64,000 bases of DNA from Gordonibacter sp. Marseille-P4307. Its GTDB lineage: Bacteria; Actinomycetota; Coriobacteriia; Coriobacteriales; Eggerthellaceae. Below are positions 1-64,000 of this stretch, piece after piece. Position 1 is the stretch's first letter. Each line of letters begins with the position of its first letter. A program made the translations under genes and the position numbers. The DNA lies in the NCBI RefSeq assembly GCF_900604965.1, contig NZ_UWPD01000001.1:1702834-1766833 (forward strand), given 5' to 3'. Under the pieces are notes generated by a model. It was not told the origin of the DNA. It worked only from the letters and a program-made list of their open reading frames with translations, and made no database searches.

Positions 1-3
1 GAC

Positions 4-27
4 GGGGCGGCTATCTGCCGCCCCTTT
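4..27 (+). terminator. Hairpin with short T-run at window start
   Basis: GGGGCGG (4-10) pairs perfectly with CCGCCCC (18-24), and TTT follows. It would terminate a plus-strand gene lying left of the window, or act as an attenuator before the HTH gene at 46. The T-run is short, so termination may be weak. Confidence 0.5.
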
Positions 28-45
28 CGCATGGAAGGAGACCGC

Positions 46-465
46 ATGGATAGGACGAAGGCCGACCTTAGGGCGCTTCGGGAGACTGCAGGGATAACAC
101 AGTCCGACCTGGCAAATATGATGGGCGTGGCCCGGCGCTCGGTCGTGCGCTGGGAGGCCGATGGCAACGCCTGGAGCGCCCCCGACGAGGCGTGGGAGAT
201 CATCGGGCGGGCGCTCGACGCCCAGGCCGAAGCCGTGGCCCATGCGGTCGGGATCGTTGAGGAGGCGCGCGGGGCGGCCGGCGCCGGAGCCCGGACGATC
301 GACCTGCTGTACCGCTACGAGCGCACGGCCGAAGACCGCATGGCCAACGCCAGCGCTCGGGCTGCGGCCACGGTGCTGCGGCACCTCGGGCACCGCGTCC
401 GCTTCTGCTACGAGGGCGAGAGCGCCGCTGCTGACGCCGCCGCCGAGGCGCGGCTGCGGGGATAG
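46..465 (+). CDS. Small HTH (Xre-type) DNA-binding protein at the late-gene end of the prophage
   Basis: The protein has 139 aa. An N-terminal helix-turn-helix (about residues 7-40, 'GITQSDLANMMGVARRSVV' then 'RWE') has the Xre/Cro pattern. The rest is Ala-rich and helical with no motif I recognise. The start at 46 is preferred over the in-frame ATG at 31 because AAGGAG sits 6 bases upstream of 46. It is on the plus strand, opposite to the late operon, and is the only such gene at this end. HTH proteins of this size near late genes include repressors of accessory loci and anti-CRISPR-associated (Aca) regulators. Nothing here proves either role. It is probably autoregulatory; the hairpin at 4-27 lies just upstream. 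Confidence 0.75.
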   Translation: MDRTKADLRALRETAGITQSDLANMMGVARRSVVRWEADGNAWSAPDEAWEIIGRALDAQAEAVAHAVGIVEEARGAAGAGARTIDLLYRYERTAEDRMANASARAAATVLRHLGHRVRFCYEGESAAADAAAEARLRG

Positions 466-470
466 GGGAA

Positions 471-620
471 GGCCCCGCCCGCCGGAGCGGAACGGGGCCG
501 TATACGGCGCTCGCGCTCCCGCAGCAAGGGAATTCTCGGCCATCGGCCTACTCCCATCCGGGAACCCAGCTGCGTTACGGGCGCTACCCTCGCGCGATTA
601 CACGACGTCTCGAGGCCGTG
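471..620 (-). ncRNA. Candidate structured noncoding RNA
   Basis: This is the most structured part of a 510-bp stretch (466-976) without a convincing gene. On the minus strand a TAGAAT -10-like box (626-631) precedes a 5' hairpin (CACG 617-620 with CGTG 601-604). A long-range stem follows, in which GCGCCC...CGCAG pairs with CTGCGGGAGCGC, enclosing short GC hairpins. At the 3' end is a hairpin GGCCCCG (493-499) / CGGGGCC (471-477) followed by TTCCCC. No good -35 box is visible and I recognise no RNA family. The call rests on structure alone. Confidence 0.35.
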
Positions 621-652
621 TTCGTATTCTACCGTATCTGCGCGCCGCCCGC

Positions 653-676
653 GTCCCGCAAGCGGATTTGCGGGAC
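653..676. repeat. Inverted repeat GTCCCGCAA/TTGCGGGAC
   Basis: Perfect 9-bp arms lie at 653-661 and 668-676. A third direct copy, GTCCCGCAAA, lies at 693-702. It is in the noncoding stretch right of the HTH gene and is a plausible protein-binding site or hairpin. Its partner is unknown. Confidence 0.55.
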
Positions 677-726
677 ATGAAACGCGAAACCCGTCCCGCA
701 AAATTTAACTGGAACCGCCGAAATCG

Positions 727-794
727 GCCTTTGAGTTAAAAAAAGCACTCCTTTTTAAACGGAAGCGCCAACGATTAGCCTTTGAGTTAAAAAA
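727..794. repeat. Two direct copies of a 17-bp AT-rich repeat, 51 bp apart
   Basis: GCCTTTGAGTTAAAAAA occurs exactly at 727-743 and 778-794. Each copy is followed within about 10 bases by a T-run (CTTTTT), so each unit can fold into an A-run/T-run hairpin. They lie between the HTH gene and the terminator at 821. They could be weak bidirectional terminators or binding sites. No coding use was found. Confidence 0.6.
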
Positions 795-820
795 GCGCCC
801 CTTTTTTAGCATCAAAGGGA

Positions 821-856
821 AAAAGCCCCCGCGACCCGAAGGTCGCAGGGGCTTTT
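821..856. terminator. Bidirectional rho-independent terminator below the late operon
   Basis: AAAAGCCCC-C-GCGACC pairs with GGTCGC-A-GGGGCTTTT around a CGAA loop, giving a long GC stem with A/T flanks usable in both directions. It lies 120 bp downstream of the amidase stop on the minus strand, so it most likely ends the lysis/late transcript. Confidence 0.88.
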
Positions 857-976
857 CCGTGCGCGGCGACGGCGATCGTCCGTCCGTCAAATACCCCGTC
901 GGATCGTCGTCCTCGCTTTCCCGGAGGGGACGCTTTGCGACGGGGTTGATGGGTTCGATCTTACACTAACTCTGGC

Positions 977-1783
977 CTACTCCGCCATGCGCCGCGCGGC
1001 GTCGTCGTTGACGGCCTTCGCCAGCTTCTCGTAATCGATATCCACCTTCAGGCCGCCGTGCTCCATAAGCGCCCTGGCGACGGCCTCGGGCGACACGGGG
1101 GTCGCCGAGCGTTTGGCGATCTCCTCGACCTGGCCGCTCATCTCGTCGAGGTACTCCTTGGCGCATTTCGCATAGTAGTAGCCCCAGGCCACCGCCTGGT
1201 CGGCGGGGACGGTTCCGCCGCCGGGCTTGTTCAGGTTCTCGTCTCTGAGCATGTCGTCTCCTCCCGGGGCGCTCCCCGCCCCTGCCATGTAGTCGTACCA
1301 TTCGCCGCACAGCCTCATCAGCTCGGCGTTCTGCGACCCGGCCAGCTCGCCCGGGCACTGGGTGGGCGACCAGTGCCGGTGCGGGAACACGTTCGCCATC
1401 CACCGCGGGCGGCCAAGGCCGTAGCAGCGGCACAGCGCCGCGACGAGGTGCGCCCCCGCGTCGAGGGCCTTTGCGCCCACCGTCCACGGGCCGAAGCGGT
1501 CGTTGGCGAACTCGACCGAGATCGTTTCCAGGTTCGCGTCCCAGTTGCCGCACGCCCAGGCCGTGTCCGCGTCGTCGACCATCTGGCCGATGCGCCCGTC
1601 TGCCTGGACGGCGTAGTGGGCGCTGGTGGGGCTGCCCTCCCAGACGCTACGGCACTGGTCGATGGTGAGGTTCCCGGCCATGTGGTGCACGGTGACGCCT
1701 CTGATGCGGCGGCCCTGCCTGCCGGGCGTGAAGTGCTCGGTTAGGGGGGCGTGCACGTCGGCTCGGACGTTGTCCCAGTCCAC
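977..1783 (-). CDS. Endolysin: N-acetylmuramoyl-L-alanine amidase (amidase_2)
   Basis: The protein has 268 aa. The N-terminal 150 residues have the zinc amidase_2 (PGRP-like) pattern: a zinc-ligand His in 'VTVHHMAG' (33-34), an internal 'TISVEFAND' strand, and the second His plus Cys in 'FPHRHWSPTQCPG' (H135-H137, C143). The enzyme cleaves the bond between N-acetylmuramic acid and L-alanine in peptidoglycan at lysis. The C-terminal 100 residues look helical and may bind the wall. No signal peptide is seen, so release depends on the holin immediately upstream. The GTG start has GGAGG about 9 bases upstream. It is the last gene of the late operon. Confidence 0.92.
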   Translation of the reverse strand: MDWDNVRADVHAPLTEHFTPGRQGRRIRGVTVHHMAGNLTIDQCRSVWEGSPTSAHYAVQADGRIGQMVDDADTAWACGNWDANLETISVEFANDRFGPWTVGAKALDAGAHLVAALCRCYGLGRPRWMANVFPHRHWSPTQCPGELAGSQNAELMRLCGEWYDYMAGAGSAPGGDDMLRDENLNKPGGGTVPADQAVAWGYYYAKCAKEYLDEMSGQVEEIAKRSATPVSPEAVARALMEHGGLKVDIDYEKLAKAVNDDAARRMAE

Positions 1784-1784
1784 G

Positions 1785-1991
1785 CTAGCCCTCCACCTCG
1801 GGAAGGCCCGCGACGCTCGTGAGCAGCGACACGATAGCCGCCGTGATGGACACGCCGACGATGGCGGGCCAGTCCAGCGCCGTCACGCTCACGGTGTTGG
1901 CCCCGATGAGGGCCACGGCGGTCTGCGCCGCGGTCTTCAGGCAGCGCACCGCTGCGGCCCGGCCCCATTTGCTGATGTAGTCGTTCATCAT
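1785..1991 (-). CDS. Holin (r1t-like family)
   Basis: The protein has 68 aa with an amphipathic 'RAAAVRCLKTAAQTAVALIG' first segment and a second hydrophobic segment ('WPAIVGVSITAAIVSLLTS'), ending 'AGLPEVEG'. This layout matches the r1t-type phage holins as I know the family. It forms the membrane lesion that lets the cytoplasmic amidase reach the wall. It lies directly before the amidase gene with a 1-base gap, so the two are translated together. The start has two consecutive Met codons, and either could be used. Confidence 0.88.
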   Translation of the reverse strand: MMNDYISKWGRAAAVRCLKTAAQTAVALIGANTVSVTALDWPAIVGVSITAAIVSLLTSVAGLPEVEG

Positions 1992-2006
1992 GACAATGTT
2001 CCCTTC

Positions 2007-2315
2007 CTAGATCCTGTCTTCCAGCTTCTCGACGCGCTTCTCTACGCTCGTGACTCGCTCGTCGAGCCTGTCGCTGTCGCGAGCGAGCGCATCGACGCGC
2101 CCGTCCAGCCTGTCCAGGCCCGTCTTGACCTCGCGAACGTCGCGGGCGACCACGTCCAGCTTGACGTCGGTCTTGGCCCTCGCTTCCACGTCCTCCTCGC
2201 GCTCCCGCGCCCGCGTCCTGTTGTCGCGGACGAGCGTGGCCATGAGGCCGACTATCGCGGTTATGGCCGTCGCCATCGCCAGCAGCGACTCGACCGGCAC
2301 CGTCATGTGTTCCAT
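2007..2315 (-). CDS. Membrane-anchored coiled-coil protein of the lysis cassette
   Basis: The protein has 102 aa. One N-terminal membrane segment (about residues 9-28, 'SLLAMATAITAIVGLMATLV') is followed by a long charged helix with heptad-like repeats to the end ('DRLDGRVDALARDSDRL'). The architecture recalls XhlA-type haemolysins and other holin accessory proteins, although in XhlA the membrane segment is C-terminal. The start at ATG 2315 follows GGAGAGGTGG. It lies between the tail-tip gene and the holin. A lysis-accessory role is inferred from position only. Confidence 0.75.
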   Translation of the reverse strand: MEHMTVPVESLLAMATAITAIVGLMATLVRDNRTRAREREEDVEARAKTDVKLDVVARDVREVKTGLDRLDGRVDALARDSDRLDERVTSVEKRVEKLEDRI

Positions 2316-2329
2316 ATGCACCACCTCTC

Positions 2330-4738
2330 CTACACGAAACCGATGACGGCGGTGATGCCGATGCAGTTGTCGTACACCGTGCCGCCCGAATGAGGGCCGA
2401 TCGACGACTCTCCCGCCCGGCCGGTGTTGTAGATCCTGCTGCCGTTCACGGTCACCTGCTTCGACTTGGCCCATCCCATGCCCCCGTCGGCGGTGACGGT
2501 GGTGGTGGACAGGCACACCTTCTTGCCGTTGGGCCTCCAGACGCTCGTGCTGGCGAATTCGCCGTCGTTGTTTGAGTAGTGGATCTCCATGCGCGTGAAG
2601 TTCGCCGCGCTCTCCTTGAGCGTGACCGCGCCGGTGGCCCTGGACCCGTCGTAGAGCACCTTGCGGCGCTCGACGGGGTTGCCGTCGATCCACACGCCGT
2701 TGTTCGTGACGGCCAGCGTCGTCTTCCTCCCGCCGTGCTCCACGACCGCCTTGACGACGTTCAGGTCTCCGTCGTGCAGCAGCTTCGCGCCGCCGCCCTG
2801 CGGCAGGGACGACGAGTCGATCCGCCAGCCGCCGTACTTCCCGAATCTGATTTGCGAGTTCCTGCCCGTTCCGAACAGCGCTACCTCCGGGGCCTCGAAG
2901 TCGAGGATTGTGGCGCGCACCTTGGCGATCGTCCCCGCTCCGAAGTCGCCCGCGTCGTAGGGTTCGGCGGATATCGACATGCGGCCGCCGATCAGCTCGA
3001 GAACGTCCTTGGCGAGTCTGGCTATGGCGGAGCCGTCCGGCCCCAGCACCTCGAACGCCTCGCCGGACTGGCGCGTCGAGCCGCCGGGGAACGAACCCGA
3101 GCCGTCGTCCTTGCCGACCACCACGCCCTGCGGGGTCTCGCGCACGAGCATGGACAGCCTGCCCGCATCGCGTCTCGCGTCGTCGGCCGCCGACTTGGCC
3201 GAGACCGCGTCCGATGCGGCGATCGCGGCGGTCTCCTTGGCGGACTCCGCGACCGATGCGGCGCCGTCGGCCGCCCGCTTCGCGTCTGCGGCGGCGTCCC
3301 GCGCGGCCGTTGCCGCAGCGCCCGCGCCGGACGCCGTCTGCGCCGCAGCCGCCGCTTCGGACGCCGCGCCGGCTGCGGCCTCCCTCGCCTCGACGGCCGT
3401 CGCCAGCGCCCCCGCCGCGTCGGCCTTGGCCGCCCCGGCTGCGGACGACGCCGTCGATGCGGCGCTCTCCGCCGAGGTCGCGACGGCCTTCGCCCGGTTC
3501 GCCGTGGCCGCCGCCGCAGCCGCAGCCCCGCTCGCCGCCTCCGCCGTCTCGGCCGCCGCCTTCGCGGCCTCCGACAGGGCGGGCACGGCCTCGACGGCGG
3601 GCATCACGGCGGCGCGGATGTAGCGCTCGGTGCGCGCCTGCCCGCCCGTGAGCGTGGCCTTGGACGATCCGAGCACGTAGCGCGTCTTGGACGGGTCGAG
3701 GGCGTTCAGCCTCCGCTCGACGCACAGCATCGACGCCGAGAATCCGTGCGGGCGGCTCGAAACCGTCACCCAGTCCAGGTACCCGATCGGCGGCACGGAC
3801 GGGTCCACGAGCGAGAGGTCGAACGCCGTAACCTCGACCGTCGAGACGGCTAACCTGGCCCTGTCGAGGTCGTCCATGGCCAGCTCGAGCAGGCGGCCCC
3901 GATCCTCGCACTGGTACTCGCGCCGTGCGCAGACCGCCCCCTGCGACGAGGCCGCCGCCTGGTCGATCACCATGCCGTCTATCACCGCGTAGTCGCCGCG
4001 CGTCGGCGCGTCCCAGCCGCGCAGGTCGAACGGATCGCCCTCCTTCGGCCTGCCGACGGCGACGACGGCGTTCACGGCCCCCGCTGCGGACTCGGTTCGC
4101 GCGAAACCGAGCAGGTTGCGCCCGAACTCGATGCGCTGCCCGCCCTCCCCCGCGCCGTCGGCGAGCCATTCGAGCGCCTTGCCCCCCTCGCCGTAGCGCA
4201 CGGCGAGTATCCCGCCCGTGTCCACGAGCTTCGACTTGATCTCGGATGCGGTCGTGGGCCACTGGGACGACGAGCGCAGCAGCTCCCTGCCGGACACTCG
4301 CCGCCCGACCGAGAAGCGCTTGGATTGCAGGAACGCCGCCTCGTTGTGACGCCCCACGAGCCATTCGAGCAGCTCCCCGCAGTCCCTGGGCGCGTTCGGC
4401 TCGCCGTCGAAGTCCGGCGCCGCGTAGTTCGCGTAGGGGGGCTGCACGGTGTCGTTGAGGTAGGCCAGAGCGTCCTCGCCCTCGACGGAAACGGTGCCGT
4501 CGAAGGCCCGCTCCACCGAGGTGAGCCGCCCCGCCCACGTCGTGCGGCCGCCCTCGTCCAGAACCACCTCGTTCGAGGCGTCCATGGCGCGCAGGCGGCC
4601 TGCGAGCGGGTGGCCGGGCGGCAGCTTCGCGGAGAACCGCCCCGCCTGCCCCGCCTTCCAGTGGAACTCCGCCTCGATGAGGTCGGCCCCCGAGCGCGGG
4701 TCGAGCAGCGCGTCGGGGCCGTACATGATCCTGATCAC
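2330..4738 (-). CDS. Tail-tip / minor tail protein with alanine-rich linker
   Basis: The protein has 802 aa. The N-terminal 400 residues look like a phage tail-associated (endopeptidase/hub-like) protein. Residues about 410-560 form an extremely Ala-rich coiled coil ('AAETAEAASGAAAAAA' and similar) typical of tail spikes. The C-terminal quarter is Gly- and strand-rich ('GGWRIDSSSLPQGGGAKLLH'), as in receptor-binding tips. The GTG start at 4738 overlaps the upstream stop as GTGA, which selects this start. It is probably the host-recognition protein of this siphovirus. No Lys- or SGNH-type catalytic motif was recognised. Confidence 0.75.
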   Translation of the reverse strand: MIRIMYGPDALLDPRSGADLIEAEFHWKAGQAGRFSAKLPPGHPLAGRLRAMDASNEVVLDEGGRTTWAGRLTSVERAFDGTVSVEGEDALAYLNDTVQPPYANYAAPDFDGEPNAPRDCGELLEWLVGRHNEAAFLQSKRFSVGRRVSGRELLRSSSQWPTTASEIKSKLVDTGGILAVRYGEGGKALEWLADGAGEGGQRIEFGRNLLGFARTESAAGAVNAVVAVGRPKEGDPFDLRGWDAPTRGDYAVIDGMVIDQAAASSQGAVCARREYQCEDRGRLLELAMDDLDRARLAVSTVEVTAFDLSLVDPSVPPIGYLDWVTVSSRPHGFSASMLCVERRLNALDPSKTRYVLGSSKATLTGGQARTERYIRAAVMPAVEAVPALSEAAKAAAETAEAASGAAAAAAATANRAKAVATSAESAASTASSAAGAAKADAAGALATAVEAREAAAGAASEAAAAAQTASGAGAAATAARDAAADAKRAADGAASVAESAKETAAIAASDAVSAKSAADDARRDAGRLSMLVRETPQGVVVGKDDGSGSFPGGSTRQSGEAFEVLGPDGSAIARLAKDVLELIGGRMSISAEPYDAGDFGAGTIAKVRATILDFEAPEVALFGTGRNSQIRFGKYGGWRIDSSSLPQGGGAKLLHDGDLNVVKAVVEHGGRKTTLAVTNNGVWIDGNPVERRKVLYDGSRATGAVTLKESAANFTRMEIHYSNNDGEFASTSVWRPNGKKVCLSTTTVTADGGMGWAKSKQVTVNGSRIYNTGRAGESSIGPHSGGTVYDNCIGITAVIGFV

Positions 4739-5190
4739 GCCGTCCGCCTCCACATGTGGACGGCCAGGTACGGGGGCATGTTGTTGTGCGCCTGCCCGCC
4801 GCCCGCCTTGTCGATGTAGCCGCCCGCGAAGTAGCCGCCCGACGCCCCGGACGCCGAGAAGCTGATCCCGCCGGAGCTGCCGCCCTGGCCTTCGAGAAGG
4901 GGCGAGTGCGTGTGGCTCGGCATCTCGGAGGCGGTGAGGGCGTGCTTGGCCTCGCCGCCGGTGCTCCCGGCGGGGTAGGCCGACGACGCGCCGAGGGGGA
5001 ACCTCCCCTCTATCTTCGTCCACTCGCCGAACGACGGCGGCTTGTTGACGGCCGACATGTAGATGCATCCGACCGGATAGAGCAGATCGGCCAGCCTGTC
5101 CCAGTTCGCCCCCATGTCCTTGATGCTCTGGGATACGAGGTCGGTCGCGTCGGGCTTGACGAAGCCCGGGCCGCTGGTTTTCGTTGACAC
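4735..5190 (-). CDS. Baseplate/collar-like tail protein (Gp10 C-terminal-like fold)
   Basis: The protein has 151 aa. It has the usual pattern of collar/baseplate tip proteins: 'YPVGCIYMS', 'FGEWTKIEGRFPLG', 'TASEMPSHTH' and a final 'HNNMPPYLAVHMWRR'. These motifs build a trimeric knob at the tail end. The gene sits between the distal tail gene (1-base gap) and the tail-tip gene (4-base overlap), consistent with a structural tail component. The start codon is GTG at 5190. Confidence 0.85.
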   Translation of the reverse strand: MSTKTSGPGFVKPDATDLVSQSIKDMGANWDRLADLLYPVGCIYMSAVNKPPSFGEWTKIEGRFPLGASSAYPAGSTGGEAKHALTASEMPSHTHSPLLEGQGGSSGGISFSASGASGGYFAGGYIDKAGGGQAHNNMPPYLAVHMWRRTA

Positions 5191-5191
5191 G

Positions 5192-6049
5192 TCACAGATC
5201 CTTCCATTCGTAGGTAAAGAAAACGTCTCGCTTCGGCGGGGTCGAATCGACCTCGAACGCGTTCTCGAGCCACGTGCCCGAAACGGCCTCCCATGCGCCG
5301 TCGAACGGCGGCGAGGTCCAGGGCTTCGACTTCGCCTCGGGTTTGCCCGCCGACATGAGGTAGGCGACGGTCAGTCCGTCGAAGTCCCCCCATGCCGCGC
5401 CGGCGTAGCCCGCCCACGTCGCGGTTCCGTTCTCCGGCGTCGCGTTCACGGTCAGCACGGCCTCCGGTCCGCGCAGGACGAGGTCGGGGTCGGTCGAGGT
5501 GCCCGGCTCGAAGGCGAACGTGCGCCCCCTGTAGTTGACCAGGCACGGATGCTCGCAGGTCACCTTCGGGACGACGGGCGCGCCGAGGCGCAGCAGGACG
5601 GTCTTGCCGCCCGACGCCTCGACGCGGTAGGTTCTCTCCCCCCTCGTCTTCCAGGGGGAGCACTCTATGCCGAGCTTCGCCTCGGCTATCCCGTCGTGCG
5701 CGGCGTTCTCCTCGACGGAGAACCGCCCCTCGTAGGTATAGCCCGGATCCCACTGCACCTCGAAGCGGAAGCGCCTGTTGTGGAGCCACCTGCGCAGCTC
5801 GGTGAGCCAACCGGTGGACTGCGGGCGGCCGCCGGGGACGATGCGCAGCAGCTCGACCTCGAGCCGCCTGCGCCCGTACTCGGGGGATCCCGTCGCGACT
5901 TCGGACACGTCGAGCGGGCCGTCCCGCCTGCCCGGCACGTCGAGCCACCTGGTCACCGGCTCCGGCGGGCGCTCCGTCCAGCCGGCGGCCACCGCGCCCG
6001 TGCGCTCCCGCAGGCTCTCCCCGCCGATGGTCATGTCGTACAGCGTCAC
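5192..6049 (-). CDS. Distal tail (Dit-like) protein
   Basis: The protein has 285 aa. Position directly after the tape measure and the N-terminal layout ('YDMTIGGESLRERTGAV') fit the siphovirus distal-tail family, which forms the hexameric hub between tail tube and tip. The first 120 residues resemble the N-terminal barrel, and the C-terminal half ('YRGRTFAFEPGTSTDPDLVL') resembles the galectin-like part. The GTG start overlaps the tape-measure stop as GTGA. The family call rests on order and length as much as on motif. Confidence 0.8.
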   Translation of the reverse strand: MTLYDMTIGGESLRERTGAVAAGWTERPPEPVTRWLDVPGRRDGPLDVSEVATGSPEYGRRRLEVELLRIVPGGRPQSTGWLTELRRWLHNRRFRFEVQWDPGYTYEGRFSVEENAAHDGIAEAKLGIECSPWKTRGERTYRVEASGGKTVLLRLGAPVVPKVTCEHPCLVNYRGRTFAFEPGTSTDPDLVLRGPEAVLTVNATPENGTATWAGYAGAAWGDFDGLTVAYLMSAGKPEAKSKPWTSPPFDGAWEAVSGTWLENAFEVDSTPPKRDVFFTYEWKDL

Positions 6050-9000
6050 CTCGCCATCGCCTCCTTCTCGGCTCCCAGCCGCTCGTCGACGATGGGCGCG
6101 ATGATGCGGCCCGCCGCCTTCCCGTCTATGAGGACCTCCGCGCTTCCGATCTGCTCAGAGATCGCGTCCAGCCTGCGCTCGATCCCCGACGTGTCGACCG
6201 GAGCCGCCTGCGGCATCTCGTCGGCCACGGCCCGCGCGAACGGGCGCACGTACGTCCTGTTCGTGAGCGGCACTATCGCGCTGCCGCTCGGGCCGTGCAG
6301 CAGCGCCTCGGCGCCGTCCTCGCCGACGATCCCGGCGCTCGTCATCGTCGCGCGCGTGACGATCCCGCCGTCGGCGTGCATCGGGATCATGCTGATCCTG
6401 GACGGCGACACGCCGCCCGCCGCGTGCGCGCCGATGTTGACCGACGCGCCCGACAGCGAGGCGAGCCTGCTCCTGATGCCCTCGATGGCGCTCGTCGCGC
6501 GGTCGAGCACGCTGATGGCGAACTGCTTGTTGCCGATCTTGCGCGCGTGCACGTCGGCGACCTTCGCGGCCGCCTTGCCCGCCGTGCCGTTGTCGGTGAC
6601 GGCGAACGGCTTTTCTGCGACCTGCTTGGCGTCCAGGTGGTCGATGTCGGTTCCCTCGACGCTGATGGTTCCGTCGTCGTTGACGGTGAAGTGCTTGCCG
6701 TCGATCGTCTTGGCGTCGAGGTCCCAGACGCGGCCCAGGGCGTCGGCGATGGTGCCGTCGTCGCCCACCGTGAACGTCTTGGGATCGATCTTGAGGGCGT
6801 CCATCTCCTTGATCTGATTCGCGAGGCCGACCATCTGCTCCGTGGACAGCTTCCCGGCCTGCTCCGCCGATACGCCCATAGCCGAGAGCCCGTTGGACAG
6901 CGATGCTGCCGACAGCTCGGCGTCGGCGAGCTTGGCGGAAAGATCGGAGTTTGCGTTGATGACCGCGAGCGTGTTCTGGCTCGCCACCGACGCCATGGCC
7001 GAATACGTCTTGATCGATCCGGTTATGCCGTCGTAGGACCCCTTAGCCTCGTCGAGCGCCTTCTTTGAGCTTCTAAGGGTGTTCTCCTGGGCGACGGTCC
7101 TGTCGCCGGGGGCCGTCTTCCAGTACGAATCGTAGGCAGCGTTGTACTCCTGCTGAGCCTTGGTCATGGCGTCCTGTGCCTTAACCTGCTCCTTCATAAG
7201 GTCGGAGACCTGCGACTGGTACGCCTGGGCGCGGGCGTTCTCGTACCACGCGTCGGCGTTCTTCTTAATCGCGTCGGTGCTCTTGATCGCGTTTCCCTCG
7301 GAGTCGGCGAGCTTGCCGTTTGCCGCGTCGGTGATCGAGATCGAGTCGCCCGTGATCTTGTTGTAGCCCTCGACGGCCTGCTTGAGCCTGTTCTGCTCGA
7401 CCTCGGTGAGCGACGACTGCCCCTGCAGCTCGCCCAGCGTCGCGACGTAGCTGTCCAGTTCGGTCTTCGTCCCGAGCAGGTCCGTCCACGCGTCCTTCCA
7501 TCCGCGCGCCATATCGAGCATGGAGCTGCGGAGGTCGTCTACGGCCTCCCTCGCGGCCCCCATCCTGGGCGCCACGTCGTCGGCTGACCCTGCGGTTTCC
7601 GACAGGGCCGAAGCGGCCGCGCCCTCGGCGTTGGACAGGCCCTCCGTTATCTCGGCCGCCTCCTTTACGGCGCGATTGTAATTCTGCCACTCGCTGTACG
7701 CCACGGCCAGGACAGCCACGACGGCGGCGACGCCGAGGCCCGCGAGACCGGCCTTGAACCCCAGCGTCGCCTTCTCCGCGCCGGACACGACGTTGCCGAA
7801 CGTCTTCACGGCCGCGCCGAACTTCCCGACCTTCCCGACGCCGTCTCCGACGACCTTCAGCGTCGGCCCGAGGGCCGCCGCGAGGGCGAGGGTCTGCAGC
7901 ACGGCGCGCTGCTCGTCACCGCTCATCTCCGAGAACGCCCGCGCGCCAGCCTCGATCTGCTTGATCAGCGGCGCGGCCTGCTCCACGACGTCGAGCAGGG
8001 CGTCCGCCAGCGGCGCGCCGAACTCGTCCGCCATCGCGACGAGCCTGTTCTTCAGCATCTCGAGCTTCGCGGCGAGCGAATCGTTCCTGTTCGCGACCTC
8101 GGCGGAGAGCGCCTTGCCCTCCCTCCATCCGTCGTTCGCGTGGCCGAGGGCCTTGGATACGAGGTCGGTGTTCCCGGCGAGGCGCTTCAGCACGTCGGAC
8201 TGCCTGACGCCCTCGACGCCCATGCCCTGCAGGGCGAGCGTCATGTTGTCGGCCCCGGAAAGCCCCTTCAGAAGGGCCTGCAGGGTGTCGCTGCTGGACT
8301 GTCTCCACGACGCCGCGAACTGGTCCGAGCTCATCCCGGCGACCTTCGCGAACGCCTCGAGCGACTCCCCGCCCGACGAGACGCTCGCGTCGATCGAGGA
8401 CACGAAGTTCGAGAACGCCGTGCCGCCCGCCTCGGCCTCGATGCCGAGCGACGCCATAGCCGCCGACCAACCCAGGATCTGCGGCTGCGACAGCCCGATC
8501 TGCTTTCCCGCCGCCGCCGTGCGCATCGACATGTCCGAGATCCTGCCCTCGGTCGTCGCCATGTTGTTGCCGAGCTCCACGATCGACGAGGCGTAGTTCT
8601 CTATCTGGTCGTGCGCCATGCCCGTGATGTTCGCGAACTGGGCCATGTTCGTCGCGGCGGTCTCGGCGTCCATGTCGGTCGCTATGTCCAGGCCGCTCGC
8701 GACGCGGGCGAATCCGTCCAGCTCGTCGATGGCGAACCCCAGCTGCGCTCCGAGCGCCTGGATGTCGAGCACCTGGTCGGCGGAGACCGCGTTGACCTTC
8801 GAGAACTCGACCGCCGACGCTTTGAGCGCCCGGTACTGACCCTCGGTTCCGTTCACCGTCTTGCGCACGCCCGTGAGGGCCGTGTCGATCTTCACGGCGG
8901 CGGCGACCGACGCGCCCCCCGCGCCGACGATGGCGGGCGTGAGCGTGCGCGTGAGGGCCGAGCCGACCGACGATATCCTCTTTCCCGCCGCCTCGAACTG

Positions 9001-9423
9001 CTCCGATCGGGCCTCGATGGCCTCGCCCGCCCGCGAGAAGACGTTGCGCTCGGGCGCGTCGGCCAGGGCGGCCTTCGTCTCCTGGATCTTCGAGTTGAGC
9101 TGCGCGATGCGCTGCTCGGTGAGCACTATGTCCGCCTGCAGGTGCGTCCACTGCTCCCCGCTCATGTTCGCCTCGCCGATCTCGCTCTCGGCCTGCTTGA
9201 GGAGCTTCAGCTTGTCGGTGGACGCCTGCAGCTGCTTCTGCAGCGACTTCTGCTGCTCGGCGAGCAGCTTGGCGTTGCCGGGATCGAGCTTGAGGGCCCT
9301 CTGCAGGTTCCTCAGCTCGGCCCCCGTGCCCTTCGCCTGCCGCTTCGCGTCGGAGAGGGCCGCCGACAGCGCGGAGCCGTCGGCGGCCAGCTTGATGGTC
9401 AATCCTTTGTAAACGTCTGACAT
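6046..9423 (-). CDS. Tape measure protein
   Basis: The protein has 1125 aa. The N-terminus is a long coiled coil (about 20-130) rich in Gln, Leu and Ala. Residues about 170-480 match the TP901-type tape-measure core ('ALGAQLGFAIDELDGFARVA', 'SIVELGNNMATTEGRISDM'). A hydrophobic stretch near residues 560-590 ('GLAGLGVAAVVAVLAVAY') is the usual membrane-active segment. A C-terminal Gly/Ser-rich tail follows. It sets tail length and helps DNA entry. It starts 2 bases after the frameshifted chaperone ORF. Confidence 0.95.
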   Translation of the reverse strand: MSDVYKGLTIKLAADGSALSAALSDAKRQAKGTGAELRNLQRALKLDPGNAKLLAEQQKSLQKQLQASTDKLKLLKQAESEIGEANMSGEQWTHLQADIVLTEQRIAQLNSKIQETKAALADAPERNVFSRAGEAIEARSEQFEAAGKRISSVGSALTRTLTPAIVGAGGASVAAAVKIDTALTGVRKTVNGTEGQYRALKASAVEFSKVNAVSADQVLDIQALGAQLGFAIDELDGFARVASGLDIATDMDAETAATNMAQFANITGMAHDQIENYASSIVELGNNMATTEGRISDMSMRTAAAGKQIGLSQPQILGWSAAMASLGIEAEAGGTAFSNFVSSIDASVSSGGESLEAFAKVAGMSSDQFAASWRQSSSDTLQALLKGLSGADNMTLALQGMGVEGVRQSDVLKRLAGNTDLVSKALGHANDGWREGKALSAEVANRNDSLAAKLEMLKNRLVAMADEFGAPLADALLDVVEQAAPLIKQIEAGARAFSEMSGDEQRAVLQTLALAAALGPTLKVVGDGVGKVGKFGAAVKTFGNVVSGAEKATLGFKAGLAGLGVAAVVAVLAVAYSEWQNYNRAVKEAAEITEGLSNAEGAAASALSETAGSADDVAPRMGAAREAVDDLRSSMLDMARGWKDAWTDLLGTKTELDSYVATLGELQGQSSLTEVEQNRLKQAVEGYNKITGDSISITDAANGKLADSEGNAIKSTDAIKKNADAWYENARAQAYQSQVSDLMKEQVKAQDAMTKAQQEYNAAYDSYWKTAPGDRTVAQENTLRSSKKALDEAKGSYDGITGSIKTYSAMASVASQNTLAVINANSDLSAKLADAELSAASLSNGLSAMGVSAEQAGKLSTEQMVGLANQIKEMDALKIDPKTFTVGDDGTIADALGRVWDLDAKTIDGKHFTVNDDGTISVEGTDIDHLDAKQVAEKPFAVTDNGTAGKAAAKVADVHARKIGNKQFAISVLDRATSAIEGIRSRLASLSGASVNIGAHAAGGVSPSRISMIPMHADGGIVTRATMTSAGIVGEDGAEALLHGPSGSAIVPLTNRTYVRPFARAVADEMPQAAPVDTSGIERRLDAISEQIGSAEVLIDGKAAGRIIAPIVDERLGAEKEAMAR

Positions 9424-9425
9424 CG

Positions 9426-9713
9426 CTATCCCATCAGCCTGTCTATGTCTTCCTGGGTCGCCTTCCTGACGGTCGGCCCCTCCCTGCGGGCCTCCGCGAA
9501 CGACTCCGCGAGGACATCCCCGTAGACCACGTAGTCCGCCCAGCTCATGCGGCGCACCTCCTCGATCGAGAAGCCCAGCCGCCTAAGCGCCATGACGGCG
9601 CGGTGGCCGTCGAAGCCGTCCGAGCGCCGCGCCGATGCGCCTGCGGGCGCGCCGCAGCGCGCCGCCTCGGGCCTGCGAGCCGGGAAAGAACTCCGCGACG
9701 ATCGCGGACGAGA
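9426..9713 (-). CDS. Tail assembly chaperone, frameshifted extension (T part)
   Basis: This frame has no convincing start of its own. It is open from the stop at 9714-9716 to the TAG at 9426-9428, just before the tape measure. Its last 55 residues ('VMALRRLGFSIEEVRRMSW', then 'ADYVVYGD') look like the C-terminus of the long form of siphovirus tail chaperones. Reaching it from the upstream ORF needs a net +1 (or -2) shift. A plausible slip site is TTT-CCC-G at 9681-9687. Comparable G/GT-type shifts are known in siphophages; the exact site here is inferred. Confidence 0.6.
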   Translation of the reverse strand, partial: SRPRSSRSSFPARRPEAARCGAPAGASARRSDGFDGHRAVMALRRLGFSIEEVRRMSWADYVVYGDVLAESFAEARREGPTVRKATQEDIDRLMG

Positions 9714-9987
9714 TCACGGACGCCACGTCCCCCGCTCCCTGTTTCCCAAGGTCGAAGTCCGGCCAGCCTTCGGCGCACCATTCCTCGAACGGAGGCGCGC
9801 CGCCGTCCGCCGCCGCGCACATCGCCCAGGCGAACTCCAGGTAGTCGGAAACGTCGATGCGCTCCTTGGACTGGGCCGCCGCCACGGCGGAGAGGAAGTC
9901 CCCGCCGTGCGACCTCGACCAGACCACGAGCGTGTAGGGGCCGCCGACCATGGCAAGCTCGCGGCCCCATATCCGTTCGCGCCGCAC
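9583..9987 (-). CDS. Tail assembly chaperone, short form (G part)
   Basis: The protein has 134 aa. It begins 'RRERIWGRELAMVGGPYTL' and continues with a helical acidic region ('DYLEFAWAMCAAADGG'), a typical tail-chaperone N-terminus. The last about 35 residues are very Arg-rich, unlike a real C-terminus. This supports ribosomes leaving the frame near 9685 to make the longer product ending at 9426. The GTG at 9987 follows the tail-tube gene by one base; an internal ATG at 9951 is the alternative. The product coats the tape measure before tube assembly. Confidence 0.78.
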   Translation of the reverse strand: MRRERIWGRELAMVGGPYTLVVWSRSHGGDFLSAVAAAQSKERIDVSDYLEFAWAMCAAADGGAPPFEEWCAEGWPDFDLGKQGAGDVASVISSAIVAEFFPGSQARGGALRRARRRIGAALGRLRRPPRRHGA

Positions 9988-9988
9988 C

Positions 9989-10567
9989 CTACGACTCTGA
10001 TGCGGTCTTGGCCTTGGGGGCGGGCACCTTCGTGAAGAAGGTCGTCCAGTCGGCGTCCTCCTTGTGGACGACCATCTTCGGCGTGGTCACGCCCGTGTCG
10101 GCGAAGCGCTTGTTGAGCATGGAGATGTCCGCGCTCTCGGTCTGGACTTCGACGTCGCCCTCTGCCGTCTTGTTCTCCGACTTGGGGCGGGCGGCCACCA
10201 CGTCGAAGTAGCAGATGCCCCGCTCGGACACGTCGCCTTCGACCTGCGCGAGCAGCGCGAAGTGCTCGGGCTTGCCGTTTGCGTCCTCAACGTAGTGCCC
10301 GCTCGCGTCGATGTAGTCGCCGAGCATCCGCGCGCGCACCGCCTCGGGGAACAGAGCCAGCTCGAGCGAGCCCTTGTATCCGTCCTTCTTGTTGACGACG
10401 TAGTAAGTCGTGTTATCGGCGTAGAACACCTTCTCGCCGCCCTCGGGGTCTGCGGTGAGCTGCACCGCGCCCGGGACGTGGATCGGGGCGTCGTAGCCGT
10501 CGCCCTTCGCGAACGCGACGTGCACGTTGGAAAGGCCGTACTGGACCTTGTTCTGGTTCGCTGCCAT
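9989..10567 (-). CDS. Major tail (tube) protein
   Basis: The protein has 192 aa. It starts 'MAANQNKVQYGLSNVHVAF', a common opening of phi13-type major tail proteins, and contains 'GSLELALFPEAVRARMLG' and strand-rich segments that form the tube barrel. The start at 10567 has AAGGAGAAG upstream. It lies between the connector genes and the tail chaperone, the canonical place. A GC hairpin at 10593-10617 just upstream may separate its expression from the connector genes, suiting its high copy number. Confidence 0.9.
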   Translation of the reverse strand: MAANQNKVQYGLSNVHVAFAKGDGYDAPIHVPGAVQLTADPEGGEKVFYADNTTYYVVNKKDGYKGSLELALFPEAVRARMLGDYIDASGHYVEDANGKPEHFALLAQVEGDVSERGICYFDVVAARPKSENKTAEGDVEVQTESADISMLNKRFADTGVTTPKMVVHKEDADWTTFFTKVPAPKAKTASES

Positions 10568-10592
10568 CCTGTCTTCTCCTTCTGAAAATGGG

Positions 10593-10617
10593 AGGGCCGC
10601 CCCGTGCGGGCGGCCCT
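10593..10617 (-). terminator. GC hairpin upstream of the major tail gene
   Basis: AGGGCCGCC pairs with GGCGGCCCT around a short loop. On the minus strand the sequence downstream is CCCATTTTC, a weak T-run. It sits 25 bp before the tail-tube start. It may be an attenuator, a processing site or an mRNA-stabilising structure. Confidence 0.5.
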
Positions 10618-10650
10618 CGGCTGCATTGGTTTCTTCGCTGCGTCTCGCCG

Positions 10651-11016
10651 CTAGACCGACATGCGGCGGGCGAGCTCGGCCATGCCGCGCTCGGCGGCGG
10701 GCTCGATGTGCGGATGGGCCGGTGCGGGGGCGGGGCCCCCGTGGCCCTTCTCGAGCAGGTGCGTGAGGCCCGGCTTCTTGCGGTTCTTGACGACGGCGAC
10801 CGTCGATCCGCTGTGCGGCCTCTTCACCTGGACGCCCCACCCGGCTGCGTACTCGCCGGTTTTCTTCGGCGAGGTCTGCTTTAATTCGTCGGCGGTTAGC
10901 TTCGCCGCCGCTCTGACGTCCCTCTCGGTCGCCTTCCGGACGTCGTCCATGTATTCGGAGAACACGATCTCGAGAGCGTCGCCGAGGTCGCTGATCCCGA
11001 TCTCCCTCTCACTCAT
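10651..11016 (-). CDS. HK97 gp10-like tail-completion protein
   Basis: The protein has 121 aa. The N-terminal helix 'DDVRKATERDVRAAAKLTAD' and the following 'SPKKTGEYAAGWGVQV' are the signature of the gp10-like connector/tail-completion family. A His/Pro-rich turn ('PAPAPAHPHIEPA') precedes the final helix. It overlaps the upstream gene by 8 bases and acts where the tail joins the head connector. Confidence 0.88.
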   Translation of the reverse strand: MSEREIGISDLGDALEIVFSEYMDDVRKATERDVRAAAKLTADELKQTSPKKTGEYAAGWGVQVKRPHSGSTVAVVKNRKKPGLTHLLEKGHGGPAPAPAHPHIEPAAERGMAELARRMSV

Positions 11017-11329
11017 CCGCCAGCCTTATCTCGTAGACCGTCTGGACGAACGCGCCGTCCCGCGCCTCGTATTCGAGCGCGCGGAACCGGATTCCGGCGT
11101 CGTCCAATAGCCGTTCGACGGCGCGGTTGGCCGTCGTCTGCTTGCCCTTCGTGTAGAGGTCGACATCGTATCGGCGGTACCGCTTCAGCGCGCGGTTGTC
11201 CGCGCTGAAGTCCATCGTCATGACCTCGCGGTAGGTTAGGTACGGCATTTTGTGCTCGCCCGTGAAATGGCCGTAGTAGACGCCCATCCCGGTGGCTTCG
11301 AGCAGCTTCTTCAGCCCTTTAGCGTCCAT
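11009..11329 (-). CDS. Head-tail joining / tail terminator-like protein
   Basis: The protein has 106 aa. It starts 'MDAKGLKKLLEATGMGVYYG' and contains 'MPYLTYREVMTMDFSADN', a pattern common in siphovirus tail-terminator or minor-capsid proteins of this size. It is located between the 210-aa connector gene and the gp10-like gene, overlapping both neighbours by a few bases. Function is inferred from position and size. Confidence 0.7.
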   Translation of the reverse strand: MDAKGLKKLLEATGMGVYYGHFTGEHKMPYLTYREVMTMDFSADNRALKRYRRYDVDLYTKGKQTTANRAVERLLDDAGIRFRALEYEARDGAFVQTVYEIRLADE

Positions 11330-11961
11330 CAGCCAAGCTCCCTGATCCCGGTTACCGTCGCCCAGCCCTTCGCCACGCTCACGGCGGAAACGTCGAACGC
11401 CTGCCCGCCGCGCTCGAACCTGCGCTGGTCGCCGTAGTCGATCGCGCGCAGCTTGACCGTGACGGACTTCGGCGTCCTGCGCTGGCCAGCTTCGACGCCC
11501 TTTGAACGGGCGGCCTTCGAATCGTCGCGCGCGAACACGGGCGTTCGCTTCGGTTTGTCGATGAGGTTCCCTATTTCGTCGTATTCCTTAACATCTTCGA
11601 GCAGGACGACCTTCCCGGCGGTGCGCAGCTGCTCCAAAAACAGGTACGCGAACCCCTCGCGGTCGCGGTCGATGTATCCGACCTCGTAAACCCCGTCACC
11701 GATGGCGACGAGCCGGACGTCGATCAGCCCGGTCGCGTTCCTCACCTTGATCTTGCGCTCGAAGGCGAACCCCTCGCCCGAAGCGAACGCCTGGTCTTGC
11801 TGGCGGCTCGATGCGTGGGCGAAGGCGAGAGTCAAGCCGCCCGAACCGGCGACGGCCGGATCCGAGAAGTCCGCGCCGACGGTCGCCCAGTCGCCGTCGG
11901 CATCGACGGAACGGGCGACCCCGTCCACCAGCCGGGGGAACACGGGCCGCCTGCTAAGCAT
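11329..11961 (-). CDS. Phage connector-region protein (head closure position)
   Basis: The protein has 210 aa. It lies where a head-closure (stopper) protein is expected but is about twice the usual length of 100-120 aa. Strand-rich segments ('TGLIDVRLVAIGDGVYEVGY') are followed by a basic central stretch ('DKPKRTPVFARDDSKAARSK'). I do not recognise its family. It overlaps the gp6-like gene by 8 bases and abuts the next gene at one base, so it is cotranslated with the connector set. Confidence 0.65.
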   Translation of the reverse strand: MLSRRPVFPRLVDGVARSVDADGDWATVGADFSDPAVAGSGGLTLAFAHASSRQQDQAFASGEGFAFERKIKVRNATGLIDVRLVAIGDGVYEVGYIDRDREGFAYLFLEQLRTAGKVVLLEDVKEYDEIGNLIDKPKRTPVFARDDSKAARSKGVEAGQRRTPKSVTVKLRAIDYGDQRRFERGGQAFDVSAVSVAKGWATVTGIRELG

Positions 11962-12241
11962 CGTGAGCCTCGTGCTTCATGCGCAGGCGCAGGACGTCGG
12001 GCGCGTAGTTCCGCGCGAACTCGTCCGATGCGTCGTTGAAGGCGTAGAAAACGGCCTCCATCAAAAGCCCCAGCTCCTCGCCGCTCTCCAGAACCCCGCT
12101 CTCCGCGTCCACGCCGATGAGGTGGGCGAGTCGGGGGCGGGCGGCTTCGATGGCGTCCTTGACGCGCGCGTCGGTGGTTTCATCGCTCCACGTGATGTTC
12201 AGCTTGCGCTTGGCTTTCGCCAACAGCTCTTCGTCGGTCAT
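11954..12241 (-). CDS. Head-tail connector protein (gp6-like)
   Basis: The protein has 95 aa and is mainly helical. 'MTDEELLAKAKRKLNITWSD' and 'TDARVKDAIEAARPRLAHLI' match the short gp6-like DNA-packaging adaptor proteins that ring the portal. It is the first gene after the capsid gene, its usual place, and starts 18 bases downstream of it. Confidence 0.87.
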   Translation of the reverse strand: MTDEELLAKAKRKLNITWSDETTDARVKDAIEAARPRLAHLIGVDAESGVLESGEELGLLMEAVFYAFNDASDEFARNYAPDVLRLRMKHEAHDA

Positions 12242-12259
12242 TCCGCCCCCCTTCCTCGA

Positions 12260-13459
12260 TTAAGCCGATGCCTTGGTGGACACGGTGCCCTTGACCTTCA
12301 CGGGCACGGCGGCCTCGGCGACGTTGGCGAGGTTGAGCACGGTTGCGGTGGTGTTGTCATACGCCATGCCGGCCGCATAGGTCACGACCTTGAACGCGCG
12401 CTGGTCTTCCAGGAACTTGGCATCGTCGCTGAACTCGATCCCGCGATCCGCGCCGACGAACATCTCGTATTCGTCGAGCAGGGCCAAGATGCCCTCGCCA
12501 TCGGCAACGGCCACGGAGGGGATGACCTCGGTTGCGACCGGGAAGCTGTCGCGGTACACGCCGTCCAATCCCTGGGCGCGGACGCCGGGCATGACCTTCG
12601 TCAGATAGGTGTTGTTGTTCACGATGAGCGCGAGCGACGTTCCGTTGACGATATCGACGGCCTTGTCCTTGCCGCTTTCGTCCTTCATCAGCGTGGCGAC
12701 GGCGGCGCCGTATGCTTTTGCGCCGAAGTCGGCGAGCGCGACGGCCTGCTTCTTGGGATATCCGGTCGAAGAGCTGATGGATACGCCGTTGTGGATATCG
12801 CGGTCGAGGCCGACGGGCTGGCCCTTGATGCCGTTGCCGGAGATCAGGCCGGTCTCGAGGCCGATGGCGATGGCCTCTGAAAGCACGGTGGTCACGTAGC
12901 CGTCGAGCCACACGGGGCCGAGCTTCAGCATGTCCTGGGAAACCAGCGCGAAGCAGGAGAGCTTGCCCTGCTTGATGTCCACGACGTCGAAAGCAGAGGT
13001 GATCTCCTTGGCGATCTCGCCGTTGAGCTCGCCCCAGACTGCTGCCAGGCCCTTGTCGCGGTTGCGCACCCAGCGGGTGAGCGCGGCTGCGGGGACGGCC
13101 TTCACGCGGGCGAGAAGGGGGTGCGCCTTCGAGATGTTGCGCATAACGTCCTCGATGACGGTGATCGGCATGAGGTTGTCGCCCATGGCGGCGAACGCCT
13201 GCTTGGGTTCGACGCTGGTCAGGGCGTCGATGGCGCGCTGGTAGTACGCGGTTTCCTCGCTGGTGAGGGTGCGGAACCCGCGGGCCTGCAGCACGGCGGC
13301 GTCGTTGGCGGCCTGGGCGGCCTTGAACTGCTCGGTCACGTCGGCGGCGATTGCGGCGCCGAACTCCTCGAACGCGCCCGCGCGGTCGGCGCCCTCGGTC
13401 TCGAAGGCCTGGTAGAGCTTCGCGCCCGCCTCGCGGGCCTTGTTGAGCTGGATTGTCAT
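12260..13459 (-). CDS. Major capsid protein (HK97 fold)
   Basis: The protein has 399 aa. The N-terminal about 100 residues are helical and charged, like the scaffolding delta domain. The rest has HK97-type features ('LMPITVIEDVMRNISKAHPL', 'WLDGYVTTVLSEAIAIGLET', 'SGNGIKGQPVGL'). The gene follows the ClpP-type protease, which probably removes the delta domain during maturation. The product forms the icosahedral shell. Confidence 0.95.
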   Translation of the reverse strand: MTIQLNKAREAGAKLYQAFETEGADRAGAFEEFGAAIAADVTEQFKAAQAANDAAVLQARGFRTLTSEETAYYQRAIDALTSVEPKQAFAAMGDNLMPITVIEDVMRNISKAHPLLARVKAVPAAALTRWVRNRDKGLAAVWGELNGEIAKEITSAFDVVDIKQGKLSCFALVSQDMLKLGPVWLDGYVTTVLSEAIAIGLETGLISGNGIKGQPVGLDRDIHNGVSISSSTGYPKKQAVALADFGAKAYGAAVATLMKDESGKDKAVDIVNGTSLALIVNNNTYLTKVMPGVRAQGLDGVYRDSFPVATEVIPSVAVADGEGILALLDEYEMFVGADRGIEFSDDAKFLEDQRAFKVVTYAAGMAYDNTTATVLNLANVAEAAVPVKVKGTVSTKASA

Positions 13460-13474
13460 GTGGTTTCCCTTCGT

Positions 13475-14272
13475 CTAGATTCGGCCGAAGAAATCGGCCA
13501 GTTTCCTGGTTGCGTCGGCGGATCGTCCGCCGTCGGCGGCTTGCGCGGGGTTCCCCCGCAGCGCTTCGACGGCCTGCAGGACCTCGTCAATCTTCGCGCT
13601 GGCCGCTTCGAGGGCGGCTTTCAGGTCGCTTGCGCTGTCCTTCTCCGCGCCGTGAAGCTGCTCGGTCATGTGCCGGACGAGCCTCGTCGCATCGAAGCGC
13701 GCGGACTGCGTCGCCCCGCTGGCCGCAGTCTGCTCGGTTCCCGTCGCGAATCCGTGCTCGACGCAGAACTTGGGCGTGAGCCACGTCTCGTTGTCCATCA
13801 TCCGGGCGATGGTCTCCTCGTCGAGGTCGGTTTCCGCTAGGTAGATCCCCCTCGAAAGCCCGGTGATGGTCTCGAGGTCGTCAGCCGTCTTTCGCAGCGC
13901 GCTCGAATCGCCCGCCGCACGGGTCGATGCGTTGTGGATCATGAGCAGCGACGCCTCGTTCATGATGCGCTCGTCGCCCGCCATGAAGACGACCGACGCG
14001 ATAGAGCAGGCGAATCCGTCGCAAACGGTTCTGATCTTCGCCTTGTGCGCTTTCAGCGCGTTGTAGATCGCCACGCCCTCGGCGACCTCGCCGCCGTAGC
14101 TGTTGATTCTCACGATGATGCTCTCAACCGTGTCCGGCAGCGCCGCGAGGCGCTGGGAGAGCCCCCAGCTCGAAACGTCGGATTCCTCCCATGGATACGA
14201 GCAGATGTCGCCGTAGATGACGATCTCCGCGCTGGTCGGCCCTTCGACCATCTGGAAGAAGCGTTTAGCCAT
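13475..14272 (-). CDS. Head maturation protease (ClpP/S14 family)
   Basis: The protein has 265 aa. The ClpP-type core occupies residues 15-190: 'INSYGGEVAEGVAIYNAL', nucleophile Ser in 'ACSIASVVFMAG', and catalytic His in 'LLMIHNAST'. The C-terminal 70 residues are an Ala/Glu coiled coil ('DLKAALEAASAKIDEVLQ'), probably a scaffold part. It processes the capsid precursor. Its ATG shares a base with the portal stop (TAATG), so translation is coupled. Confidence 0.93.
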   Translation of the reverse strand: MAKRFFQMVEGPTSAEIVIYGDICSYPWEESDVSSWGLSQRLAALPDTVESIIVRINSYGGEVAEGVAIYNALKAHKAKIRTVCDGFACSIASVVFMAGDERIMNEASLLMIHNASTRAAGDSSALRKTADDLETITGLSRGIYLAETDLDEETIARMMDNETWLTPKFCVEHGFATGTEQTAASGATQSARFDATRLVRHMTEQLHGAEKDSASDLKAALEAASAKIDEVLQAVEALRGNPAQAADGGRSADATRKLADFFGRI

Positions 14273-15429
14273 TAGTTTTCACCCCCTTCGGCGAATCCCT
14301 CGCCCGCGGGCGAGTAGTTGCGTGTCATGTAATGCCGTTTCGACCACTCTTCGCCGAGAGGGTCGAGGCCGAGGAATGTCATGACCTGGTCGGGCGACAT
14401 GAGCGAGCTGCTGATGAGCTTTTCGGCGTCCTGCGCCGCGTCGAGCAGATCGACGTGCTTCACGTGCGAGAGGTCGATAGAGAACCTGTCGCCGCGCCTC
14501 CATCCGTCGAAGCCGAACACCTTCGCGGTCAGCTCGTGCTCCATCATCGAGGCGACGGGGGCGACGGCGTAGGAGAGGAACGACTGGTGCACCTGGCCGA
14601 AGTTGTTAACGTTTCCGTAGAGCATGGAGACGGGCATCTTCATCACGGTGGCAACCGCCTCGAAGCAGTCCTTGCGGAGGGCGACGAAATCCGCGCTCGT
14701 CCGCTTGGCGGCCGTGGACTTGTCGAACTCGACGAGCTCGCGGCCCTTGAACTCCGGAAGGACGGCGTTCCGACCATCGAAGAACGCGCGGAGGTTCTTC
14801 CCCGCCCATTCTTCGTACTTTCGCCGCTCTTCCTCGCTTCCTCCCTGAGCCGTCTCGATGCGCATCTTGTATCTTCGACCGGCGTCGAACACGAACGAAT
14901 CCGAAGCGGCCGCGACGAGCTGCGCGTACTGCGCCCCCATCGACTGGACGAGCCCGTGGATGTCGGGGTCGCCCATCTCGAACACGAACAGGTCGGAGGA
15001 GCCGAACGGGCCGGGGAGGTTGGCGTTTCTAACGCGCAGGTTCGTATAGACGTCGGAACCGAGGGGAACGGGCTTCGACGGCTTCGCGGGCTCGGCGCGG
15101 TACAGGCGGCCGCCTTGCGGAACGACGATGGCGGAACCGCTTGCGAACATGTCCATGACCGCGTCGGATATGAGCTTGTTCGCGGTTTCGTTCGCGTTCG
15201 GCGCGACCGTCCAAAGATACGACCACTCATCGCCGATAGATAACTTGCCGTTTCGGTAGACCCTGAAATCGGCCTTCGAGATGGCGGCGGAAACGTAGCC
15301 CACCGCGATCTTGAAAGCGACCATATGCGTCGCCGCCGTGGTCGCCTGCAGGGCGATCGCATCGGCGGGGCCGTCGCCGCCGATGCGCCTCCCCAACCAG
15401 TCGTACAGTGTTTGGCTGATGATTCCCAA
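14272..15429 (-). CDS. Portal protein (HK97 gp3-like)
   Basis: The protein has 385 aa. It has the usual portal features: an early 'VAFKIAVGYVSAAISKADF', a central helical stem, and 'FEAVATVMKMPVSMLYG' followed by 'FLSYAVAPVASMMEHEL'. It forms the dodecameric ring at the packaging vertex. It is flanked by the large terminase (10-base gap) and the protease, the canonical order. Confidence 0.93.
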   Translation of the reverse strand: MGIISQTLYDWLGRRIGGDGPADAIALQATTAATHMVAFKIAVGYVSAAISKADFRVYRNGKLSIGDEWSYLWTVAPNANETANKLISDAVMDMFASGSAIVVPQGGRLYRAEPAKPSKPVPLGSDVYTNLRVRNANLPGPFGSSDLFVFEMGDPDIHGLVQSMGAQYAQLVAAASDSFVFDAGRRYKMRIETAQGGSEEERRKYEEWAGKNLRAFFDGRNAVLPEFKGRELVEFDKSTAAKRTSADFVALRKDCFEAVATVMKMPVSMLYGNVNNFGQVHQSFLSYAVAPVASMMEHELTAKVFGFDGWRRGDRFSIDLSHVKHVDLLDAAQDAEKLISSSLMSPDQVMTFLGLDPLGEEWSKRHYMTRNYSPAGEGFAEGGEN

Positions 15430-15439
15430 TGTCAGCTCC

Positions 15440-17104
15440 TTAGTAGGTGAGCACGTCGGCCCATTCCGTGGGCGCGTATTCCGGGATTTTGTCGTTTATT
15501 GCCATGGCGGCGACGAACGCCATGAAGCCGTCCGTCTTGCGGCCCTTCGGCTCGATCTTGCCGTACTTGAAGTTGTTGTTCGGGGCGGGTTCGAGCTTCG
15601 CGTTGTTGGTGAACCAGCGCATCGCGGGGTCGTCGCCCCACGCGATCGAGCGCGTCACGAACGCGGAGTTGACGACCGGCTGGATCCTCATCACGTCCGA
15701 CGGTCGGACGAGGTAAACGGTTTTCTCCTTCGCGGAGAATCCGACGTTCTCCAATTGCCGCTGGAACATCGTGTAACGGTAATCGTCGATCGCCACGCAC
15801 TGGACGTTGAACTCGAGCGACTGCCGGAAAACCCACCGCGTGACGAAATCGGGGTTGATCTCGACGTCGTCCACGATGGTGATCAGGCCGCGTTCCTCCC
15901 AATCCTCCAGCGGCGCCTTGATCGCCCCGCGATGCTTCGAGTTCGTGCAGAACCACGAATGGTGCCGCGCGTAGAACATCCCGTCTTTGCGGAACAGGAT
16001 CACCGCCGAGACGAAGTCGGTCGTCCGAGCGAAGTCGATACCTACGACGCACGGCATGCCGGAAAGCTCCGGCAGCCGCCGGTTGGTCGCCAGGATGTCG
16101 TCCCAGCTGGCGACTTCCAGCTCGACGCGGCCGACCGGGAAGTTCATGCGCTTCGTCATGAAATCGGGGTTCGCAATCGGGTTGAGCTTGTAATCCTCGT
16201 ACTCGCCCCGGATCTCGTCCAGCAGGTCGGGGTTGAACCGCAGATGCGGGTTGGCCTTGTGCCAGTTGCGCTCGTCGGCTATCTCGTCAGCCGAATCGAT
16301 GCAGCACATGAACGGGAGCATGCCGTTGTCCGGCTGCCCGCCGTTCAGGATCGCCCGCGCCCTCTTCTTCAGGTCGTCGATAACACCGTCCCTGATGTTT
16401 CCGTCGGTCGTGCAGTACAGGATGCGCGGGTGCGGCTTCTTGCCCAAACCCGTCTTGAAAACGCCGATGTTGCGCTGGTCTGGGTAGGCGTGAACCTCGT
16501 CGAAGACAACGCAACCGGATCTAAGTCCGTCTTTGCTGTCCGGGTTCTTGGTGTAGAACGCGACCTCGGATTTCGTCGCGACGTTCTGGATGACGGTGCC
16601 CGTCCAGCGGTACGCCTTGCTCAGCTTGTTGCCGGGCTTCTCCAGAACGTCTTCCTTCAGCTCCTTGAAGCTGGTCATCGCCTGCGCCTCGGTTGTGGCG
16701 CAGATATCGACGTTGTAGCGCTCGATGCCGTTGCCCTTCGAGGTCAGACAGAAGCAGCAGAACGTGATGAACCCGTTCTTACCGGAACCGCGACCCAGGT
16801 AGCAGAACAGCTCTCTGAAGCGCGGCCGCCCATCCTCCCTGTAGGTGCATAGCCACAGCGCGACGAGGAACCTCTCCCAATCGTCCAGCTGGAACGGAAA
16901 GAACCGCTGATAGCCTAGATACGTGGCCAGCCGCTCTTTATCAACGAACAGCTTTTCGGTTCGGAACACGAGCCGAACGAACGCGGCCAGCAGCTTCTGG
17001 TCGTTGCCTGCGACGTACCTGCCCGTTTCGACGGCCCGGAGCCACGCGGTGATCTCCGGTACGTCGATTCGCTTATGGATTCGCGGCCTAAACGTCGCTG
17101 ACAT
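15440..17104 (-). CDS. Terminase large subunit
   Basis: The protein has 554 aa. The N-terminal ATPase has a P-loop 'CYLGRGSGKNGF' and Walker B 'SGCVVFDEVHAY'. The C-terminal RNase H-like nuclease has 'VVGIDFARTTDFVSAV' with its metal-binding Asp. It packages DNA and cuts it at the ends. It overlaps the small-subunit gene by 17 bases. Confidence 0.96.
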   Translation of the reverse strand: MSATFRPRIHKRIDVPEITAWLRAVETGRYVAGNDQKLLAAFVRLVFRTEKLFVDKERLATYLGYQRFFPFQLDDWERFLVALWLCTYREDGRPRFRELFCYLGRGSGKNGFITFCCFCLTSKGNGIERYNVDICATTEAQAMTSFKELKEDVLEKPGNKLSKAYRWTGTVIQNVATKSEVAFYTKNPDSKDGLRSGCVVFDEVHAYPDQRNIGVFKTGLGKKPHPRILYCTTDGNIRDGVIDDLKKRARAILNGGQPDNGMLPFMCCIDSADEIADERNWHKANPHLRFNPDLLDEIRGEYEDYKLNPIANPDFMTKRMNFPVGRVELEVASWDDILATNRRLPELSGMPCVVGIDFARTTDFVSAVILFRKDGMFYARHHSWFCTNSKHRGAIKAPLEDWEERGLITIVDDVEINPDFVTRWVFRQSLEFNVQCVAIDDYRYTMFQRQLENVGFSAKEKTVYLVRPSDVMRIQPVVNSAFVTRSIAWGDDPAMRWFTNNAKLEPAPNNNFKYGKIEPKGRKTDGFMAFVAAMAINDKIPEYAPTEWADVLTY

Positions 17105-17540
17105 CGATACCGGCCTCTTCCCGCGTTCGCGGTGGAATCCTGGCTATCGTCCCGGGCGTGAGGCACAGCTCGGAGCGCAGCGCCCTCTCCTGCTTGAAGG
17201 CTCGTTCCTGGATGCGGCTCCAGCGTTCCGCGTTCTGCAGATCGCCGCGCTTCACCGCTTTCTTAGTTCGTTCGGCAGCTTGCTTCTCGGTCTCGATGAC
17301 GTGCATCAATTCCGCAAGCGGGCGGGCGTATATCGTTCCCCAGATCCCCAGCTTGTCCAGCCAATCGGCGTGAAGCAGGTACCATTGCCGTTCCTTTTCC
17401 GTCTTCACGTCGTCGGGGATGATTATCTGCGTGAGCGGGGGCGGCGATTCCGCTTCCCTGCGTCTCTGGAGCTCTGTTTTTCCGAGATGGGACGAGCCCT
17501 TCTCGGCCAGCACGGATACTGGTTCCTTCCTGCGCGGCAT
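17088..17540 (-). CDS. Terminase small subunit (P27-like)
   Basis: The protein has 150 aa. It has a basic N-terminus ('MPRRKEPVSVLAEKGSSHLG') and a helical core ('WLDKLGIWGTIYARPLAELM') as in P27-family small terminases, which recognise the packaging site. It lies directly upstream of the large subunit. The HNH gene and a noncoding gap that may hold cos lie just before it. Confidence 0.87.
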   Translation of the reverse strand: MPRRKEPVSVLAEKGSSHLGKTELQRRREAESPPPLTQIIIPDDVKTEKERQWYLLHADWLDKLGIWGTIYARPLAELMHVIETEKQAAERTKKAVKRGDLQNAERWSRIQERAFKQERALRSELCLTPGTIARIPPRTREEAGIDVSDV

Positions 17541-17687
17541 GCGTCCACCTCCCCTGGCGAAAAAGGCCGCAAAATCGAAAAGTCGAGGCCCCTGCGCCGG
17601 TCCCCCGCCCGATTTTCCCGAAGGGGTTTGGGGATGGGGGGTGTGAACAGGGGTGATACGTTTTTATTATTCCGTAATAAAAATCCG
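17541..17687. other. Intergenic region with AT-rich inverted repeat; possible cos/packaging region
   Basis: These 147 bp separate the HNH and small terminase genes, the usual position of cos in HNH-encoding cos phages. A perfect inverted repeat TTTTTATTA (17661-17669) / TAATAAAAA (17675-17683) lies beside the HNH stop. A G-rich run (near 17625-17645) follows on the plus strand. The hairpin could also end the HNH transcript. Cos function is inference from position. Confidence 0.4.
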
Positions 17688-18068
17688 CTACCAAAGCTCT
17701 GCGTTGGTGAACGCCTCCCGGCGAGCGGCGGCCCCCTCGGTGCGGCCGTGCCTCGCCTCGTGGCAGTCGCGGCACAGAGGAATCAGCTGCTCGCGCTCGA
17801 CGCCCCTGCCGTCCGTCCACGTGTCGGACAGGCAGAGGTCTGGGCGCTTGTCGAGAAACCGATCGTGATGCACGGTGTCCGCGCGAGCGTATCGCGCGGG
17901 CGACTTGGCCTTGCAGTCGCGGCATTCCCAGTGGTTGCGGGCGAGGACTTCCGACCTCTTGCGGCGCCACGCCAGCGACTTGTAGAACTTCCTGGCGCAG
18001 CGCTCCGTCGCGAACAGATGTTCTATCCATTCGGGGAAGCCCATGCCGGGCGGCTTGGCGTAGGTCAC
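17688..18068 (-). CDS. HNH endonuclease next to terminase
   Basis: The protein has 126 aa. The HNH core shows 'CRDCKAKSPARYARADTVHH' with a Cys pair and the HH, then 'EREQLIPLCRDCHEARHGR' with the second Cys pair and final His. HNH proteins beside terminase are needed for cos cleavage in several siphophages. The GTG start at 18068 overlaps the upstream stop as GTGA, which selects it over longer options. Confidence 0.9.
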   Translation of the reverse strand: MTYAKPPGMGFPEWIEHLFATERCARKFYKSLAWRRKRSEVLARNHWECRDCKAKSPARYARADTVHHDRFLDKRPDLCLSDTWTDGRGVEREQLIPLCRDCHEARHGRTEGAAARREAFTNAELW

Positions 18069-18259
18069 CAGCAGCACCCGCGCCTCTGCCGCCTGGCCGC
18101 GTCCATCCCCCGGTAACGGCGGTCGGCCTGGAACCTCGCGCACCCACCGCGCCTCCCCCTGAACGGGACGCCCAGGGCGATGCGGCACGCCCTCGCGAAC
18201 GCCGAATCGACGTCGGCGCAGCGCTCGGCGATATAGCATCTGAGTTCGTGCTGGCCCAC
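18065..18259 (-). CDS. Small basic protein of unknown function upstream of HNH
   Basis: The protein has 64 aa. The first half looks natural ('MGQHELRCYIAERCADVDSA'), while the second is Arg-rich with a terminal Cys-Cys-Trp. The 4-base overlap with the HNH gene and a 10-base gap to the methyltransferase argue for a real, cotranslated gene. No family recognised. Confidence 0.5.
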   Translation of the reverse strand: MGQHELRCYIAERCADVDSAFARACRIALGVPFRGRRGGCARFQADRRYRGMDAARRQRRGCCW

Positions 18260-18269
18260 GGCTCCGCTC

Positions 18270-19064
18270 CTAACCTAGAGATTCCTGAAGTTCGACCTCG
18301 CGATCGGACAGCTCCCACACGATCGTGGCCGCGCCCTCGGCGGCCAGCCGCGCGGCGTCAACGGCGTCGGCGGCCTCCGAATGCTCCGCCGCCTTCCCCT
18401 TCGAGAGCAGCAGCCCCCCGCCGAAGATGCCTTTCTTGGATTCGCGCTGCGCGTCGAGCCTCGAAACGTGCATGCAGTCCGCCGCGCCGACGACGAGGCG
18501 CACGCCGTGCCTTGCGTAGCGCTGGAACATCGCGGCCGTGGCGACGGCGGGCGGGTAGCCGTACCTCGGGAGGCTCCTCGCCTTCGTCACCGCCCTGTTC
18601 GCGGCTTCGACCCTGCGCGTCAGCTCGGGGTAGCTCTCCATGACCGTTCCCGGGTCCATGTTCGTGACGAACGACGTCTTCGGGTTCGCCCCGTTCTCGT
18701 AGACGACGCCGCAATCGCAGACGAGATGGTTGACCTCCATCGCCACCGACCGCGCCGAGAGGCACGTGAGCGACGGCGCGAACAGGAAGAACCTTATCCC
18801 TCGGTCGAGGTAGAAGCGCTGTATGGCGGCCAGGATCGAGAACGGCGGGTTGTCCACGACGCAGCACCCGGGCCGGTAGTCGAACGACCGGTAGTCGCCG
18901 CCGGGCCAGAACGGGCGCACCATGTCGGAACGGGGGATGCCGTAGCGCTCGGAGACGTAACCCGCCACGGCCTCGTACACCGGTTCCGGCGTATAGCAGT
19001 CGTCGGTGGTCAGCTTCGTCTCGAACTTCTCGACGAACTGCTCGTAAGTCTCGCCTTTTGCCAA
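18270..19064 (-). CDS. Phage DNA adenine methyltransferase (EcoRI-type NPPF motif)
   Basis: The protein has 264 aa. Motif IV is 'VVDNPPFSILAAIQRFY' (the catalytic NPPF), and 'DDCYTPEPVYEAVAGYV' near the N-terminus is common in such phage enzymes. I see no clear classical motif I (FxGxG), so the SAM pocket may be divergent. It probably makes N6-methyladenine to protect phage DNA. The start is TTG 19064 with a GGGGGCG Shine-Dalgarno-like box. It follows a terminator and a 180-bp gap, so it may have its own promoter. Confidence 0.75.
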   Translation of the reverse strand: MAKGETYEQFVEKFETKLTTDDCYTPEPVYEAVAGYVSERYGIPRSDMVRPFWPGGDYRSFDYRPGCCVVDNPPFSILAAIQRFYLDRGIRFFLFAPSLTCLSARSVAMEVNHLVCDCGVVYENGANPKTSFVTNMDPGTVMESYPELTRRVEAANRAVTKARSLPRYGYPPAVATAAMFQRYARHGVRLVVGAADCMHVSRLDAQRESKKGIFGGGLLLSKGKAAEHSEAADAVDAARLAAEGAATIVWELSDREVELQESLG

Positions 19065-19190
19065 AACGCCCCCAATATGACGAGGGCCGCCCGCGACGGA
19101 CGGCCCATGGTGATCTGACGGCGGGGCGCTGGCCTGGCAGCCGAGCGAGAAAGGAGGATCGCCCGCCGTCCCGCGCCCCGTCGGGGCATC

Positions 19191-19219
19191 AAAAAGGGCC
19201 ACCGGATAACCGATGGCCC
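19191..19219 (-). terminator. Rho-independent terminator ending the early operon
   Basis: GGGCCATCGG pairs with CCGGTGGCCC around TTAT and is followed by TTTTT on the minus strand. It lies 25 bases below the stop of the regulator gene at 19244 and separates the early genes from the methyltransferase/HNH/late genes. A late regulator just before such a stop point is a common phage arrangement. Confidence 0.88.
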
Positions 19220-19243
19220 AATAAGACGCACTAGCATTTTCCC

Positions 19244-19675
19244 TCATTTCAGGGGACATTGCAAGAGCCCGCTCCGATCGATCCACGCGAACCCCCGGTT
19301 GACGAGGCGGCGCACGTGGCGCTCGGAGCGGCCCAGCGCCTCGGCGCTGTCGGCCTCGTCGCGGGCGTCGACGTACCTCAGCTCTATCGCGGCGGCGGCG
19401 TCGGGGTCGGCCCCCCGCAGCCCGTCGAGCATCCGGAGCGCCGAGCCGACCGTGCGGGTCAGCTCTCCGATACGGCGGTTGATCCGGGCGAGGGCGACCC
19501 TGCGCACGGCGACGTTGTACATCGCGGCCCCCGCCGTCGGGTCGGGCACGCCGCACGACCCGACCGACCCGCCCGGCCCGCGCCAGTCGTCGCCGCCCTC
19601 CGACGCGACGATCAGCAGGCCGCCCAGCTCCACCACGTCGTCGCGCACCTCCTCGAAGAACTCCCGCGCCCTCAT
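19244..19675 (-). CDS. Putative late-gene regulator (sigma/ArpU-RinA-like HTH)
   Basis: The protein has 143 aa. The C-terminus has a sigma-region-4-like HTH: 'AIELRYVDARDEADSAEALG' then 'RSERHVRRLVNRGFAWIDRS'. It is the last gene of the early operon, before the terminator and the late genes, as with ArpU/RinA activators. The role is inferred from that position and fold. It starts within ATGA overlapping the upstream gene. Confidence 0.65.
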   Translation of the reverse strand: MRAREFFEEVRDDVVELGGLLIVASEGGDDWRGPGGSVGSCGVPDPTAGAAMYNVAVRRVALARINRRIGELTRTVGSALRMLDGLRGADPDAAAAIELRYVDARDEADSAEALGRSERHVRRLVNRGFAWIDRSGLLQCPLK

Positions 19676-19956
19676 CGCACGGCCCCGTCCCGCGAGCATT
19701 CCAGGCACCGGAGGTCGCGCAGCACGCGCAGCCTGCCGCACCAGGCGCAGTAGCCGAGCCGCCCCGAGCCGTGCTCGCGCGGAGCCTTCGGCCCGGGCAG
19801 GGCGATCTCCGACATGCGCTTTTCGACGGTGTCCGGACTCACCGAAGCTCCCAGCTCGTCGGCCAGGGCGCGGGCGGCGCGGTACGGCCCGCAGCCTCTC
19901 GCCATCGCACGCCTGAGGACGTCGTCCTCGGCGGCGGTCCATTCCCTCGCCTTCAT
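19672..19956 (-). CDS. Myb/GcrA-like HTH protein with C-terminal zinc ribbon
   Basis: The protein has 94 aa. The N-terminal 'REWTAAEDDVLRRAMARGCG' and 'YRAARALADELGASVSPDTV' read like a SANT/Myb-type or GcrA-like HTH. The C-terminal 'CAWCGRLRVLRDLRCLEC' is a two-CxxC zinc ribbon. It probably binds DNA. It is linked by 4-base overlaps to genes on both sides. Confidence 0.75.
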   Translation of the reverse strand: MKAREWTAAEDDVLRRAMARGCGPYRAARALADELGASVSPDTVEKRMSEIALPGPKAPREHGSGRLGYCAWCGRLRVLRDLRCLECSRDGAVR

Positions 19957-20213
19957 CTTCCCTCCTCGACGTCGATCACGTAGCGCTCGCCCCCGTAGTC
20001 GAGAACCAGCGCGGTCGCGCCGCCGTGTATCCGCTGCTCGACCACCACGGGCGTCGATGGCCGCGAGAACGCTGCGAACACCAGCACGGCGGACGCCATG
20101 AGGCTCAGTGCCGCCAGGGCGGCGTACATCGCCGTCTTCGCCCTGAACATCCGCCTGGCGTCCGCGACTATCCGCTCATCGTCGGTATACACCGTTACGT
20201 TGGGATTGCTCAT
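19953..20213 (-). CDS. Small single-pass membrane protein
   Basis: The protein has 86 aa. A charged N-terminus with 'DDERIVADARRMFRAK' is followed by a membrane segment (about 28-48, 'MYAALAALSLMASAVLVFAA') and a short extracytoplasmic domain with strands ('GGATALVLDYGGERYVIDVE'). No family recognised. It overlaps both neighbours in the early operon. Confidence 0.7.
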   Translation of the reverse strand: MSNPNVTVYTDDERIVADARRMFRAKTAMYAALAALSLMASAVLVFAAFSRPSTPVVVEQRIHGGATALVLDYGGERYVIDVEEGR

Positions 20214-20527
20214 CAGCCCACCACCCTCGCGCCGCAGTTCGGGCAGAACCGAGCCGGTATGAACTCCGTCAGCGTGCTCACGGCCTTCTTGCTGACGAGC
20301 GCGCCGCATCGGCAGCATATGGTCACGCCTACGCCGTCCTTCATGCGGCACGTTCGCTCATCCGCCCGTCTGTCCCACATCGCCTCCGTCAATCCGCGAT
20401 GCGATCCGACCATCTTCGCGAAGCAGTCGGGATCGGTGCAGTGGACGCTCCAATATCCGTTTTTGGTCATCGACGTTTCGGCTTCCCCGCCGCAGAACGG
20501 GCAGGGCCTCGGCTGCGCCGACGTCAT
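20213..20527 (-). CDS. Lar-like zinc-ribbon protein (possible restriction alleviation)
   Basis: The protein has 104 aa. The N-terminal ribbon 'PRPCPFCGGEAETSMTKNGY' followed by 'WSVHCTDPDC' is the pattern of the Lar restriction-alleviation family. A second double CxxC ribbon follows ('ICCRCGALVSK', 'RFCPNCGARV'). In the Rac prophage, Lar modulates type I restriction-modification. Here the role is inferred. The ATG at 20527 overlaps the stop of the repeat protein as ATGA. Confidence 0.7.
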   Translation of the reverse strand: MTSAQPRPCPFCGGEAETSMTKNGYWSVHCTDPDCFAKMVGSHRGLTEAMWDRRADERTCRMKDGVGVTICCRCGALVSKKAVSTLTEFIPARFCPNCGARVVG

Positions 20528-20820
20528 CTTCCCGCCTCCGCATCGAGCACCGCTGCGGCCCCTGAGATGTTGCCGCTGGCGAAATACGGACGGTTGCCGT
20601 CGCCGTCGCCGTAGCCGCTGCCGTATCCGCATCCGTTGCCGTCGCCGTAGCCGTCGCCGAAGCCGTAGCCGTCGCCGTTGCCGTCGCCGATGCCGTCGCC
20701 GCAGCCGCTGCCGTAGCCGCTGCCGTCGCCGTAGCCGTTGCCGCAGCCGCAGCCGTCGCCGTAGCCGCAGCCGCAGCCGTAGCCGTCGCCGTAGCCGTTC
20801 CGGGCATCCACCGCTACCAC
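20524..20820 (-). CDS. Glycine-rich hexanucleotide-repeat protein
   Basis: The protein has about 98 aa. Residues about 9-75 are almost pure alternating Gly-X, with X = Tyr, Asp, Cys, Asn or Ser ('NGYGDGYGCGCGYGDG'), encoded by GGC-NNC hexamers. A short normal tail follows ('RPYFASGNISGAAAVL'). This frame was chosen because its stop overlaps the next ATG (ATGA) and a GTG at 20820 overlaps the previous stop, both typical of this operon. The antisense and Ala-Thr frames were rejected. The function is unknown; low-complexity Gly/Tyr tracts can be adhesive or condensate-forming. Slippage could make its length variable. Confidence 0.6.
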   Translation of the reverse strand: MVAVDARNGYGDGYGCGCGYGDGCGCGNGYGDGSGYGSGCGDGIGDGNGDGYGFGDGYGDGNGCGYGSGYGDGDGNRPYFASGNISGAAAVLDAEAGR

Positions 20821-21110
20821 TCCAGAGCGATCTCGGCGACCACCGCGCAGACGCGCACCGTCCCGCACGGGTCGAGCGTGTAATCGCCTTTGTGCTCCGC
20901 CTTCGCCAGGCCGCCGATGCCGCGTCCGTTGTCCCATCGGCGCACCACAGACGCGGCCGCGAGCGTGACCGCCCCGCCCTCCCGGGATACCGCGTATCCC
21001 TCGAAAATCCAGCCGTTCGTGGCTATGACGCACACGTGGTCGCTCTCCACGACCCCGGGCGCGTCCTCGACCGATACGTAATCCTTGCCGTTGATGTTGA
21101 TGGTTTCCAT
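20814..21110 (-). CDS. Conserved-looking small early phage protein
   Basis: The protein has 98 aa. It starts 'METININGKDYVSVEDAPGV' at 21110 after GGAAGCGACG and is strand-rich throughout ('GAVTLAAASVVRRWDNGRGI'). It carries two Cys residues but no recognised motif. It looks like a small SH3/OB-like beta protein, which is a guess from composition. It is separated from the methyltransferase by 82 bases and overlaps the repeat gene. Confidence 0.65.
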   Translation of the reverse strand: METININGKDYVSVEDAPGVVESDHVCVIATNGWIFEGYAVSREGGAVTLAAASVVRRWDNGRGIGGLAKAEHKGDYTLDPCGTVRVCAVVAEIALEW

Positions 21111-21192
21111 CGTCGCTTCCTTTCGTTGATTGCCCTTCCGTCTTCGCACGCCTAGCGCCAGCGAGCCCCGCGCCGCTCTTCGTCCGCGCATC

Positions 21193-22428
21193 TCATAGCC
21201 CCCCCTTCCCGGCGGTCGCCGCGTCCGCCGCCTCGATCCTCCGGCCGATCCACCTCATGACCGGCACGGCCATGCTGTTGCCGATCGCCCTGTAGCGCGG
21301 GCCGTCGGGGCACTCGTCGGCCGGCCTGCCGCGATAGGGTATCCTCGTCCAATCGTCGGGGAGGCCCTGCAGCCGCTCGCACTCGCGCGGCGTGAGGCGC
21401 CTCACGGTGTAGCGCCTTCCGCCGTGCGCGACAAGCGGGGCCGAACCGCCGACCTTGAGCGATCCGCACATGTCATCGTCGATCGCGGCGTTGGCGCTGG
21501 CGTCGGCCATGCACACCACGGGCGGCCGCCCGTCCTGCGGGGCCGTCTGGGTCGGTGCGCGGCCCTCCGTGACGGCGGCGGCGGGCGACGTGGCGCAGTC
21601 GAGCGTGTAGGACGTCCCGTCCGAGCAGACGTTCGATCCGTTCGCGTCCGTGTGCGATGTCTGGATGCACACGGTCGGCACCTGGTTCGTCCCGGACGCC
21701 CCTCCGCGCAGCGTCGGCGACTCGTCCTCGCGGTAGCCTATCGACCCTGCGCCCGCCGTGTTGCCCGCGCAGAAGCCCGCTACCCGAGCGCGATCGCCTC
21801 CGCGAGCGCCTCCTGCAGTATCGGCGGCAAGCTCTTGCCTCTTCGCTCGGCTCGCCGCAGAATCCCCCGACAGGCAGTCGGGCTCAAAGAGTACCCCGCA
21901 AGCCTCTCGGAACCCGTTTCCAGCACGTCCGACAAGAAAGAGACGGCGGCGCCGCTGGGCCACTCCGAAGAATTGCGCGTCAAGAACGCGCCACGCGAGC
22001 CCATAACCCCCGCCGTCGGCCAGCTCCCGCAGGAGGCATCCGAAAGCCTCCCCGCCCTCGCTCGACAGCGCTCCCGGGACGTTCTCCCAAAGAACCCATC
22101 GAGGGCGTACCTCGCGAACGCATCGAACGAACTCGAACATGAGACCTGACTCACCTTTCAGACCCTCCCTCCTGCCCGCCACGGAGAAGGACTGGCACGG
22201 GCTCCCGCCAACCACCAGATCCACCTTCCCGCGAAACATCTTCCAATCCACTTTCGTCACGTCCCCGAGGTTCGGCACTTCCGGGTACCTGTACGCCAGG
22301 ACGGCGCAGGGGAACGGCTCCACCTCGCTGAACGCGACCGGCCGCCATCCCAGCGGTTCCCATGCCACGGTAGCGGCCTCGATGCCGCTGAACAGGCTGA
22401 CGTACCTCACGGCTACCGCCAGTCGCAT
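21193..22428 (-). CDS. DNA (cytosine-5) methyltransferase
   Basis: The protein has about 411 aa. It has the ordered C5 motifs: I 'YVSLFSGIEAATVAW', IV 'GGSPCQSFSVAGRR' with catalytic Cys, VI 'LWENVPGAL', VIII 'VAQRRRRLFLVG' and X 'RYRAIGNSMAVPVMRW'. A long variable target-recognition region lies between VIII and IX. It probably protects phage DNA from host restriction or acts in an orphan role, since no restriction enzyme is nearby. The GTG at 22410 would give the more usual N-terminus 'MRYVSLFSG' and may be the true start. Confidence 0.95.
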   Translation of the reverse strand: MRLAVAVRYVSLFSGIEAATVAWEPLGWRPVAFSEVEPFPCAVLAYRYPEVPNLGDVTKVDWKMFRGKVDLVVGGSPCQSFSVAGRREGLKGESGLMFEFVRCVREVRPRWVLWENVPGALSSEGGEAFGCLLRELADGGGYGLAWRVLDAQFFGVAQRRRRLFLVGRAGNGFREACGVLFEPDCLSGDSAASRAKRQELAADTAGGARGGDRARVAGFCAGNTAGAGSIGYREDESPTLRGGASGTNQVPTVCIQTSHTDANGSNVCSDGTSYTLDCATSPAAAVTEGRAPTQTAPQDGRPPVVCMADASANAAIDDDMCGSLKVGGSAPLVAHGGRRYTVRRLTPRECERLQGLPDDWTRIPYRGRPADECPDGPRYRAIGNSMAVPVMRWIGRRIEAADAATAGKGGL

Positions 22429-23147
22429 TCCGGCTGGGCGGTCGGCTCGACCGAGTCCGCCATGCCCGAAACGTCCGCGACCAGCTTCGCGTCGGCGCGG
22501 GACAGCCTCGCGAGGAGGACGTCGAACTTGGAGAGCCTTTTCAGGTCGGAGACGCGGAAACCCTCGTACCTGATCCGCCAAACGTCCTCGTTCCCGAAAG
22601 AGCTGATGGGAACGGACACCGCCAGGCCCTCGTCCTCTTCGCACGAGAACTCCAGCACGGCGCTGCGAAACAGGGAGCCGCACCGGAGCCGGTCATCGTC
22701 GATCAGCTCGACCCTCGCCGTCACGGCCTCGTACGACGGATCGTCGTCTGTGCAGATTTCCAGCTCCGACGTGTCAACATGATCCGCCACGTGCGAGCGG
22801 TACGCCTCGAACAGCTCCGTGACGGTAACGGAGCCCTTATCCGGCTCGACCATCAGCCCCTTGAAGTTATCGAGCAGAGCCGCGTTGTCTCTGAGCGCCG
22901 TCCTGTTGACGATCTCGGTCAGCGCGTCCTCGAGCTTCACGGCGTAGCCTTTGAAGTCGTGGCGCTCGATCGCCTTGGCCATCACGGCGTCGATCCTCTC
23001 GGTTATCGCCTTCCGCGACGCGCTGTTCCATCCGAGCGCGGCGTCGATGGCGTCCCTCACCGACTTTTCGACGCAGTCGACCACGATCCTCTCCATGGCC
23101 TCGTCGTTCACCGCGTCGGCGATCATCCGCTCTATCGTCTTTCCCAT
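22413..23147 (-). CDS. Early phage protein of unknown function
   Basis: The protein has 244 aa. The N-terminal 100 residues are helical and charged ('MGKTIERMIADAVNDEAMER'), the rest mixed and acidic with 'WRIRYEGFRVSDLKRLSKFD' near the end. No catalytic motif recognised. It starts at 23147 after AAGGAGCTGGC and overlaps the C5 methyltransferase start by up to 16 bases, so it may be functionally linked to it. Confidence 0.7.
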   Translation of the reverse strand: MGKTIERMIADAVNDEAMERIVVDCVEKSVRDAIDAALGWNSASRKAITERIDAVMAKAIERHDFKGYAVKLEDALTEIVNRTALRDNAALLDNFKGLMVEPDKGSVTVTELFEAYRSHVADHVDTSELEICTDDDPSYEAVTARVELIDDDRLRCGSLFRSAVLEFSCEEDEGLAVSVPISSFGNEDVWRIRYEGFRVSDLKRLSKFDVLLARLSRADAKLVADVSGMADSVEPTAQPECDWR

Positions 23148-23175
23148 TGCCAGCTCCTTTCCGTCCGCACATCCG

Positions 23176-23391
23176 TCATGCGAACCAGATATCTCTCAGA
23201 AAACGACCGTAGTCCGACCTCCCGCGCCGCTCGAACGAGCCGACCGACGCCCTGAAGCCCGCCGGGGACGAAACCTCCCGGAGATCCCTCGCGACGGCGC
23301 GGTACGCGGCCTCCATGCTGTCGGCCTCCTCCGCGCCCAGGTCGAACAGCCGCATCAGCGCGACCTTCGCGGCCGAGTACGACATGCTCAT
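23176..23391 (-). CDS. Small helical early protein
   Basis: The protein has 71 aa: 'MSMSYSAAKVALMRLFDLGA' and then 'ADSMEAAYRAVARDLREVSS'. It is mostly helical with a basic C-terminus. No family recognised. The ATG overlaps the upstream stop (ATGA), which fixes the start. Confidence 0.6.
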   Translation of the reverse strand: MSMSYSAAKVALMRLFDLGAEEADSMEAAYRAVARDLREVSSPAGFRASVGSFERRGRSDYGRFLRDIWFA

Positions 23392-23579
23392 ACGGCCCTC
23401 CATTCCTCGCAGGCCGCGCTCGCCCGCTCGCACTGCATGACCTCGCCCGCCAGCAGGCACAGCCCGTCGTGGGCGAGGCGCCTGACCTCGTGGGGGTACT
23501 CGCGGAACATCGCGCACGCGCCGCACGACTCTCGCCGCCAGGCGGCGTCGGGCGCGGGGGCGGGGACCCTAGCGCGCAT
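23388..23579 (-). CDS. Small cysteine-rich early protein
   Basis: The protein has 63 aa with five Cys: 'ESCGACAMFREYP' provides a CxxC pair, and 'GLCLLAGEVMQCERASAACE' the others. The spacing suggests a bound zinc or a cluster. No family recognised. It overlaps the DUF3310 gene by 11 bases and the next gene by 4, so it is cotranslated. Confidence 0.6.
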   Translation of the reverse strand: MRARVPAPAPDAAWRRESCGACAMFREYPHEVRRLAHDGLCLLAGEVMQCERASAACEEWRAV

Positions 23580-23982
23580 CGCCGCCCCCGTTCCCCTCCG
23601 CGACGAGCGCGCGGAGCTGCGACAGGCACTCGATGGCCTTATCGATGTCCTGCAGGCCGTTCTTCCTGGGCCACCGCCAGACGTACTTGAGGGCGCATCC
23701 CGCCCAGTACGCCTGCGCCCCGGCGACGGCGCCGTAGCCCGCCATCATCGACGACAGGGCGTCCTTGCACTCGACGCGGCCGTCGCCGGCGTAGTGGGCC
23801 GGCGCGGTGACCGGGTCGCGGCGCTCGTAGCCCGCGCAGTCGCCGACGGGCGCGTCGATCGCCGAGCCGGTGGCGTCGCACGCCGTCTTCGGGCCGCCCC
23901 GGTCCTTTCCCGACGCCCACTGGCCGTGCCCGCACGTCTCGCACAGGCTCCCGGCCCCGTTTCCGTTGCATTCCCCTTCCAA
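23569..23982 (-). CDS. DUF3310 protein with N-terminal Cys region
   Basis: The protein has 137 aa. The C-terminal half has the DUF3310 pattern ('APAHYAGDGRVECKDAL', 'GCALKYVWRWPRKNGLQDID', 'KAIECLSQL'). This family includes T7 gp1.7, a nucleotide kinase. An N-terminal 'CETCGHGQWASGKD' with other Cys adds a putative zinc site. The TTG start at 23982 is chosen for the AGGAGGT 4 bases upstream; ATG 23973 is an alternative. Its first codons lie in a direct repeat also found before ssb. Confidence 0.85.
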   Translation of the reverse strand: MEGECNGNGAGSLCETCGHGQWASGKDRGGPKTACDATGSAIDAPVGDCAGYERRDPVTAPAHYAGDGRVECKDALSSMMAGYGAVAGAQAYWAGCALKYVWRWPRKNGLQDIDKAIECLSQLRALVAEGNGGGDAR

Positions 23983-24052
23983 CGCTACCTCCTTAAATCG
24001 TTCCTGATCAGATGCGCTTTCCCCGCGATCCCGGTGCGCGGGCGGTGCGCTA
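23950..24052 (-). repeat. Direct repeat, copy A (after the DnaC-like gene)
   Basis: It runs from the dnaC-like stop codon into the start of the DUF3310 gene. It contains ATAGCGCACCG, a second GCGCACCG 11 bases on, a diverged middle, and GTTGGAAGGGGAATGCAACG followed by GAAACGGGGC. Copy B (25918-26020) has the same elements with identical spacing: 68 bases from the TAG to the TTG in both. The copies bracket the replication module with a 1968-bp period. Confidence 0.85.
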
Positions 24053-24772
24053 TGCCGGTCGCCGCCCCGGCGGCTGCCGGGCGAGCCTCCTGTCGGAGCC
24101 GTCCATGTCGATCAGCTGGGACCGCTCGGACAGCCTCGACGCTATGGCCATGGCGGCCGACCTGTCCCTCTCGCCCATGCGCCGCGCTATCTGGGCGCGG
24201 TTGAAGTTCGACGTGACGACGGTCGGCCTTTCGGCGCGGTACCGCGCGTCGATCAGCTCGAACAGCGTCGCGACCGACCAGTCGGACGCCTGCTCCTTGC
24301 CGAGGTCGTCCAGCACCAGCACGTCGCACGCCCGCGCCCTGGCGAGCCTCCCGCCGCCCCCGCCGTCGAACGAGCGGCGCTCGGCGTCCAGCAGGCTCGA
24401 CACGTTCTCGAAGCGGGCGCGGACGCCCATGTCCACGAGCGCCCTGACCAGCGCGGCGGCCCATGCCGACTTGCCCGAGCCGTTGCCGCCGAGCACCCAG
24501 GGCTGCTCCCCCGCCGCGACGCGCCGCGGCCAGTCGGCCACGTTCGCCCCGACGGCGGCGAACCTCGCCGGGACGCCCGCATCGGCGTAGGCGCGCTCCC
24601 TGGGGGTCGGGACCCTGCCGTCGAGCGCGCTCCGCTCGCAGCCGCAGCTGCCCCAGCAGATGACCGACGATCGGCGGCCCATGACCTCGATCTCGATCCG
24701 CTTGAGCGCCCCTCCGCAGTGCGGGCACGCGTCCGGGGGGTGGCTAAGCGTATGCGGCATAGGGATCATCAA
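24050..24772 (-). CDS. DnaC-like helicase loader ATPase
   Basis: The protein has 240 aa. An N-terminal zinc motif ('CPHCGGALKRIE', 'CWGSCGCERSAL') precedes an AAA+ core: Walker A 'VLGGNGSGKSAWA', Walker B 'DVLVLDDLGKE', and sensor 1 'TVVTSNFNRAQIARRM'. It loads the replicative helicase onto phage origin DNA. It overlaps the initiator gene by 29 bases. The TTG at 24772 with GAGGGGG upstream is a likely start; ATG 24769 follows immediately. Confidence 0.92.
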   Translation of the reverse strand: MMIPMPHTLSHPPDACPHCGGALKRIEIEVMGRRSSVICWGSCGCERSALDGRVPTPRERAYADAGVPARFAAVGANVADWPRRVAAGEQPWVLGGNGSGKSAWAAALVRALVDMGVRARFENVSSLLDAERRSFDGGGGGRLARARACDVLVLDDLGKEQASDWSVATLFELIDARYRAERPTVVTSNFNRAQIARRMGERDRSAAMAIASRLSERSQLIDMDGSDRRLARQPPGRRPA

Positions 24773-25448
24773 CGTCGATCGCCCCCTTCGAGGTCGCGGC
24801 CAGGTAGTCCGCCATCTTGTCGCCGAAGAGCGTCGATGCGCGGACGTACCTCGCCATCCTCTCGTCGGCCCCCCATTCGGCCCGCTTCGCCCTGACCATG
24901 AGCCGCACCTGCCGGGCCGTGACCCCGCCGTCGAAGGCGCGGCGGAGGTTGCGGGCCGCCGCCGGGGGGATCCAGGCGAGCTCCTGCCCCGTCTCGTCGG
25001 CCCAGGCGCGCAGGCACTCCCCGAGGAACGCGGTGAACGGGCCGTCGTCGGCGTCCCCTCCCGGAAGAGGGGGCGGGTCTTCGCGCCCTTCTTTGGGTAT
25101 AGCTTCAGCTATACCTTTCTTATTACCCTTACTATTACCCTTAGTTTTCTCGATTTCCGCGTTCTGGGTTTCCGCGTTTCCGCGTTCTGGGTTTTCGGTT
25201 TTCTGCGGTTTGGGTTTCCCGTTTTTCTCCGTTTTGGTTTTCGGCCTGCCGCCCTTCTTCCCGTTCAGGCGCTGCCGCCTGCTCTCCTCGAGGGTCGGCC
25301 TTATCGCCGTGAACACGGCGGCGGGTGCGCCTTCGAGCTCCGGCTCGGCTCCGTAGAACACGAACTCGACGAGCGCCGCGTAGTAGCGCTCCCTGTCGCC
25401 CCTCGCCATGGCCGATCCCGCCTCAACGTGGCTGTCGAACAGCTGCAT
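24744..25448 (-). CDS. Phage replication initiator (DUF6291 plus conserved phage C-terminal domain)
   Basis: The protein has 234 aa. The N-terminal 'VEAGSAMARGDRERYYAALV' and 'EFVFYGAEPELEGAPAAVFT' match the DUF6291 pattern. A low-complexity charged linker (about 70-125) separates it from a C-terminal domain ending 'ARYVRASTLFGDKMADYLA', the conserved phage replication C-terminal signature. It probably binds the origin, which lies inside the linker-coding part, and recruits the DnaC-like loader downstream. The ATG follows GGAGGTGGACGC. Confidence 0.88.
   Translation of the reverse strand: MQLFDSHVEAGSAMARGDRERYYAALVEFVFYGAEPELEGAPAAVFTAIRPTLEESRRQRLNGKKGGRPKTKTEKNGKPKPQKTENPERGNAETQNAEIEKTKGNSKGNKKGIAEAIPKEGREDPPPLPGGDADDGPFTAFLGECLRAWADETGQELAWIPPAAARNLRRAFDGGVTARQVRLMVRAKRAEWGADERMARYVRASTLFGDKMADYLAATSKGAIDVDDPYAAYA
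25096..25217. other. Candidate phage replication origin (iterons in the initiator gene)
   Basis: Two exact 18-bp direct repeats, TTTCCGCGTTCTGGGTTT, lie at 25154-25171 and 25177-25194, 23 bp apart. A degenerate third copy lies at about 25199-25216. Beside them are a perfect palindrome GGTATAGCT/AGCTATACC (25096-25115) and two AT-rich TATTACCCTTA repeats (25121-25143). The tract is AT-rich compared with its neighbours. Iterons within an initiator gene are the lambda-O type arrangement. Origin function is inferred. Confidence 0.65.
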
Positions 25449-25493
25449 GCGTCCACCTCCTTTTCCATGCGTCTTCGGATATGTCGGCGCCCC

Positions 25494-25895
25494 CTAGAAC
25501 GGGATGTCCTCGTCGTAGGGCGAGGCGGGCGCCGGGGCGGCCTCGGCGGCAGGGTTTTGCCGTCCGTCCGACCGGCTCATGAACTCGAGGTCGTCCACGA
25601 TCACCTCGATCTTGCTGCGCCTCTGCCCGTCGCGCTCCCACTGGCTCCAGCGAAGCCTGCCCTCGATGGCGACCTTCGCGCCCTTGCCCAGGTAGCGCGA
25701 CAGGCTCTCGGCGCGGCTCCCGAACACGGCGCAGTCGACGAAGTTGGGAACGTCCTCCCACTCGCCGGTCGCCGCGTTCTTGCGGCGGTCGTTGACCGCC
25801 ACGCCGAATCCCAGGATCGACGCTCCCGACGCGGTCGCCCTCAGTTCCGGGTCGCGCGTCAGGTGCCCGCTGATCACCACTCTGTTGATGCTCAT
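25494..25895 (-). CDS. ssb: Single-stranded DNA-binding protein
   Basis: The protein has 133 aa. The OB fold is clear ('MSINRVVISGHLTRDPELRA', 'VPNFVDCAVFGSRAESLSRY', 'GKGAKVAIEGRLRWSQWERD'), with a short linker and the acidic tip 'YDEDIPF' that binds partner proteins. It coats phage ssDNA during replication. The start at 25895 has GGAAGGAGG upstream. It is the first gene of the replication module, just after repeat copy B. Confidence 0.97.
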   Translation of the reverse strand: MSINRVVISGHLTRDPELRATASGASILGFGVAVNDRRKNAATGEWEDVPNFVDCAVFGSRAESLSRYLGKGAKVAIEGRLRWSQWERDGQRRSKIEVIVDDLEFMSRSDGRQNPAAEAAPAPASPYDEDIPF

Positions 25896-25917
25896 CCATC
25901 CTCCTTCCCGGGGCCTT

Positions 25918-26020
25918 GCCCGCCCCGTTTCCGTTGCATTTCCCTTCCAACGCCGCCGGGCGCGGAATCGCCTGCTCGCGGCCCGCTTCCGCCCGTTCGC
26001 GGTGCGCGTCCGGTGCGCTA
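25918..26020 (-). repeat. Direct repeat, copy B (after the early integrase gene)
   Basis: It begins at the TAG stop of the integrase at 26018 with ATAGCGCACCG and a second GCGCACCG. It ends with GTTGGAAGGGAAATGCAACG followed by GAAACGGGGC shortly before ssb. It matches copy A in order and exact spacing, although the middle has diverged. The TTG-led frame here is not kept as a gene, so this end may be a truncated copy of the DUF3310 gene start. Confidence 0.85.
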
Positions 26021-27172
26021 TCCGAAACCGTCCAGGCCGTCCATCGCGCGGGCGAACCTCGCGGCCGCCTCGCGCCCGCGCCCGGGCAGCACGTGCCCGT
26101 AGATGTCCATCGTGGTCTTGGCCGACTGGTGCCCCAGCCGCTCGCGCACCGTCAGGATGTTCTCCCCGCTCTCGAGCAGGTAGGTGGCGTGGGTGTGGCG
26201 CAGCGTGTGCAGGTGCGCGCCGGGCGCGAGCCCGATGCGGCGCGCGACGCGCCCGAACTCGGCCGTGAGCGCGTCGGGCATGACCGGCCCGCCCGCGTCC
26301 GTGCGCACGAGCGGGGCGGACTCGGCCAGGCCGTCGGCGTGCGCCGACGCGAGCGCCCCCGTCTCGTCGTCGAGCGCCACCACGCGCTTGGACGACCGCG
26401 ACTTGGGCGGCTTCTCGGAGCCGTCGAACGACAGCACCCGCGCCACGCGCAGCGAGACCCCGTCGGGGCCGCGCACGACGTGGCGGGCCTGCAGGCCGCA
26501 TATCTCGCCGCGCCGGAGCCCCGCGTACAGCCCGAGCCGCCACGCGACGGCCAGCGAGCGCCTGTAGGGCCCCGCCGCCGGGTCCGCGAGCTCGGCGGCG
26601 ACGAACGCGGCCAGCCGCGCGACGTCCTCGGGCGGGAGCGCGGCGGCCTCGGGCCGCTCGGGCATGGGGAGCACTATCCCGGCGGCCGGGTTTCCCCCGA
26701 CGATCCCGTCGCGCAGCATCCGCGTGAAGCATCCGCAGCACAGGGCGTGCACCTTCTTCACGGTCGAGGCCGACAGCCCCGCCCCGCCGGATGACTTGGG
26801 GCGGCGCAGCTCCCGGTACATCTTGGAGAAGTGCGCCGCCGTCAGCTCCTCGACCGGGACGCGCCCGATCCTCGGCCCGACGTGGCGCCGCAGGTACGAG
26901 CGGTACGCCTTGAGCGTCGCGGGCGAGGCCCCTCCCTGCTCGCACGACTCGAGGTAGTAGTCGAACAGGGCCGACGCGGAGAGCGCACCCGCGCCGCCCT
27001 TCGACACGTCGGCCCTGCGCGAGACGCGCTCGAGCGCTGCGGCTATGTCGTCCTCGGTCGCGCCGGGCGGCAGCACCTCGCCGACCGTCATGGGGCGGCC
27101 CGTCGCGGGGTTCACGCCCGCGTAGGCCCGCACGGCGTAGCCGCCGCCCCTCCTCTCGCTCACGTACGCCAT
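26018..27172 (-). CDS. Tyrosine recombinase (early-operon integrase)
   Basis: The protein has 384 aa. The N-terminal part has an AP2-like arm and core-binding domain ('LKAYRSYLRRHVGPRIGR'). Catalytic residues: Arg in 'GLYAGLRRGEICGLQ', the HxxR box 'LHTLRHTHATYLL', His in 'RERLGHQSAKTTM' and Tyr in 'DIYGHV'. All appear intact. It lies downstream of the Xis-like gene on the lytic strand, far from the visible attachment site. It may act in excision or serve another site. RBS: AGGAGGG. Confidence 0.92.
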   Translation of the reverse strand: MAYVSERRGGGYAVRAYAGVNPATGRPMTVGEVLPPGATEDDIAAALERVSRRADVSKGGAGALSASALFDYYLESCEQGGASPATLKAYRSYLRRHVGPRIGRVPVEELTAAHFSKMYRELRRPKSSGGAGLSASTVKKVHALCCGCFTRMLRDGIVGGNPAAGIVLPMPERPEAAALPPEDVARLAAFVAAELADPAAGPYRRSLAVAWRLGLYAGLRRGEICGLQARHVVRGPDGVSLRVARVLSFDGSEKPPKSRSSKRVVALDDETGALASAHADGLAESAPLVRTDAGGPVMPDALTAEFGRVARRIGLAPGAHLHTLRHTHATYLLESGENILTVRERLGHQSAKTTMDIYGHVLPGRGREAAARFARAMDGLDGFG

Positions 27173-27188
27173 CTAGCGGCCGACCCTC

Positions 27189-27365
27189 CTACCATCCCAG
27201 CGCCTCCGTCGCGAAAACGCACATGCACAGCGGGACGAACAGCAGCGCCAGCACCGCCATCCCCGCCTTCCACTCGACCGTCTTCCCGTCGAGGCGCCCG
27301 CGCACCGCCTCCGATGCGGCCCTGCGGCCCGCCCGGACGGACGGGCACCGTCCCCTCGCAGTCAT
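27189..27365 (-). CDS. Small membrane protein between xis-like and integrase genes
   Basis: The protein has 58 aa. A basic N-terminus ('MTARGRCPSVRAGRRAASEA') is followed by a hydrophobic segment 'GMAVLALLFVPLCMCVFA' near the C-terminus. The ATG overlaps the Xis-like stop as ATGA, and the gene ends 17 bases before the integrase, so it is probably real and cotranslated. No family recognised. Confidence 0.6.
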   Translation of the reverse strand: MTARGRCPSVRAGRRAASEAVRGRLDGKTVEWKAGMAVLALLFVPLCMCVFATEALGW

Positions 27366-27544
27366 CTCGCAACCTCCAATCCCTCCAGGTAGTCGGCGAG
27401 CGCATCCCGCCTTATCAGGTACTTCCTGCCGCTCATGATGTGCGGCGGCGGCGCGGCGGAATGCAGGAGCTCGCGTATCCTGTCCGCGCTGATGCCGCTG
27501 TATTCCGCGGCCTGGTTGATGTTCATGTAGAGCGGGTAGTCCAT
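27362..27544 (-). CDS. Excisionase-like DNA-binding protein (MerR/Xis HTH)
   Basis: The protein has 60 aa. 'LYMNINQAAEYSGISADRIR' then 'ELL' and 'MSGRKYLIRRDALADYLEGL' form the winged-HTH signature of Xis/helix_turn_helix_17 proteins. It probably directs recombination toward excision with one of the two integrases. It is first in the minus-strand early operon, with GGAGGTGGGC before the ATG. Confidence 0.88.
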   Translation of the reverse strand: MDYPLYMNINQAAEYSGISADRIRELLHSAAPPPHIMSGRKYLIRRDALADYLEGLEVAR

Positions 27545-27707
27545 GAGCCCACCTCCTTCGCTATGTCTTGCTTTCGATACTCCGTTTCCCGCGCTTTTCG
27601 GCGAGCTGCGGGAGCGCCATGGTCGGCTCGCTCTGCTGTTCGGGCGCGGCGTGCCGGTATTTCAAGGTGCGGGGTCTCGACAACCTCACACGGCGCAGCT
27701 TGCCTGG

Positions 27708-27794
27708 TCACTTCCCGGAATCGTTTTTCGCTATGGCTAGACCGACGACCAATCCGGCGACGAAGAATTGGATTAACATTGCTATTGCGAACAT
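27708..27794 (-). CDS. Tiny hydrophobic peptide (28 aa)
   Basis: The sequence is almost wholly membrane-spanning ('MFAIAMLIQFFVAGLVVGLA') with a short polar tail. The ATG has AAAGGAAG six bases upstream. It lies on the minus strand just upstream of the plus-strand gene at 27821. It could be a toxin-like peptide, a small membrane effector or chance. The good RBS and strong hydrophobicity support it. Confidence 0.4.
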   Translation of the reverse strand: MFAIAMLIQFFVAGLVVGLAIAKNDSGK

Positions 27795-27820
27795 CCGACT
27801 TCCTTTCGATAGGGGCTTGT

Positions 27821-28369
27821 ATGCTCGGTAAAATCCTCGGTTTCCTGTTCAAGAACGTTTTTCTCGTTATGTTCATCGGGTCGATAGCCGCTTCGGGCTT
27901 CTTCTCCTACCAGTCGTTCGGGGCGGCGTTCTGGCTTGCGTCCGAAGAACCGGCGGCGTTCATGTCCGCGATGGCGGCATCCTTCTCGCTCGGCGCTTTC
28001 GTCGGCATGGCCACGCGTGTGCCGGGTTTTATCAAAGAGCGCAAATACGAGAAGAGGATGTTCGAAACGGCGTCCCGACAGCTCGAAGAGGCTGATAAAG
28101 ATACGTTTCTCTCGCTCGATAGAGCCGTCAAGTCGATGCTCGTCCGGCTCGAACGTGCAGGCGGGAGCAAGGTATTCGAATTGGACGACGGGAAGCTCGA
28201 AAAGAAGAACCTGAACAGAATGTCGACCGCGCTGGTAAAAGTCTCTGATTTTGGAGAGAAGAAGTACCTGCTCGTTCTCACCGACGAGGGGAAGCGCGTT
28301 CTCGATAATTCGCGCGATCTGGTCGATTCGTTCATCGCCGAGCAGCCCGACGGCTTCTTCGGCGACTAG
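27821..28369 (+). CDS. Lysogeny-region membrane protein with winged-helix-like tail
   Basis: The protein has 182 aa. Two hydrophobic segments lie in the first 70 residues ('ILGFLFKNVFLVMFIGSIAA', 'FMSAMAASFSLGAFVGMATR'), then a basic stretch and a cytoplasmic domain ending 'FGEKKYLLVLTDEGKRVLDN', which reads like a winged helix. It is plus-strand, opposite to the early operon, so probably expressed in the lysogen (moron or superinfection-exclusion type). RBS AGGGGC. No family recognised. Confidence 0.7.
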   Translation: MLGKILGFLFKNVFLVMFIGSIAASGFFSYQSFGAAFWLASEEPAAFMSAMAASFSLGAFVGMATRVPGFIKERKYEKRMFETASRQLEEADKDTFLSLDRAVKSMLVRLERAGGSKVFELDDGKLEKKNLNRMSTALVKVSDFGEKKYLLVLTDEGKRVLDNSRDLVDSFIAEQPDGFFGD

Positions 28370-28470
28370 CAGCTGCGCCGTATGAGGTTGTCAAGGTCCT
28401 GTCGGTGCTAGGGTTCCGAACAGTCGAATACCCGCATGACATGGCGGCGATTTATCAGGGAGGATTGGGA

Positions 28471-28908
28471 ATGGTCGAGCTGACTAACGAGGAGATGGCC
28501 GCTATCAAGGAGCTGACATCTGCGTACAAAAGCGGCAAGGATATCGGAGAGCTCATCTCCCAAAGGCTCTACGAGGAGCTGTCAACAAAAACGGTGGACG
28601 ATATCGGCAACGTGAGCCACGAGAAGCGCCCCGGGTTCGACGAGCAGATGAGCGTTTACGAGAGCCTAAGCGAGAAGGGTCTGCTGTCCAGCTACCAGTT
28701 GCCAATGAGCTTTCACAGGACGTTCGATGGGCTTACCAGCCTCGGGCGCTGCTACCTCGAAGACCGCGAAGCCGAATTGGCCGCAAGGAAAAAGGAGCTG
28801 CGTTCGGACCGCATCCACGATTACAAGGTGGCGTGCTTCAGCTTCGTCGGAGGCGCTGCCGCAGGCGGAATCGTCTCGTACGTCATGCACGTCCAGTTCG
28901 GCTTCTAG
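28471..28908 (+). CDS. Lysogeny-region winged-helix-like protein with C-terminal membrane segment
   Basis: The protein has 145 aa. The N-terminal 'MVELTNEEMAAIKELTSAYK' and the central 'VYESLSEKGLLSSYQLP' with 'TSLGRCYLEDREAELAARKK' suggest a helical or winged fold. A hydrophobic C-terminus follows ('VACFSFVGGAAAGGIVSYVM'). It is the mirror architecture of the gene at 27821 and may work with it. RBS GGAGG at 8 bases. It could be a prophage defence or exclusion factor, by inference only. Confidence 0.7.
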   Translation: MVELTNEEMAAIKELTSAYKSGKDIGELISQRLYEELSTKTVDDIGNVSHEKRPGFDEQMSVYESLSEKGLLSSYQLPMSFHRTFDGLTSLGRCYLEDREAELAARKKELRSDRIHDYKVACFSFVGGAAAGGIVSYVMHVQFGF

Positions 28909-29015
28909 ATTCCGAAGCCCTTCGCGATGAATCCGGCTATCATGCCTCCGAATACGCCTCCGGCAATACTGAACAGGCATACTATTAGGAACTCCCCCAT
29001 CAGGTCTCTTTTCAT
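28905..29015 (-). CDS. Tiny hydrophobic Gly-rich peptide (36 aa)
   Basis: The sequence begins 'MKRDLMGEFLIVCLFSIAGG' and continues with a Gly-rich hydrophobic segment and a basic end. AGAAGGT precedes the ATG. Its stop overlaps the stop of the gene at 28471 on the other strand. It lies downstream of the Cro-like gene on the same strand, so the same promoter could express it. A small membrane protein or toxin-like peptide is possible. Confidence 0.5.
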   Translation of the reverse strand: MKRDLMGEFLIVCLFSIAGGVFGGMIAGFIAKGFGI

Positions 29016-29102
29016 GGTTACCTTCTTTCTGTAGGCCGCCATGTCATGCGGATATTCGGCTTTCAAGGTTCCCGCCCGTCTGGGGCGGCGGTTGGTGGTT
29101 GC

Positions 29103-29324
29103 TTAGACGATGCTCTTGACTCTTTCATTGCGGTCGTCGGTCATCTCAAGCAGATAGTCGGGAGAGCATCCGAACAGCGTGCTGAGCTGCACTAGGTTTC
29201 TCCCACTAGGCTCGTAGCTTCCGTTTTCCCAACCACGCACGCTATTCGCGTGAACTCCGAGAAGATCAGCCACTTTCTCAGTGCTTAACCCAGATTTAAA
29301 CCGTTCGGCTCTTATTCGATTCAT
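29103..29324 (-). CDS. Cro-like HTH repressor
   Basis: The protein has 73 aa. An Xre HTH ('LSTEKVADLLGVHANSVRGW' then 'ENG') fills most of it, followed by a short tail. It is divergent from the CI-like gene and read from the strong promoter at 29370-29397, the classical Cro position. The ATG has AGGAGGTGACG upstream. It probably represses the lysogenic promoter during lytic growth. Confidence 0.88.
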   Translation of the reverse strand: MNRIRAERFKSGLSTEKVADLLGVHANSVRGWENGSYEPSGRNLVQLSTLFGCSPDYLLEMTDDRNERVKSIV

Positions 29325-29369
29325 TCGTCACCTCCTAATTACAAAGATTTGTTGTTAACTGATAGAACG

Positions 29370-29397
29370 AATATAACAGTTATCTGTTTGAAGTCAA
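29370..29397 (-). promoter_or_regulatory. Lytic (PR-like) promoter
   Basis: On the minus strand TTGACT (29392-29397) and TATATT (29370-29375) are spaced by 16 bases. The operator dyad at 29375-29388 fills the spacer. It drives the Cro-like gene and possibly the early operon beyond. It is almost certainly the CI-controlled switch. Confidence 0.85.
29375..29388. promoter_or_regulatory. Operator dyad AACAG-TTAT-CTGTT
   Basis: Perfect 5-bp arms lie between the -35 and -10 of the PR-like promoter. A bound CI- or Cro-like dimer would block RNA polymerase. Confidence 0.72.
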
Positions 29398-29411
29398 CAG
29401 AATTTTGGTAG

Positions 29412-29428
29412 ACAATACAAATTATTGT
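29412..29428. promoter_or_regulatory. Operator dyad ACAATA-CAAAT-TATTGT near the CI start
   Basis: Perfect 6-bp arms lie 15-31 bases before the CI-like ATG. A -35-like TTGAAG (29388-29393) and GACAAT (29411-29416) at 17-base spacing overlap it. This suggests autoregulation of CI by a second operator whose sequence differs from the first. Confidence 0.6.
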
Positions 29429-29442
29429 TAGAAGGGAAGACG

Positions 29443-30084
29443 ATGGATCACAACAAACTTGCTGAGATGAGAGAACGAGCTGGCCTTACTCAGCAGCAGC
29501 TAGCTGATAGACTCGGCGTGACCCAACAGACAGTCTGGTACTACGAAAAAGGTAGGCGAGAAATCAAATCGAGCGTGCTCATCGAAATGAGCAAGGCCCT
29601 TGGCTGCACTATTTCCGAACTGCTTGGAATTACCGAAGTTGCCGGGATCGTTCCGAATCGCGAGCACGTCATGCATCGCATGCCCGTGCTCGGTCGTATA
29701 GCCGCTGGAGACCCGCGAGAGGCAATAAGCCAGGCGGATGAATGGCATGACACGCGCGACGAACTGTGGAGGGGTCACGAGAACGCCTTCTGGTTGATGG
29801 TGTCCGGAACATCCATGAACAAGTTGTTCCCCGAAGGTTCGCTAGTGCTTGTCGATCCGGACATGGATGTTCGGAACGGTGATGTCGGAGCTGTGTTCGT
29901 CAACGGATACGACGCGACGATAAAGCGCGTGTTCTACGAACAGGGCGCGATAAGGCTGCATCCCGAAAGCTACGATCCAGATTACATCGACCGGATCATA
30001 GCTTACGATGACGAAAACGCGCCCGATTTCAGGGCGGTTGGTCGCGTAATAAGCTATTCGGCGCCAGATGGTTGGAGGGCATGA
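29443..30084 (+). CDS. CI-like repressor with S24 (LexA-type) self-cleavage domain
   Basis: The protein has 213 aa. N-terminal Xre HTH 'LTQQQLADRLGVTQQTVWYY'. C-terminal S24 domain: cleavage-type Ala-Gly in 'VLGRIAAGDP', catalytic Ser in 'VSGTSMNKLFPEGSL' and Lys in 'ATIKRVFY'. It keeps the prophage silent and is cleaved after RecA activation, so the phage should be SOS-inducible. ATG 29443 with GAAGGGAAG upstream is preferred over the TTG at 29425. Confidence 0.95.
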   Translation: MDHNKLAEMRERAGLTQQQLADRLGVTQQTVWYYEKGRREIKSSVLIEMSKALGCTISELLGITEVAGIVPNREHVMHRMPVLGRIAAGDPREAISQADEWHDTRDELWRGHENAFWLMVSGTSMNKLFPEGSLVLVDPDMDVRNGDVGAVFVNGYDATIKRVFYEQGAIRLHPESYDPDYIDRIIAYDDENAPDFRAVGRVISYSAPDGWRA

Positions 30085-30106
30085 AACACAGGCGAAGTGA
30101 CCATAA

Positions 30107-30214
30107 TTTGAAAACAAGTCGACCGTGTACGACTACGGAATAGACGACACGCCCGAGATCACGGTGATAGGGCGCGTGGCGTGGTACTGCGTGCCTTTCG
30201 ATTGGGAGTTCTAA
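30107..30214 (+). pseudogene. C-terminal remnant of a second repressor gene
   Basis: Thirty-five codons are open after a TAA at 30104-30106, with no start. The peptide 'DDTPEITVIGRVAWYCVPFD' resembles the end of S24-type repressors, as does the intact gene's 'FRAVGRVISYS'. It lies directly downstream of the CI-like gene and is probably left by past replacement of the immunity region. Confidence 0.5.
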
Positions 30215-30261
30215 TAACGTTTTTGTTTTAGAAATATGGTTTAGAGGAAATAATTTCAAAA

Positions 30262-30284
30262 AAATTTAGCATCATGCTAAATTT
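30262..30284. promoter_or_regulatory. 23-bp perfect operator dyad upstream of the toxin-antitoxin-chaperone operon
   Basis: AAATTTAGCAT (30262-30272) and ATGCTAAATTT (30274-30284) flank one base. It lies 15 bases before the TTG of the toxin gene and overlaps the expected promoter in an AT-rich stretch. An autoregulatory site for the HTH antitoxin is the natural reading. Confidence 0.8.
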
Positions 30285-30298
30285 TAGGAGGTGACGAA

Positions 30299-30625
30299 TT
30301 GGCGGGTCCGACATATCCGCTCGAAAAGGTGAAGGGCATCGCTCGGAGCGGAAACGGCCTGATCCTGTCGAAGCGCGTCACGATCTACATGAACGACCGA
30401 TACAGGGAGTTCGGAAGGCCTTTAGAGATAGCCCGGTCGATATGCTTGGCTGCAAAAGAGTCCGACTTCGAAAAGACCTCCGAGTTGAAGAAGAGACCGG
30501 GCACAATGGCAGACATATATTCGGTCGAATGGGAAGAAGAGGTCTGGTATCTGAAATTCTTCGTCGATTACGGCGAACCGGTTATCGTCGTCTGGTCGTG
30601 CAAGCACGACGGGGACATGTGCTAA
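30299..30625 (+). CDS. mqsR: MqsR-type toxin (mRNA interferase)
   Basis: The protein has 108 aa. 'LEKVKGIARSGNGLILSKRV' at the start, 'SICLAAKESDFEKTSELKKR' in the middle, and 'ADIYSVEWEEEVWYLKFFV' match the order of MqsR blocks (a vxk helix, 'SDFyKs', 'qDVY...vYlKi'). MqsR is a RelE-fold ribonuclease cutting mRNA mainly at GCU. A TTG start with AGGAGGTG six bases upstream may keep expression low. It is first in the operon, before the antitoxin, as in E. coli mqsRA. Confidence 0.85.
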   Translation: MAGPTYPLEKVKGIARSGNGLILSKRVTIYMNDRYREFGRPLEIARSICLAAKESDFEKTSELKKRPGTMADIYSVEWEEEVWYLKFFVDYGEPVIVVWSCKHDGDMC

Positions 30626-30634
30626 GGAGTCGAT

Positions 30635-31135
30635 ATGATCTGTGCAGAATGCGGAGATGAGCTTGAGAAGAGTTATGCGCCGATCGAGACTGCGTTCAGG
30701 GGGACGATGGTCGTTGTCGAGGGTGTCGAGCATTTCGTCTGCCGATCGTGCAGCGAGGTGTTCTTCAATGGTGGTCAGGCCGACGATTTCGCGGACGCGG
30801 TCGACGCGGCTTACAGAAGGGCGAACGGCCTCCTTGCTCCTGACGAGATAAGGCGCATCAGAAAGCAGCTCCGGATGAACCAGGACGAGTTCCAGAGCCT
30901 GCTCGGCGTCGGCAAAACAACCGTCAGCAGGTGGGAAAGCGGCAGGATCATCCAGTCAAAATCGACCGACAATCTGATAAGGCTTGCGGCAGCCAGCCGA
31001 GACAACGTGGAACTCCTCAGAAAGTCGGCCGCCCATGGAAACAGTTTCCCCGTCCAAGCGTCCGCAAGAAGCGAATGGGCTGGACGGTCGAAAAGCAGAA
31101 ACGTCACGTTAATCGGTCTGCACGGCGAAAGGTAG
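30635..31135 (+). CDS. mqsA: MqsA-type antitoxin with long C-terminal extension
   Basis: The protein has 166 aa, against about 131 for E. coli MqsA. The N-terminal zinc domain has 'MICAECGDELEKSY' and 'VEHFVCRSCSEVFFNG'. The HTH is 'LRMNQDEFQSLLGVGKTTVS' then 'RWESG'. After residue about 130 a basic, disorder-like tail follows ('ARSEWAGRSKSRNVTLIGLH'). In TAC systems such an extension is the chaperone-addiction region that makes the antitoxin unstable without its chaperone. The next gene is the candidate chaperone, 3 bases away. Confidence 0.88.
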   Translation: MICAECGDELEKSYAPIETAFRGTMVVVEGVEHFVCRSCSEVFFNGGQADDFADAVDAAYRRANGLLAPDEIRRIRKQLRMNQDEFQSLLGVGKTTVSRWESGRIIQSKSTDNLIRLAAASRDNVELLRKSAAHGNSFPVQASARSEWAGRSKSRNVTLIGLHGER

Positions 31136-31138
31136 AAG

Positions 31139-31591
31139 ATGCTCAACAAATTCGATTTCACTGAAAGCCTTAGGAGCGTTCGCGTTGGCCCTTATTACGT
31201 CGAGAGGTACTCATGCGTGGTCGGTGACAGGGCAGGCGAGGACGACGGCCCACTGTCTCTGAGCGTAAATCGAAAGGTATCTGATCCGGATAATAACGGC
31301 GGCACCCTCTCATGCATAGCGAGCGTATCCCTTACGCTGTCTGACGGGAGCGAAGAACCTAAAACGGAGATATCCATCACAGTCACAGGGATGCTAACCG
31401 GCAACGAAAAGCTGGGTATAGAAGATTTTGAAAGGATGTGCCTTACCGACGGCGCTGACGAGCTGTACTCGATAGCAAAGAGCACGCTGGCTACACTGTC
31501 GGCGACGAGCCCGATATCGATCGATCCGCTTCCATCTCTCGAATCGTCGGCGACGCTGGAAGCGAACTCGTCGTGCAGCAAGGACGAATAG
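31139..31591 (+). CDS. Putative SecB-like TAC chaperone
   Basis: The protein has 150 aa. A run of strands in the first two thirds ends in 'TEISITVTGMLTGNEKLGIE'. A block 'DFERMCLTDGADELYSIAKS' then 'TLATLSATSPISIDPLPS' follows, which parallels the SecB end: EEF-type helix, 'LyPyaRe.is.lt', then a Pro-containing strand. The Ser/Glu-rich tail is unusual. Position directly after an extended MqsA makes a TAC-chaperone reading likely (as described for MqsRAC and HigBAC). The similarity is by eye only. Confidence 0.65.
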   Translation: MLNKFDFTESLRSVRVGPYYVERYSCVVGDRAGEDDGPLSLSVNRKVSDPDNNGGTLSCIASVSLTLSDGSEEPKTEISITVTGMLTGNEKLGIEDFERMCLTDGADELYSIAKSTLATLSATSPISIDPLPSLESSATLEANSSCSKDE

Positions 31592-31643
31592 CGAGCTTGT
31601 CAGCACGAGGGCACTTCAAGAGTCTTTCAAGCTCGTAAGCCAC

Positions 31644-31799
31644 ATGTTCTACAACAAGCGTCTGGAAAAGCTGATTCTGCCGTCCAGCAAGAGCGCATCT
31701 TCGCTTTACAAGGCGCTGCCCGAATCGGCGAAGATGGTCATGGACTCCAAGGGCGTGAAGGGAAAGCTGATGAGAAAAGGAAATGGGGCTTTCGCTTAG
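31644..31799 (+). CDS. Small basic ORF after the TAC operon (51 aa)
   Basis: 'MFYNKRLEKLILPSSKSASS' and 'LPESAKMVMDSKGVKGKLMR' are Lys-rich and plausible as protein, but there is no good RBS. The frame stays open upstream to about 31560 without a usable start, so it may be the 3' end of a decayed gene. No family recognised. The rest of the 31592-31984 gap holds the hairpin at 31904 and nothing else I can support. Confidence 0.35.
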   Translation: MFYNKRLEKLILPSSKSASSLYKALPESAKMVMDSKGVKGKLMRKGNGAFA

Positions 31800-31903
31800 G
31801 TATCTCTCCGTTTGCGTCCACCCCGTGGTAACAAGGAGAATATACCAACAGCGCGAATGATTTTCAACACGTTCCGACCGGGAACGGCAACCGAATGAGA
31901 CAA

Positions 31904-31940
31904 CCCGCCGCGCATAAGGGCTGCAACCCTGCGCGGCGGG
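31904..31940. terminator. Strong GC hairpin upstream of the integrase
   Basis: CCCGCCGCGC pairs perfectly with GCGCGGCGGG, and an inner AGGG/CCCT pair extends it. No T-run follows, so classical termination is doubtful. It may be an attenuator or a protein or recombinase site close to the integrase gene. Confidence 0.5.
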
Positions 31941-31984
31941 AAGGGAACACCAACCGCGTAAACGGAAGGCATGTCGATTCTACC

Positions 31985-33106
31985 ATGTCCATCACCAAGA
32001 AGATAAGGCCGGATGGGAGCGCGTACTACCTTCTCGTCGAGAGCACCGGTTACGATCTCGACGGAAAGAGGACGCGCGTTCAGAGGCGGTTCGACCGCAA
32101 GGGCGACGCGAAAACCGAGCAGGCGCGCATAATCGCGGAGCGAGACGCGCTGCGCAACCGCTCGGGCCGCATCGCGCTCGAAAGCTACATCGACCGTTTC
32201 TACGCGCCGCACATCGACAGGCTCGCAGCGAGTTCGCGCGATACCTACGAGCGGGAGATACGGCTGCGTATAAAGCCGCACCTGGGCCGCTTCGACGTGC
32301 GCGACATCGACCGCATCAAGATACAGCGCATGGTGGACGCCTGCGGAACGGAGCCGGTTGCGCGGAAGGCCATCGGACTGCTGCGAACAATCCTGCATCA
32401 CGCTGTTTCTGATAGGCTCATAGCCGTCAATCCAGCTTCCGCCAAGTTCGTCATGCCGCCGACCGGGAAGCGGCGCGGAAACGACGCCGTCATATCGACG
32501 TTCGAAGCGATGGAGCCGCTGCTGAGGGCCGTGGACGAATACGCCGAGCGCAGCGTGCTTCTCATTGCGTCCACCGGCCTTCTGCTCGGCCTGCGCCCGG
32601 AAGAGCGATACGGTTTGGATTGGGAAGATATCGACCTCGCCGACCGCACCATCACGGTCAGGCGCGCGTTCACCGCCGCAAGCGGAAAGCACGGCGGCAA
32701 CGACCTGAAAGCGCCTAAGACGGCTAAATCCGCCCGAACGGTGCCGATACCCGCCGCGCTCGCCGAAAGGCTGGGAGAGCCGGGGTCGGGCGCCCTCATA
32801 CTGGGCGCTGGCGGCGTGCGGATATCGCCGTCCACCGCCCAGAAGAGATGGGCGCGGTTCTGCCGCTGGTGCGCGTCCACCCGCCCCGATGCGCCGATCG
32901 TGACCATCGAGAACATGCGCCATTCGTTCGCAACGAGCTACCTGCACGCGGGCGGCAACGTGGAGGACCTGTCGCGCATGCTCGGGCACAGCGACATCAA
33001 CACCACCTATCGGCGGTACGTGCGCCCCAACGCCGAAGACCTCAGAGCGGGGATGGACGCGGTGGACGGGATTTTTTGCCAATCTAGCGGCAGTCTAGCC
33101 GAATGA
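31985..33106 (+). CDS. Tyrosine recombinase adjacent to the attachment site
   Basis: The protein has 373 aa. An N-terminal AP2-like arm domain ('GSAYYLLVESTGYDLDGKRT'), core-binding domain ('TYEREIRLRIKPHLGRFDVR') and catalytic domain: Arg in 'LLLGLRPEERYGLDW', 'MRHSFATSYLHAGG' for the second Arg, His in 'MLGHSDINTT' and Tyr in 'YRRYV'. The box II His of HxxR appears as Glu ('IENMRH'). Only 57 bases separate it from the tmRNA/tRNA-like end, so it probably made this integration. The ATG at 31985 has GGAAGG 15 bases upstream, so the start is uncertain. Confidence 0.9.
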   Translation: MSITKKIRPDGSAYYLLVESTGYDLDGKRTRVQRRFDRKGDAKTEQARIIAERDALRNRSGRIALESYIDRFYAPHIDRLAASSRDTYEREIRLRIKPHLGRFDVRDIDRIKIQRMVDACGTEPVARKAIGLLRTILHHAVSDRLIAVNPASAKFVMPPTGKRRGNDAVISTFEAMEPLLRAVDEYAERSVLLIASTGLLLGLRPEERYGLDWEDIDLADRTITVRRAFTAASGKHGGNDLKAPKTAKSARTVPIPAALAERLGEPGSGALILGAGGVRISPSTAQKRWARFCRWCASTRPDAPIVTIENMRHSFATSYLHAGGNVEDLSRMLGHSDINTTYRRYVRPNAEDLRAGMDAVDGIFCQSSGSLAE

Positions 33107-33163
33107 CGTTTTACCAGTTCATCAGTATAATCCTATGGAGTTCGATTCTCCGCGCCTCCACCA
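33107..33163 (+). other. attR-like site: 3' end of a tmRNA/tRNA(Ala)-like gene
   Basis: A T-arm GGAG-TTCGATT-CTCC (33137-33151) is followed by acceptor CGCCTCC, discriminator A and CCA ending at 33163. CTCCACCA would give the G3-U70 identity of alanine tRNA and tmRNA. The rest of the gene is not present, as expected when a phage restores only the 3' end. A nearby rnr gene favours ssrA, but tRNA(Ala) is possible. Confidence 0.75.
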
Positions 33164-33175
33164 GAAAACCCAGCT

Positions 33176-33213
33176 CACCTGAGCAGTATATAACCTGTTC
33201 AGGTGGGTTTTTT
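33176..33213. terminator. Shared terminator of the tmRNA/tRNA-like gene and rnr
   Basis: CACCTGAGCAG (33176-33186) pairs with CTGTTCAGGTG (33195-33205) and is followed by T6 on the plus strand. It overlaps the rnr stop at 33212, so it can serve both converging transcripts. Confidence 0.88.
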
Positions 33214-35371
33214 ATTTCCGACTAACTTCCCCTGCTTTCGGCTGACCGCGACCCGGTCCCTGCTTGCCTTGCTTATGGCGAACGGCCCGATCGATATCGC
33301 GCTGCCGGAGCTTTTTGCGTCCCTTGGAACGATTCTGGTCGTCAGCCACCAGCTTGAACGTCAGTTTGCGCGTAGAGCGATCGGCGGCGGTAAGCACCAC
33401 ATCCACGCGCTGTCCCAGCCTATACCTCGTAGCGGTATCCTGCCCCGTCAGCACATGCCGAACGGGATCCAGCGCGAAGTACTCGCGTCCCAAAGAATCG
33501 ATCGGAACCAGGCCCTCTGCCGTATTGGGTAGGCGCACGAACAGCCCATAGGTGGCCACTCCGGCAATAAGCGCCGAGAACCGCTTCCCCACCTGCGACT
33601 CCATAAGCTCGACCAGCTTCGCTTCCTGCGAATCGCGGGAAGCTCGCTCGGCGGTGCGCTCCATGCGCGACGAATGCTCGGCAAGCCAGGAAATACTTGA
33701 CACCTCCTGATCGAACCGCTCGCCCCGCCCAAGCAAAAAGGCCTTCAGCATACGGTGAACCACCAGATCGGGGTAACGTCGGATAGGCGAAGTGAAATGG
33801 GCGTACGCCTCACTTGCCAAACCGAAGTGCCCATCGCAGTCCGCCGAGTACACGGCCCGCTTCATCGAACGCAGCACCAGCGCAACCACCAGCTCGTGCT
33901 CGGGACGGTTGCGGGACAGCTCGAGCACGCGCGCCAACGCAAAAGGATCCCCCACCAGAACCGGGACCTCCAGCGACGCATCGAACCAGGCGAACTCCTG
34001 AAAAATGGGCAGCAGCCCCTCAAGGTCGTCGGCTGCGGGCTTTTCGTGGACACGGTACATCCCGGGAAACGCGTTTCCGCTCAAAAGCCGCGCTGCGGCT
34101 TCGTTCGCCATGATCATGGCTTCCTCGACCATCTGCGTCGCTTCCGTCTTGCAACGCAGGGATACGTCGAGCGGCCGACCCTCGTCGTCCAGCACGACCC
34201 GCGCCTCGACCGTATCGAAATCAAGCCCCCCTCGCTCGCGCCTGAGGGATGCGCGCTGCTGGGCTATGCGGGAAAGCGAGGGGATACGGATGCGCAGCTG
34301 ATCGAGGGTATCGTTCGGCACGTCGGGAAGATCGCCCGAACCCTTCCTGCTCCCATCGATCAGCGTTTGGGCTTCATCGTAGGTAAGCCGCGCGCGGGAG
34401 CGCATGAGAGCCGGGTACGCCTCACTTGACACCACCCGTCCGCGCGCATCGACGAACAGGTCGATCGTCATGCATCGCCGGTCTTGGTCGGGCCGAAGGG
34501 AGCATAGGTCGTTGGACAGCCGCTCGGGAAGCATGGGGATCACGCGATCGACCAGATAGACGCTGGTCGCACGGCGACGGGCGTCGAGATCGATCGAGCT
34601 TCCCCACGGCACGTAATGCGCGACGTCCGCGATATGAACCCCGATGCGCGCAACGGCCCCGCGGGGGGCGCCCGAACAAGACCCGTCCACCGCCTCGAAC
34701 GACAGGGCGTCGTCGAAGTCCCGCGCATCGGTCGGATCGACCGTGAACGCGAAGCGGGAGCGCAAATCGCGATATCCCGAGGCAAGCGCATCGTCTTGCC
34801 CCAGCTCGGCCTGGGCCGCTTGCGCAAGCGACCCCTCGGAGAACTCCGTTTCCAGCCTGTGCGAAGCAACGATGAGGTCGATCATCACCCGTTCGTCGTC
34901 TTCGAAGCCCAGCACCTGCTCGACCATGCCCGTAGCCGCCGAATGGCACGTGGGCCACGAGGTGATGCGCACGCTGACCAGCGCACCGTCGGGCACATGG
35001 GACGACTCGTTTCTAAGGGTGAAGATGTCGTAGGGGATGCGGCGGTCTTCGGGCACGACGATGCCGAACGGCTCGGCCACCTCGTAACGGCCGACAAGCG
35101 TGTCGTGAGCGCGCTCAACGATGCTCGTAATGCGCGCCGCGCGCTTGCGCCCGCCCGTCTGCCGGTGCTCGAAGCGACCCCGCGTCGCCTGGGCGGGAAG
35201 CGGAGCCACCTCGACGAGATCGCCGTCGAACGCACCGCGCATCCTCGATTCGGGGATGAAGAACTCCCCTTCGGCCGTCGATACGAACCCGTAGCCCTCG
35301 GGACGCACAGATAAGCGTCCCCGTGGATTGCTGCGGGGCTTTCGACGAATGCCGGATTTCTTACGCGCCAC
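33212..35371 (-). CDS. rnr: Ribonuclease R
   Basis: The protein has 719 aa. A basic N-terminus and cold-shock-like OB domains ('VRPEGYGFVSTAEGEFFIPE') precede the RNB exonuclease core, whose Mg-binding Asp cluster is 'FTVDPTDARDFDDALSF', with further motifs 'YPDLVVHRML'. A C-terminal S1 domain ('RFSALIAGVATYGLFVRLPN') and a basic tail follow. It degrades structured RNA 3' to 5' and works with tmRNA in trans-translation, which fits the neighbouring tmRNA-like end. It starts 2 bases before the S41 protease stop. Confidence 0.96.
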   Translation of the reverse strand: MARKKSGIRRKPRSNPRGRLSVRPEGYGFVSTAEGEFFIPESRMRGAFDGDLVEVAPLPAQATRGRFEHRQTGGRKRAARITSIVERAHDTLVGRYEVAEPFGIVVPEDRRIPYDIFTLRNESSHVPDGALVSVRITSWPTCHSAATGMVEQVLGFEDDERVMIDLIVASHRLETEFSEGSLAQAAQAELGQDDALASGYRDLRSRFAFTVDPTDARDFDDALSFEAVDGSCSGAPRGAVARIGVHIADVAHYVPWGSSIDLDARRRATSVYLVDRVIPMLPERLSNDLCSLRPDQDRRCMTIDLFVDARGRVVSSEAYPALMRSRARLTYDEAQTLIDGSRKGSGDLPDVPNDTLDQLRIRIPSLSRIAQQRASLRRERGGLDFDTVEARVVLDDEGRPLDVSLRCKTEATQMVEEAMIMANEAAARLLSGNAFPGMYRVHEKPAADDLEGLLPIFQEFAWFDASLEVPVLVGDPFALARVLELSRNRPEHELVVALVLRSMKRAVYSADCDGHFGLASEAYAHFTSPIRRYPDLVVHRMLKAFLLGRGERFDQEVSSISWLAEHSSRMERTAERASRDSQEAKLVELMESQVGKRFSALIAGVATYGLFVRLPNTAEGLVPIDSLGREYFALDPVRHVLTGQDTATRYRLGQRVDVVLTAADRSTRKLTFKLVADDQNRSKGRKKLRQRDIDRAVRHKQGKQGPGRGQPKAGEVSRK

Positions 35372-35373
35372 GG

Positions 35374-36654
35374 TTAGTCGCTTACCGAGGTATTGGCCGA
35401 ATCGATGGCAAACGAAAACTGGCGATCGTCCGAACCGTCGTTGACGACGGTAACATTGGGGGAAACGCCCAATCCGTCCAACTTGGTTCCCCGGGGGCTC
35501 AGATAGTACGCAGCGGTGTAGCGCAGGGCTCCTCCGAAAGACAGCTCGCGCGTGATCTGAACCGACCCCTTCCCCATCGTAGTCTCGCCCACCACGGTGG
35601 CCCGTCCGGACTCCTGAAGGGCCATAGCCGCCACTTCGGCGGCCGACGAGGTGTTTTTGTTCACCAAGACCACAAGCGGGGCCGAGGTGACCACGCTACC
35701 GGACGTGGACTTTGAAATGACCGCCGAGTTGGTTTGAACTTGAACCACGGCACCCACGTCGCTGAACAAGCTGACCAGATCGACCGCCTGATTGAGGTAT
35801 CCGCCGGGGTTGTTGCGCAGATCGAGCACGAACGATCGCGCCCCGTCGCTTTGCAGCTCGGTCAAAGCCCGCTGAACCAGCGCTGCAGAATTCGCAGTGA
35901 TCTGGGAAACCTTGATGTAGCCCACCTTGTCTTCGAGACTGGTGGAGATGTTGGGCTCGGCCTTGTCGGAGCAGGTAAGCGTCGTGGTGTACTCTTCCCC
36001 GCCCTCGGCGCCGAACGATTCGGGGCGCCTCCAGGTAATGACCACCGACGACCCGACGTCTTTGTTGAGGGCGGCCGTAACTTCGGCACGCGACCACGCC
36101 TGGCTGCGGTCGCCGTCGATCGCAACGACGAAGTCTCCCTCGACCACTCCTTCAAGCTGGGCGGACGATCCCTCGAACACATCGACGACATACGCCCTTC
36201 CGTTGTGCTCGGAGAACAGCACCCCCACGCCCGAATAGTTGGACGCATCCAAACCGGAAAGCGACTGGAAGCGCTCGGGACTGTAATAACGCAGGTAGCG
36301 ATCGCGCGTGGACGCCGCAAACGCATCGAGCGAGGCCGTGGTGGCCGCGTCGAGATCAAAAGAATCGAGGCTTTCGGCCGCCAGCACCGTTTCAACCTCG
36401 GACACGCGAACCGAGAGGTTGCCAAGGTATTCGCCGCCCTTCTTGGACAGCGAGGTCGCATGCTCGGCACCGGTCATAGACGGAGGGAACCCCAACGAGA
36501 CCAAAAGCTCGGTGTTGCCGCGCAAAGAAAAGCCCGCGACGAAGATAAGCGTAGAGGCAACGATGCAGGCGAACATCTTCGCCAAACGAACGTTGCGCGC
36601 ACGCTCCTTTCGCATGCGCGCAACAACGCGATTCTCGATTCTTTCCTGGCTCAT
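35374..36654 (-). CDS. S41-family C-terminal processing peptidase
   Basis: The protein has 426 aa. One N-terminal membrane segment ('MFACIVASTLIFVAGFSL'), a PDZ domain (about 140-210, 'AQLEGVVEGDFVVAIDGD') and an S41 core with 'LDLRNNPGGYLNQAVDLVSL'. Catalytic Ser in 'VNKNTSSAAEVAAMAL' and Lys in 'GETTMGKGSVQ'. It cuts C-termini of exported proteins outside the membrane. It lies between ftsX and rnr. Confidence 0.93.
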   Translation of the reverse strand: MSQERIENRVVARMRKERARNVRLAKMFACIVASTLIFVAGFSLRGNTELLVSLGFPPSMTGAEHATSLSKKGGEYLGNLSVRVSEVETVLAAESLDSFDLDAATTASLDAFAASTRDRYLRYYSPERFQSLSGLDASNYSGVGVLFSEHNGRAYVVDVFEGSSAQLEGVVEGDFVVAIDGDRSQAWSRAEVTAALNKDVGSSVVITWRRPESFGAEGGEEYTTTLTCSDKAEPNISTSLEDKVGYIKVSQITANSAALVQRALTELQSDGARSFVLDLRNNPGGYLNQAVDLVSLFSDVGAVVQVQTNSAVISKSTSGSVVTSAPLVVLVNKNTSSAAEVAAMALQESGRATVVGETTMGKGSVQITRELSFGGALRYTAAYYLSPRGTKLDGLGVSPNVTVVNDGSDDRQFSFAIDSANTSVSD

Positions 36655-36678
36655 ATCATTCGCCGATCCGAAAAAGTC

Positions 36679-37590
36679 CTACACCTTCAAGTAGCGGCGC
36701 ATCGCGAGCGCAGATCCGACAAGACCTATGATGAGGCCCGCGACAACCAACCCAAGGTACACGAACAGATACGTGGTCATGGACACATCGATGGACAGAA
36801 ACGTCAAAGCGGACTGCAAACGCGGAATAAGCAGCTGGCGAATCAGCTCGATGGAGCCGACGGCCAGAAGGGAGCCTATAACCGCATGCAGCGCGCCTTC
36901 CATCAGGAAGGGTCCGCGAATGAACCCGTTCGACGCACCCACAAGGCGCATGATCGCGATCTCTTTGCGGCGCGCCAAAATGGCCAGGCGGATAGTGTTG
37001 TTGATGAACACCAGGGCGATGAAGATCAGCAGCGCGATCAGCGCGACGCCCACGTAGCGAATGTAGTTGGTAACCGAGAACAGGCGCTCGACCGTCTTCT
37101 GGCCGTAGTTGATGGACTTTGCGGGATCCGAGGGATTATCGCAGACGGCCTTGAAGGTCGAATTGGATTCGATCTGCTTGGCAACCGATTCGACCGACTG
37201 GGGATCGGACAGCTCGACGTTGATGGAGGCGGGAAGCGGGTTCTCGTCGCCCAGCTGCTCGGCGATGTTGGACCCCGAGTTCATCTGCTTGAAGTTCTCG
37301 AGCGCCTGATCCTTCGTCGTGAAGGAGACCGAGGAAACGCCCTTCAGGCCCTTGACGTAGTCCTGAAGCGACTTGATATCGCCGTCGGAGGCCTCGTCGG
37401 CAACGTAAACGGTAACCGAGACCTCTTTCTCAACCGAGCTGACGATACGGTCGACCATGGCCCCACCCACCAAAAACACGCCGATGATCAGCAGCGATAG
37501 GAAAATGGTGATGATCGAGCCCAACGTGGTGGAAAGATTGCGGGTAAACCCTCGCAGCGATTCCTTGAAAAAGTAAACGAAACTAGACAT
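36679..37590 (-). CDS. ftsX: Cell division protein FtsX
   Basis: The protein has 303 aa. A cytoplasmic start ('[20 protein letters not shown]') and first membrane helix are followed by an extracytoplasmic domain ('[20 protein letters not shown]') and three C-terminal helices including '[20 protein letters not shown]'. Together with FtsE it forms an ABC-like complex that activates wall hydrolases at division. It overlaps ftsE by 8 bases. Confidence 0.96.
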
Positions 37591-38419
37591 TGAATCCGTA
37601 CACCCCCCTGTCCTGGTCGCGGGTAAGGTGTCCGCGATCGAGCGCGATAACGCGGCGACGCATGTTATCGACCATCTCGCGGTCGTGCGTGGCCACCAGG
37701 ACCGTCGTGCCGGTGCGGTTGATGCGCTCGAGCAGGTCCATGATGCCGCGCGACGTTTGCGGATCGAGATTTCCGGTGGGCTCGTCGCAGATCAGCAGAG
37801 GCGGGCGGTTCACGATGGCGCGCGCGATGGACACGCGCTGCTGCTCGCCTCCCGACAGCTGGTCGGGCATCTTGTTCAGCTTGTCCTGCAGTCCGACGAG
37901 ACGCAAGACCTCGGGAACCTGGGTTTTGATGACATGACGGCTCTTCCCGATAACTTCGAGGGCAAACGACACGTTCTCGAACACCGTCTTGTTGGGAAGC
38001 AGCTTGAAGTCCTGGAACACGCAGCCAATGTTGCGGCGCAGATACGGAACGCGCCAGTTGCGCATGCTGCCCAGATCCTCGTCGGCGATGATGATGCGGC
38101 CCGACGTAGGCTTGAGCTCGCGGATAAGCGAGCGGATCATCGTGGTTTTGCCCGAGCCGGAATGACCCACCAAAAAGACAAATTCGCCTGCGTAGATCTG
38201 AAGGGATATATCATCAAGCGCAGGACGGTTCGGCTGCGCCGCATAGACCTTGGTCACATGATCGAACGTGATGACGGGGGTTCCCGTCTGCTGAGGGATG
38301 TCCTCAACTTCCAGAACAGGAAGCGACGCTGAAAGCTGCGAAGTCACCTGCCTGGATGCGGCCGCCGCATGACGCCCGGCATGGCGTCCGGCAGCCCCCT
38401 GGCTGGTTGTTTCTGTCAC
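37583..38419 (-). CDS. ftsE: Cell division ATPase FtsE with N-terminal extension
   Basis: The protein has 278 aa. ABC ATPase core: Walker A '[15 protein letters not shown]', signature '[15 protein letters not shown]', Walker B '[13 protein letters not shown]', H-loop '[11 protein letters not shown]'. The first 45 residues are an Ala/His/Ser-rich extension not found in typical FtsE (about 225 aa). The GTG start has GGAGC upstream and follows the promoter at 38462-38490. Confidence 0.95.
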
Positions 38420-38461
38420 AGAATGCTCCGTTCAATTGGTGATGTACTGGGACAATCGGCT

Positions 38462-38490
38462 ATTATACCCGACGTCGTATTACGCCATCA
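38462..38490 (-). promoter_or_regulatory. Promoter for ftsE-ftsX
   Basis: On the minus strand TATAAT (38462-38467) lies 17 bases after TGATGG (38485-38490). It overlaps the end of the transketolase gene and would start RNA about 35 bases before ftsE. The -35 is weak. Confidence 0.6.
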
Positions 38491-39448
38491 GGCTCTTCAC
38501 AGCTTCGACAATCGCGGCGGCATCCAGGTTGAAGTACCCCAGAAGCTCTTCGAACTCGCCGGATTTACCGAAAACGTCGCGCATGCCGACGAAGCGCACG
38601 GGCACGGGATGGGTCTGAGCGAGAACTTCGGCAACCGCCGACCCCAAACCTCCGTAGACGCTGTGCTCTTCGGCAACCACGACGCGGCCCGTCTTGGCAG
38701 CCGAAGCGGAAATGGTCTCGATGTCGAGGGGCTTGACGGAAAACGCGTCGATCACTTCGACGGACACGCCTGCATCCGCAAGGATGTCGGAAGCCTTCAG
38801 GGCCTGCTCGACCTCGACTCCGCACGCCACGATGGTGGCGTCGGTTCCCTCGCGCAGAACATAGGCGCGGCCCATCTCCAGCTCGACACCCTCGGCGTAG
38901 ACGGAGGGAACCGAGGCACGGCCCATGCGCACGTACACCGGGCCGGGAGTTGCCGCCGCGATCCTAAGGGCGCTGCGGGCGGCCGCGTAATCGGCAGGAA
39001 CCAGCACGCGCATGTTGGGAAGGCCGCGCATAAGCGACACGTCCTCGAGCATCTGATGGCTGCCGCCGTCGGGACCGACGGACACCCCGGCATGGGTGGG
39101 GGCGATCTTGACGTCGAGGTTGCTGTAGCACACCGTATTGCGAATCTGATCGTACACGCGCCCCGTGCCGAACACGGCGAACGACCCGGTAAACGCCACC
39201 TTGCCCGTAAGCGCCAGGCCGGCGGCCACATCAATCATGTTCTGCTCGGCGATGCCGGTGTTGAACAGACGACCCTCGTACTGGGGTTTGGCATCGGCGA
39301 ACTTCTTCGTGGTGGTCGACCCCGACAGGTCGGCGTCAACCGCGACTACGGGAACCCCGTCATCGGCAAGCTCGGCCAACGTTGCTCCGAACGCGGCGCG
39401 CGTAGCCTTCTTCACCTGGGATTCTTCGGGATTTGCAAGTTTCACCAT
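38480..39448 (-). CDS. Transketolase, C-terminal subunit
   Basis: The protein has 322 aa. The pyrimidine-binding half of a split transketolase: 'VAVDADLSGSTTTKKFADAK', the Glu-containing 'NTGIAEQNMIDVAAGLA', and a C-terminal Rossmann-like part ('VEVIDAFSVKPLDIETISAS'). With the N-terminal subunit (39449-40285) it transfers two-carbon units in the pentose phosphate pathway using TPP. It starts immediately after the partner's stop. Confidence 0.94.
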   Translation of the reverse strand: MVKLANPEESQVKKATRAAFGATLAELADDGVPVVAVDADLSGSTTTKKFADAKPQYEGRLFNTGIAEQNMIDVAAGLALTGKVAFTGSFAVFGTGRVYDQIRNTVCYSNLDVKIAPTHAGVSVGPDGGSHQMLEDVSLMRGLPNMRVLVPADYAAARSALRIAAATPGPVYVRMGRASVPSVYAEGVELEMGRAYVLREGTDATIVACGVEVEQALKASDILADAGVSVEVIDAFSVKPLDIETISASAAKTGRVVVAEEHSVYGGLGSAVAEVLAQTHPVPVRFVGMRDVFGKSGEFEELLGYFNLDAAAIVEAVKSLMA

Positions 39449-40285
39449 TTAAGCCTCCGTCGAGTCCGCTGCACCCAGCTCGGCCAGGGCGACCGCAAGC
39501 TGTTCTGCATTGGGCGCCTTGCCGTGCCATCCGGCTTGATTCTCCATGAACGAAACGCCCTTGCCCTTCACCGTATGGGCCACGATCACGCTGGGCTTTC
39601 CGGATCGGTCGGCCTTAGCCGCCTGCAGGGCGTCCAGCACGGCCTCGATATCGTGGCCGTCAACCTCGACTGCGTTCCATCCGAACGCGGAGAACTTGAG
39701 CGCCACGTCACCCGGATCGCACACGTCCTCGGTTGCGCCGTCGATCTGCAAGCCGTTGCGATCGACGACAGCCACAAGATTGTCCAGCCCGCGATGGGCG
39801 GCGAACATCGCCGCTTCCCAAACCTGGCCCTCCTGGCACTCGCCGTCCCCCAGGAGCGTAAACACCGTTTGGTCGGTGCCATCCAGCTTGAGCCCGGCCG
39901 CCATGCCCGCGGCAATGGAGAGCCCCTGGCCCAAAGAGCCGGTGGACACCTCGACGCCGGGAAGGAGACGGCAATCCGGATGGCCCTGCAGGCGCGTACC
40001 CAGCTTGCGCAGGGTGAGCAACTCTTCTACGGGAAAGTATCCCGTATGGGCCAGCGCAGCGTACAGCGCGGGCGCCGCATGCCCCTTGGACAGGATGAAC
40101 CGATCGCGCGATTCGAGTTCGGGATCGAGAGGATCGTGATTCAGAACCCCGCCGAAATACAGCGCGGACAGGATATCGGTGCAGGACAGGGATCCGCCAG
40201 GATGCCCGCTGCCCGCCTCGGCGACGCTGCGCAGGATGCTGATGCGCATCTGCCTGGAAGCTTCCTGAAGCTGGTTAAGATCCAT
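39449..40285 (-). CDS. Transketolase, N-terminal subunit
   Basis: The protein has 278 aa. The TPP-binding half: 'GSGHPGGSLSCTDILSALYF', 'KGHAAPALYAALAHTGYF', and the TPP motif 'LLGDGECQEGQVWEAAMFA' ending with 'VVDRNGLQID'. Split transketolases are common in actinobacteria and other lineages. A TACAAT -10-like box at 40325-40330 is a candidate promoter. The ATG at 40285 is followed by 'DLNQLQEASRQMR'. Confidence 0.95.
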   Translation of the reverse strand: MDLNQLQEASRQMRISILRSVAEAGSGHPGGSLSCTDILSALYFGGVLNHDPLDPELESRDRFILSKGHAAPALYAALAHTGYFPVEELLTLRKLGTRLQGHPDCRLLPGVEVSTGSLGQGLSIAAGMAAGLKLDGTDQTVFTLLGDGECQEGQVWEAAMFAAHRGLDNLVAVVDRNGLQIDGATEDVCDPGDVALKFSAFGWNAVEVDGHDIEAVLDALQAAKADRSGKPSVIVAHTVKGKGVSFMENQAGWHGKAPNAEQLAVALAELGAADSTEA

Positions 40286-40333
40286 TAACGGCCTTTCGAC
40301 TCTGTTTCTAGACGGACAAAAAGCATTGTACAA

Positions 40334-40357
40334 CCGCGCACCTTCGGAAGCGCGCGG
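40334..40357 (-). terminator. Terminator-like hairpin below prfB
   Basis: CCGCGC pairs with GCGCGG (40352-40357 with 40334-40339) around a 12-base loop, 28 bases after the prfB stop. A T-run follows only after 10 bases. It probably separates prfB from the transketolase genes. Confidence 0.55.
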
Positions 40358-40384
40358 GATGAACCCGTTTGGACGCCCTCCCGA

Positions 40385-41488
40385 TTACTGGGAAACGCGC
40401 CATTTGTGATACCCGATTACAAGCTGATCTATATCGCCGCCCAAAACGGCGTCGACGTTGCCCGTCTCCACGCCGCTGCGCAGATCCTTTACCAGCTGAT
40501 ACGGGTACAGAACGTAATTGCGGATCTGGCTGCCGAACGAGATCTCCTTGCGTTCTCCGCGCAGCTCGTCGATCTGTTCGGCGCGCTTGGCCTCTTCGAG
40601 CTCGAACAGGCGCGCCTTGAGAACCCGAAACGCCGCCTCCTTGTTCTGGAGCTGGCTTTTCTGATTCTGGCAGGTAACCACCAGACCCGTTGGAACGTGG
40701 GTGAGGCGCACCGCGGAATCGGTGGTGTTCACGCACTGGCCGCCCGGGCCGCTGGAACGATACACGTCAACGCGCACATCGGCGGGATTGAGATCGACCT
40801 CGATATCGTCGGGAAGAACGGGAAGCACCTCCACGCTGGCAAACGTCGTATGACGGCGCTCCTTCTCGTCGGTCGGAGAGATGCGCACGAGCCGATGCAC
40901 GCCGGCTTCGCTGGAAAGCATGCCGTAGGCGTTTCGGCCTTCGATCTGGATGGTGGCGCGGTCCAGACCCATCACTTCGGCGGGAACCGCGTCGAGCACC
41001 GTCGCCTTCCAGCCCTTCGAGCTTGCATAGCGCGCGTACATCTGAAACAGCATCTCGCACCAGTCGTTGGCTTCAAGGCCGCCCTGACCGGGGTTGACGG
41101 TGAGAATGGCGTCCCCCTCGTCGAAACGGCCCGAAAACCACGAGGACAGCTCGAGGGCATCGAGCATCTCGTCAAGCGACGACGCCGCGACGCGGGCCTC
41201 TTCGGCAAACGCCTCGTCCTCGGCGGACAGCTCGAAGGCGGCGCGCGCATCATCGAGCGCTTCGAGCGCTGCAGCGTACTCCTTCAGCGTATCGCGCAGA
41301 TTGCCCGCCTGCTTGGATATGCGCTGAGCGCGCGGAACATCGTCCCAGAAACCCGGGCGCGCCGTCTCTTCGTCGAGTTTTTCAAGCTCGACGCGCTTCT
41401 CTTCGATATGCAGGTACGAGTGCGCGTCGGATACGCGCTCGGCAAGCCCGTCAAGCAGCCTCTCGTCCACTTCCTCAATTGCACCCAC
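40385..41488 (-). CDS. prfB: Peptide chain release factor 2
   Basis: The protein has 367 aa. GGQ motif 'SSGPGGQCVNTTDSAVRL' is intact. The stop-codon recognition tripeptide is Ser-Pro-Thr ('VRISPTDEKERRHTTF') in place of the usual RF2 Ser-Pro-Phe. The overall length and 'HRLVRISP' context are RF2-like and not RF1. The frame is complete from GTG 41488 (AAGGCGG upstream), so the well-known internal +1 frameshift is absent. It releases proteins at UGA and UAA and lies 47 bases after secA. Confidence 0.93.
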   Translation of the reverse strand: MGAIEEVDERLLDGLAERVSDAHSYLHIEEKRVELEKLDEETARPGFWDDVPRAQRISKQAGNLRDTLKEYAAALEALDDARAAFELSAEDEAFAEEARVAASSLDEMLDALELSSWFSGRFDEGDAILTVNPGQGGLEANDWCEMLFQMYARYASSKGWKATVLDAVPAEVMGLDRATIQIEGRNAYGMLSSEAGVHRLVRISPTDEKERRHTTFASVEVLPVLPDDIEVDLNPADVRVDVYRSSGPGGQCVNTTDSAVRLTHVPTGLVVTCQNQKSQLQNKEAAFRVLKARLFELEEAKRAEQIDELRGERKEISFGSQIRNYVLYPYQLVKDLRSGVETGNVDAVLGGDIDQLVIGYHKWRVSQ

Positions 41489-41535
41489 GTGCTGAAAACC
41501 GCCTTAACCTGGTTCGTGCAAGGGAGATAAACGGG

Positions 41536-44322
41536 TTAATCCCGGTTTTTCCCGTGGCACTTCTTGAACTTCAACCCCGATCCGCACGGACAAGGATCGT
41601 TCCTGCCGACGTTGGCGAAGGGGTCGTCTTTATCCTTCTGGTACGTAGCGACCTTGCGGGACGCTTGCGGCGTCGCCGCGTTTTCCGGACGGGTCTGGGG
41701 TTGCGCGCTGCGTCCCTCAAGCGCCGCCTCGGGCGACGAGTAGGTAACCCGCCCCGAAAGCGGGTTGCCGCTTTCGGGCAGCACCTCCGGAACGCTGCGC
41801 TCCGCAACTTGCAAGCGCAAAAGCGTGCGCAGGTAATCTTCGTACATACCGGCGGTCAGGCTCTGGAAGGCCAGATAGGCTTCTTCACGGTACTCGGTGA
41901 GGGGATCGCGCTGCCCCATCGCGCGCAAGCCGATGCCGGTGCGCAGGTAATCCATATCGTGCAGATGCGCCATCCAGCGATTGTCCATAATGCGCAGCAT
42001 GATCTGGGTTTCGAGCGTCTTCATGACCTCTTCGCCCACCAGTTCGGTCTTTCTGCGGTGGATATCTTCCAAATGCTCGGAAAGCCGTTCGGAGAGCACC
42101 GCGGCATCGTCGTCGCAATCGATGTCCTCGACCGAAAAACCGGTGTCGCCGGTCATGGAGGTCAGCCAGGTACTCAGCGCATGCAGATCCCAATCGTCGC
42201 TGGGAGTCCGGTCCGGACACGCATCATCGACCTGGGCCTCCACCACATCCGAAACGATCTCGGGAATGCGGTCGGTCATCTGCTTGCCGTCGAGGATGGC
42301 ATTGCGCTCCTCGTAGATGGCCGTACGCTGAAGATTCATGACGTCGTCGTACTCGAGCACGTTCTTACGGGCGGCGAAGTGCATCGTCTCCACCTGGCGC
42401 TGGGCGTTCTCGATGGCCTTCGACACGAGGCCCGCCTGGATGGGCTCGCTGTCGGGCATCTGGGTGCGCTGCATCATCGCGGAGATGCGGTCCATGCGGT
42501 CGCCGCCGAACTTGCGCAGCAGATCGTCCTCGAGCGAGAGGTAGAACTGAGTCTCGCCGGGGTCGCCCTGACGGCCGGCGCGACCGCGCAGCTGGTTGTC
42601 GATACGGCGCGACTCGTGGCGCTCGGTGCCGATGACCAGCAACCCGCCTGCCGCCAAAACGCGCTTTGCCTCTTCGGCGCACGTCGCCTTGGCCTGCGCA
42701 AGCGCACCCTCGCGCTCTGCGGAGGTGGCGGGGCGAGGATCGCCCTCGGCCACTTCCGCGCCTTCGGGAAGGCTCGGATCCAACCCGCGCGCGCGCAAGG
42801 CATCGTCGGCCAGAACCTCGGCGTTGCCCCCGAGCAGGATGTCGGTACCGCGACCCGCCATGTTCGTGGCGATGGTGACCGCCCCGACGCGACCCGCCTG
42901 GGCCACGATATGGGCCTCGCGCTCGTGGTTTTTCGCGTTGAGGGTTTCATGCGCGATGCCGCGCTTGTCGAGGAGCCGCGAGAGGCGCTCGGAGCTCTCG
43001 ATGGACACGGTGCCCACCAAAACCGGCTGTCCCTGGGCGTTGCGTTGGGCGATAGTGTCGGCGACGGCGTTGAATTTCGCATCGACCGTACGGTAGATCT
43101 GATCGTTCTGATCGATGCGCTGGGGCTGCCGATTCGGCGGGATGGCCATCACCGGCAACTTGTAGATCTCGCGAAACTCACTGTCTTCGGTCATAGCCGT
43201 ACCGGTCATGCCCGACAGCTTCCCGTACAGGCGGAAATAGTTCTGAAGCGTGATGGTCGCAAGGGTCTGGTTCTCCTCGCGCACCCGAACGTGCTCTTTG
43301 GCCTCGAGCGCCTGATGAAGTCCTTCGGAGTAGCGCCGCCCTTCCATGATGCGGCCGGTGAACTCGTCGACGATCTTGACCTCGCCCTCGCGCGTCACGA
43401 CGTAATCGACATCGCGTTTGAACAGGAACTGGGCTTTCAGCGCCTGCTGAAGATGGTTCGCCAGCTGACCGGAAGGGTCGGAGTAGATGTCGTCGATCCC
43501 CAGCATGCCCTCGATGCGCTCGAGACCCGTCTCGGTGGCGTTTATGGTGCGCTTCGCCTCGTCCATCTCGAAATCGACATCGACCTGCAAGCCGGGCATA
43601 ACGCGCGCGAAACGGTTGTACGTCTCGGCCGCCTCGGTACCGGCGCCCGAGATGATAAGCGGCGTGCGGGCCTCGTCGATGAGAATGGAGTCGACCTCGT
43701 CGACGATGGCGAAATGGTGCCCGCGCTGCACGCGGCCCTCCGCCCGCGTGACCATGTTGTCGCGCAGATAGTCGAAACCGAACTCGGAGTTGGTGCCGTA
43801 CGTGATGTCGGCCAGATAAGCGGGACGCTTCAGTTCGGGACGCATGGCGTTTTGAATAAGGCCGACGTTCATGCCGAGGAACCCGTACACCCGCCCCATC
43901 CACTCGCTGTCGCGTCGGGCCAGGTAGTCGTTGACCGTCACAATATGCACGTTGTTGCCGGAAAGCGCGTTCAGGTAGCCGGCAAGGGTGGACACGAGGG
44001 TTTTGCCCTCGCCGGTACGCATTTCGGCGATCTGCCCGGCATTCAGGGCCATGCCGCCGATGAGCTGCACGTCGAAGTGGCGAAGCCCCAGCGTGCGCAC
44101 GCTGGCCTCGCGCACGGCGGCGAAGGCCTCGATCAGCAGATCGTCAACCGACTCGCCGTTGGCGATACGCTCGCGAAACGCCGCGGTGAGCGCACGCAGC
44201 TCGTCATCGCGCAGCGCCTGCATCGAAGGTTCGAGATCGTTGATCTTTGAAACGAGAGCCTGGAAGTTCTTAAGCTGACGCCCCTCACCCAACGTGAGAA
44301 GCCTGGAGAGAAAACCTGCCAT
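41536..44322 (-). CDS. secA: Preprotein translocase ATPase SecA
   Basis: The protein has 928 aa. Walker A 'MRTGEGKTLVSTLAG' (101-115), DEAD-like 'DEVDSILIDEARTPL', helicase domain 2 'VTIATNMAGRGTDILLGG', and a C-terminal zinc SEC-C motif 'RNDPCPCGSGLKFKKCHG'. It drives protein export through SecYEG. The ATG at 44322 gives the usual 'MAGFLSRLLTLGEGRQLKNF' start. Followed closely by prfB. Confidence 0.98.
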   Translation of the reverse strand: MAGFLSRLLTLGEGRQLKNFQALVSKINDLEPSMQALRDDELRALTAAFRERIANGESVDDLLIEAFAAVREASVRTLGLRHFDVQLIGGMALNAGQIAEMRTGEGKTLVSTLAGYLNALSGNNVHIVTVNDYLARRDSEWMGRVYGFLGMNVGLIQNAMRPELKRPAYLADITYGTNSEFGFDYLRDNMVTRAEGRVQRGHHFAIVDEVDSILIDEARTPLIISGAGTEAAETYNRFARVMPGLQVDVDFEMDEAKRTINATETGLERIEGMLGIDDIYSDPSGQLANHLQQALKAQFLFKRDVDYVVTREGEVKIVDEFTGRIMEGRRYSEGLHQALEAKEHVRVREENQTLATITLQNYFRLYGKLSGMTGTAMTEDSEFREIYKLPVMAIPPNRQPQRIDQNDQIYRTVDAKFNAVADTIAQRNAQGQPVLVGTVSIESSERLSRLLDKRGIAHETLNAKNHEREAHIVAQAGRVGAVTIATNMAGRGTDILLGGNAEVLADDALRARGLDPSLPEGAEVAEGDPRPATSAEREGALAQAKATCAEEAKRVLAAGGLLVIGTERHESRRIDNQLRGRAGRQGDPGETQFYLSLEDDLLRKFGGDRMDRISAMMQRTQMPDSEPIQAGLVSKAIENAQRQVETMHFAARKNVLEYDDVMNLQRTAIYEERNAILDGKQMTDRIPEIVSDVVEAQVDDACPDRTPSDDWDLHALSTWLTSMTGDTGFSVEDIDCDDDAAVLSERLSEHLEDIHRRKTELVGEEVMKTLETQIMLRIMDNRWMAHLHDMDYLRTGIGLRAMGQRDPLTEYREEAYLAFQSLTAGMYEDYLRTLLRLQVAERSVPEVLPESGNPLSGRVTYSSPEAALEGRSAQPQTRPENAATPQASRKVATYQKDKDDPFANVGRNDPCPCGSGLKFKKCHGKNRD

Positions 44323-44425
44323 TGAAACACTGCCCTTTCGGGTTCGGACGTTATTGCCGACCACCTTAACATACCAAAGCTCGGGACGTACCCGCGCGCG
44401 GCACTCCTAACGCACACTCCCGTTT

Positions 44426-47089
44426 TCAGCACTCTTCGACCATCCGATGGGACGCCGCGTCTATGAGCGAGCGGTAAAGCCCTTCGAGCTCAAGCGACGG
44501 ATCGATGCCCAGCTCCTCCGAAAGCACCTTGCGGCAATGCAGATAGCTTGTAAGCGCCGAGGTGCGCTGCCCGGCCGAAATCTGCGCCTTTATCAGCGCC
44601 AGATAAGCATCCTCCCTCGTTCGGTCCTTCCGAAGCGCCAGCCGCGCGAACCACAGCCCCTGCTGCGAGGCCCCCGATGCGACCAGGCGTCCCGATGCCA
44701 CCACCAACGCATCCACCATCCGCGTTCGGTATTCGCCGCGCGCCGCCCCGATGATCTCGTTATCCAGCTCCGCCGCCATCAGATCGTCACCGAACTCATC
44801 TTCCGCCTGGTTGTATATCTCCGACCATCGAACCGTGTCGAAGTCCCCGAACAGCAGTTCCTGGCACAGCTGGTTGAACCGGGTCGCGTCCGCCGCCAGA
44901 ATATGCCGATCGATCCCGCACGAGCGCTGATGGCGTATGAGGTACGGACACGTCCCGTCATCAAGCGTGAGAGCCGCCTTAAGCTGCGACCACACCGTGT
45001 AGAAGTTCTTGCGCGCCGTGTCGATATCGCTGCCGGGCCACAGCGACTCGACGATGAAATCGCGGGAAAGCTCGCGACCTGAATTCAAAACCAGCATCGC
45101 AAGCAGCACCTTCGCCTTGTGGCGGACGCCTTTCAACACGTCCCGATCGTCCTGTCCGATGCGCGCCTCCACCTTTCCGAAAAGCCTCACGCGCAAAATC
45201 GGAGCCGACGGACCAAGATCGAGATCCCGCGCGGGCGACGCAAGATAGGCATCGGGGCGGGTGGCCACCTTGCCGGCTCGTTCGATCGAACGGCTTGCAA
45301 GCCAGGCTCGGCGCTCTTTCCTCTGCGCATGCAGCCAAACGTCGGCCTCGCGCAGCTCCATCATAAGCTCGGTCGGCAGCGGATCGTCTCCCCGAAACGC
45401 CCCCTTCGCGCGGGCGCGCTCGAGCGCCAGTCCCGCAATCATCTGATAGAACGACCGAGGACCCTCGGATTCGACCAGCATGCACCGCACTGCGTCGTAC
45501 ACGCGCGCGAGTCCTGCGTCCGCGCACAAAACCGACCCGGCCCGCCGCGCCGCCTCGTCGAACAGGGCCCGCGCCAAAAGGCAGACCGCCTCCGACGATG
45601 CGTCGGCGTTCAGGAGAAGCAGGCATGCCTCGCAAGACGCCTCCATCCCCCTGCCCCAGGCGCAGCATGCAACCGCCAAGGGAAGCCACAGACGCTGCGA
45701 GGCGTCGAAGCGCCCCGCTCGCCTCAAAGATCCGATCAGGTCGAATGAGCGATGCGAACAGGCGCGCAGCCCTGCGGGCGCATCCGCGTCCTCCGGGTTC
45801 AGCTCGCGGGCAACCAGCGATTCGAGAACGTCGCGGGCGCGGGTCGCCATCGCCTTGGAGCCCTTCGCGGCCAGAATAGCCAGAGACACCGTCTGCTCGC
45901 GCTTTCCCGCAGACGAATCGAACGCCGTGCGCTTGGCCAAGCGCACGGCATCGTCGGCATCCCCTAAAACCAGCAACCGCTCGGCTCGGCACGTATCGAT
46001 GACCGCCCGCGATCGCGATCCGTGCGGACGCATCCGCTCGAGCAGATCCAAACCGGCAAGCATGTCGCCGGTGCGCAGGATAAGCCCGTCATTCTCTGAG
46101 AACCACGAGCATATCCGCTCGTCGGATCCCGACAGGGCGATCGTCTCGCACGCACGGCGCGCAAACCCTTCAGACAAAAGCCCGTTCGACCAATACCGAA
46201 CGAGTCCCGCTCGGTTTCCGAAGGGGGAATGGGACCCAAGCACCTCGAGCTGAGATCGAAACGCCGCAGCTATGCGCTCTACGGGAAGGTCCACGCACGA
46301 AAACAGCTCGGCTCCAACGTCGATCCCTGTGAAGGGGTATTCAAGCGCTATGCGCTCGATGACCTCGGACCCAACCGCGCACGCCCCTTCGAGATCCGAC
46401 ACCGAACCCTTTACCAAAACGAGCGCGGTGAGAATCGCCAACGTGCAGTCGAGGGATCTGCGCTCGCGGGCGATCCCGGCAAGGAACGCTCGCGACGATT
46501 CTTTGTCCGCAGGCCAAGCGAGGCTGGCGACACGCTGTGCGGGGGGCACGGTGCTGCTCGGACGCCTCGACCTTTCCGCGGCACTGCGAGAGGCATCGAT
46601 CTCGGAGTCAGACAAAAGCAAGTCGGTGGCCGACAGCCTGAGGCGGTCCCTTTGCAGGCAACCCAAGGTATCGGCCGCAGGACAGCAGGTAACGAGCACC
46701 TCTGCCCCCTGATCGAGAAGGGAGTCGAAGCAAGCCGAAAGCAATTCGGCACGATCGGGGGACAGCTCGGGCGCATCGTCTATCACCACGAGAGCCACCG
46801 AGGAATCGGCCTTTCCTATAAGCTCGGCCAGGCAACCTGAATCCAGATCGCGCAAAAAGCACGGACTGGTTCCGTTAATCCATACCACATGCTTGAATTC
46901 GAACATGGTCTCGGCGTATTCGAGCGCCAGATCGGTTTTGCCGAAGCTATCGGGAGCCACCAGAAACCGCACGACGCGCCGCTCTTTGAGCAACCGGGCG
47001 ATCAGATCGGGACGGCTGCGGTAGCGTTTTCCTGCAAGCGAAGCCGGACGGGAGCCGCGGCAAGCCGACTGAGAGATAAACCCCCTCAT
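44426..47089 (-). CDS. Large BTAD/SARP-type transcriptional regulator with degenerate ATPase
   Basis: The protein has 887 aa. The N-terminal domain resembles a STAND-type ATPase, but its P-loop reads 'VAPDSFGKTDLAL', with Ala in place of the first Gly. 'VALVVIDDAPELS' is the Walker B. A helical middle follows. From about residue 640 there is a winged helix ('LRVRLFGKVEARIGQDDRDV') and a BTAD domain ('LLFGDFDTVRWSEIYNQAED') to the end. The target genes are unknown. The start at 47089 has an SD inside a 7-bp hairpin. Confidence 0.85.
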   Translation of the reverse strand: MRGFISQSACRGSRPASLAGKRYRSRPDLIARLLKERRVVRFLVAPDSFGKTDLALEYAETMFEFKHVVWINGTSPCFLRDLDSGCLAELIGKADSSVALVVIDDAPELSPDRAELLSACFDSLLDQGAEVLVTCCPAADTLGCLQRDRLRLSATDLLLSDSEIDASRSAAERSRRPSSTVPPAQRVASLAWPADKESSRAFLAGIARERRSLDCTLAILTALVLVKGSVSDLEGACAVGSEVIERIALEYPFTGIDVGAELFSCVDLPVERIAAAFRSQLEVLGSHSPFGNRAGLVRYWSNGLLSEGFARRACETIALSGSDERICSWFSENDGLILRTGDMLAGLDLLERMRPHGSRSRAVIDTCRAERLLVLGDADDAVRLAKRTAFDSSAGKREQTVSLAILAAKGSKAMATRARDVLESLVARELNPEDADAPAGLRACSHRSFDLIGSLRRAGRFDASQRLWLPLAVACCAWGRGMEASCEACLLLLNADASSEAVCLLARALFDEAARRAGSVLCADAGLARVYDAVRCMLVESEGPRSFYQMIAGLALERARAKGAFRGDDPLPTELMMELREADVWLHAQRKERRAWLASRSIERAGKVATRPDAYLASPARDLDLGPSAPILRVRLFGKVEARIGQDDRDVLKGVRHKAKVLLAMLVLNSGRELSRDFIVESLWPGSDIDTARKNFYTVWSQLKAALTLDDGTCPYLIRHQRSCGIDRHILAADATRFNQLCQELLFGDFDTVRWSEIYNQAEDEFGDDLMAAELDNEIIGAARGEYRTRMVDALVVASGRLVASGASQQGLWFARLALRKDRTREDAYLALIKAQISAGQRTSALTSYLHCRKVLSEELGIDPSLELEGLYRSLIDAASHRMVEEC

Positions 47090-47096
47090 GATATGT

Positions 47097-47114
47097 CCTC
47101 TCCGTTGGGAGAGG
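47097..47114 (-). promoter_or_regulatory. Hairpin covering the Shine-Dalgarno site of the BTAD regulator
   Basis: CCTCTCC-CAAC-GGAGAGG on the minus strand is a perfect 7-bp stem with a 4-base loop. The 3' arm GGAGAGG is the ribosome-binding site, 8 bases before the ATG at 47089. Translation may therefore depend on melting or on a bound factor. Confidence 0.65.
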
Positions 47115-47185
47115 CCGAAGACCAAGCACGTTCGATCCTACGAAACGAACCGAACCCGAACAAGCGGCGAAGCGTCCTTTGACGC

Positions 47186-47217
47186 AAAAAAGGGAGCCGT
47201 CAAGACCCCCTTTTTTT
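47186..47217 (-). terminator. Rho-independent terminator below rsfS
   Basis: An A-run plus GGG pairs with CCC plus a T-run around an 11-base loop (AAAAAAGGG with CCCTTTTTT). It lies 35 bases after the rsfS stop and ends the obg-pro-nadD-rsfS transcript. Confidence 0.85.
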
Positions 47218-47251
47218 CCGTTACGCGAAAACCCCGCCTGAAGCCGGCTGA

Positions 47252-47806
47252 TCATTCCCCATCGAACCTGGCAACCTCGCCCGACGCATCTTCGGCCGCC
47301 CGCTTCTTCAGCAGCTCGGCAATACGATCCGAATACTCGATGCCGGAAAACCCCTCGGCGGCAAGATCGATGACGGGCGCATCGTTCCACAGCGCCTCGA
47401 GGCGGTAGAATTCGCGCGTTTCCGGCTGGAATACGTGAGCCACCATGTATCCGTAGTCCAGCAGCTCCCACGACCCATCGCGCGTCTCTTCCCGATGAAG
47501 GGGATGCTCGCCGGTGCGCTTGCGCATGGCCTCCTCGATGGCGTCCACGATGGCGCTCACCTGACGACTGTTCGCCGCCGTCACGATCACGAAGTAGTCC
47601 GTAATCCCCACCAGCTCGCTTACATCCTGAACTACGATGTCGGTCGCCTTCTTCGCGTCGGCTGCCCGAGCCGCCAGCAGGGCGGCCTCCCGCGACGAGA
47701 CGGGGCCCTTCTCGAGCTGCTCACCTGCTGCGCGTTCGATCTGATCGCTTACTGAATCACCTGAATCCTCGGTGGAGCCGAGCTTAGTCCCGGTTGTCCA
47801 CAACAT
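47252..47806 (-). CDS. rsfS: Ribosome silencing factor RsfS
   Basis: The protein has 184 aa, longer than usual (about 110-130) because of a 45-residue polar N-terminus. Core: 'DIVVQDVSELVGITDYFVIV', 'NSRQVSAIVDAIEEAMRK', 'SWELLDYGYMVAHVFQPETR'. It binds ribosomal protein L14 and blocks 50S-30S joining in starvation. The ATG at 47806 overlaps nadD by 23 bases. No later start codon fits the frame. Confidence 0.93.
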   Translation of the reverse strand: MLWTTGTKLGSTEDSGDSVSDQIERAAGEQLEKGPVSSREAALLAARAADAKKATDIVVQDVSELVGITDYFVIVTAANSRQVSAIVDAIEEAMRKRTGEHPLHREETRDGSWELLDYGYMVAHVFQPETREFYRLEALWNDAPVIDLAAEGFSGIEYSDRIAELLKKRAAEDASGEVARFDGE

Positions 47807-49046
47807 AGCTGTTCCAAACCTCGACGGTGCGCGGATGAATGCGCTTACGTCGGGCTATAAGGTCTGCAAGTATATGACGATACGTCCTGAAAAACAATTT
47901 TTCCAGCGAAACCTCACCGATGAGGTCGCGCAGATCCTGAACGCCGGGAAAGCGACGGTTCTCCTCGATGGCGTCGGCAACGTAGACCACCATGTCGAGA
48001 TCGGACATACGGGGTGCGCCCGCCGTGTGCCGCGCCACCGCCTGCAACACGTCGTCGGGAATATCCGGATACGCGCGGCGCAGCGCTTCGGCGGCTGTGG
48101 GGCCGTGCAGCAGCGCCGGCATGTCGAACACCATCCGCCCGTCGATGCCGAGCCCCAGATCGAAAACGCGTCTGCGCGCGCCTTCGTCATCAAGCCCCTT
48201 GTCCCAGTCGTGCAGCAGCCCGGCAAGCCGCGCCCGACGGGGATCCGCCCCGTAGACGTGCGCCAGACGCTCGGCCATATCGGCCACCCCCCTGATATGC
48301 CGCAGACGGCGCTCGGACACGCGCCGCTCGAGCTCGGATACGATGCGCCGTTCGAATGCGGGGCCGAACACCTCATCGGACGCGCGCGTTTGCCGAGTCG
48401 GTCGATACGGATCGGCGCATTCGATGAGTTCGGCCACAACCGAGGGAACGAAATAGCGCACCGAGCTTCCGCTTGCCAGCCGTTTGCGCACCACCGTGCT
48501 GGAAACGTCCAGAACCTCATCGTCAAGCAGGCAGAAATCGAACGCATCGAGACCACGTTCGGATACCTCTCCCGATCCGAACGGATGGCCCGCACGCGGA
48601 ACCACGGCAAACGAGGCAAGCGACGCCAGGGCCGGAGCGTCGGACCACCGATGCAGCCCCCGAGCCGCATCCGATCCCATAATGAAGAAAAGCCTCACAT
48701 GCTCGCCGAAAAACGAGCGGAGGTCGCGCAGGGTATCGACCGTGCGGGTCTTCCCCCCGCGCTCGATGTCGATACCGCTGACGTCGAAGTAGGCGTTGTC
48801 CCGCACCGCCGCCTTGCACCAGGAAAGACGTTGTTCGGGAGAGGCGACAACCGAACCTTCCTTGAACGCCGATGCCGCCGTGGGAACGAACAGAACCGCA
48901 TCGAGACCCAGTTCTATGCGCGCTGCATCGGCCATGGCAAGGTGACCTACATGGACGGGATCGAACGTCCCTCCGAGAACCCCCACGCGATGGGGCCTCT
49001 CATCGGAGGCAATCCAGTCGAAGCGCTCGCTCACTGATGCGATCAC
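47784..49046 (-). CDS. nadD: Nicotinate-nucleotide adenylyltransferase fused to an HD (YqeK-like) domain
   Basis: The protein has 420 aa, about twice a normal NadD. Residues 1-215 carry the adenylyltransferase motifs 'VLGGTFDPVHVGHLAMAD' and 'VSSTVVRKRLASG'. Residues about 235-420 are an HD domain ('HIRGVADMAERLAHVY', 'LAGLLHDWDKGLDDEGARRR'), like YqeK, a dinucleotide polyphosphate hydrolase in some bacteria. So NAD synthesis and nucleotide clean-up may be joined. The GTG start overlaps the proA stop (GTGA). Confidence 0.95.
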   Translation of the reverse strand: MIASVSERFDWIASDERPHRVGVLGGTFDPVHVGHLAMADAARIELGLDAVLFVPTAASAFKEGSVVASPEQRLSWCKAAVRDNAYFDVSGIDIERGGKTRTVDTLRDLRSFFGEHVRLFFIMGSDAARGLHRWSDAPALASLASFAVVPRAGHPFGSGEVSERGLDAFDFCLLDDEVLDVSSTVVRKRLASGSSVRYFVPSVVAELIECADPYRPTRQTRASDEVFGPAFERRIVSELERRVSERRLRHIRGVADMAERLAHVYGADPRRARLAGLLHDWDKGLDDEGARRRVFDLGLGIDGRMVFDMPALLHGPTAAEALRRAYPDIPDDVLQAVARHTAGAPRMSDLDMVVYVADAIEENRRFPGVQDLRDLIGEVSLEKLFFRTYRHILADLIARRKRIHPRTVEVWNSYVVDNRD

Positions 49047-50323
49047 GCCCTCACCTGCCCCTTGCCGCGCAGCACGTACTTGTAGGTGGTAAGGCCCTCA
49101 AGCGCGAAGGGACCGCGCACGTGAAGCTTCTGCGTCGAGATTCCGATCTCGGCCCCAAGGCCGAACTGCCCGCCGTCCGTGAACCCGGTAGCCGCGTTCA
49201 CATAGACGGCCGCCGCATCGACCGACGCGGCGAACTCGTCGGCGGCAAGGGCGTCTTCGCAGACGATGGATTCGGAATGGCGCGTCCCGTACCGCTCGAT
49301 ATGGGAGCACGCCTCCCCGATATCCGACACGACGCGCACCGCGATATCGGGGGCAAGGTATTCGCATTCCCAGTCGCATTCGGATGCCGGAACGGTGGGA
49401 ATGCCCGCTTTGGCGGCGATACGGCTTGCGCACTCGTCCGCATGAAGGGTGACGCCGCGCTCGTGAAGGGCGGAAAGAACGGCCGGCAGCAGCCCTTCTG
49501 CGGCATCCCTATCGACCAGAAGCGTCTCGGCGGCGTTGCATACGCCGAACCGACGGCACTTCGAGTTCGCCGCAATATCGACCGCCTTGCGCACATCGGC
49601 GCTTCGGTGCAGGTAAACGTGACAGTTGCCCGTACCGGTCTCGATAACCGGAACCGTCGAGTTCTCGACGCATGCATCGATGAGGCGCCGCCCGCCGCGC
49701 GGGATCAAAACGTCGATCACGCCCCGCGCCCGCATAAGCTCTTCGGCCGCCTCGTGACCACCCGCACCTACGTACTCGATGCATCCCACCGGCATCCCCG
49801 AGGCGATGGCGGCTTCCGAGAGCACCGACGCGATGCGGGCGTTGGTGCGCGCCGCAACGCTTCCCCCCCGAAGCACCGCGGCGTTTCCCGAACGAAGGCA
49901 GATCGCCGCCGCATCGGCGGTAACGTTGGGACGCGCCTCGTAGATCACGGCAACGGCGCCCAGCGGACAGCGCACGCGGGACAGCTCGATGCCGTTGGGA
50001 AGAACGCGATGCTCGACGACCTCGCCCAAAGGATCGGGAAGCCCAGCCACCGCCTCGACGGCGCCCGCCATCGATTCGATGCGCGCATCATCGAGAAACA
50101 GCCGGTCTATCAGGCTGTCGGAGACACCCGAAGAGCGCGCGGCAGCCACGTCGAGCCGGTTGGCCTCAACGATAAGCGCGCGCTCGTCTCGCAGCGCCTC
50201 AGCCATCGCAAGCAGCGCAGCGGCGCGCCGACCATCGGTTGCGCGCGCAAGGTCTCTGGAAGCGGCTTTCGCCCGCGCGGCGGCTTCGCGGGCACGCTTG
50301 CGGGCCAGGTTCGAATCGTTCAT
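49043..50323 (-). CDS. proA: Gamma-glutamyl phosphate reductase
   Basis: The protein has 426 aa. Aldehyde-dehydrogenase-like fold with 'VAVIYEARPNVTADAAAICL', the catalytic Cys in 'RRFGVCNAAETLLVD' and 'YVNAATGFTDGGQFGLGAEI'. It makes glutamate-5-semialdehyde for proline, the step after ProB. It overlaps nadD and starts 10 bases after proB. Confidence 0.97.
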   Translation of the reverse strand: MNDSNLARKRAREAAARAKAASRDLARATDGRRAAALLAMAEALRDERALIVEANRLDVAAARSSGVSDSLIDRLFLDDARIESMAGAVEAVAGLPDPLGEVVEHRVLPNGIELSRVRCPLGAVAVIYEARPNVTADAAAICLRSGNAAVLRGGSVAARTNARIASVLSEAAIASGMPVGCIEYVGAGGHEAAEELMRARGVIDVLIPRGGRRLIDACVENSTVPVIETGTGNCHVYLHRSADVRKAVDIAANSKCRRFGVCNAAETLLVDRDAAEGLLPAVLSALHERGVTLHADECASRIAAKAGIPTVPASECDWECEYLAPDIAVRVVSDIGEACSHIERYGTRHSESIVCEDALAADEFAASVDAAAVYVNAATGFTDGGQFGLGAEIGISTQKLHVRGPFALEGLTTYKYVLRGKGQVRA

Positions 50324-50332
50324 AACGCCTCC

Positions 50333-51460
50333 CTACTCGAAGACGACAAGCTCGTCTCGGTGCACCAGTTCCTTAACAGCCAGCGCTTTGAGCAAGCGGT
50401 TCGCCGCCAGCTCTTCGCGCGTCCTTCCGATGGCAAGCTCCACTTCGTCGGAATCGAATGAGACGTGGCCGCGGGCGAACAGATACCCCGACCGATCCTT
50501 GATGTCGACGACGTCTCCGTGGGAGAAACGCCCTTCCACGCAGGCGACCCCGACGCAGAGAAGCGAGCTGCCCCGCTCGATGAGCGCGCGCTTGGCCCCA
50601 TCGTCAACCACAACCGCCCCTTTCGAGCTGTCGCCCAAGGCGATCCATAGTTTGCGGGGCGTGATTTCGTGGGGAAGATGGACGGCGGAAAACAGCGTAC
50701 CCATGCTGTCTCCCCGCGCGGCAGCCACGATGGGGTCTGCGGCGGCCCCCGAGCAGATCACCAGCGGAATGCCGGCCACTGAAAGAGCGCGGGCCGCGCG
50801 CAGCTTGGTAACCATCCCGCCCGTGCCTTTCGACGAGCCCGCATCGCCCGCCGCCGCCAGCACCTTCGCATCGATGCGCTCGATGCGGGAAACAAGCCGG
50901 GCGTCTGGATGGGTTGCAGGGTTCGCATCGTAGAATCCCTCCACATCGGACAGGATGACGCACAGGTCGGCTCCTAGCAGGCAGGCGACCAGCGCGCCCA
51001 GCGTATCGTTGTCCCCGAACTTGATCTGCTCGACCGATACGGTGTCGTTCTCGTTGACGATCGGAACGACCTGAAAGTCGATGAGGCGGCGCAGCGTATC
51101 GCGCGCATGAAGGTACGAGGTTCTATCGGCCGTATCGCGCCTCGTCAGAAGAACCAGCGAGGTTGCGATGCCCTCCTGGGCGAACGCCTCGTCGTACGCA
51201 GCGGAAAACAGGGGTTGGCCCACCGACGCGGCCGCCTGCAGCGAGGGTAGGTCGCAGGGGCGCTTCTCGATACCCAGACGGGATAGGCCGCAGGCGATCG
51301 CGCCCGACGACACGATGACCACCGCCCATCCCCGTTCGCGGACGCAAGCCACCTGACGGGCGAGGCCCGCAAGATAATCCCGGTTCACGCTGCCATCCGG
51401 GCACGTCACCGTAGACGACCCGATTTTCACCACCATGACCTTGGAAGAAGCCGTTTCCAT
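50333..51460 (-). CDS. proB: Glutamate 5-kinase with PUA domain
   Basis: The protein has 375 aa. Amino-acid kinase core ('VVKIGSSTVTCPDG', 'VIVSSGAIACGLSRLG', 'SKGTGGMVTKLRAARAL') and a C-terminal PUA domain (about 285-375). It commits glutamate to proline synthesis and is normally inhibited by proline. It lies directly before proA and 30 bases after obg. Confidence 0.97.
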   Translation of the reverse strand: METASSKVMVVKIGSSTVTCPDGSVNRDYLAGLARQVACVRERGWAVVIVSSGAIACGLSRLGIEKRPCDLPSLQAAASVGQPLFSAAYDEAFAQEGIATSLVLLTRRDTADRTSYLHARDTLRRLIDFQVVPIVNENDTVSVEQIKFGDNDTLGALVACLLGADLCVILSDVEGFYDANPATHPDARLVSRIERIDAKVLAAAGDAGSSKGTGGMVTKLRAARALSVAGIPLVICSGAAADPIVAAARGDSMGTLFSAVHLPHEITPRKLWIALGDSSKGAVVVDDGAKRALIERGSSLLCVGVACVEGRFSHGDVVDIKDRSGYLFARGHVSFDSDEVELAIGRTREELAANRLLKALAVKELVHRDELVVFE

Positions 51461-51490
51461 GTGCGCCTCCGCGTCTCGGGTTTCCCCGGC

Positions 51491-52932
<1,442 letters not shown>

Positions 52933-52965
52933 ACTGGACAATCGTTATATCGCAAAGACGAGAGC

Positions 52966-53226
52966 CTATGCCTCGACTTCGATAGGGCGAACGTGCACGC
53001 GGCGCTTCTCGCCGCGAGTGAACTCGAGCGTTCCCTCGCACAGTGCGAACAAGGTGTCGTCCTTGCCGCGTCCGACGTTGTTGCCGGGGTGGAAGTGAGT
53101 GCCGCGCTGGCGGACGATGATCTGACCGGTCTTGATGTGCTGGCCGGCGAACATCTTCACGCCGAGGCGCTGTGCGCGGGAATCGCGACCGTTTCGGCTG
53201 GAGCCGAGACCCTTCTTATGTGCCAT
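52966..53226 (-). CDS. rpmA: 50S ribosomal protein L27
   Basis: The protein has 86 aa: '[20 protein letters not shown]' and '[20 protein letters not shown]' are the standard L27 signatures. The N-terminus begins directly at the conserved AHKKG, so no Firmicute-type cleaved leader is present. It follows rplU by 19 bases. Confidence 0.99.
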
Positions 53227-53245
53227 TCTAATTCCCTCTTTCTAG

Positions 53246-53590
53246 CTACTCGGCGTCGCGCGCAGCGGGAGCCGCAGCCTTCTCGGAACCGACGGACACG
53301 ACGCGAACGCGCGTGTAGTTCTGACGATGGCCGTTGAGCTTCTTGTAGTTCTTGCGCTTCTTGAACTTGAACACGAGCTGCTTCTTGCCCTTGTACTGCT
53401 CGATGACCTCGGCGATAACCTTGGTTGCGGCAGCCTTGGAAGCATCGAACTCGGCCTTGTCGCCATCAACCACGCAGATGGTCTCCAGCTCGACCTTGTC
53501 GCCGGCCTCGGCCTCGATCTTCTCGATGCTGAAAACGTCGCCCGGGGCAACCTTGTACTGCTTGCCACCTGTTTTCACAATTGCATACAT
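53246..53590 (-). CDS. rplU: 50S ribosomal protein L21
   Basis: The protein has 114 aa: 'MYAIVKTGGKQYKVAPGDVF' and 'KRKNYKKLNGHRQNYTRVRV' are typical L21. A short C-terminal extension ('GSEKAAAPAARDAE') is added. It is the first gene of the rplU-rpmA-obg cluster, read from the promoter at 53627-53655. Confidence 0.99.
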   Translation of the reverse strand: MYAIVKTGGKQYKVAPGDVFSIEKIEAEAGDKVELETICVVDGDKAEFDASKAAATKVIAEVIEQYKGKKQLVFKFKKRKNYKKLNGHRQNYTRVRVVSVGSEKAAAPAARDAE

Positions 53591-53626
53591 GAATTTCTCC
53601 TTGAAAGTGTCAAAACGCGAAAAAGA

Positions 53627-53655
53627 ACTCTATCAGCGATCAGGTTCAAAGTCAA
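53627..53655 (-). promoter_or_regulatory. Promoter for rplU-rpmA
   Basis: On the minus strand TTGACT (53650-53655) and TAGAGT (53627-53632) are spaced by 17 bases, about 37 bases before the rplU ATG. A strong -35 and fair -10 fit a ribosomal-protein promoter. Confidence 0.8.
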
Positions 53656-53713
53656 CTGACATATGTGCTTTTTTCGCAGGCTGCCTACGGCCTTCCCCTT
53701 GCGCGCGGACGGC

Positions 53714-56347
53714 CTAGTGCGCCTCGGCCCAGGTTCGACCGCTTGAGACCTCGGCAATCAGCGGAACCTTGAGCGAAACGACCCTCTCCATCGCCTCCTT
53801 GACGACCCCCGCGAGGGACGCCGCCTCGGCAGCGGGAACGGAGAAGTCCAGCTCGTCGTGAACCTGCACCAGCAACCGTGCGCTCGTCTCGCTCTCCTCG
53901 AGCAGATGCTGGACCTTAACCATCGCAAGTTTGATGATGTCGGCCGCGCTTCCCTGCATGGGATGGTTCATGGCCGTTCTCTCGCCGAATCCGCGCTGGA
54001 CCGCGTTTTTCGCAGCCAGTTCGGGGATGTGCCGCTTGCGGCCGAACATCGTCTCGGCGTATCCGCACGATCGCGCGCGCTCGATGGTTTCGTCGAGATA
54101 GGACCTCACGCCCGGGTACGCCTCGAAATAACGGTCGATCATCTCGCGAGCCTCGTATACGGGAATATCGAGCGTTTGGGCCAAGCCGAACGCCTGTTGA
54201 CCGTATACAATGCCGAAGTTAACCGCCTTGGCGCGCGAGCGCATCTCGGGAGTGACGTCGGCCACCTCGACCCCGAACACCCGTGCCGCCGTCGAGGCGT
54301 GAAAATCCTCGCCCGACTTGAATGCGGCGATGAGATGGGGGTCTTCGCTGAGGTGAGCCAGCAACCGCAATTCAATCTGGGAGTAGTCGGCCGACATGAA
54401 CAGATCGTCCGAGCCGATGCCGGTGAAGCACGAGCGGATCTTGCGCCCGAACTCGGTACGGACGGGAATGTTCTGGAGGTTCGGGTCGGACGAAGACAGG
54501 CGCCCCGTGGTCGTAACCGTCTGATTGAAGCTGGAATGGATGCGCCCGTCTCCGCTATCCGCGGCTATGCGGGGAAGCGCATCTATATAGGTTGACTTGA
54601 TCTTCGCGTACTCGCGGTACTGCAGGACAAGCGTCGGCATCTCGTGCGCACCGGCCAGCTGCTTGAGCACCTTGGCATCGGTGGAATACCCGCTTTTGGT
54701 TTTCTTGCCGTGGGGAAGCTCCAGCACCTCGAACAGAATACGGGCAAGCTGCTTGGGCGAATCGACGTTGAAGTTCTCCCCCGCCAGTTCGATGATGCGC
54801 CGGCGCAGCTCGTCGATTTCAACCCGGGCCACATCCCCGATCGCCTTGAGCGCGGCGGTGTCGAGCGGCGCACCCGTGCGCTCCATGATGGCCAGCACCG
54901 CCACCAAAGGCGAATCGATGTCGGAAAATACCCCGAGCGACCCGTCCTCTTCGAGTCGGGCGGACAGAGGTTCCACAAGCGCTGCAGCCACCTGCGCTTC
55001 GATAAGCGCTCGATCCCTTTCGTCAGCAGGTTCGGCAACGGTCGCGTCGAGGTAATCGCGGGCGAGATCGGCCGCCGAATACGACGAGGTGGACGAATTC
55101 AGAAGATACCCGGCTAATCCGAGGTCGAACGCGTCCGCCGCCAGCACTTCGGCGTCGGTCACCAGCGCCGCGCAGGCGGAATCGGCCGGATAGACCTCTT
55201 GGATGGCCCGCTTCGCGTCGAGCGCGGAAAAGGCACCCGTCCTCACGACGTCGGAAAACAGCGCGAGCGCCCGATCGCCCTCGACAAGCGCCGCCGCCGA
55301 CTTGGTGGAAAACGCGCCCGTCGCAGGCTCGGGAAGCAGGCTCTGCTGATCGGGACAGACGAACGAAACCCCCAAGCGCTCCCCCGCCTCGATCGCATCG
55401 CGCACGAACGCCTCGGCCTCGGCGCCCTCGAGAGGGGCAAAGGCCGAAAACGTCGATGCGATCGGAGCGGCCGCAAGGCCGCACACCTTCACCAAACGAT
55501 CGAGGTGCGTGTTGAACCGCAGGGAGCCGAACGCCTCTGCCACCCTCTCAGCGTCGTAGGAGGGAAACGCAACCCCTTCGAGATCGAGCTCGAAATCAAG
55601 ATCGGTGACAATGGTGGCGATCGTGCGGCTGAGAAACGCCCCGTCCCGATTATCCCTGATGTTCTCGAGCTGCTTACCTTTCAGCTGATCGAGGTTTTCG
55701 TAGACGCCCTCCATCGATCCGAATCGCTGCAGCAGCTTGGCCGCGGTTTTCGCGCCGATACCCGGAACGCCGGGAATGTTGTCGGACGAATCGCCCATGA
55801 ATCCCAAAAAATCGGGGAACTGGGCCGGGGTGACTCCGTAGCGCTGTTCGACCTCGGCCGGAGTGTACACCACGATGTCGGTGACGCCCTTCTTCGTCGT
55901 GACCACGCTGGTGGCTGCGCTGACCAGCTGGTAGGCGTCTTTATCTCCCGTGACCAGCAGCGTCTCGAACCCCAGCCGCTCGTTGCGGGCGGCAACGGTT
56001 CCCAGGATATCGTCGCCTTCCCAGCCCCGCACCTTCACCACCGGAACATCCATCGCCGCAAGCAACCCTTCGATCAGCGGGAACTGAGCGCGCAGATCAT
56101 CATCCATAGGAGGGCGCTGGGCCTTGTACTGCTCCATCGCCTCGATCCTGAACCGAGGCTTGCCCGCATCGAACGCGCAGACGATGGCATCGGGACGCAT
56201 CGTCTCGACGAATTTCAGCAACATGGACATGAATCCGAAAACCGCGTTGGTCGGGGTTCCGTCAGGTGCGGTCATCGTGGGCGGCACCGCGTGAAACGCT
56301 CGGTGCATGAGCGAGTTTCCGTCGATGACCGCGATCTTTTTCGACAT
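53714..56347 (-). CDS. polA: DNA polymerase I
   Basis: The protein has 877 aa. N-terminal 5' nuclease ('VVKVRGWEGDDILGTVAARN'), middle 3'-5' exonuclease-like domain without the DEDD metal ligands, and C-terminal polymerase: motif A 'SADYSQIELRLLAHLS', motif B 'RAKAVNFGIVYGQQAFGL', motif C 'VQVHDELDFSVPA'. Proofreading is probably lost, as in other actinobacteria and Thermus. It fills gaps and removes RNA primers. Confidence 0.97.
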   Translation of the reverse strand: MSKKIAVIDGNSLMHRAFHAVPPTMTAPDGTPTNAVFGFMSMLLKFVETMRPDAIVCAFDAGKPRFRIEAMEQYKAQRPPMDDDLRAQFPLIEGLLAAMDVPVVKVRGWEGDDILGTVAARNERLGFETLLVTGDKDAYQLVSAATSVVTTKKGVTDIVVYTPAEVEQRYGVTPAQFPDFLGFMGDSSDNIPGVPGIGAKTAAKLLQRFGSMEGVYENLDQLKGKQLENIRDNRDGAFLSRTIATIVTDLDFELDLEGVAFPSYDAERVAEAFGSLRFNTHLDRLVKVCGLAAAPIASTFSAFAPLEGAEAEAFVRDAIEAGERLGVSFVCPDQQSLLPEPATGAFSTKSAAALVEGDRALALFSDVVRTGAFSALDAKRAIQEVYPADSACAALVTDAEVLAADAFDLGLAGYLLNSSTSSYSAADLARDYLDATVAEPADERDRALIEAQVAAALVEPLSARLEEDGSLGVFSDIDSPLVAVLAIMERTGAPLDTAALKAIGDVARVEIDELRRRIIELAGENFNVDSPKQLARILFEVLELPHGKKTKSGYSTDAKVLKQLAGAHEMPTLVLQYREYAKIKSTYIDALPRIAADSGDGRIHSSFNQTVTTTGRLSSSDPNLQNIPVRTEFGRKIRSCFTGIGSDDLFMSADYSQIELRLLAHLSEDPHLIAAFKSGEDFHASTAARVFGVEVADVTPEMRSRAKAVNFGIVYGQQAFGLAQTLDIPVYEAREMIDRYFEAYPGVRSYLDETIERARSCGYAETMFGRKRHIPELAAKNAVQRGFGERTAMNHPMQGSAADIIKLAMVKVQHLLEESETSARLLVQVHDELDFSVPAAEAASLAGVVKEAMERVVSLKVPLIAEVSSGRTWAEAH

Positions 56348-56398
56348 GCGCTTCTCCTTGTCACAAATTAAGAATGAAAGTTCAGCCCGGTTGGGACG

Positions 56399-57067
56399 CT
56401 AGGCGTTCCAGAGGTAGCCCACCCCGCGCACGGTTTCAAGGCGCTGCGAGATCTCGGGGCCCAGCTTGGCGCGGATGCGGCGCACGTGAACATCGACGGT
56501 GCGCGAACCCCCGTAATAGTCGAAACCCCAAACGCGCTGCAGCAGCGCATCGCGCGAAAACGTGCGACCGGGATGCTTCGCCAAAAACGCGAGCAAAGCG
56601 TATTCGAGGTACGTGAAATCCACCGGTTCGCCGGCGACGGTTACCTGGTAGGTGGCAAGGTTGATCGACAGCGCATCGATCGAGATCACATCCGACGAAT
56701 CATCCGACCCTTCAGACCACATCAGACGACGCAGCCGCAAAGCGCACTCCGCCACGGACGCCCCATGGACAAGGTAGTCGCACTTCGCAAGGTACGGAGG
56801 CTCCACCGCGTCAAGATCGGGCTCGTCAACGATGAGCAGCAAGGGCAGATCGCGATCCTCGGCAATGGACCTCACGCGCGCAAGGCAGCCTCGCGCATGC
56901 CCGCGCGATTCGAACACCACCGCGTCGCACGGAGTTCCCGCGGCCAGAAGCTTGTCGATCTGAATGGTCGATCCAGCCGATACATCGACGCCAATCCGAG
57001 AAAACACCTGTTGGAAACGATGCGCGTTGTCGAGGCTGTCGGCGATAAACGCCACCTTCTTCCTCAA
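56399..57067 (-). CDS. GlnR-like orphan OmpR-family regulator
   Basis: The protein has 222 aa. The receiver domain is degenerate: where an aspartate is expected the sequence reads 'CDAVVFESRGHARG'. The C-terminal winged helix ('FTYLEYALLAFLAKHPGRTF', 'DALLQRVWGFDYYGGSRTVD', 'VHVRRIRAKLG') closely resembles actinobacterial GlnR. No histidine kinase is near. The gene lies 17 bases after glnA, supporting a nitrogen-control role, probably by a phosphorylation-independent mechanism. Confidence 0.82.
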   Translation of the reverse strand: MRKKVAFIADSLDNAHRFQQVFSRIGVDVSAGSTIQIDKLLAAGTPCDAVVFESRGHARGCLARVRSIAEDRDLPLLLIVDEPDLDAVEPPYLAKCDYLVHGASVAECALRLRRLMWSEGSDDSSDVISIDALSINLATYQVTVAGEPVDFTYLEYALLAFLAKHPGRTFSRDALLQRVWGFDYYGGSRTVDVHVRRIRAKLGPEISQRLETVRGVGYLWNA

Positions 57068-57084
57068 TGAAACCGCCTCCGTCT

Positions 57085-58428
57085 CTACAGGATGGGCAGG
57101 AGCTTATCGAGCTCCCACCGGGATACGTGCTTCTGATACTCTTCCCATTCCTCGGTCTTGGCCCTGATCAGATAGGAATGGAGGTAATCACCCAAAACCG
57201 AGCGCATAAGTTCGGAGGATTCGAACCGCTCGATGGCCTCTCCCAGGTTCAAGGGCAGGGGATGAAGCCCTCTGCCTTCCAGATGCCAGCGAGAATGCTC
57301 GAACAGATTGGTTTCCTCGATGGGGTCGGGAATATCGAGCTTTTGCTCGATTCCCGCCAGCCCGGCGGCGAGCATCGCGGAAAACGCCAGGTAGGGATTG
57401 GCCGCCGCATCAGGGCTGCGCAGCTCGACACGGCATGCCTCGGCCCGGTTCGGCCGATAGCCCGGAATGCGGATGAGCGTGGAGCGGTTCTTGTGGCCCC
57501 AGGACAGGTACGCCGGGGCCTCGGCCCCTGCGGCAAGCCGCTTGTAGGAGTTGACGTACTGATTGGTGAGCAGCGAGAACTCCGGTGCGTACTTCAACAG
57601 GCCCGCGATATAGTGCTTCGCGGTCATCGACAGGTTGTAGCCCAGGGGATCCCCCTGGTCGAAGAAGGCGTTATGGCCATCGGACGAGAAGAGGCTCTGA
57701 TGGACGTGCATGCCGCTTCCCGGCTCGCCCTCGAGGGGCTTGGGCATGAACGAGGCGTACACGCCGTACTTGCGCGCGATCTCCTTGACCACCTGCTTAT
57801 AGGTCATTACCGCGTCCGCCATGGACAGCGCATCGGTGTAGCGCAGATCGATCTCGTTTTGCGAGGGGCCGTTCTCGTGATGGGAGTACTCGACGGGAAT
57901 TCCCATGCCCTCGAGCGTGAGAACCGTGTCGCGCCTCAGGTCGGTGCCCGAATCGAGCGTGGTGAGGTCGAAATAGCCGCCGCGATCGAGCACTTTGGTG
58001 CCCTCGGCGCTTTCGAAATAGTAGTATTCCAGCTCGGGGCCCACATTGAACGTGAAGCCGGCGTCGGCCGCCTTCTGCACCATGCGCTGCAGAACGAGAC
58101 GCGGATCTCCCTCGAATTCGCGCCCGTCGGGGCGCCTGACCGAGCAGAACATACGGGCGACGGCGTTGGAGGAGGGACGCCAGGGAAGTATCTGGAACGT
58201 CGAGGCGTCCGGATAGGCTAGCATATCGGATTCCTGCGTCACGCCGAAACCGGCTATGCAGCTTCCGTCGAAACCCATGCCCTCGGAAAACGCCTCTTCC
58301 AGCTCGGACGGACTGACCGCGAACGACTTCATGTTTCCCAGAACGTCGGTGAACCAGAAGCGCACGAAATGGATATCTCGGCTTTCTATGGTCTTCATCA
58401 CGAAGTCCTGCTGGGGGGTCATCGACAT
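57085..58428 (-). CDS. glnA: Glutamine synthetase type I
   Basis: The protein has 447 aa. 'FTDVLGNMKSFAVSPSELEE', 'GMGFDGSCIAGF', 'EPGSGMHVHQSLFS', 'KNRSTLIRIPGYR' and 'ELRSPDAAANPYLAFSAML' give the active site. The length and the absence of the adenylylation Tyr loop put it with the GSI-alpha class, controlled by feedback and a repressor or activator rather than by adenylylation. It makes glutamine from glutamate and ammonia and is cotranscribed with the GlnR-like gene. Confidence 0.97.
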   Translation of the reverse strand: MSMTPQQDFVMKTIESRDIHFVRFWFTDVLGNMKSFAVSPSELEEAFSEGMGFDGSCIAGFGVTQESDMLAYPDASTFQILPWRPSSNAVARMFCSVRRPDGREFEGDPRLVLQRMVQKAADAGFTFNVGPELEYYYFESAEGTKVLDRGGYFDLTTLDSGTDLRRDTVLTLEGMGIPVEYSHHENGPSQNEIDLRYTDALSMADAVMTYKQVVKEIARKYGVYASFMPKPLEGEPGSGMHVHQSLFSSDGHNAFFDQGDPLGYNLSMTAKHYIAGLLKYAPEFSLLTNQYVNSYKRLAAGAEAPAYLSWGHKNRSTLIRIPGYRPNRAEACRVELRSPDAAANPYLAFSAMLAAGLAGIEQKLDIPDPIEETNLFEHSRWHLEGRGLHPLPLNLGEAIERFESSELMRSVLGDYLHSYLIRAKTEEWEEYQKHVSRWELDKLLPIL

Positions 58429-58501
58429 GTCTGGTCCTCGATCCTTTGGAAAAACCGGGCGAAACGCGGGCGATACGACTCGTCTTTTTTTACTACAAAC
58501 G

Positions 58502-58569
58502 ATTATAAAACGTCGGCAGCCCGCAGAGCCTCCATCACAGGTCTTTCAGAACAGCAGTTAGCGATTATA
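58502..58569 (-). promoter_or_regulatory. Two TATAAT boxes upstream of glnA
   Basis: On the minus strand TATAAT occurs at 58502-58507 and 58564-58569. Neither has a good -35 at 16-18 bases. Good -10 and poor -35 boxes are typical of activator-dependent promoters, so the GlnR-like protein may control them. No clear GlnR box was recognised. Confidence 0.5.
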
Positions 58570-58635
58570 TCAATACATAACTGTGAACTGGTGCTTTACG
58601 AACCTTTCTCCCCCATTCGACGCATAGGGGCAACC

Positions 58636-58664
58636 TTGCAAAGAGCACATGATGGCCCCATAAT
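58636..58664 (+). promoter_or_regulatory. Promoter for metN-metI
   Basis: TTGCAA (58636-58641) and CATAAT (58659-58664) are spaced by 17 bases. Transcription would begin near 58671. It diverges from the glnA promoters in the same 250-bp gap. No SAM riboswitch fits in the short leader. Confidence 0.7.
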
Positions 58665-58718
58665 CAACGGACTGCCTTCATGGACAACGCAAACACGCCC
58701 TCAGGAGCGACACACCTC

Positions 58719-59501
58719 ATGATATCGATACGCAACCTCTCCAAAATCTACGGGAGCGCCGAAGGGGGCCACAAGGCCCTCGACGACGTGACCCTTCATA
58801 TCGATCGCGGCGATATATTCGGCATACTGGGCTCGTCAGGGGCCGGTAAGTCGACCCTGGTCCGCTGCATGAACCTGCTCGAACGCCCCACAAGCGGCAC
58901 CGTCTCGATCAACGGGACGGACGTGACGAACTGCACGGGGCGCGACCTAGCGCGACTGCGCGGTTCGGTGGGCATGATCTTCCAGAACTTCAGCCTGTTT
59001 CAGCAGCGCACGGTTTTGAGGAACGTGACGTTTCCGCTCGAGCTGGTCGGCACGGCCAAAGCCGAGCGAGAGCAACGTGCGCTGGAACTTCTGGACATCG
59101 TCGGGCTGTCGGGGTTGGAGGCGCGCTATCCCAGCCAGCTCTCCGGCGGTCAGCAGCAGCGCGTCGCCATCGCGCGCGCTTTGGCCAACCGCGCGCAAAT
59201 CATGCTCTGCGACGAGGCCACCAGCGCTCTGGACACCAAAACCACCGTCTCCATCCTCGAGCTTCTGAGAAAGATCAACCGCGAAATGGGAGTCACCATC
59301 GTGATCATCACCCACGCGCTCACCGTCGCCGAATCGGTATGCAACCGCATCGCCGTGATCGACGGCGGAAGCATCGTAGAGCAGGGCACGACCCAAGACC
59401 TGTTCGCCCATCCGCAAAGCCGGGCCCTGCGCGATCTGATCGAAAACAGCCGTCAGGTGCACGGCCGCGTTTCCCTCGCATTCGAACAGGAGGGCTGTTA
59501 G
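58719..59501 (+). CDS. metN: Methionine-type ABC transporter ATPase
   Basis: The protein has 260 aa from ATG 58719. Walker A 'ILGSSGAGKSTLVRCMNLLE', signature 'SQLSGGQQQRVAIARALA', Walker B 'IMLCDEATSALDTKT', H-loop 'VTIVIITHALTVAE'. The sequence 'CMNLLERPTSG' and the partner permease point to the D-methionine (MetN) family. The usual C-terminal NIL regulatory domain is absent. AGGAG 11 bases upstream favours this start over the in-frame ATG 58680. metI follows with no gap. Confidence 0.88.
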   Translation: MISIRNLSKIYGSAEGGHKALDDVTLHIDRGDIFGILGSSGAGKSTLVRCMNLLERPTSGTVSINGTDVTNCTGRDLARLRGSVGMIFQNFSLFQQRTVLRNVTFPLELVGTAKAEREQRALELLDIVGLSGLEARYPSQLSGGQQQRVAIARALANRAQIMLCDEATSALDTKTTVSILELLRKINREMGVTIVIITHALTVAESVCNRIAVIDGGSIVEQGTTQDLFAHPQSRALRDLIENSRQVHGRVSLAFEQEGC

Positions 59502-60218
59502 ATGGAATTCTTCTCCGACTTCCCGAGCGCCTGGGAGTCACTTACCTCCCAGGCTTCGGTCTTCTTGGGCAAATACGGGTCCCTTCTCGCCCAGGGAACG
59601 ATCGAGTCCATCGTCATGACCGGCGTCGCCACCCTCATCGCCTATGCGATCGGCCTGATCGTGGGCGTCGCCTTGGTTATCACGGCTCCCGGAGGGCTGA
59701 AGGAGAACCGCATCGTTTACACGATCCTCGGATGGATCGTCAACCTGGTCCGCTCGGTTCCCTTCATCATCTTGCTGGTGGCCATCATCCCCCTCACACG
59801 CCTGATCGTGGGCACGTCCCTGGGGGTTCCGGGCGCCATCGTCCCGCTCACCATCACAGCCGCGCCCTTCGTGGCCCGCGTGGTCGAACAGAGCCTCACC
59901 GAAGTGGAAAACGGGCTTATCGAAGCAGCTCAGAGCTTCGGGGCAAGCGCGTTTGCGATCGTTACCAAGGTCTTGCTGCGCGAAAGCGTCCCTTCCCTCG
60001 TGAGAGGCGCATCGCTCACCTTCGTCACGCTGTTCGGCTTCGCCGCCATGGCCGGCGCCGTCGGGGCGGGCGGCTTGGGAGATATCGCGATCCGCTACGG
60101 GTACCAGCGGTATCAGACCGACGTCATGCTTGCCGCCGTCGTACTCTGCGTGATCGTCGTGCAGCTGTTTCAGATGCTGGGCGACTTCACGGCGCGCAGG
60201 ATAGATCACCGCAACTAG
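59502..60218 (+). CDS. metI: Methionine-type ABC transporter permease
   Basis: The protein has 238 aa. At least five hydrophobic segments and the ABC loop 'EAAQSFGASAFAIVTKVLLR', plus 'LVRSVPFIILLVAIIPLTR', are typical of MetI. It imports methionine with MetN. The substrate-binding lipoprotein MetQ is not adjacent and must be elsewhere if used. Twenty-two bases separate it from the glycosyltransferase. Confidence 0.9.
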   Translation: MEFFSDFPSAWESLTSQASVFLGKYGSLLAQGTIESIVMTGVATLIAYAIGLIVGVALVITAPGGLKENRIVYTILGWIVNLVRSVPFIILLVAIIPLTRLIVGTSLGVPGAIVPLTITAAPFVARVVEQSLTEVENGLIEAAQSFGASAFAIVTKVLLRESVPSLVRGASLTFVTLFGFAAMAGAVGAGGLGDIAIRYGYQRYQTDVMLAAVVLCVIVVQLFQMLGDFTARRIDHRN

Positions 60219-60240
60219 CGCCTTTGCTATAATCTCCCGC

Positions 60241-61536
60241 ATGAATACAGAAACAAGCCGCGTCAACGACGCGCCCACCACCCGCACCAAGCGCGTCGCG
60301 GTCGTCACCATGGGGGTTAAGCTGGGCGACGAGACGCGCGGCTATACGCGCTTCAAAGCGATCGCGGAGATGCTTTCCGACGCGGGGTTCGAGGTCGACC
60401 TCGTCACCTCGTCGTTCCAGCACTGGGACAAAGCGCAAAGGGACACGTCGAGGCCCTGCTACGCGAACCTTCCCTACCGCGTGGTCTTCATCGAAGAGCC
60501 CGGATATGCGAAGAACCTCGACATCAAGCGCATCCTCAGCCACCGCGTCGCCGCGCGTAACCTCCGTGCGCACTTCGATCGGAAATTCGCAGCAGAAGGC
60601 GGATACGACCTCGTGTACGCCGAGATTCCGCCCAACGACGTCGCCCTCGTATGCGCGCAGGCCGCCCATGACAACGGCGTGCCCTTCGTCGCCGATATCA
60701 ACGACCTGTGGCCCGAAGCCATGAGGATGGTGCTCGACGTCCCCCTTCTCAGCGATGCGGTGTTCTATCCCTTCGCGCGCGACGCGAAGAAAACCTACCG
60801 GCTGCTGTCCGCCGCCGTCGGCACGTCCGACGAATACGCCGCGCGTCCGAGGGCCGACCGCGAAACCGACTATCCGAAGCTCACCGTCTATGTGGGCAAC
60901 CGTATCGACGAATTCGACCGCGGAGCCCGCGCGCGAGGCGGCGAGGTAGTCAAACCCGCAGGCGAGATATGGGTGACCTACGCGGGCACCCTGGGCGCCA
61001 GCTACGACATCGCTACGCTGGTGAAGGCAGCCGCGATCTGCGCAACCGACGAACGCACGCCCGAAACCTCCGATAACCGAACGCTGCGTGTGAAGATATT
61101 GGGAGACGGACCCGACCGACAAGACCTCGAACAGCTCGCACGGCAGCTGTCGGCACCCGTCGACTTCGTGGGATACGCGCCCTACGACCTCATGGCCGCG
61201 TACCTCTGCGCATCCGATATCGTCGTGAACTCCCTCATAACGTCGGCTCCGCAAAGCATCGTCACGAAGATCGGCGACTACCTCGCTTCGAAAAGCGCGC
61301 TTATCAACACCGGATCGAGCCCCGAGATGCGCGCGCTGGTGGAAACCGAAGGCGTCGGCGTGAACGTCGAGGCGGAAAACCCCGCTGCCCTCGCCCGCGT
61401 CATGACCGAGCTCGCACGCAACGATCAGGCTCGGCGCGATATGGGCGAGAAGGGGCGCGCGGTGGCGCTGGCGCGCTTCGATCAGGCCACGGCGTATCGG
61501 GCAATCGTGGACATGGTACGCAATCTGTGCCGCTAG
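60241..61536 (+). CDS. Glycosyltransferase, GT4-like
   Basis: The protein has 431 aa. Two Rossmann-like halves: 'VAVVTMGVKLGDETRGYTRF' at the start and 'IWVTYAGTLGASYDIATLVK', 'KILGDGPDRQDLEQLARQL' and 'DIVVNSLITSAPQSIVTKIG' in the C-terminal half, with a GT4-type E/P loop. It probably adds a sugar to a membrane-bound glycan. It is first of the glycan cluster here. Confidence 0.88.
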   Translation: MNTETSRVNDAPTTRTKRVAVVTMGVKLGDETRGYTRFKAIAEMLSDAGFEVDLVTSSFQHWDKAQRDTSRPCYANLPYRVVFIEEPGYAKNLDIKRILSHRVAARNLRAHFDRKFAAEGGYDLVYAEIPPNDVALVCAQAAHDNGVPFVADINDLWPEAMRMVLDVPLLSDAVFYPFARDAKKTYRLLSAAVGTSDEYAARPRADRETDYPKLTVYVGNRIDEFDRGARARGGEVVKPAGEIWVTYAGTLGASYDIATLVKAAAICATDERTPETSDNRTLRVKILGDGPDRQDLEQLARQLSAPVDFVGYAPYDLMAAYLCASDIVVNSLITSAPQSIVTKIGDYLASKSALINTGSSPEMRALVETEGVGVNVEAENPAALARVMTELARNDQARRDMGEKGRAVALARFDQATAYRAIVDMVRNLCR

Positions 61537-61604
61537 CCGGCGCGAACCCTATACTGGGTAGGCTCATTGATGGCGAAACGAACCCCAAGCGGAAGGAGGG
61601 CGCT

Positions 61605-62915
61605 TTGAGCGACCAGCGCGTCATCCCGTTCTCTCCGCCCGATATCACCGAGGCGGAAATCGACGGCGTAGTGGAAGTGCTTAGAAGCGGCTGGATCACC
61701 ACCGGCCCGAAAACCAAGGAATTCGAACGGCGCATCGCGGCGCTTTGCCGCACCCCGCGCGCAGCCGCTTTGAGCTCGGCGACCGCCGCTTTGGAATGCG
61801 CGCTGCGCGTGCTGGGCGTAGGCCCCGGCGACGAGGTTATCACCAGCGCTTACACCTACACCGCCTCGGCCTCGTGCATCTGCCACGTGGGGGCGACGCC
61901 CGTTCTGTGCGATGTGGCGCCGAACAGCTTCGAGGTGGACCTCGGGCGACTGGCCTCCCTCGTCACCGACCGCACCAAGGCCATCATCCCCGTCGATCTG
62001 GCGGGCATCATGGCCGACCACGAAAGCCTGCGCGCGCTTGCCGAAAGCGCGTCGGGCGGTTTCCATGCGGAAAACGACGTTCAAGAACGCCTTGGGCGCA
62101 TCGCCGTCATCGCCGACGGAGCCCACTCCCTCGGGGCTGCCCGCCATGGTTTGGCCTCGGGAGAAGCAGCCGACTTCACCGCCGTTTCGTTCCACGCCGT
62201 CAAAAACCTGACGACCGCCGAGGGAGGCGCGCTGGTCTGGCGCGGCGGGGTCTTCGATGACGACGAGATATACCGGCGCCTCATGCTGTGGTCCCTGCAC
62301 GGCCAAACCAAAGACGCCCTTGCTAAAACGAAAGCCGGCGCCTGGGAATACGACATCGCGTTTCCCGGCTGGAAATGCAACATGAACGAGCTTTCGGCCG
62401 CGCTCGGGCTTGCCCAGGAGAAACGCTACCCGACCCTGCTGGCCCGCCGCCGCGCGCTCGTTTCACGCTACGAAGCGAACCTGGAGGGCTGCGGCGTCGA
62501 ATTGATAGGCCACTACGCCGAACACGACGGGGATCCGACCCCCGCACGCATCCTCTCCGACGAGGAAGCGCAGGCCGCCCGCACGCGCGAGGCGGCATCG
62601 CGCGACGGGCACGCCTCAAGCGGACATCTCATGATCGCGCGGCTGACAGGGCGCTCGATGGCGTTTCGCAACCGGACGATCGAGGCGCTTGCAGAGCAGG
62701 GCATCGCCGCGAACGTCCATTACAAGCCCCTGCCACTTCTGAGCGCATACCGAAACCTCGGGTTCGACATCGCCGACTTCCCCAACGCCTACGCCCAGTT
62801 CGAAAACGAGATCACCCTGCCTTTGCACACCCTGCTGTCCGACGGCGACGTCGATTACGTATGCGACCGACTCGTAGGGACCATCGAGTCGCTCGAGGGT
62901 TCGGGGCTGCGATGA
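61605..62915 (+). CDS. DegT/DnrJ/EryC1-type aminotransferase
   Basis: The protein has 436 aa. 'VIPFSPPDITEAEIDGVVEV', 'RSGWITTGPKTKEFE', 'GDEVITSAYTYTASASCICH', and the PLP Lys in 'SFHAVKNLTTAEGGAL'. It aminates a nucleotide keto-sugar. The start is TTG 61605 after GGAAGGAGG. A PglE-type role (bacillosamine pathway) is possible beside the PglC-like gene, but the substrate is not seen. Confidence 0.92.
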   Translation: MSDQRVIPFSPPDITEAEIDGVVEVLRSGWITTGPKTKEFERRIAALCRTPRAAALSSATAALECALRVLGVGPGDEVITSAYTYTASASCICHVGATPVLCDVAPNSFEVDLGRLASLVTDRTKAIIPVDLAGIMADHESLRALAESASGGFHAENDVQERLGRIAVIADGAHSLGAARHGLASGEAADFTAVSFHAVKNLTTAEGGALVWRGGVFDDDEIYRRLMLWSLHGQTKDALAKTKAGAWEYDIAFPGWKCNMNELSAALGLAQEKRYPTLLARRRALVSRYEANLEGCGVELIGHYAEHDGDPTPARILSDEEAQAARTREAASRDGHASSGHLMIARLTGRSMAFRNRTIEALAEQGIAANVHYKPLPLLSAYRNLGFDIADFPNAYAQFENEITLPLHTLLSDGDVDYVCDRLVGTIESLEGSGLR

Positions 62916-63520
62916 GCTTTTACCAACCCTACGGAAAGCGCCTGTGCGATCTGGCGATCTCGATTGTCGCCCTACCCGTGGTTGCCGTGATCGTCGGCGT
63001 GCTCGGTATCGCCATCAAGCTCGAAGACCGCGGACCTGCCTTCTACAACGCGCCGCGCGTGGGTCGGGGCGGGCGGGCGTTCACCATGTACAAACTGCGC
63101 TCCATGAAAGTGAACGCCCCCGACTTGGTGATGGAGGACGGTTCGACCTACAACGGGGCCGACGACCCGCGCATGACGCGCGTGGGCGCCTTCATGCGAA
63201 AAACAAGCCTTGACGAGTTCCCTCAGTTCATCAACGTTTTGATCGGCAACATGAGCGTCGTGGGGCCCCGCCCCGACCTGCAGAGGGAAACCGACCTCTA
63301 CCGTGGCGACGAGCACCGCAAACTGGAAGTGAAGCCCGGCATCACCGGATACGCTGCCGTATTCGGACGCAATTCGCTCCCCTGGCGCGCGCGACTGAAG
63401 CTCGACGTCGAGTACGTCGATCGCGTCAGCTTCCCCCTCGACCTCAAGATCTTCCTCATGACGTTTTCCGCCGTCTTCAAGCAGGAGGGCATCTACGTGG
63501 AAGGCGACAGCTCCGACTAA
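62912..63520 (+). CDS. Initiating sugar-phosphate transferase (PglC/WcaJ-type core)
   Basis: The protein has 202 aa. One membrane segment (about 13-35, 'LAISIVALPVVAVIVGVLGI'), then 'VGRGGRAFTMYKLRSMKVNA', 'KTSLDEFPQFINVLIGNMSV' and 'VGPRPDLQRE' with the catalytic Asp-Glu. It moves a sugar-1-phosphate to undecaprenyl phosphate, starting a surface glycan. It overlaps the aminotransferase as ATGA. Confidence 0.93.
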   Translation: MSFYQPYGKRLCDLAISIVALPVVAVIVGVLGIAIKLEDRGPAFYNAPRVGRGGRAFTMYKLRSMKVNAPDLVMEDGSTYNGADDPRMTRVGAFMRKTSLDEFPQFINVLIGNMSVVGPRPDLQRETDLYRGDEHRKLEVKPGITGYAAVFGRNSLPWRARLKLDVEYVDRVSFPLDLKIFLMTFSAVFKQEGIYVEGDSSD

Positions 63521-63690
63521 AGGGCGATACGGCGTTTTTTATGTTATCTATCCCCCATATGCGCAGTTCGTTTAAAGTATAGAGGCTTGCGTTTCCCTTC
63601 GGGAGACGCCGCGCCCGAACCCGGGCTATCTCGGTAACACGCGCATATGAAGCCGCATCGGAACCGATGCTCACTGGAGGAAGTCTTCGC

Positions 63691-64000
63691 ATGAATATTT
63701 TCGTAGCAAGCTGGTTTTTCCCGCCGTCGGTATCGAGCGAGGGCATCGTCACCTACAAGCTGTTCAAAAACTCGGCGCACCACTACGACGTCTGCTCGTC
63801 CCAGAGCACCCTTTGGAGCTACAACCAGGTACTTCCCATCGAAGCCGACAACATCGCGTCGTTTCCCGTCGACACCGACGACTTCGGGACGTGGATCGAT
63901 GCGGCGGTCGAGCTGTTCGAGCAACGGCATGCAGAATCGCCCTACGATGCGATCATGACCCGCTCGATGCCGCCCGAAAGCGTAGAGGTGGCCAAACGCA
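63691..64000 (+). CDS. Glycosyltransferase, N-terminal part (cut by window end)
   Basis: The frame is open from ATG 63691 (GGAGGAA upstream) to the end of the window, 103 codons. 'MNIFVASWFFPPSVSSEGIV' and 'SAHHYDVCSSQSTLWSY' are typical GT4 N-termini. It is probably the next enzyme of the glycan cluster. The 170-bp gap before it holds no gene I can support. Confidence 0.8.
   Translation, partial: MNIFVASWFFPPSVSSEGIVTYKLFKNSAHHYDVCSSQSTLWSYNQVLPIEADNIASFPVDTDDFGTWIDAAVELFEQRHAESPYDAIMTRSMPPESVEVAKR

What the first reader, a model, noticed from the sequence alone, without database searches (positions are those of the whole stretch)
30299..31591. Phage-borne toxin-antitoxin-chaperone (MqsRAC-type) system
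An MqsR-like toxin, an MqsA-like antitoxin about 35 residues longer than the E. coli form, and a third gene 3 bases downstream whose C-terminal half follows the SecB pattern (EDF helix, 'ELYSIAKSTLATLS', Pro-containing strand). In known TAC systems (HigBAC, MqsRAC) the antitoxin's C-terminal extension makes it depend on a dedicated SecB-like chaperone. A TAC on a temperate phage of this lineage would tie addiction, and possibly phage defence, to proteostasis.
Basis: partly seen in the sequence, partly recalled or inferred. Interest (0 to 1): 0.85.

Follow-up and report, generated by a model that had tools for sequence, protein, structure and literature searches.

The report
Prophage toxin–antitoxin–chaperone (MqsRAC-type) operon
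A dormant virus in a gut-type actinobacterium carries a three-gene 'poison, antidote and antidote-helper' switch; the helper is a very diverged relative of the protein-folding helper SecB, and the same switch sits in the same spot in related viruses, which makes it a plausible weapon against rival viruses.

Summary
At 30299-31591 lie an MqsR-fold toxin, an MqsA antitoxin with a ~45-residue tail, and, 3 nt on, a 150-aa protein with the SecB fold. The third protein has no Pfam, NCBIfam, PADLOC or PDB sequence hit alone. A profile of it and 13 relatives hits SecB first in the PDB (E 1e-6). Its AlphaFold model matches E. coli/Haemophilus SecB (Z 12-13) and M. tuberculosis Rv1957 bound to its antitoxin peptide (Z 10.6). 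Across Coriobacteriia, MqsA tails of 40 or more residues come with a SecB-like gene in 14 of 15 MqsRA loci, and shorter tails in none of 16. Elsewhere the same chaperone family follows HicAB or HigBA-like pairs. That is the genomic signature of chaperone-addicted TA (TAC) systems. The host has no SecB of its own. The operon is prophage cargo between CI repressor and integrase in a ~33.8-kb element in the tmRNA gene; the same layout recurs in three further phages, one of them with a different TA pair. Novel: an actinobacterial, phage-borne MqsRAC whose chaperone escapes the SecB model. Not novel: MqsRAC itself and its anti-phage role (E. coli C496_10). Chaperone dependence, toxicity and defence are untested here.

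The parts
30261..30285 (.). Perfect palindrome AAAATTTAGCATCATGCTAAATTTT (12-nt arms, 1-nt centre), likely MqsA operator, directly upstream of the ribosome-binding site
   Evidence: chance 0.02 per window for the 17-nt core; a TAGC..GCTA palindrome lies within ~75 nt upstream of nearly all coriobacterial mqsR genes examined
30286..30291 (+). Shine-Dalgarno AGGAGG of mqsR
   Evidence: read directly from sequence
30299..30625 (+). MqsR-type toxin (108 aa, TTG start)
   Evidence: PF15723 E 0.0022; family profile vs 3hi2 E 2.9e-11; AF2 pLDDT 92, Foldseek top hit MqsR 3hi2
30635..31135 (+). MqsA-type antitoxin (166 aa): N-terminal Zn-ribbon, Xre HTH, C-terminal extension
   Evidence: TIGR03830 3.3e-30; PF15731 2.9e-15; profile vs 2kz8/3gn5 E 8e-18
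30998..31132 (+). C-terminal tail of MqsA (~45 residues after the HTH domain, contains EWAGRSKSRNVTLIGL), candidate chaperone-addiction region (ChAD)
   Evidence: tail length vs SecB-like neighbour across loci; Trp followed by Arg recalls the ChAD W108/R110 motif (PMC6377645), resemblance only
31139..31591 (+). SecB-fold chaperone of the TAC operon (150 aa, MqsC-like)
29425..30084 (+). CI-like phage repressor (HTH + S24 peptidase), immediately upstream, same strand
29103..29324 (-). Cro-like divergent regulator
31895..33106 (+). Tyrosine integrase next to the right attachment site
33137..33163 (+). attR: 27-bp copy of the 3' end of ssrA (tmRNA); the left copy ends the tmRNA gene just outside the window

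Best explanation
This is a tripartite toxin-antitoxin-chaperone (TAC) operon of MqsRAC type carried as cargo by a temperate siphovirus-like prophage. Shown here: an MqsR-fold toxin, an MqsA antitoxin with an added C-terminal tail, and a SecB-fold third protein, in one operon behind a palindromic operator and between repressor and integrase. Inferred from characterised systems: the tail makes nascent MqsA unable to fold alone; the SecB-like protein binds the tail and lets MqsA fold, hold MqsR and repress the operator. When the chaperone is drawn away by other unfolded protein (for CmdTAC this is newly made capsid protein of an infecting phage), MqsA is lost, MqsR is freed and cleaves mRNA, and growth and incoming phage replication stop. 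Operon orientation and place next to cI fit expression in the lysogen, so the prophage probably gains superinfection exclusion and/or its own retention. The 0.9 below is for identity as a TAC; I put defence as its main benefit at about 0.55.
For: SecB fold: the A2 profile vs PDB gives SecB 1fx3, 1qyn, 5jtl as the only significant hits (E 1.3e-6 to 1.6e-5). Foldseek's first 19 rows are all SecB or Rv1957; VIA Z 12.9 for E. coli SecB and 10.6 for the Rv1957-ChAD complex, against 6.4 or less for LptE and other unrelated folds. Membership of P0003 in the family. Tail and chaperone travel together: with an MqsR gene upstream, tails of 40 or more residues have a SecB-like gene in 14 of 15 loci and shorter tails in 0 of 16 (with L149 added). 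The exception (L011) carries a ~160-residue extra domain instead of a plain tail. Module swapping: the same chaperone family directly follows HicA-HicB (L087, PF07927 and PF15919) and HTH antitoxins with RelE/HigB-like partners (L074-L089; L002). The host genome has no PF02556 SecB and no second member of this family, so the chaperone is dedicated. Prophage. Same order CI-like - MqsR - MqsA - SecB-like - int in L149, L148 and its genome copy L229; CI - RelE-like - HTH - SecB-like - int in L209. Literature: MqsR of E. coli C496_10 needs MqsA and MqsC for rescue and the operon blocks T2 (PMC9519451); Vcho-MqsA residues 136-176 act as ChAD (PMC5105189); capsid triggers CmdTAC (PMC11618068).
Against: No functional data. 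The chaperone model has only fair confidence (pLDDT 76; residues 4-7 and 136-150 are low). P0003 does not hit PF02556 and has no close relative anywhere searched. The tail has no clear alignment with known ChADs, though known ChADs do not align with each other either (PMC5105189). The toxin's terminal His, common in its family, is Cys here, so activity could be altered.
Confidence: 0.9

Rival explanations
1. The MqsRA pair is an ordinary two-gene TA and the SecB-like protein is a separate phage chaperone (for export, capsid folding or counter-defence) that happens to sit next to it.
For: SecB-like genes occur in phages and plasmids (PMC4257090). A phage at the same genomic position carries MqsRA without a SecB-like gene (L150), so MqsRA can stand alone.
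Against: In L150 the MqsA tail is short and lysine-rich. Across loci the SecB-like gene appears only with tails of 40 or more residues. Nearly all relatives whose context was read sit directly behind an antitoxin.
Confidence: 0.06
2. It is a TAC, but its role is only post-segregational retention of the prophage, not phage defence.
For: Prophage cargo in the lysogeny module; TA pairs are known to stabilise mobile elements. The low G+C of the operon (55% vs 66% for the prophage) marks it as acquired cargo.
Against: The only tested relatives with the same three parts (MqsRAC of E. coli C496_10) and CmdTAC defend against phage (PMC9519451, PMC10783111, PMC11618068). An integrated element has little need of a plasmid-type addiction device, though excision could trigger one.
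Confidence: 0.35
3. The operon is decayed: the toxin or chaperone is no longer active.
For: The terminal residue of the toxin departs from its family (Cys for His), and the chaperone is among the most diverged members (13-25% identity to the others).
Against: All three frames are open, the SD, 3-nt spacing and operator are intact, and the SecB fold is predicted.
Confidence: 0.1

Closest known systems
MqsRAC of E. coli C496_10 (Vassallo et al. 2022, PMC9519451; PMC10783111)
   Same: MqsR toxin, MqsA antitoxin, SecB-like third gene; MqsR toxicity was relieved only with both MqsA and MqsC
   Different: Different phylum; the present chaperone is below detection by PF02556 and carried in the CI-integrase interval of a coriobacterial prophage; function untested
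V. cholerae RC385 MqsRA plus TAC chaperone (Bordes et al. 2016, PMC5105189)
   Same: MqsA with a ~40-residue C-terminal chaperone-addiction region (136-176)
   Different: No significant similarity among ChADs, so the tail here cannot be aligned with it
HigB1-HigA1-Rv1957 TAC of M. tuberculosis (PDB 5mtw; Guillet et al. 2019, PMC6377645)
   Same: Predicted fold of the third protein (Z 10.6); tail with Trp and Arg as in 108WHRLSSYR; actinobacterial
   Different: HigBA rather than MqsRA; 12% identity in the chaperone; chromosomal
CmdTAC (PD-T4-9) of E. coli ECOR22 (PMC11618068)
   Same: Three-gene TAC logic, SecB-like chaperone, phage-defence role
   Different: Toxin is an mRNA ADP-ribosyltransferase, antitoxin unrelated
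PHROG phrog_21664 (function unknown)
   Same: Phage protein family that matches the third protein (E 4.6e-5, residues 60-144)
   Different: Unannotated; the present work suggests it is a TAC-type SecB-like chaperone

Membership tests
TAC (toxin-antitoxin-SecB-like chaperone) systems | Toxin, antitoxin and chaperone genes in one co-directional operon | tested here: met
   gaps 9 and 3 nt, all on +
TAC (toxin-antitoxin-SecB-like chaperone) systems | Antitoxin carries a C-terminal extension beyond its canonical domain | tested here: met
   166 aa against 131 in E. coli MqsA; ~45 residues beyond the HTH
TAC (toxin-antitoxin-SecB-like chaperone) systems | Third protein has the SecB fold | tested here: met
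   predicted model, not a solved structure
TAC (toxin-antitoxin-SecB-like chaperone) systems | Chaperone is needed for the antitoxin to neutralise the toxin, and the tail confers the need | not testable with these tools
   only indirect: tail length and chaperone gene co-occur
SecB (PF02556) | Scores above the curated cut-off of the Pfam model | tested here: not met
   no PF02556 match in the genome or for P0003; the relation rests on the family profile and fold. PMC4257090 also reports TAC chaperones outside PF02556
MqsR (PF15723) | MqsR sequence family and fold | tested here: met
   single-sequence hit below cut-off, family profile E 2.9e-11 to 3hi2, fold
MqsR (PF15723) | mRNA endonuclease activity | not testable with these tools
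   needs an assay
MqsA (TIGR03830/PF15731) | N-terminal Zn-ribbon with CxxC pairs plus Xre HTH | tested here: met
Phage-borne element | Lies inside a prophage with structural genes, integrase and attachment repeats | tested here: met

The most novel reading that the evidence does not exclude
TAC operons are an exchangeable superinfection-exclusion cassette at the repressor-integrase interval of coriobacterial temperate phages, whose chaperones have diverged so that they sense the capsid proteins of rival phages but not that of their own prophage (a self-blind, capsid-sensing switch).
Probability: 0.2. Interest if true: 0.8.

Novelty: new member of a known kind. Interest (0 to 1): 0.5.

Why it matters
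Few TAC systems have been studied in experiment, and the SecB Pfam model misses this coriobacterial branch: 48 of 398 genomes of the class hold a relative by the family profile, and most of those read lie behind a TA pair. A prophage that carries a type of defence known to sense capsid raises a directly testable question: how does it avoid setting off its own switch on induction? The set also offers a natural experiment, phages with and without the chaperone at the same position.

Tried and rejected
Single-sequence searches with the third protein (Pfam, NCBIfam, PADLOC, PDB, phage records, viral and genome contigs) found nothing useful; only the class-wide profile worked. Alignment A2 was too diverse for pattern scans of the collections. 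Named phage records hold no relative of two sister chaperones. The two phage records that match MqsA (H7, H8) have partner genes with no convincing MqsR match and no SecB-like gene. Idea that the low-G+C block 27.5-33.1 kb is a separate small element: no third copy of the attachment core lies inside the window, and a Collinsella prophage shows the same two-integrase layout, so one prophage is the simpler reading, though a separate origin of the block is not excluded. The 40-residue tail cut-off was chosen after seeing the data; at 35 residues Fisher P is 4e-5, and near-identical loci (L009/L010, L015/L018) are not independent.

Full report
What is there. The window lies in a 1.8-Mb genome of the class Coriobacteriia, judged from its relatives (the class relatives named are Collinsella, Adlercreutzia, Olsenella and others; the family is probably Eggerthellaceae, inference). 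At 30299-31591 three genes run head to tail on the + strand with gaps of 9 and 3 nt. The first has a TTG start 7 nt after a perfect AGGAGG.

Toxin. Alone it touches PF15723 MqsR only weakly (E 0.0022). A profile of 20 coriobacterial relatives finds E. coli MqsR 3hi2 as the only significant PDB sequence (E 2.9e-11), and the AlphaFold model (pLDDT 92) matches 3hi2 first, followed at a distance by RelE and HigB. Invariant columns of the family include D72, Y84, K86, F87 and G105. Most relatives outside one subgroup end in His; this one ends in Cys.

Antitoxin. It is a clear MqsA (TIGR03830 E 3.3e-30; 2kz8/3gn5 E 8e-18) with C3/C6 and C36/C39 invariant. About 45 residues follow the HTH domain. The tail holds EWAGRSKSRNVTLIGL; the Trp-then-Arg pattern recalls 108WHRLSSYR and 137WARHISVR of the M. 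tuberculosis HigA1 ChAD (PMC6377645). This is a resemblance, not a test.

Third protein. No library knows it, except an unannotated phage family, phrog_21664 (E 4.6e-5). Searching 398 genomes of the class with the toxin and the antitoxin gave about 30 loci; reading downstream of each mqsA revealed a 140-160-aa ORF wherever the antitoxin had a long plain tail. An alignment of 14 such proteins (A2) hits SecB entries as the only significant PDB sequences. The window protein scores 38 bits (E 1.2e-10 for 2001 sequences) against the profile built without it, shuffles at most 7.8 bits. Its model has four strands (14-28, 40-53, 56-68, 76-89), a long helix (94-122) and a weaker C-terminal helix. Foldseek and VIA-align both rank E. 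coli and Haemophilus SecB and the Rv1957-ChAD complex at the top, well clear of unrelated folds. The next rows, 2o2a and 2hng, are uncharacterised streptococcal proteins.

Tail and chaperone travel together. Among MqsA loci with an adjacent mqsR, tails of 40 or more residues have a SecB-like gene in 14 of 15 cases (counting L149, whose chaperone start was resolved), and tails under 40 residues in 0 of 16. The one long exception, L011, has a ~160-residue extra domain. Fisher's test at a 35-residue cut and before the L149 correction gives P 4e-5. Phylogenetic non-independence is not removed.

The chaperone is a module. The A2 profile finds relatives in 48 of 398 genomes. Of 17 further loci read, most sit directly behind an Xre-type antitoxin with its own tail and a RelE/HigB-like partner, and one behind HicA-HicB (PF07927, PF15919); L002 is the same pattern with a HigA-like antitoxin. 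This is the pattern described for TAC systems, where the SecB-like gene joins different TA families (PMC4257090). The host lacks a PF02556 SecB and any second member of this family.

Control element. A perfect 25-bp palindrome AAAATTTAGCATCATGCTAAATTTT ends directly before the ribosome-binding site. A related palindrome (core TAGC..GCTA) lies upstream of nearly all mqsR genes examined, with or without chaperone, so it is most likely the MqsA operator. A weak promoter-like match sits just upstream (30227-30254).

Prophage. Terminase, portal, major capsid, tape-measure and tail genes fill the left part; a Cro-like gene, a CI/S24 repressor, the TAC and an integrase follow. The right edge is a 27-bp copy of the ssrA (tmRNA) 3' end at 33137-33163, and the left copy ends the tmRNA gene itself just outside the window, giving an element of ~33.8 kb. 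The TAC has 55% G+C against 66% for the prophage. The order repressor-like gene - MqsR - MqsA - SecB-like - integrase recurs in a Collinsella prophage (L229, the same element as viral contig L148) and in viral contig L149; in L209 the same interval holds a RelE-like/HTH/SecB-like TAC; in viral contig L150 it holds MqsRA with a short tail and no chaperone. In Olsenella (L231) the TAC lies downstream of a CI-like gene but the contig ends before an integrase could be seen.

Mechanism. Shown: parts, predicted folds, order, co-occurrence, prophage position. Inferred from HigBAC, MqsRAC and CmdTAC work: tail-dependent folding of MqsA on the chaperone; release of MqsR when the chaperone is occupied; mRNA cleavage and growth arrest. 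In E. coli, MqsR toxicity is relieved only by MqsA plus MqsC, the operon blocks T2, and extra MqsC inhibits protection (PMC9519451); T4 capsid protein outcompetes CmdA for CmdC (PMC11618068). The placing next to cI on the same strand suggests expression in the lysogen and thus superinfection exclusion, with prophage retention as a second possibility.

Judgement. The finding is real and correctly read. It is a new member of a known kind: MqsRAC-type TAC, and SecB-like genes in phages, have been described (PMC9519451, PMC5105189, PMC4257090). New here are the coriobacterial prophage setting, a chaperone branch missed by the SecB model, the exchange of TA pairs at one phage locus, and a conserved operator.

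Noticed in passing
window 33137-33163 and G000:C2:1702182-1702208 (L242:15349-15375): The prophage (~33.8 kb) sits in the 3' end of ssrA (tmRNA); 27-bp attachment repeat. A genus mate (G024) has ~11 kb between tmRNA and rnr, another (G026) under 2 kb, so the site is a variable integration spot.
   Followed up: partly
window 26018-27172 (-): A second tyrosine recombinase (PF00589 E 4.5e-14) with an excisionase-like gene (27362-27544) lies inside the same prophage, and a Collinsella prophage (L229) has a similar two-integrase layout.
   Followed up: partly
window 27500-33100: Sharp drop in G+C at ~27.5 kb (about 70% to 55%) marks the lysogeny module as a block of different origin from the structural genes.
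   Followed up: partly
L150 2846-4902: Viral contig with CI - MqsR - MqsA (short, lysine-rich tail) - integrase and no SecB-like gene: a natural two-component control.
   Followed up: yes
L087: HicA-HicB with a tail followed by a SecB-like gene: a HicABC-type TAC in Coriobacteriia.
   Followed up: partly
L011 1501-2358: MqsA fused to an extra ~160-residue C-terminal domain, with no SecB-like gene.
   Followed up: no
window 21193-22683 (-): Prophage-encoded C5-cytosine DNA methyltransferase (PF00145 E 4e-52), perhaps protection against restriction.
   Followed up: no
window 31139-31591 (match to PHROG family phrog_21664): A PHROG of unknown function matches the third protein; it may be re-annotated as a TAC-type SecB-like chaperone.
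   Followed up: no
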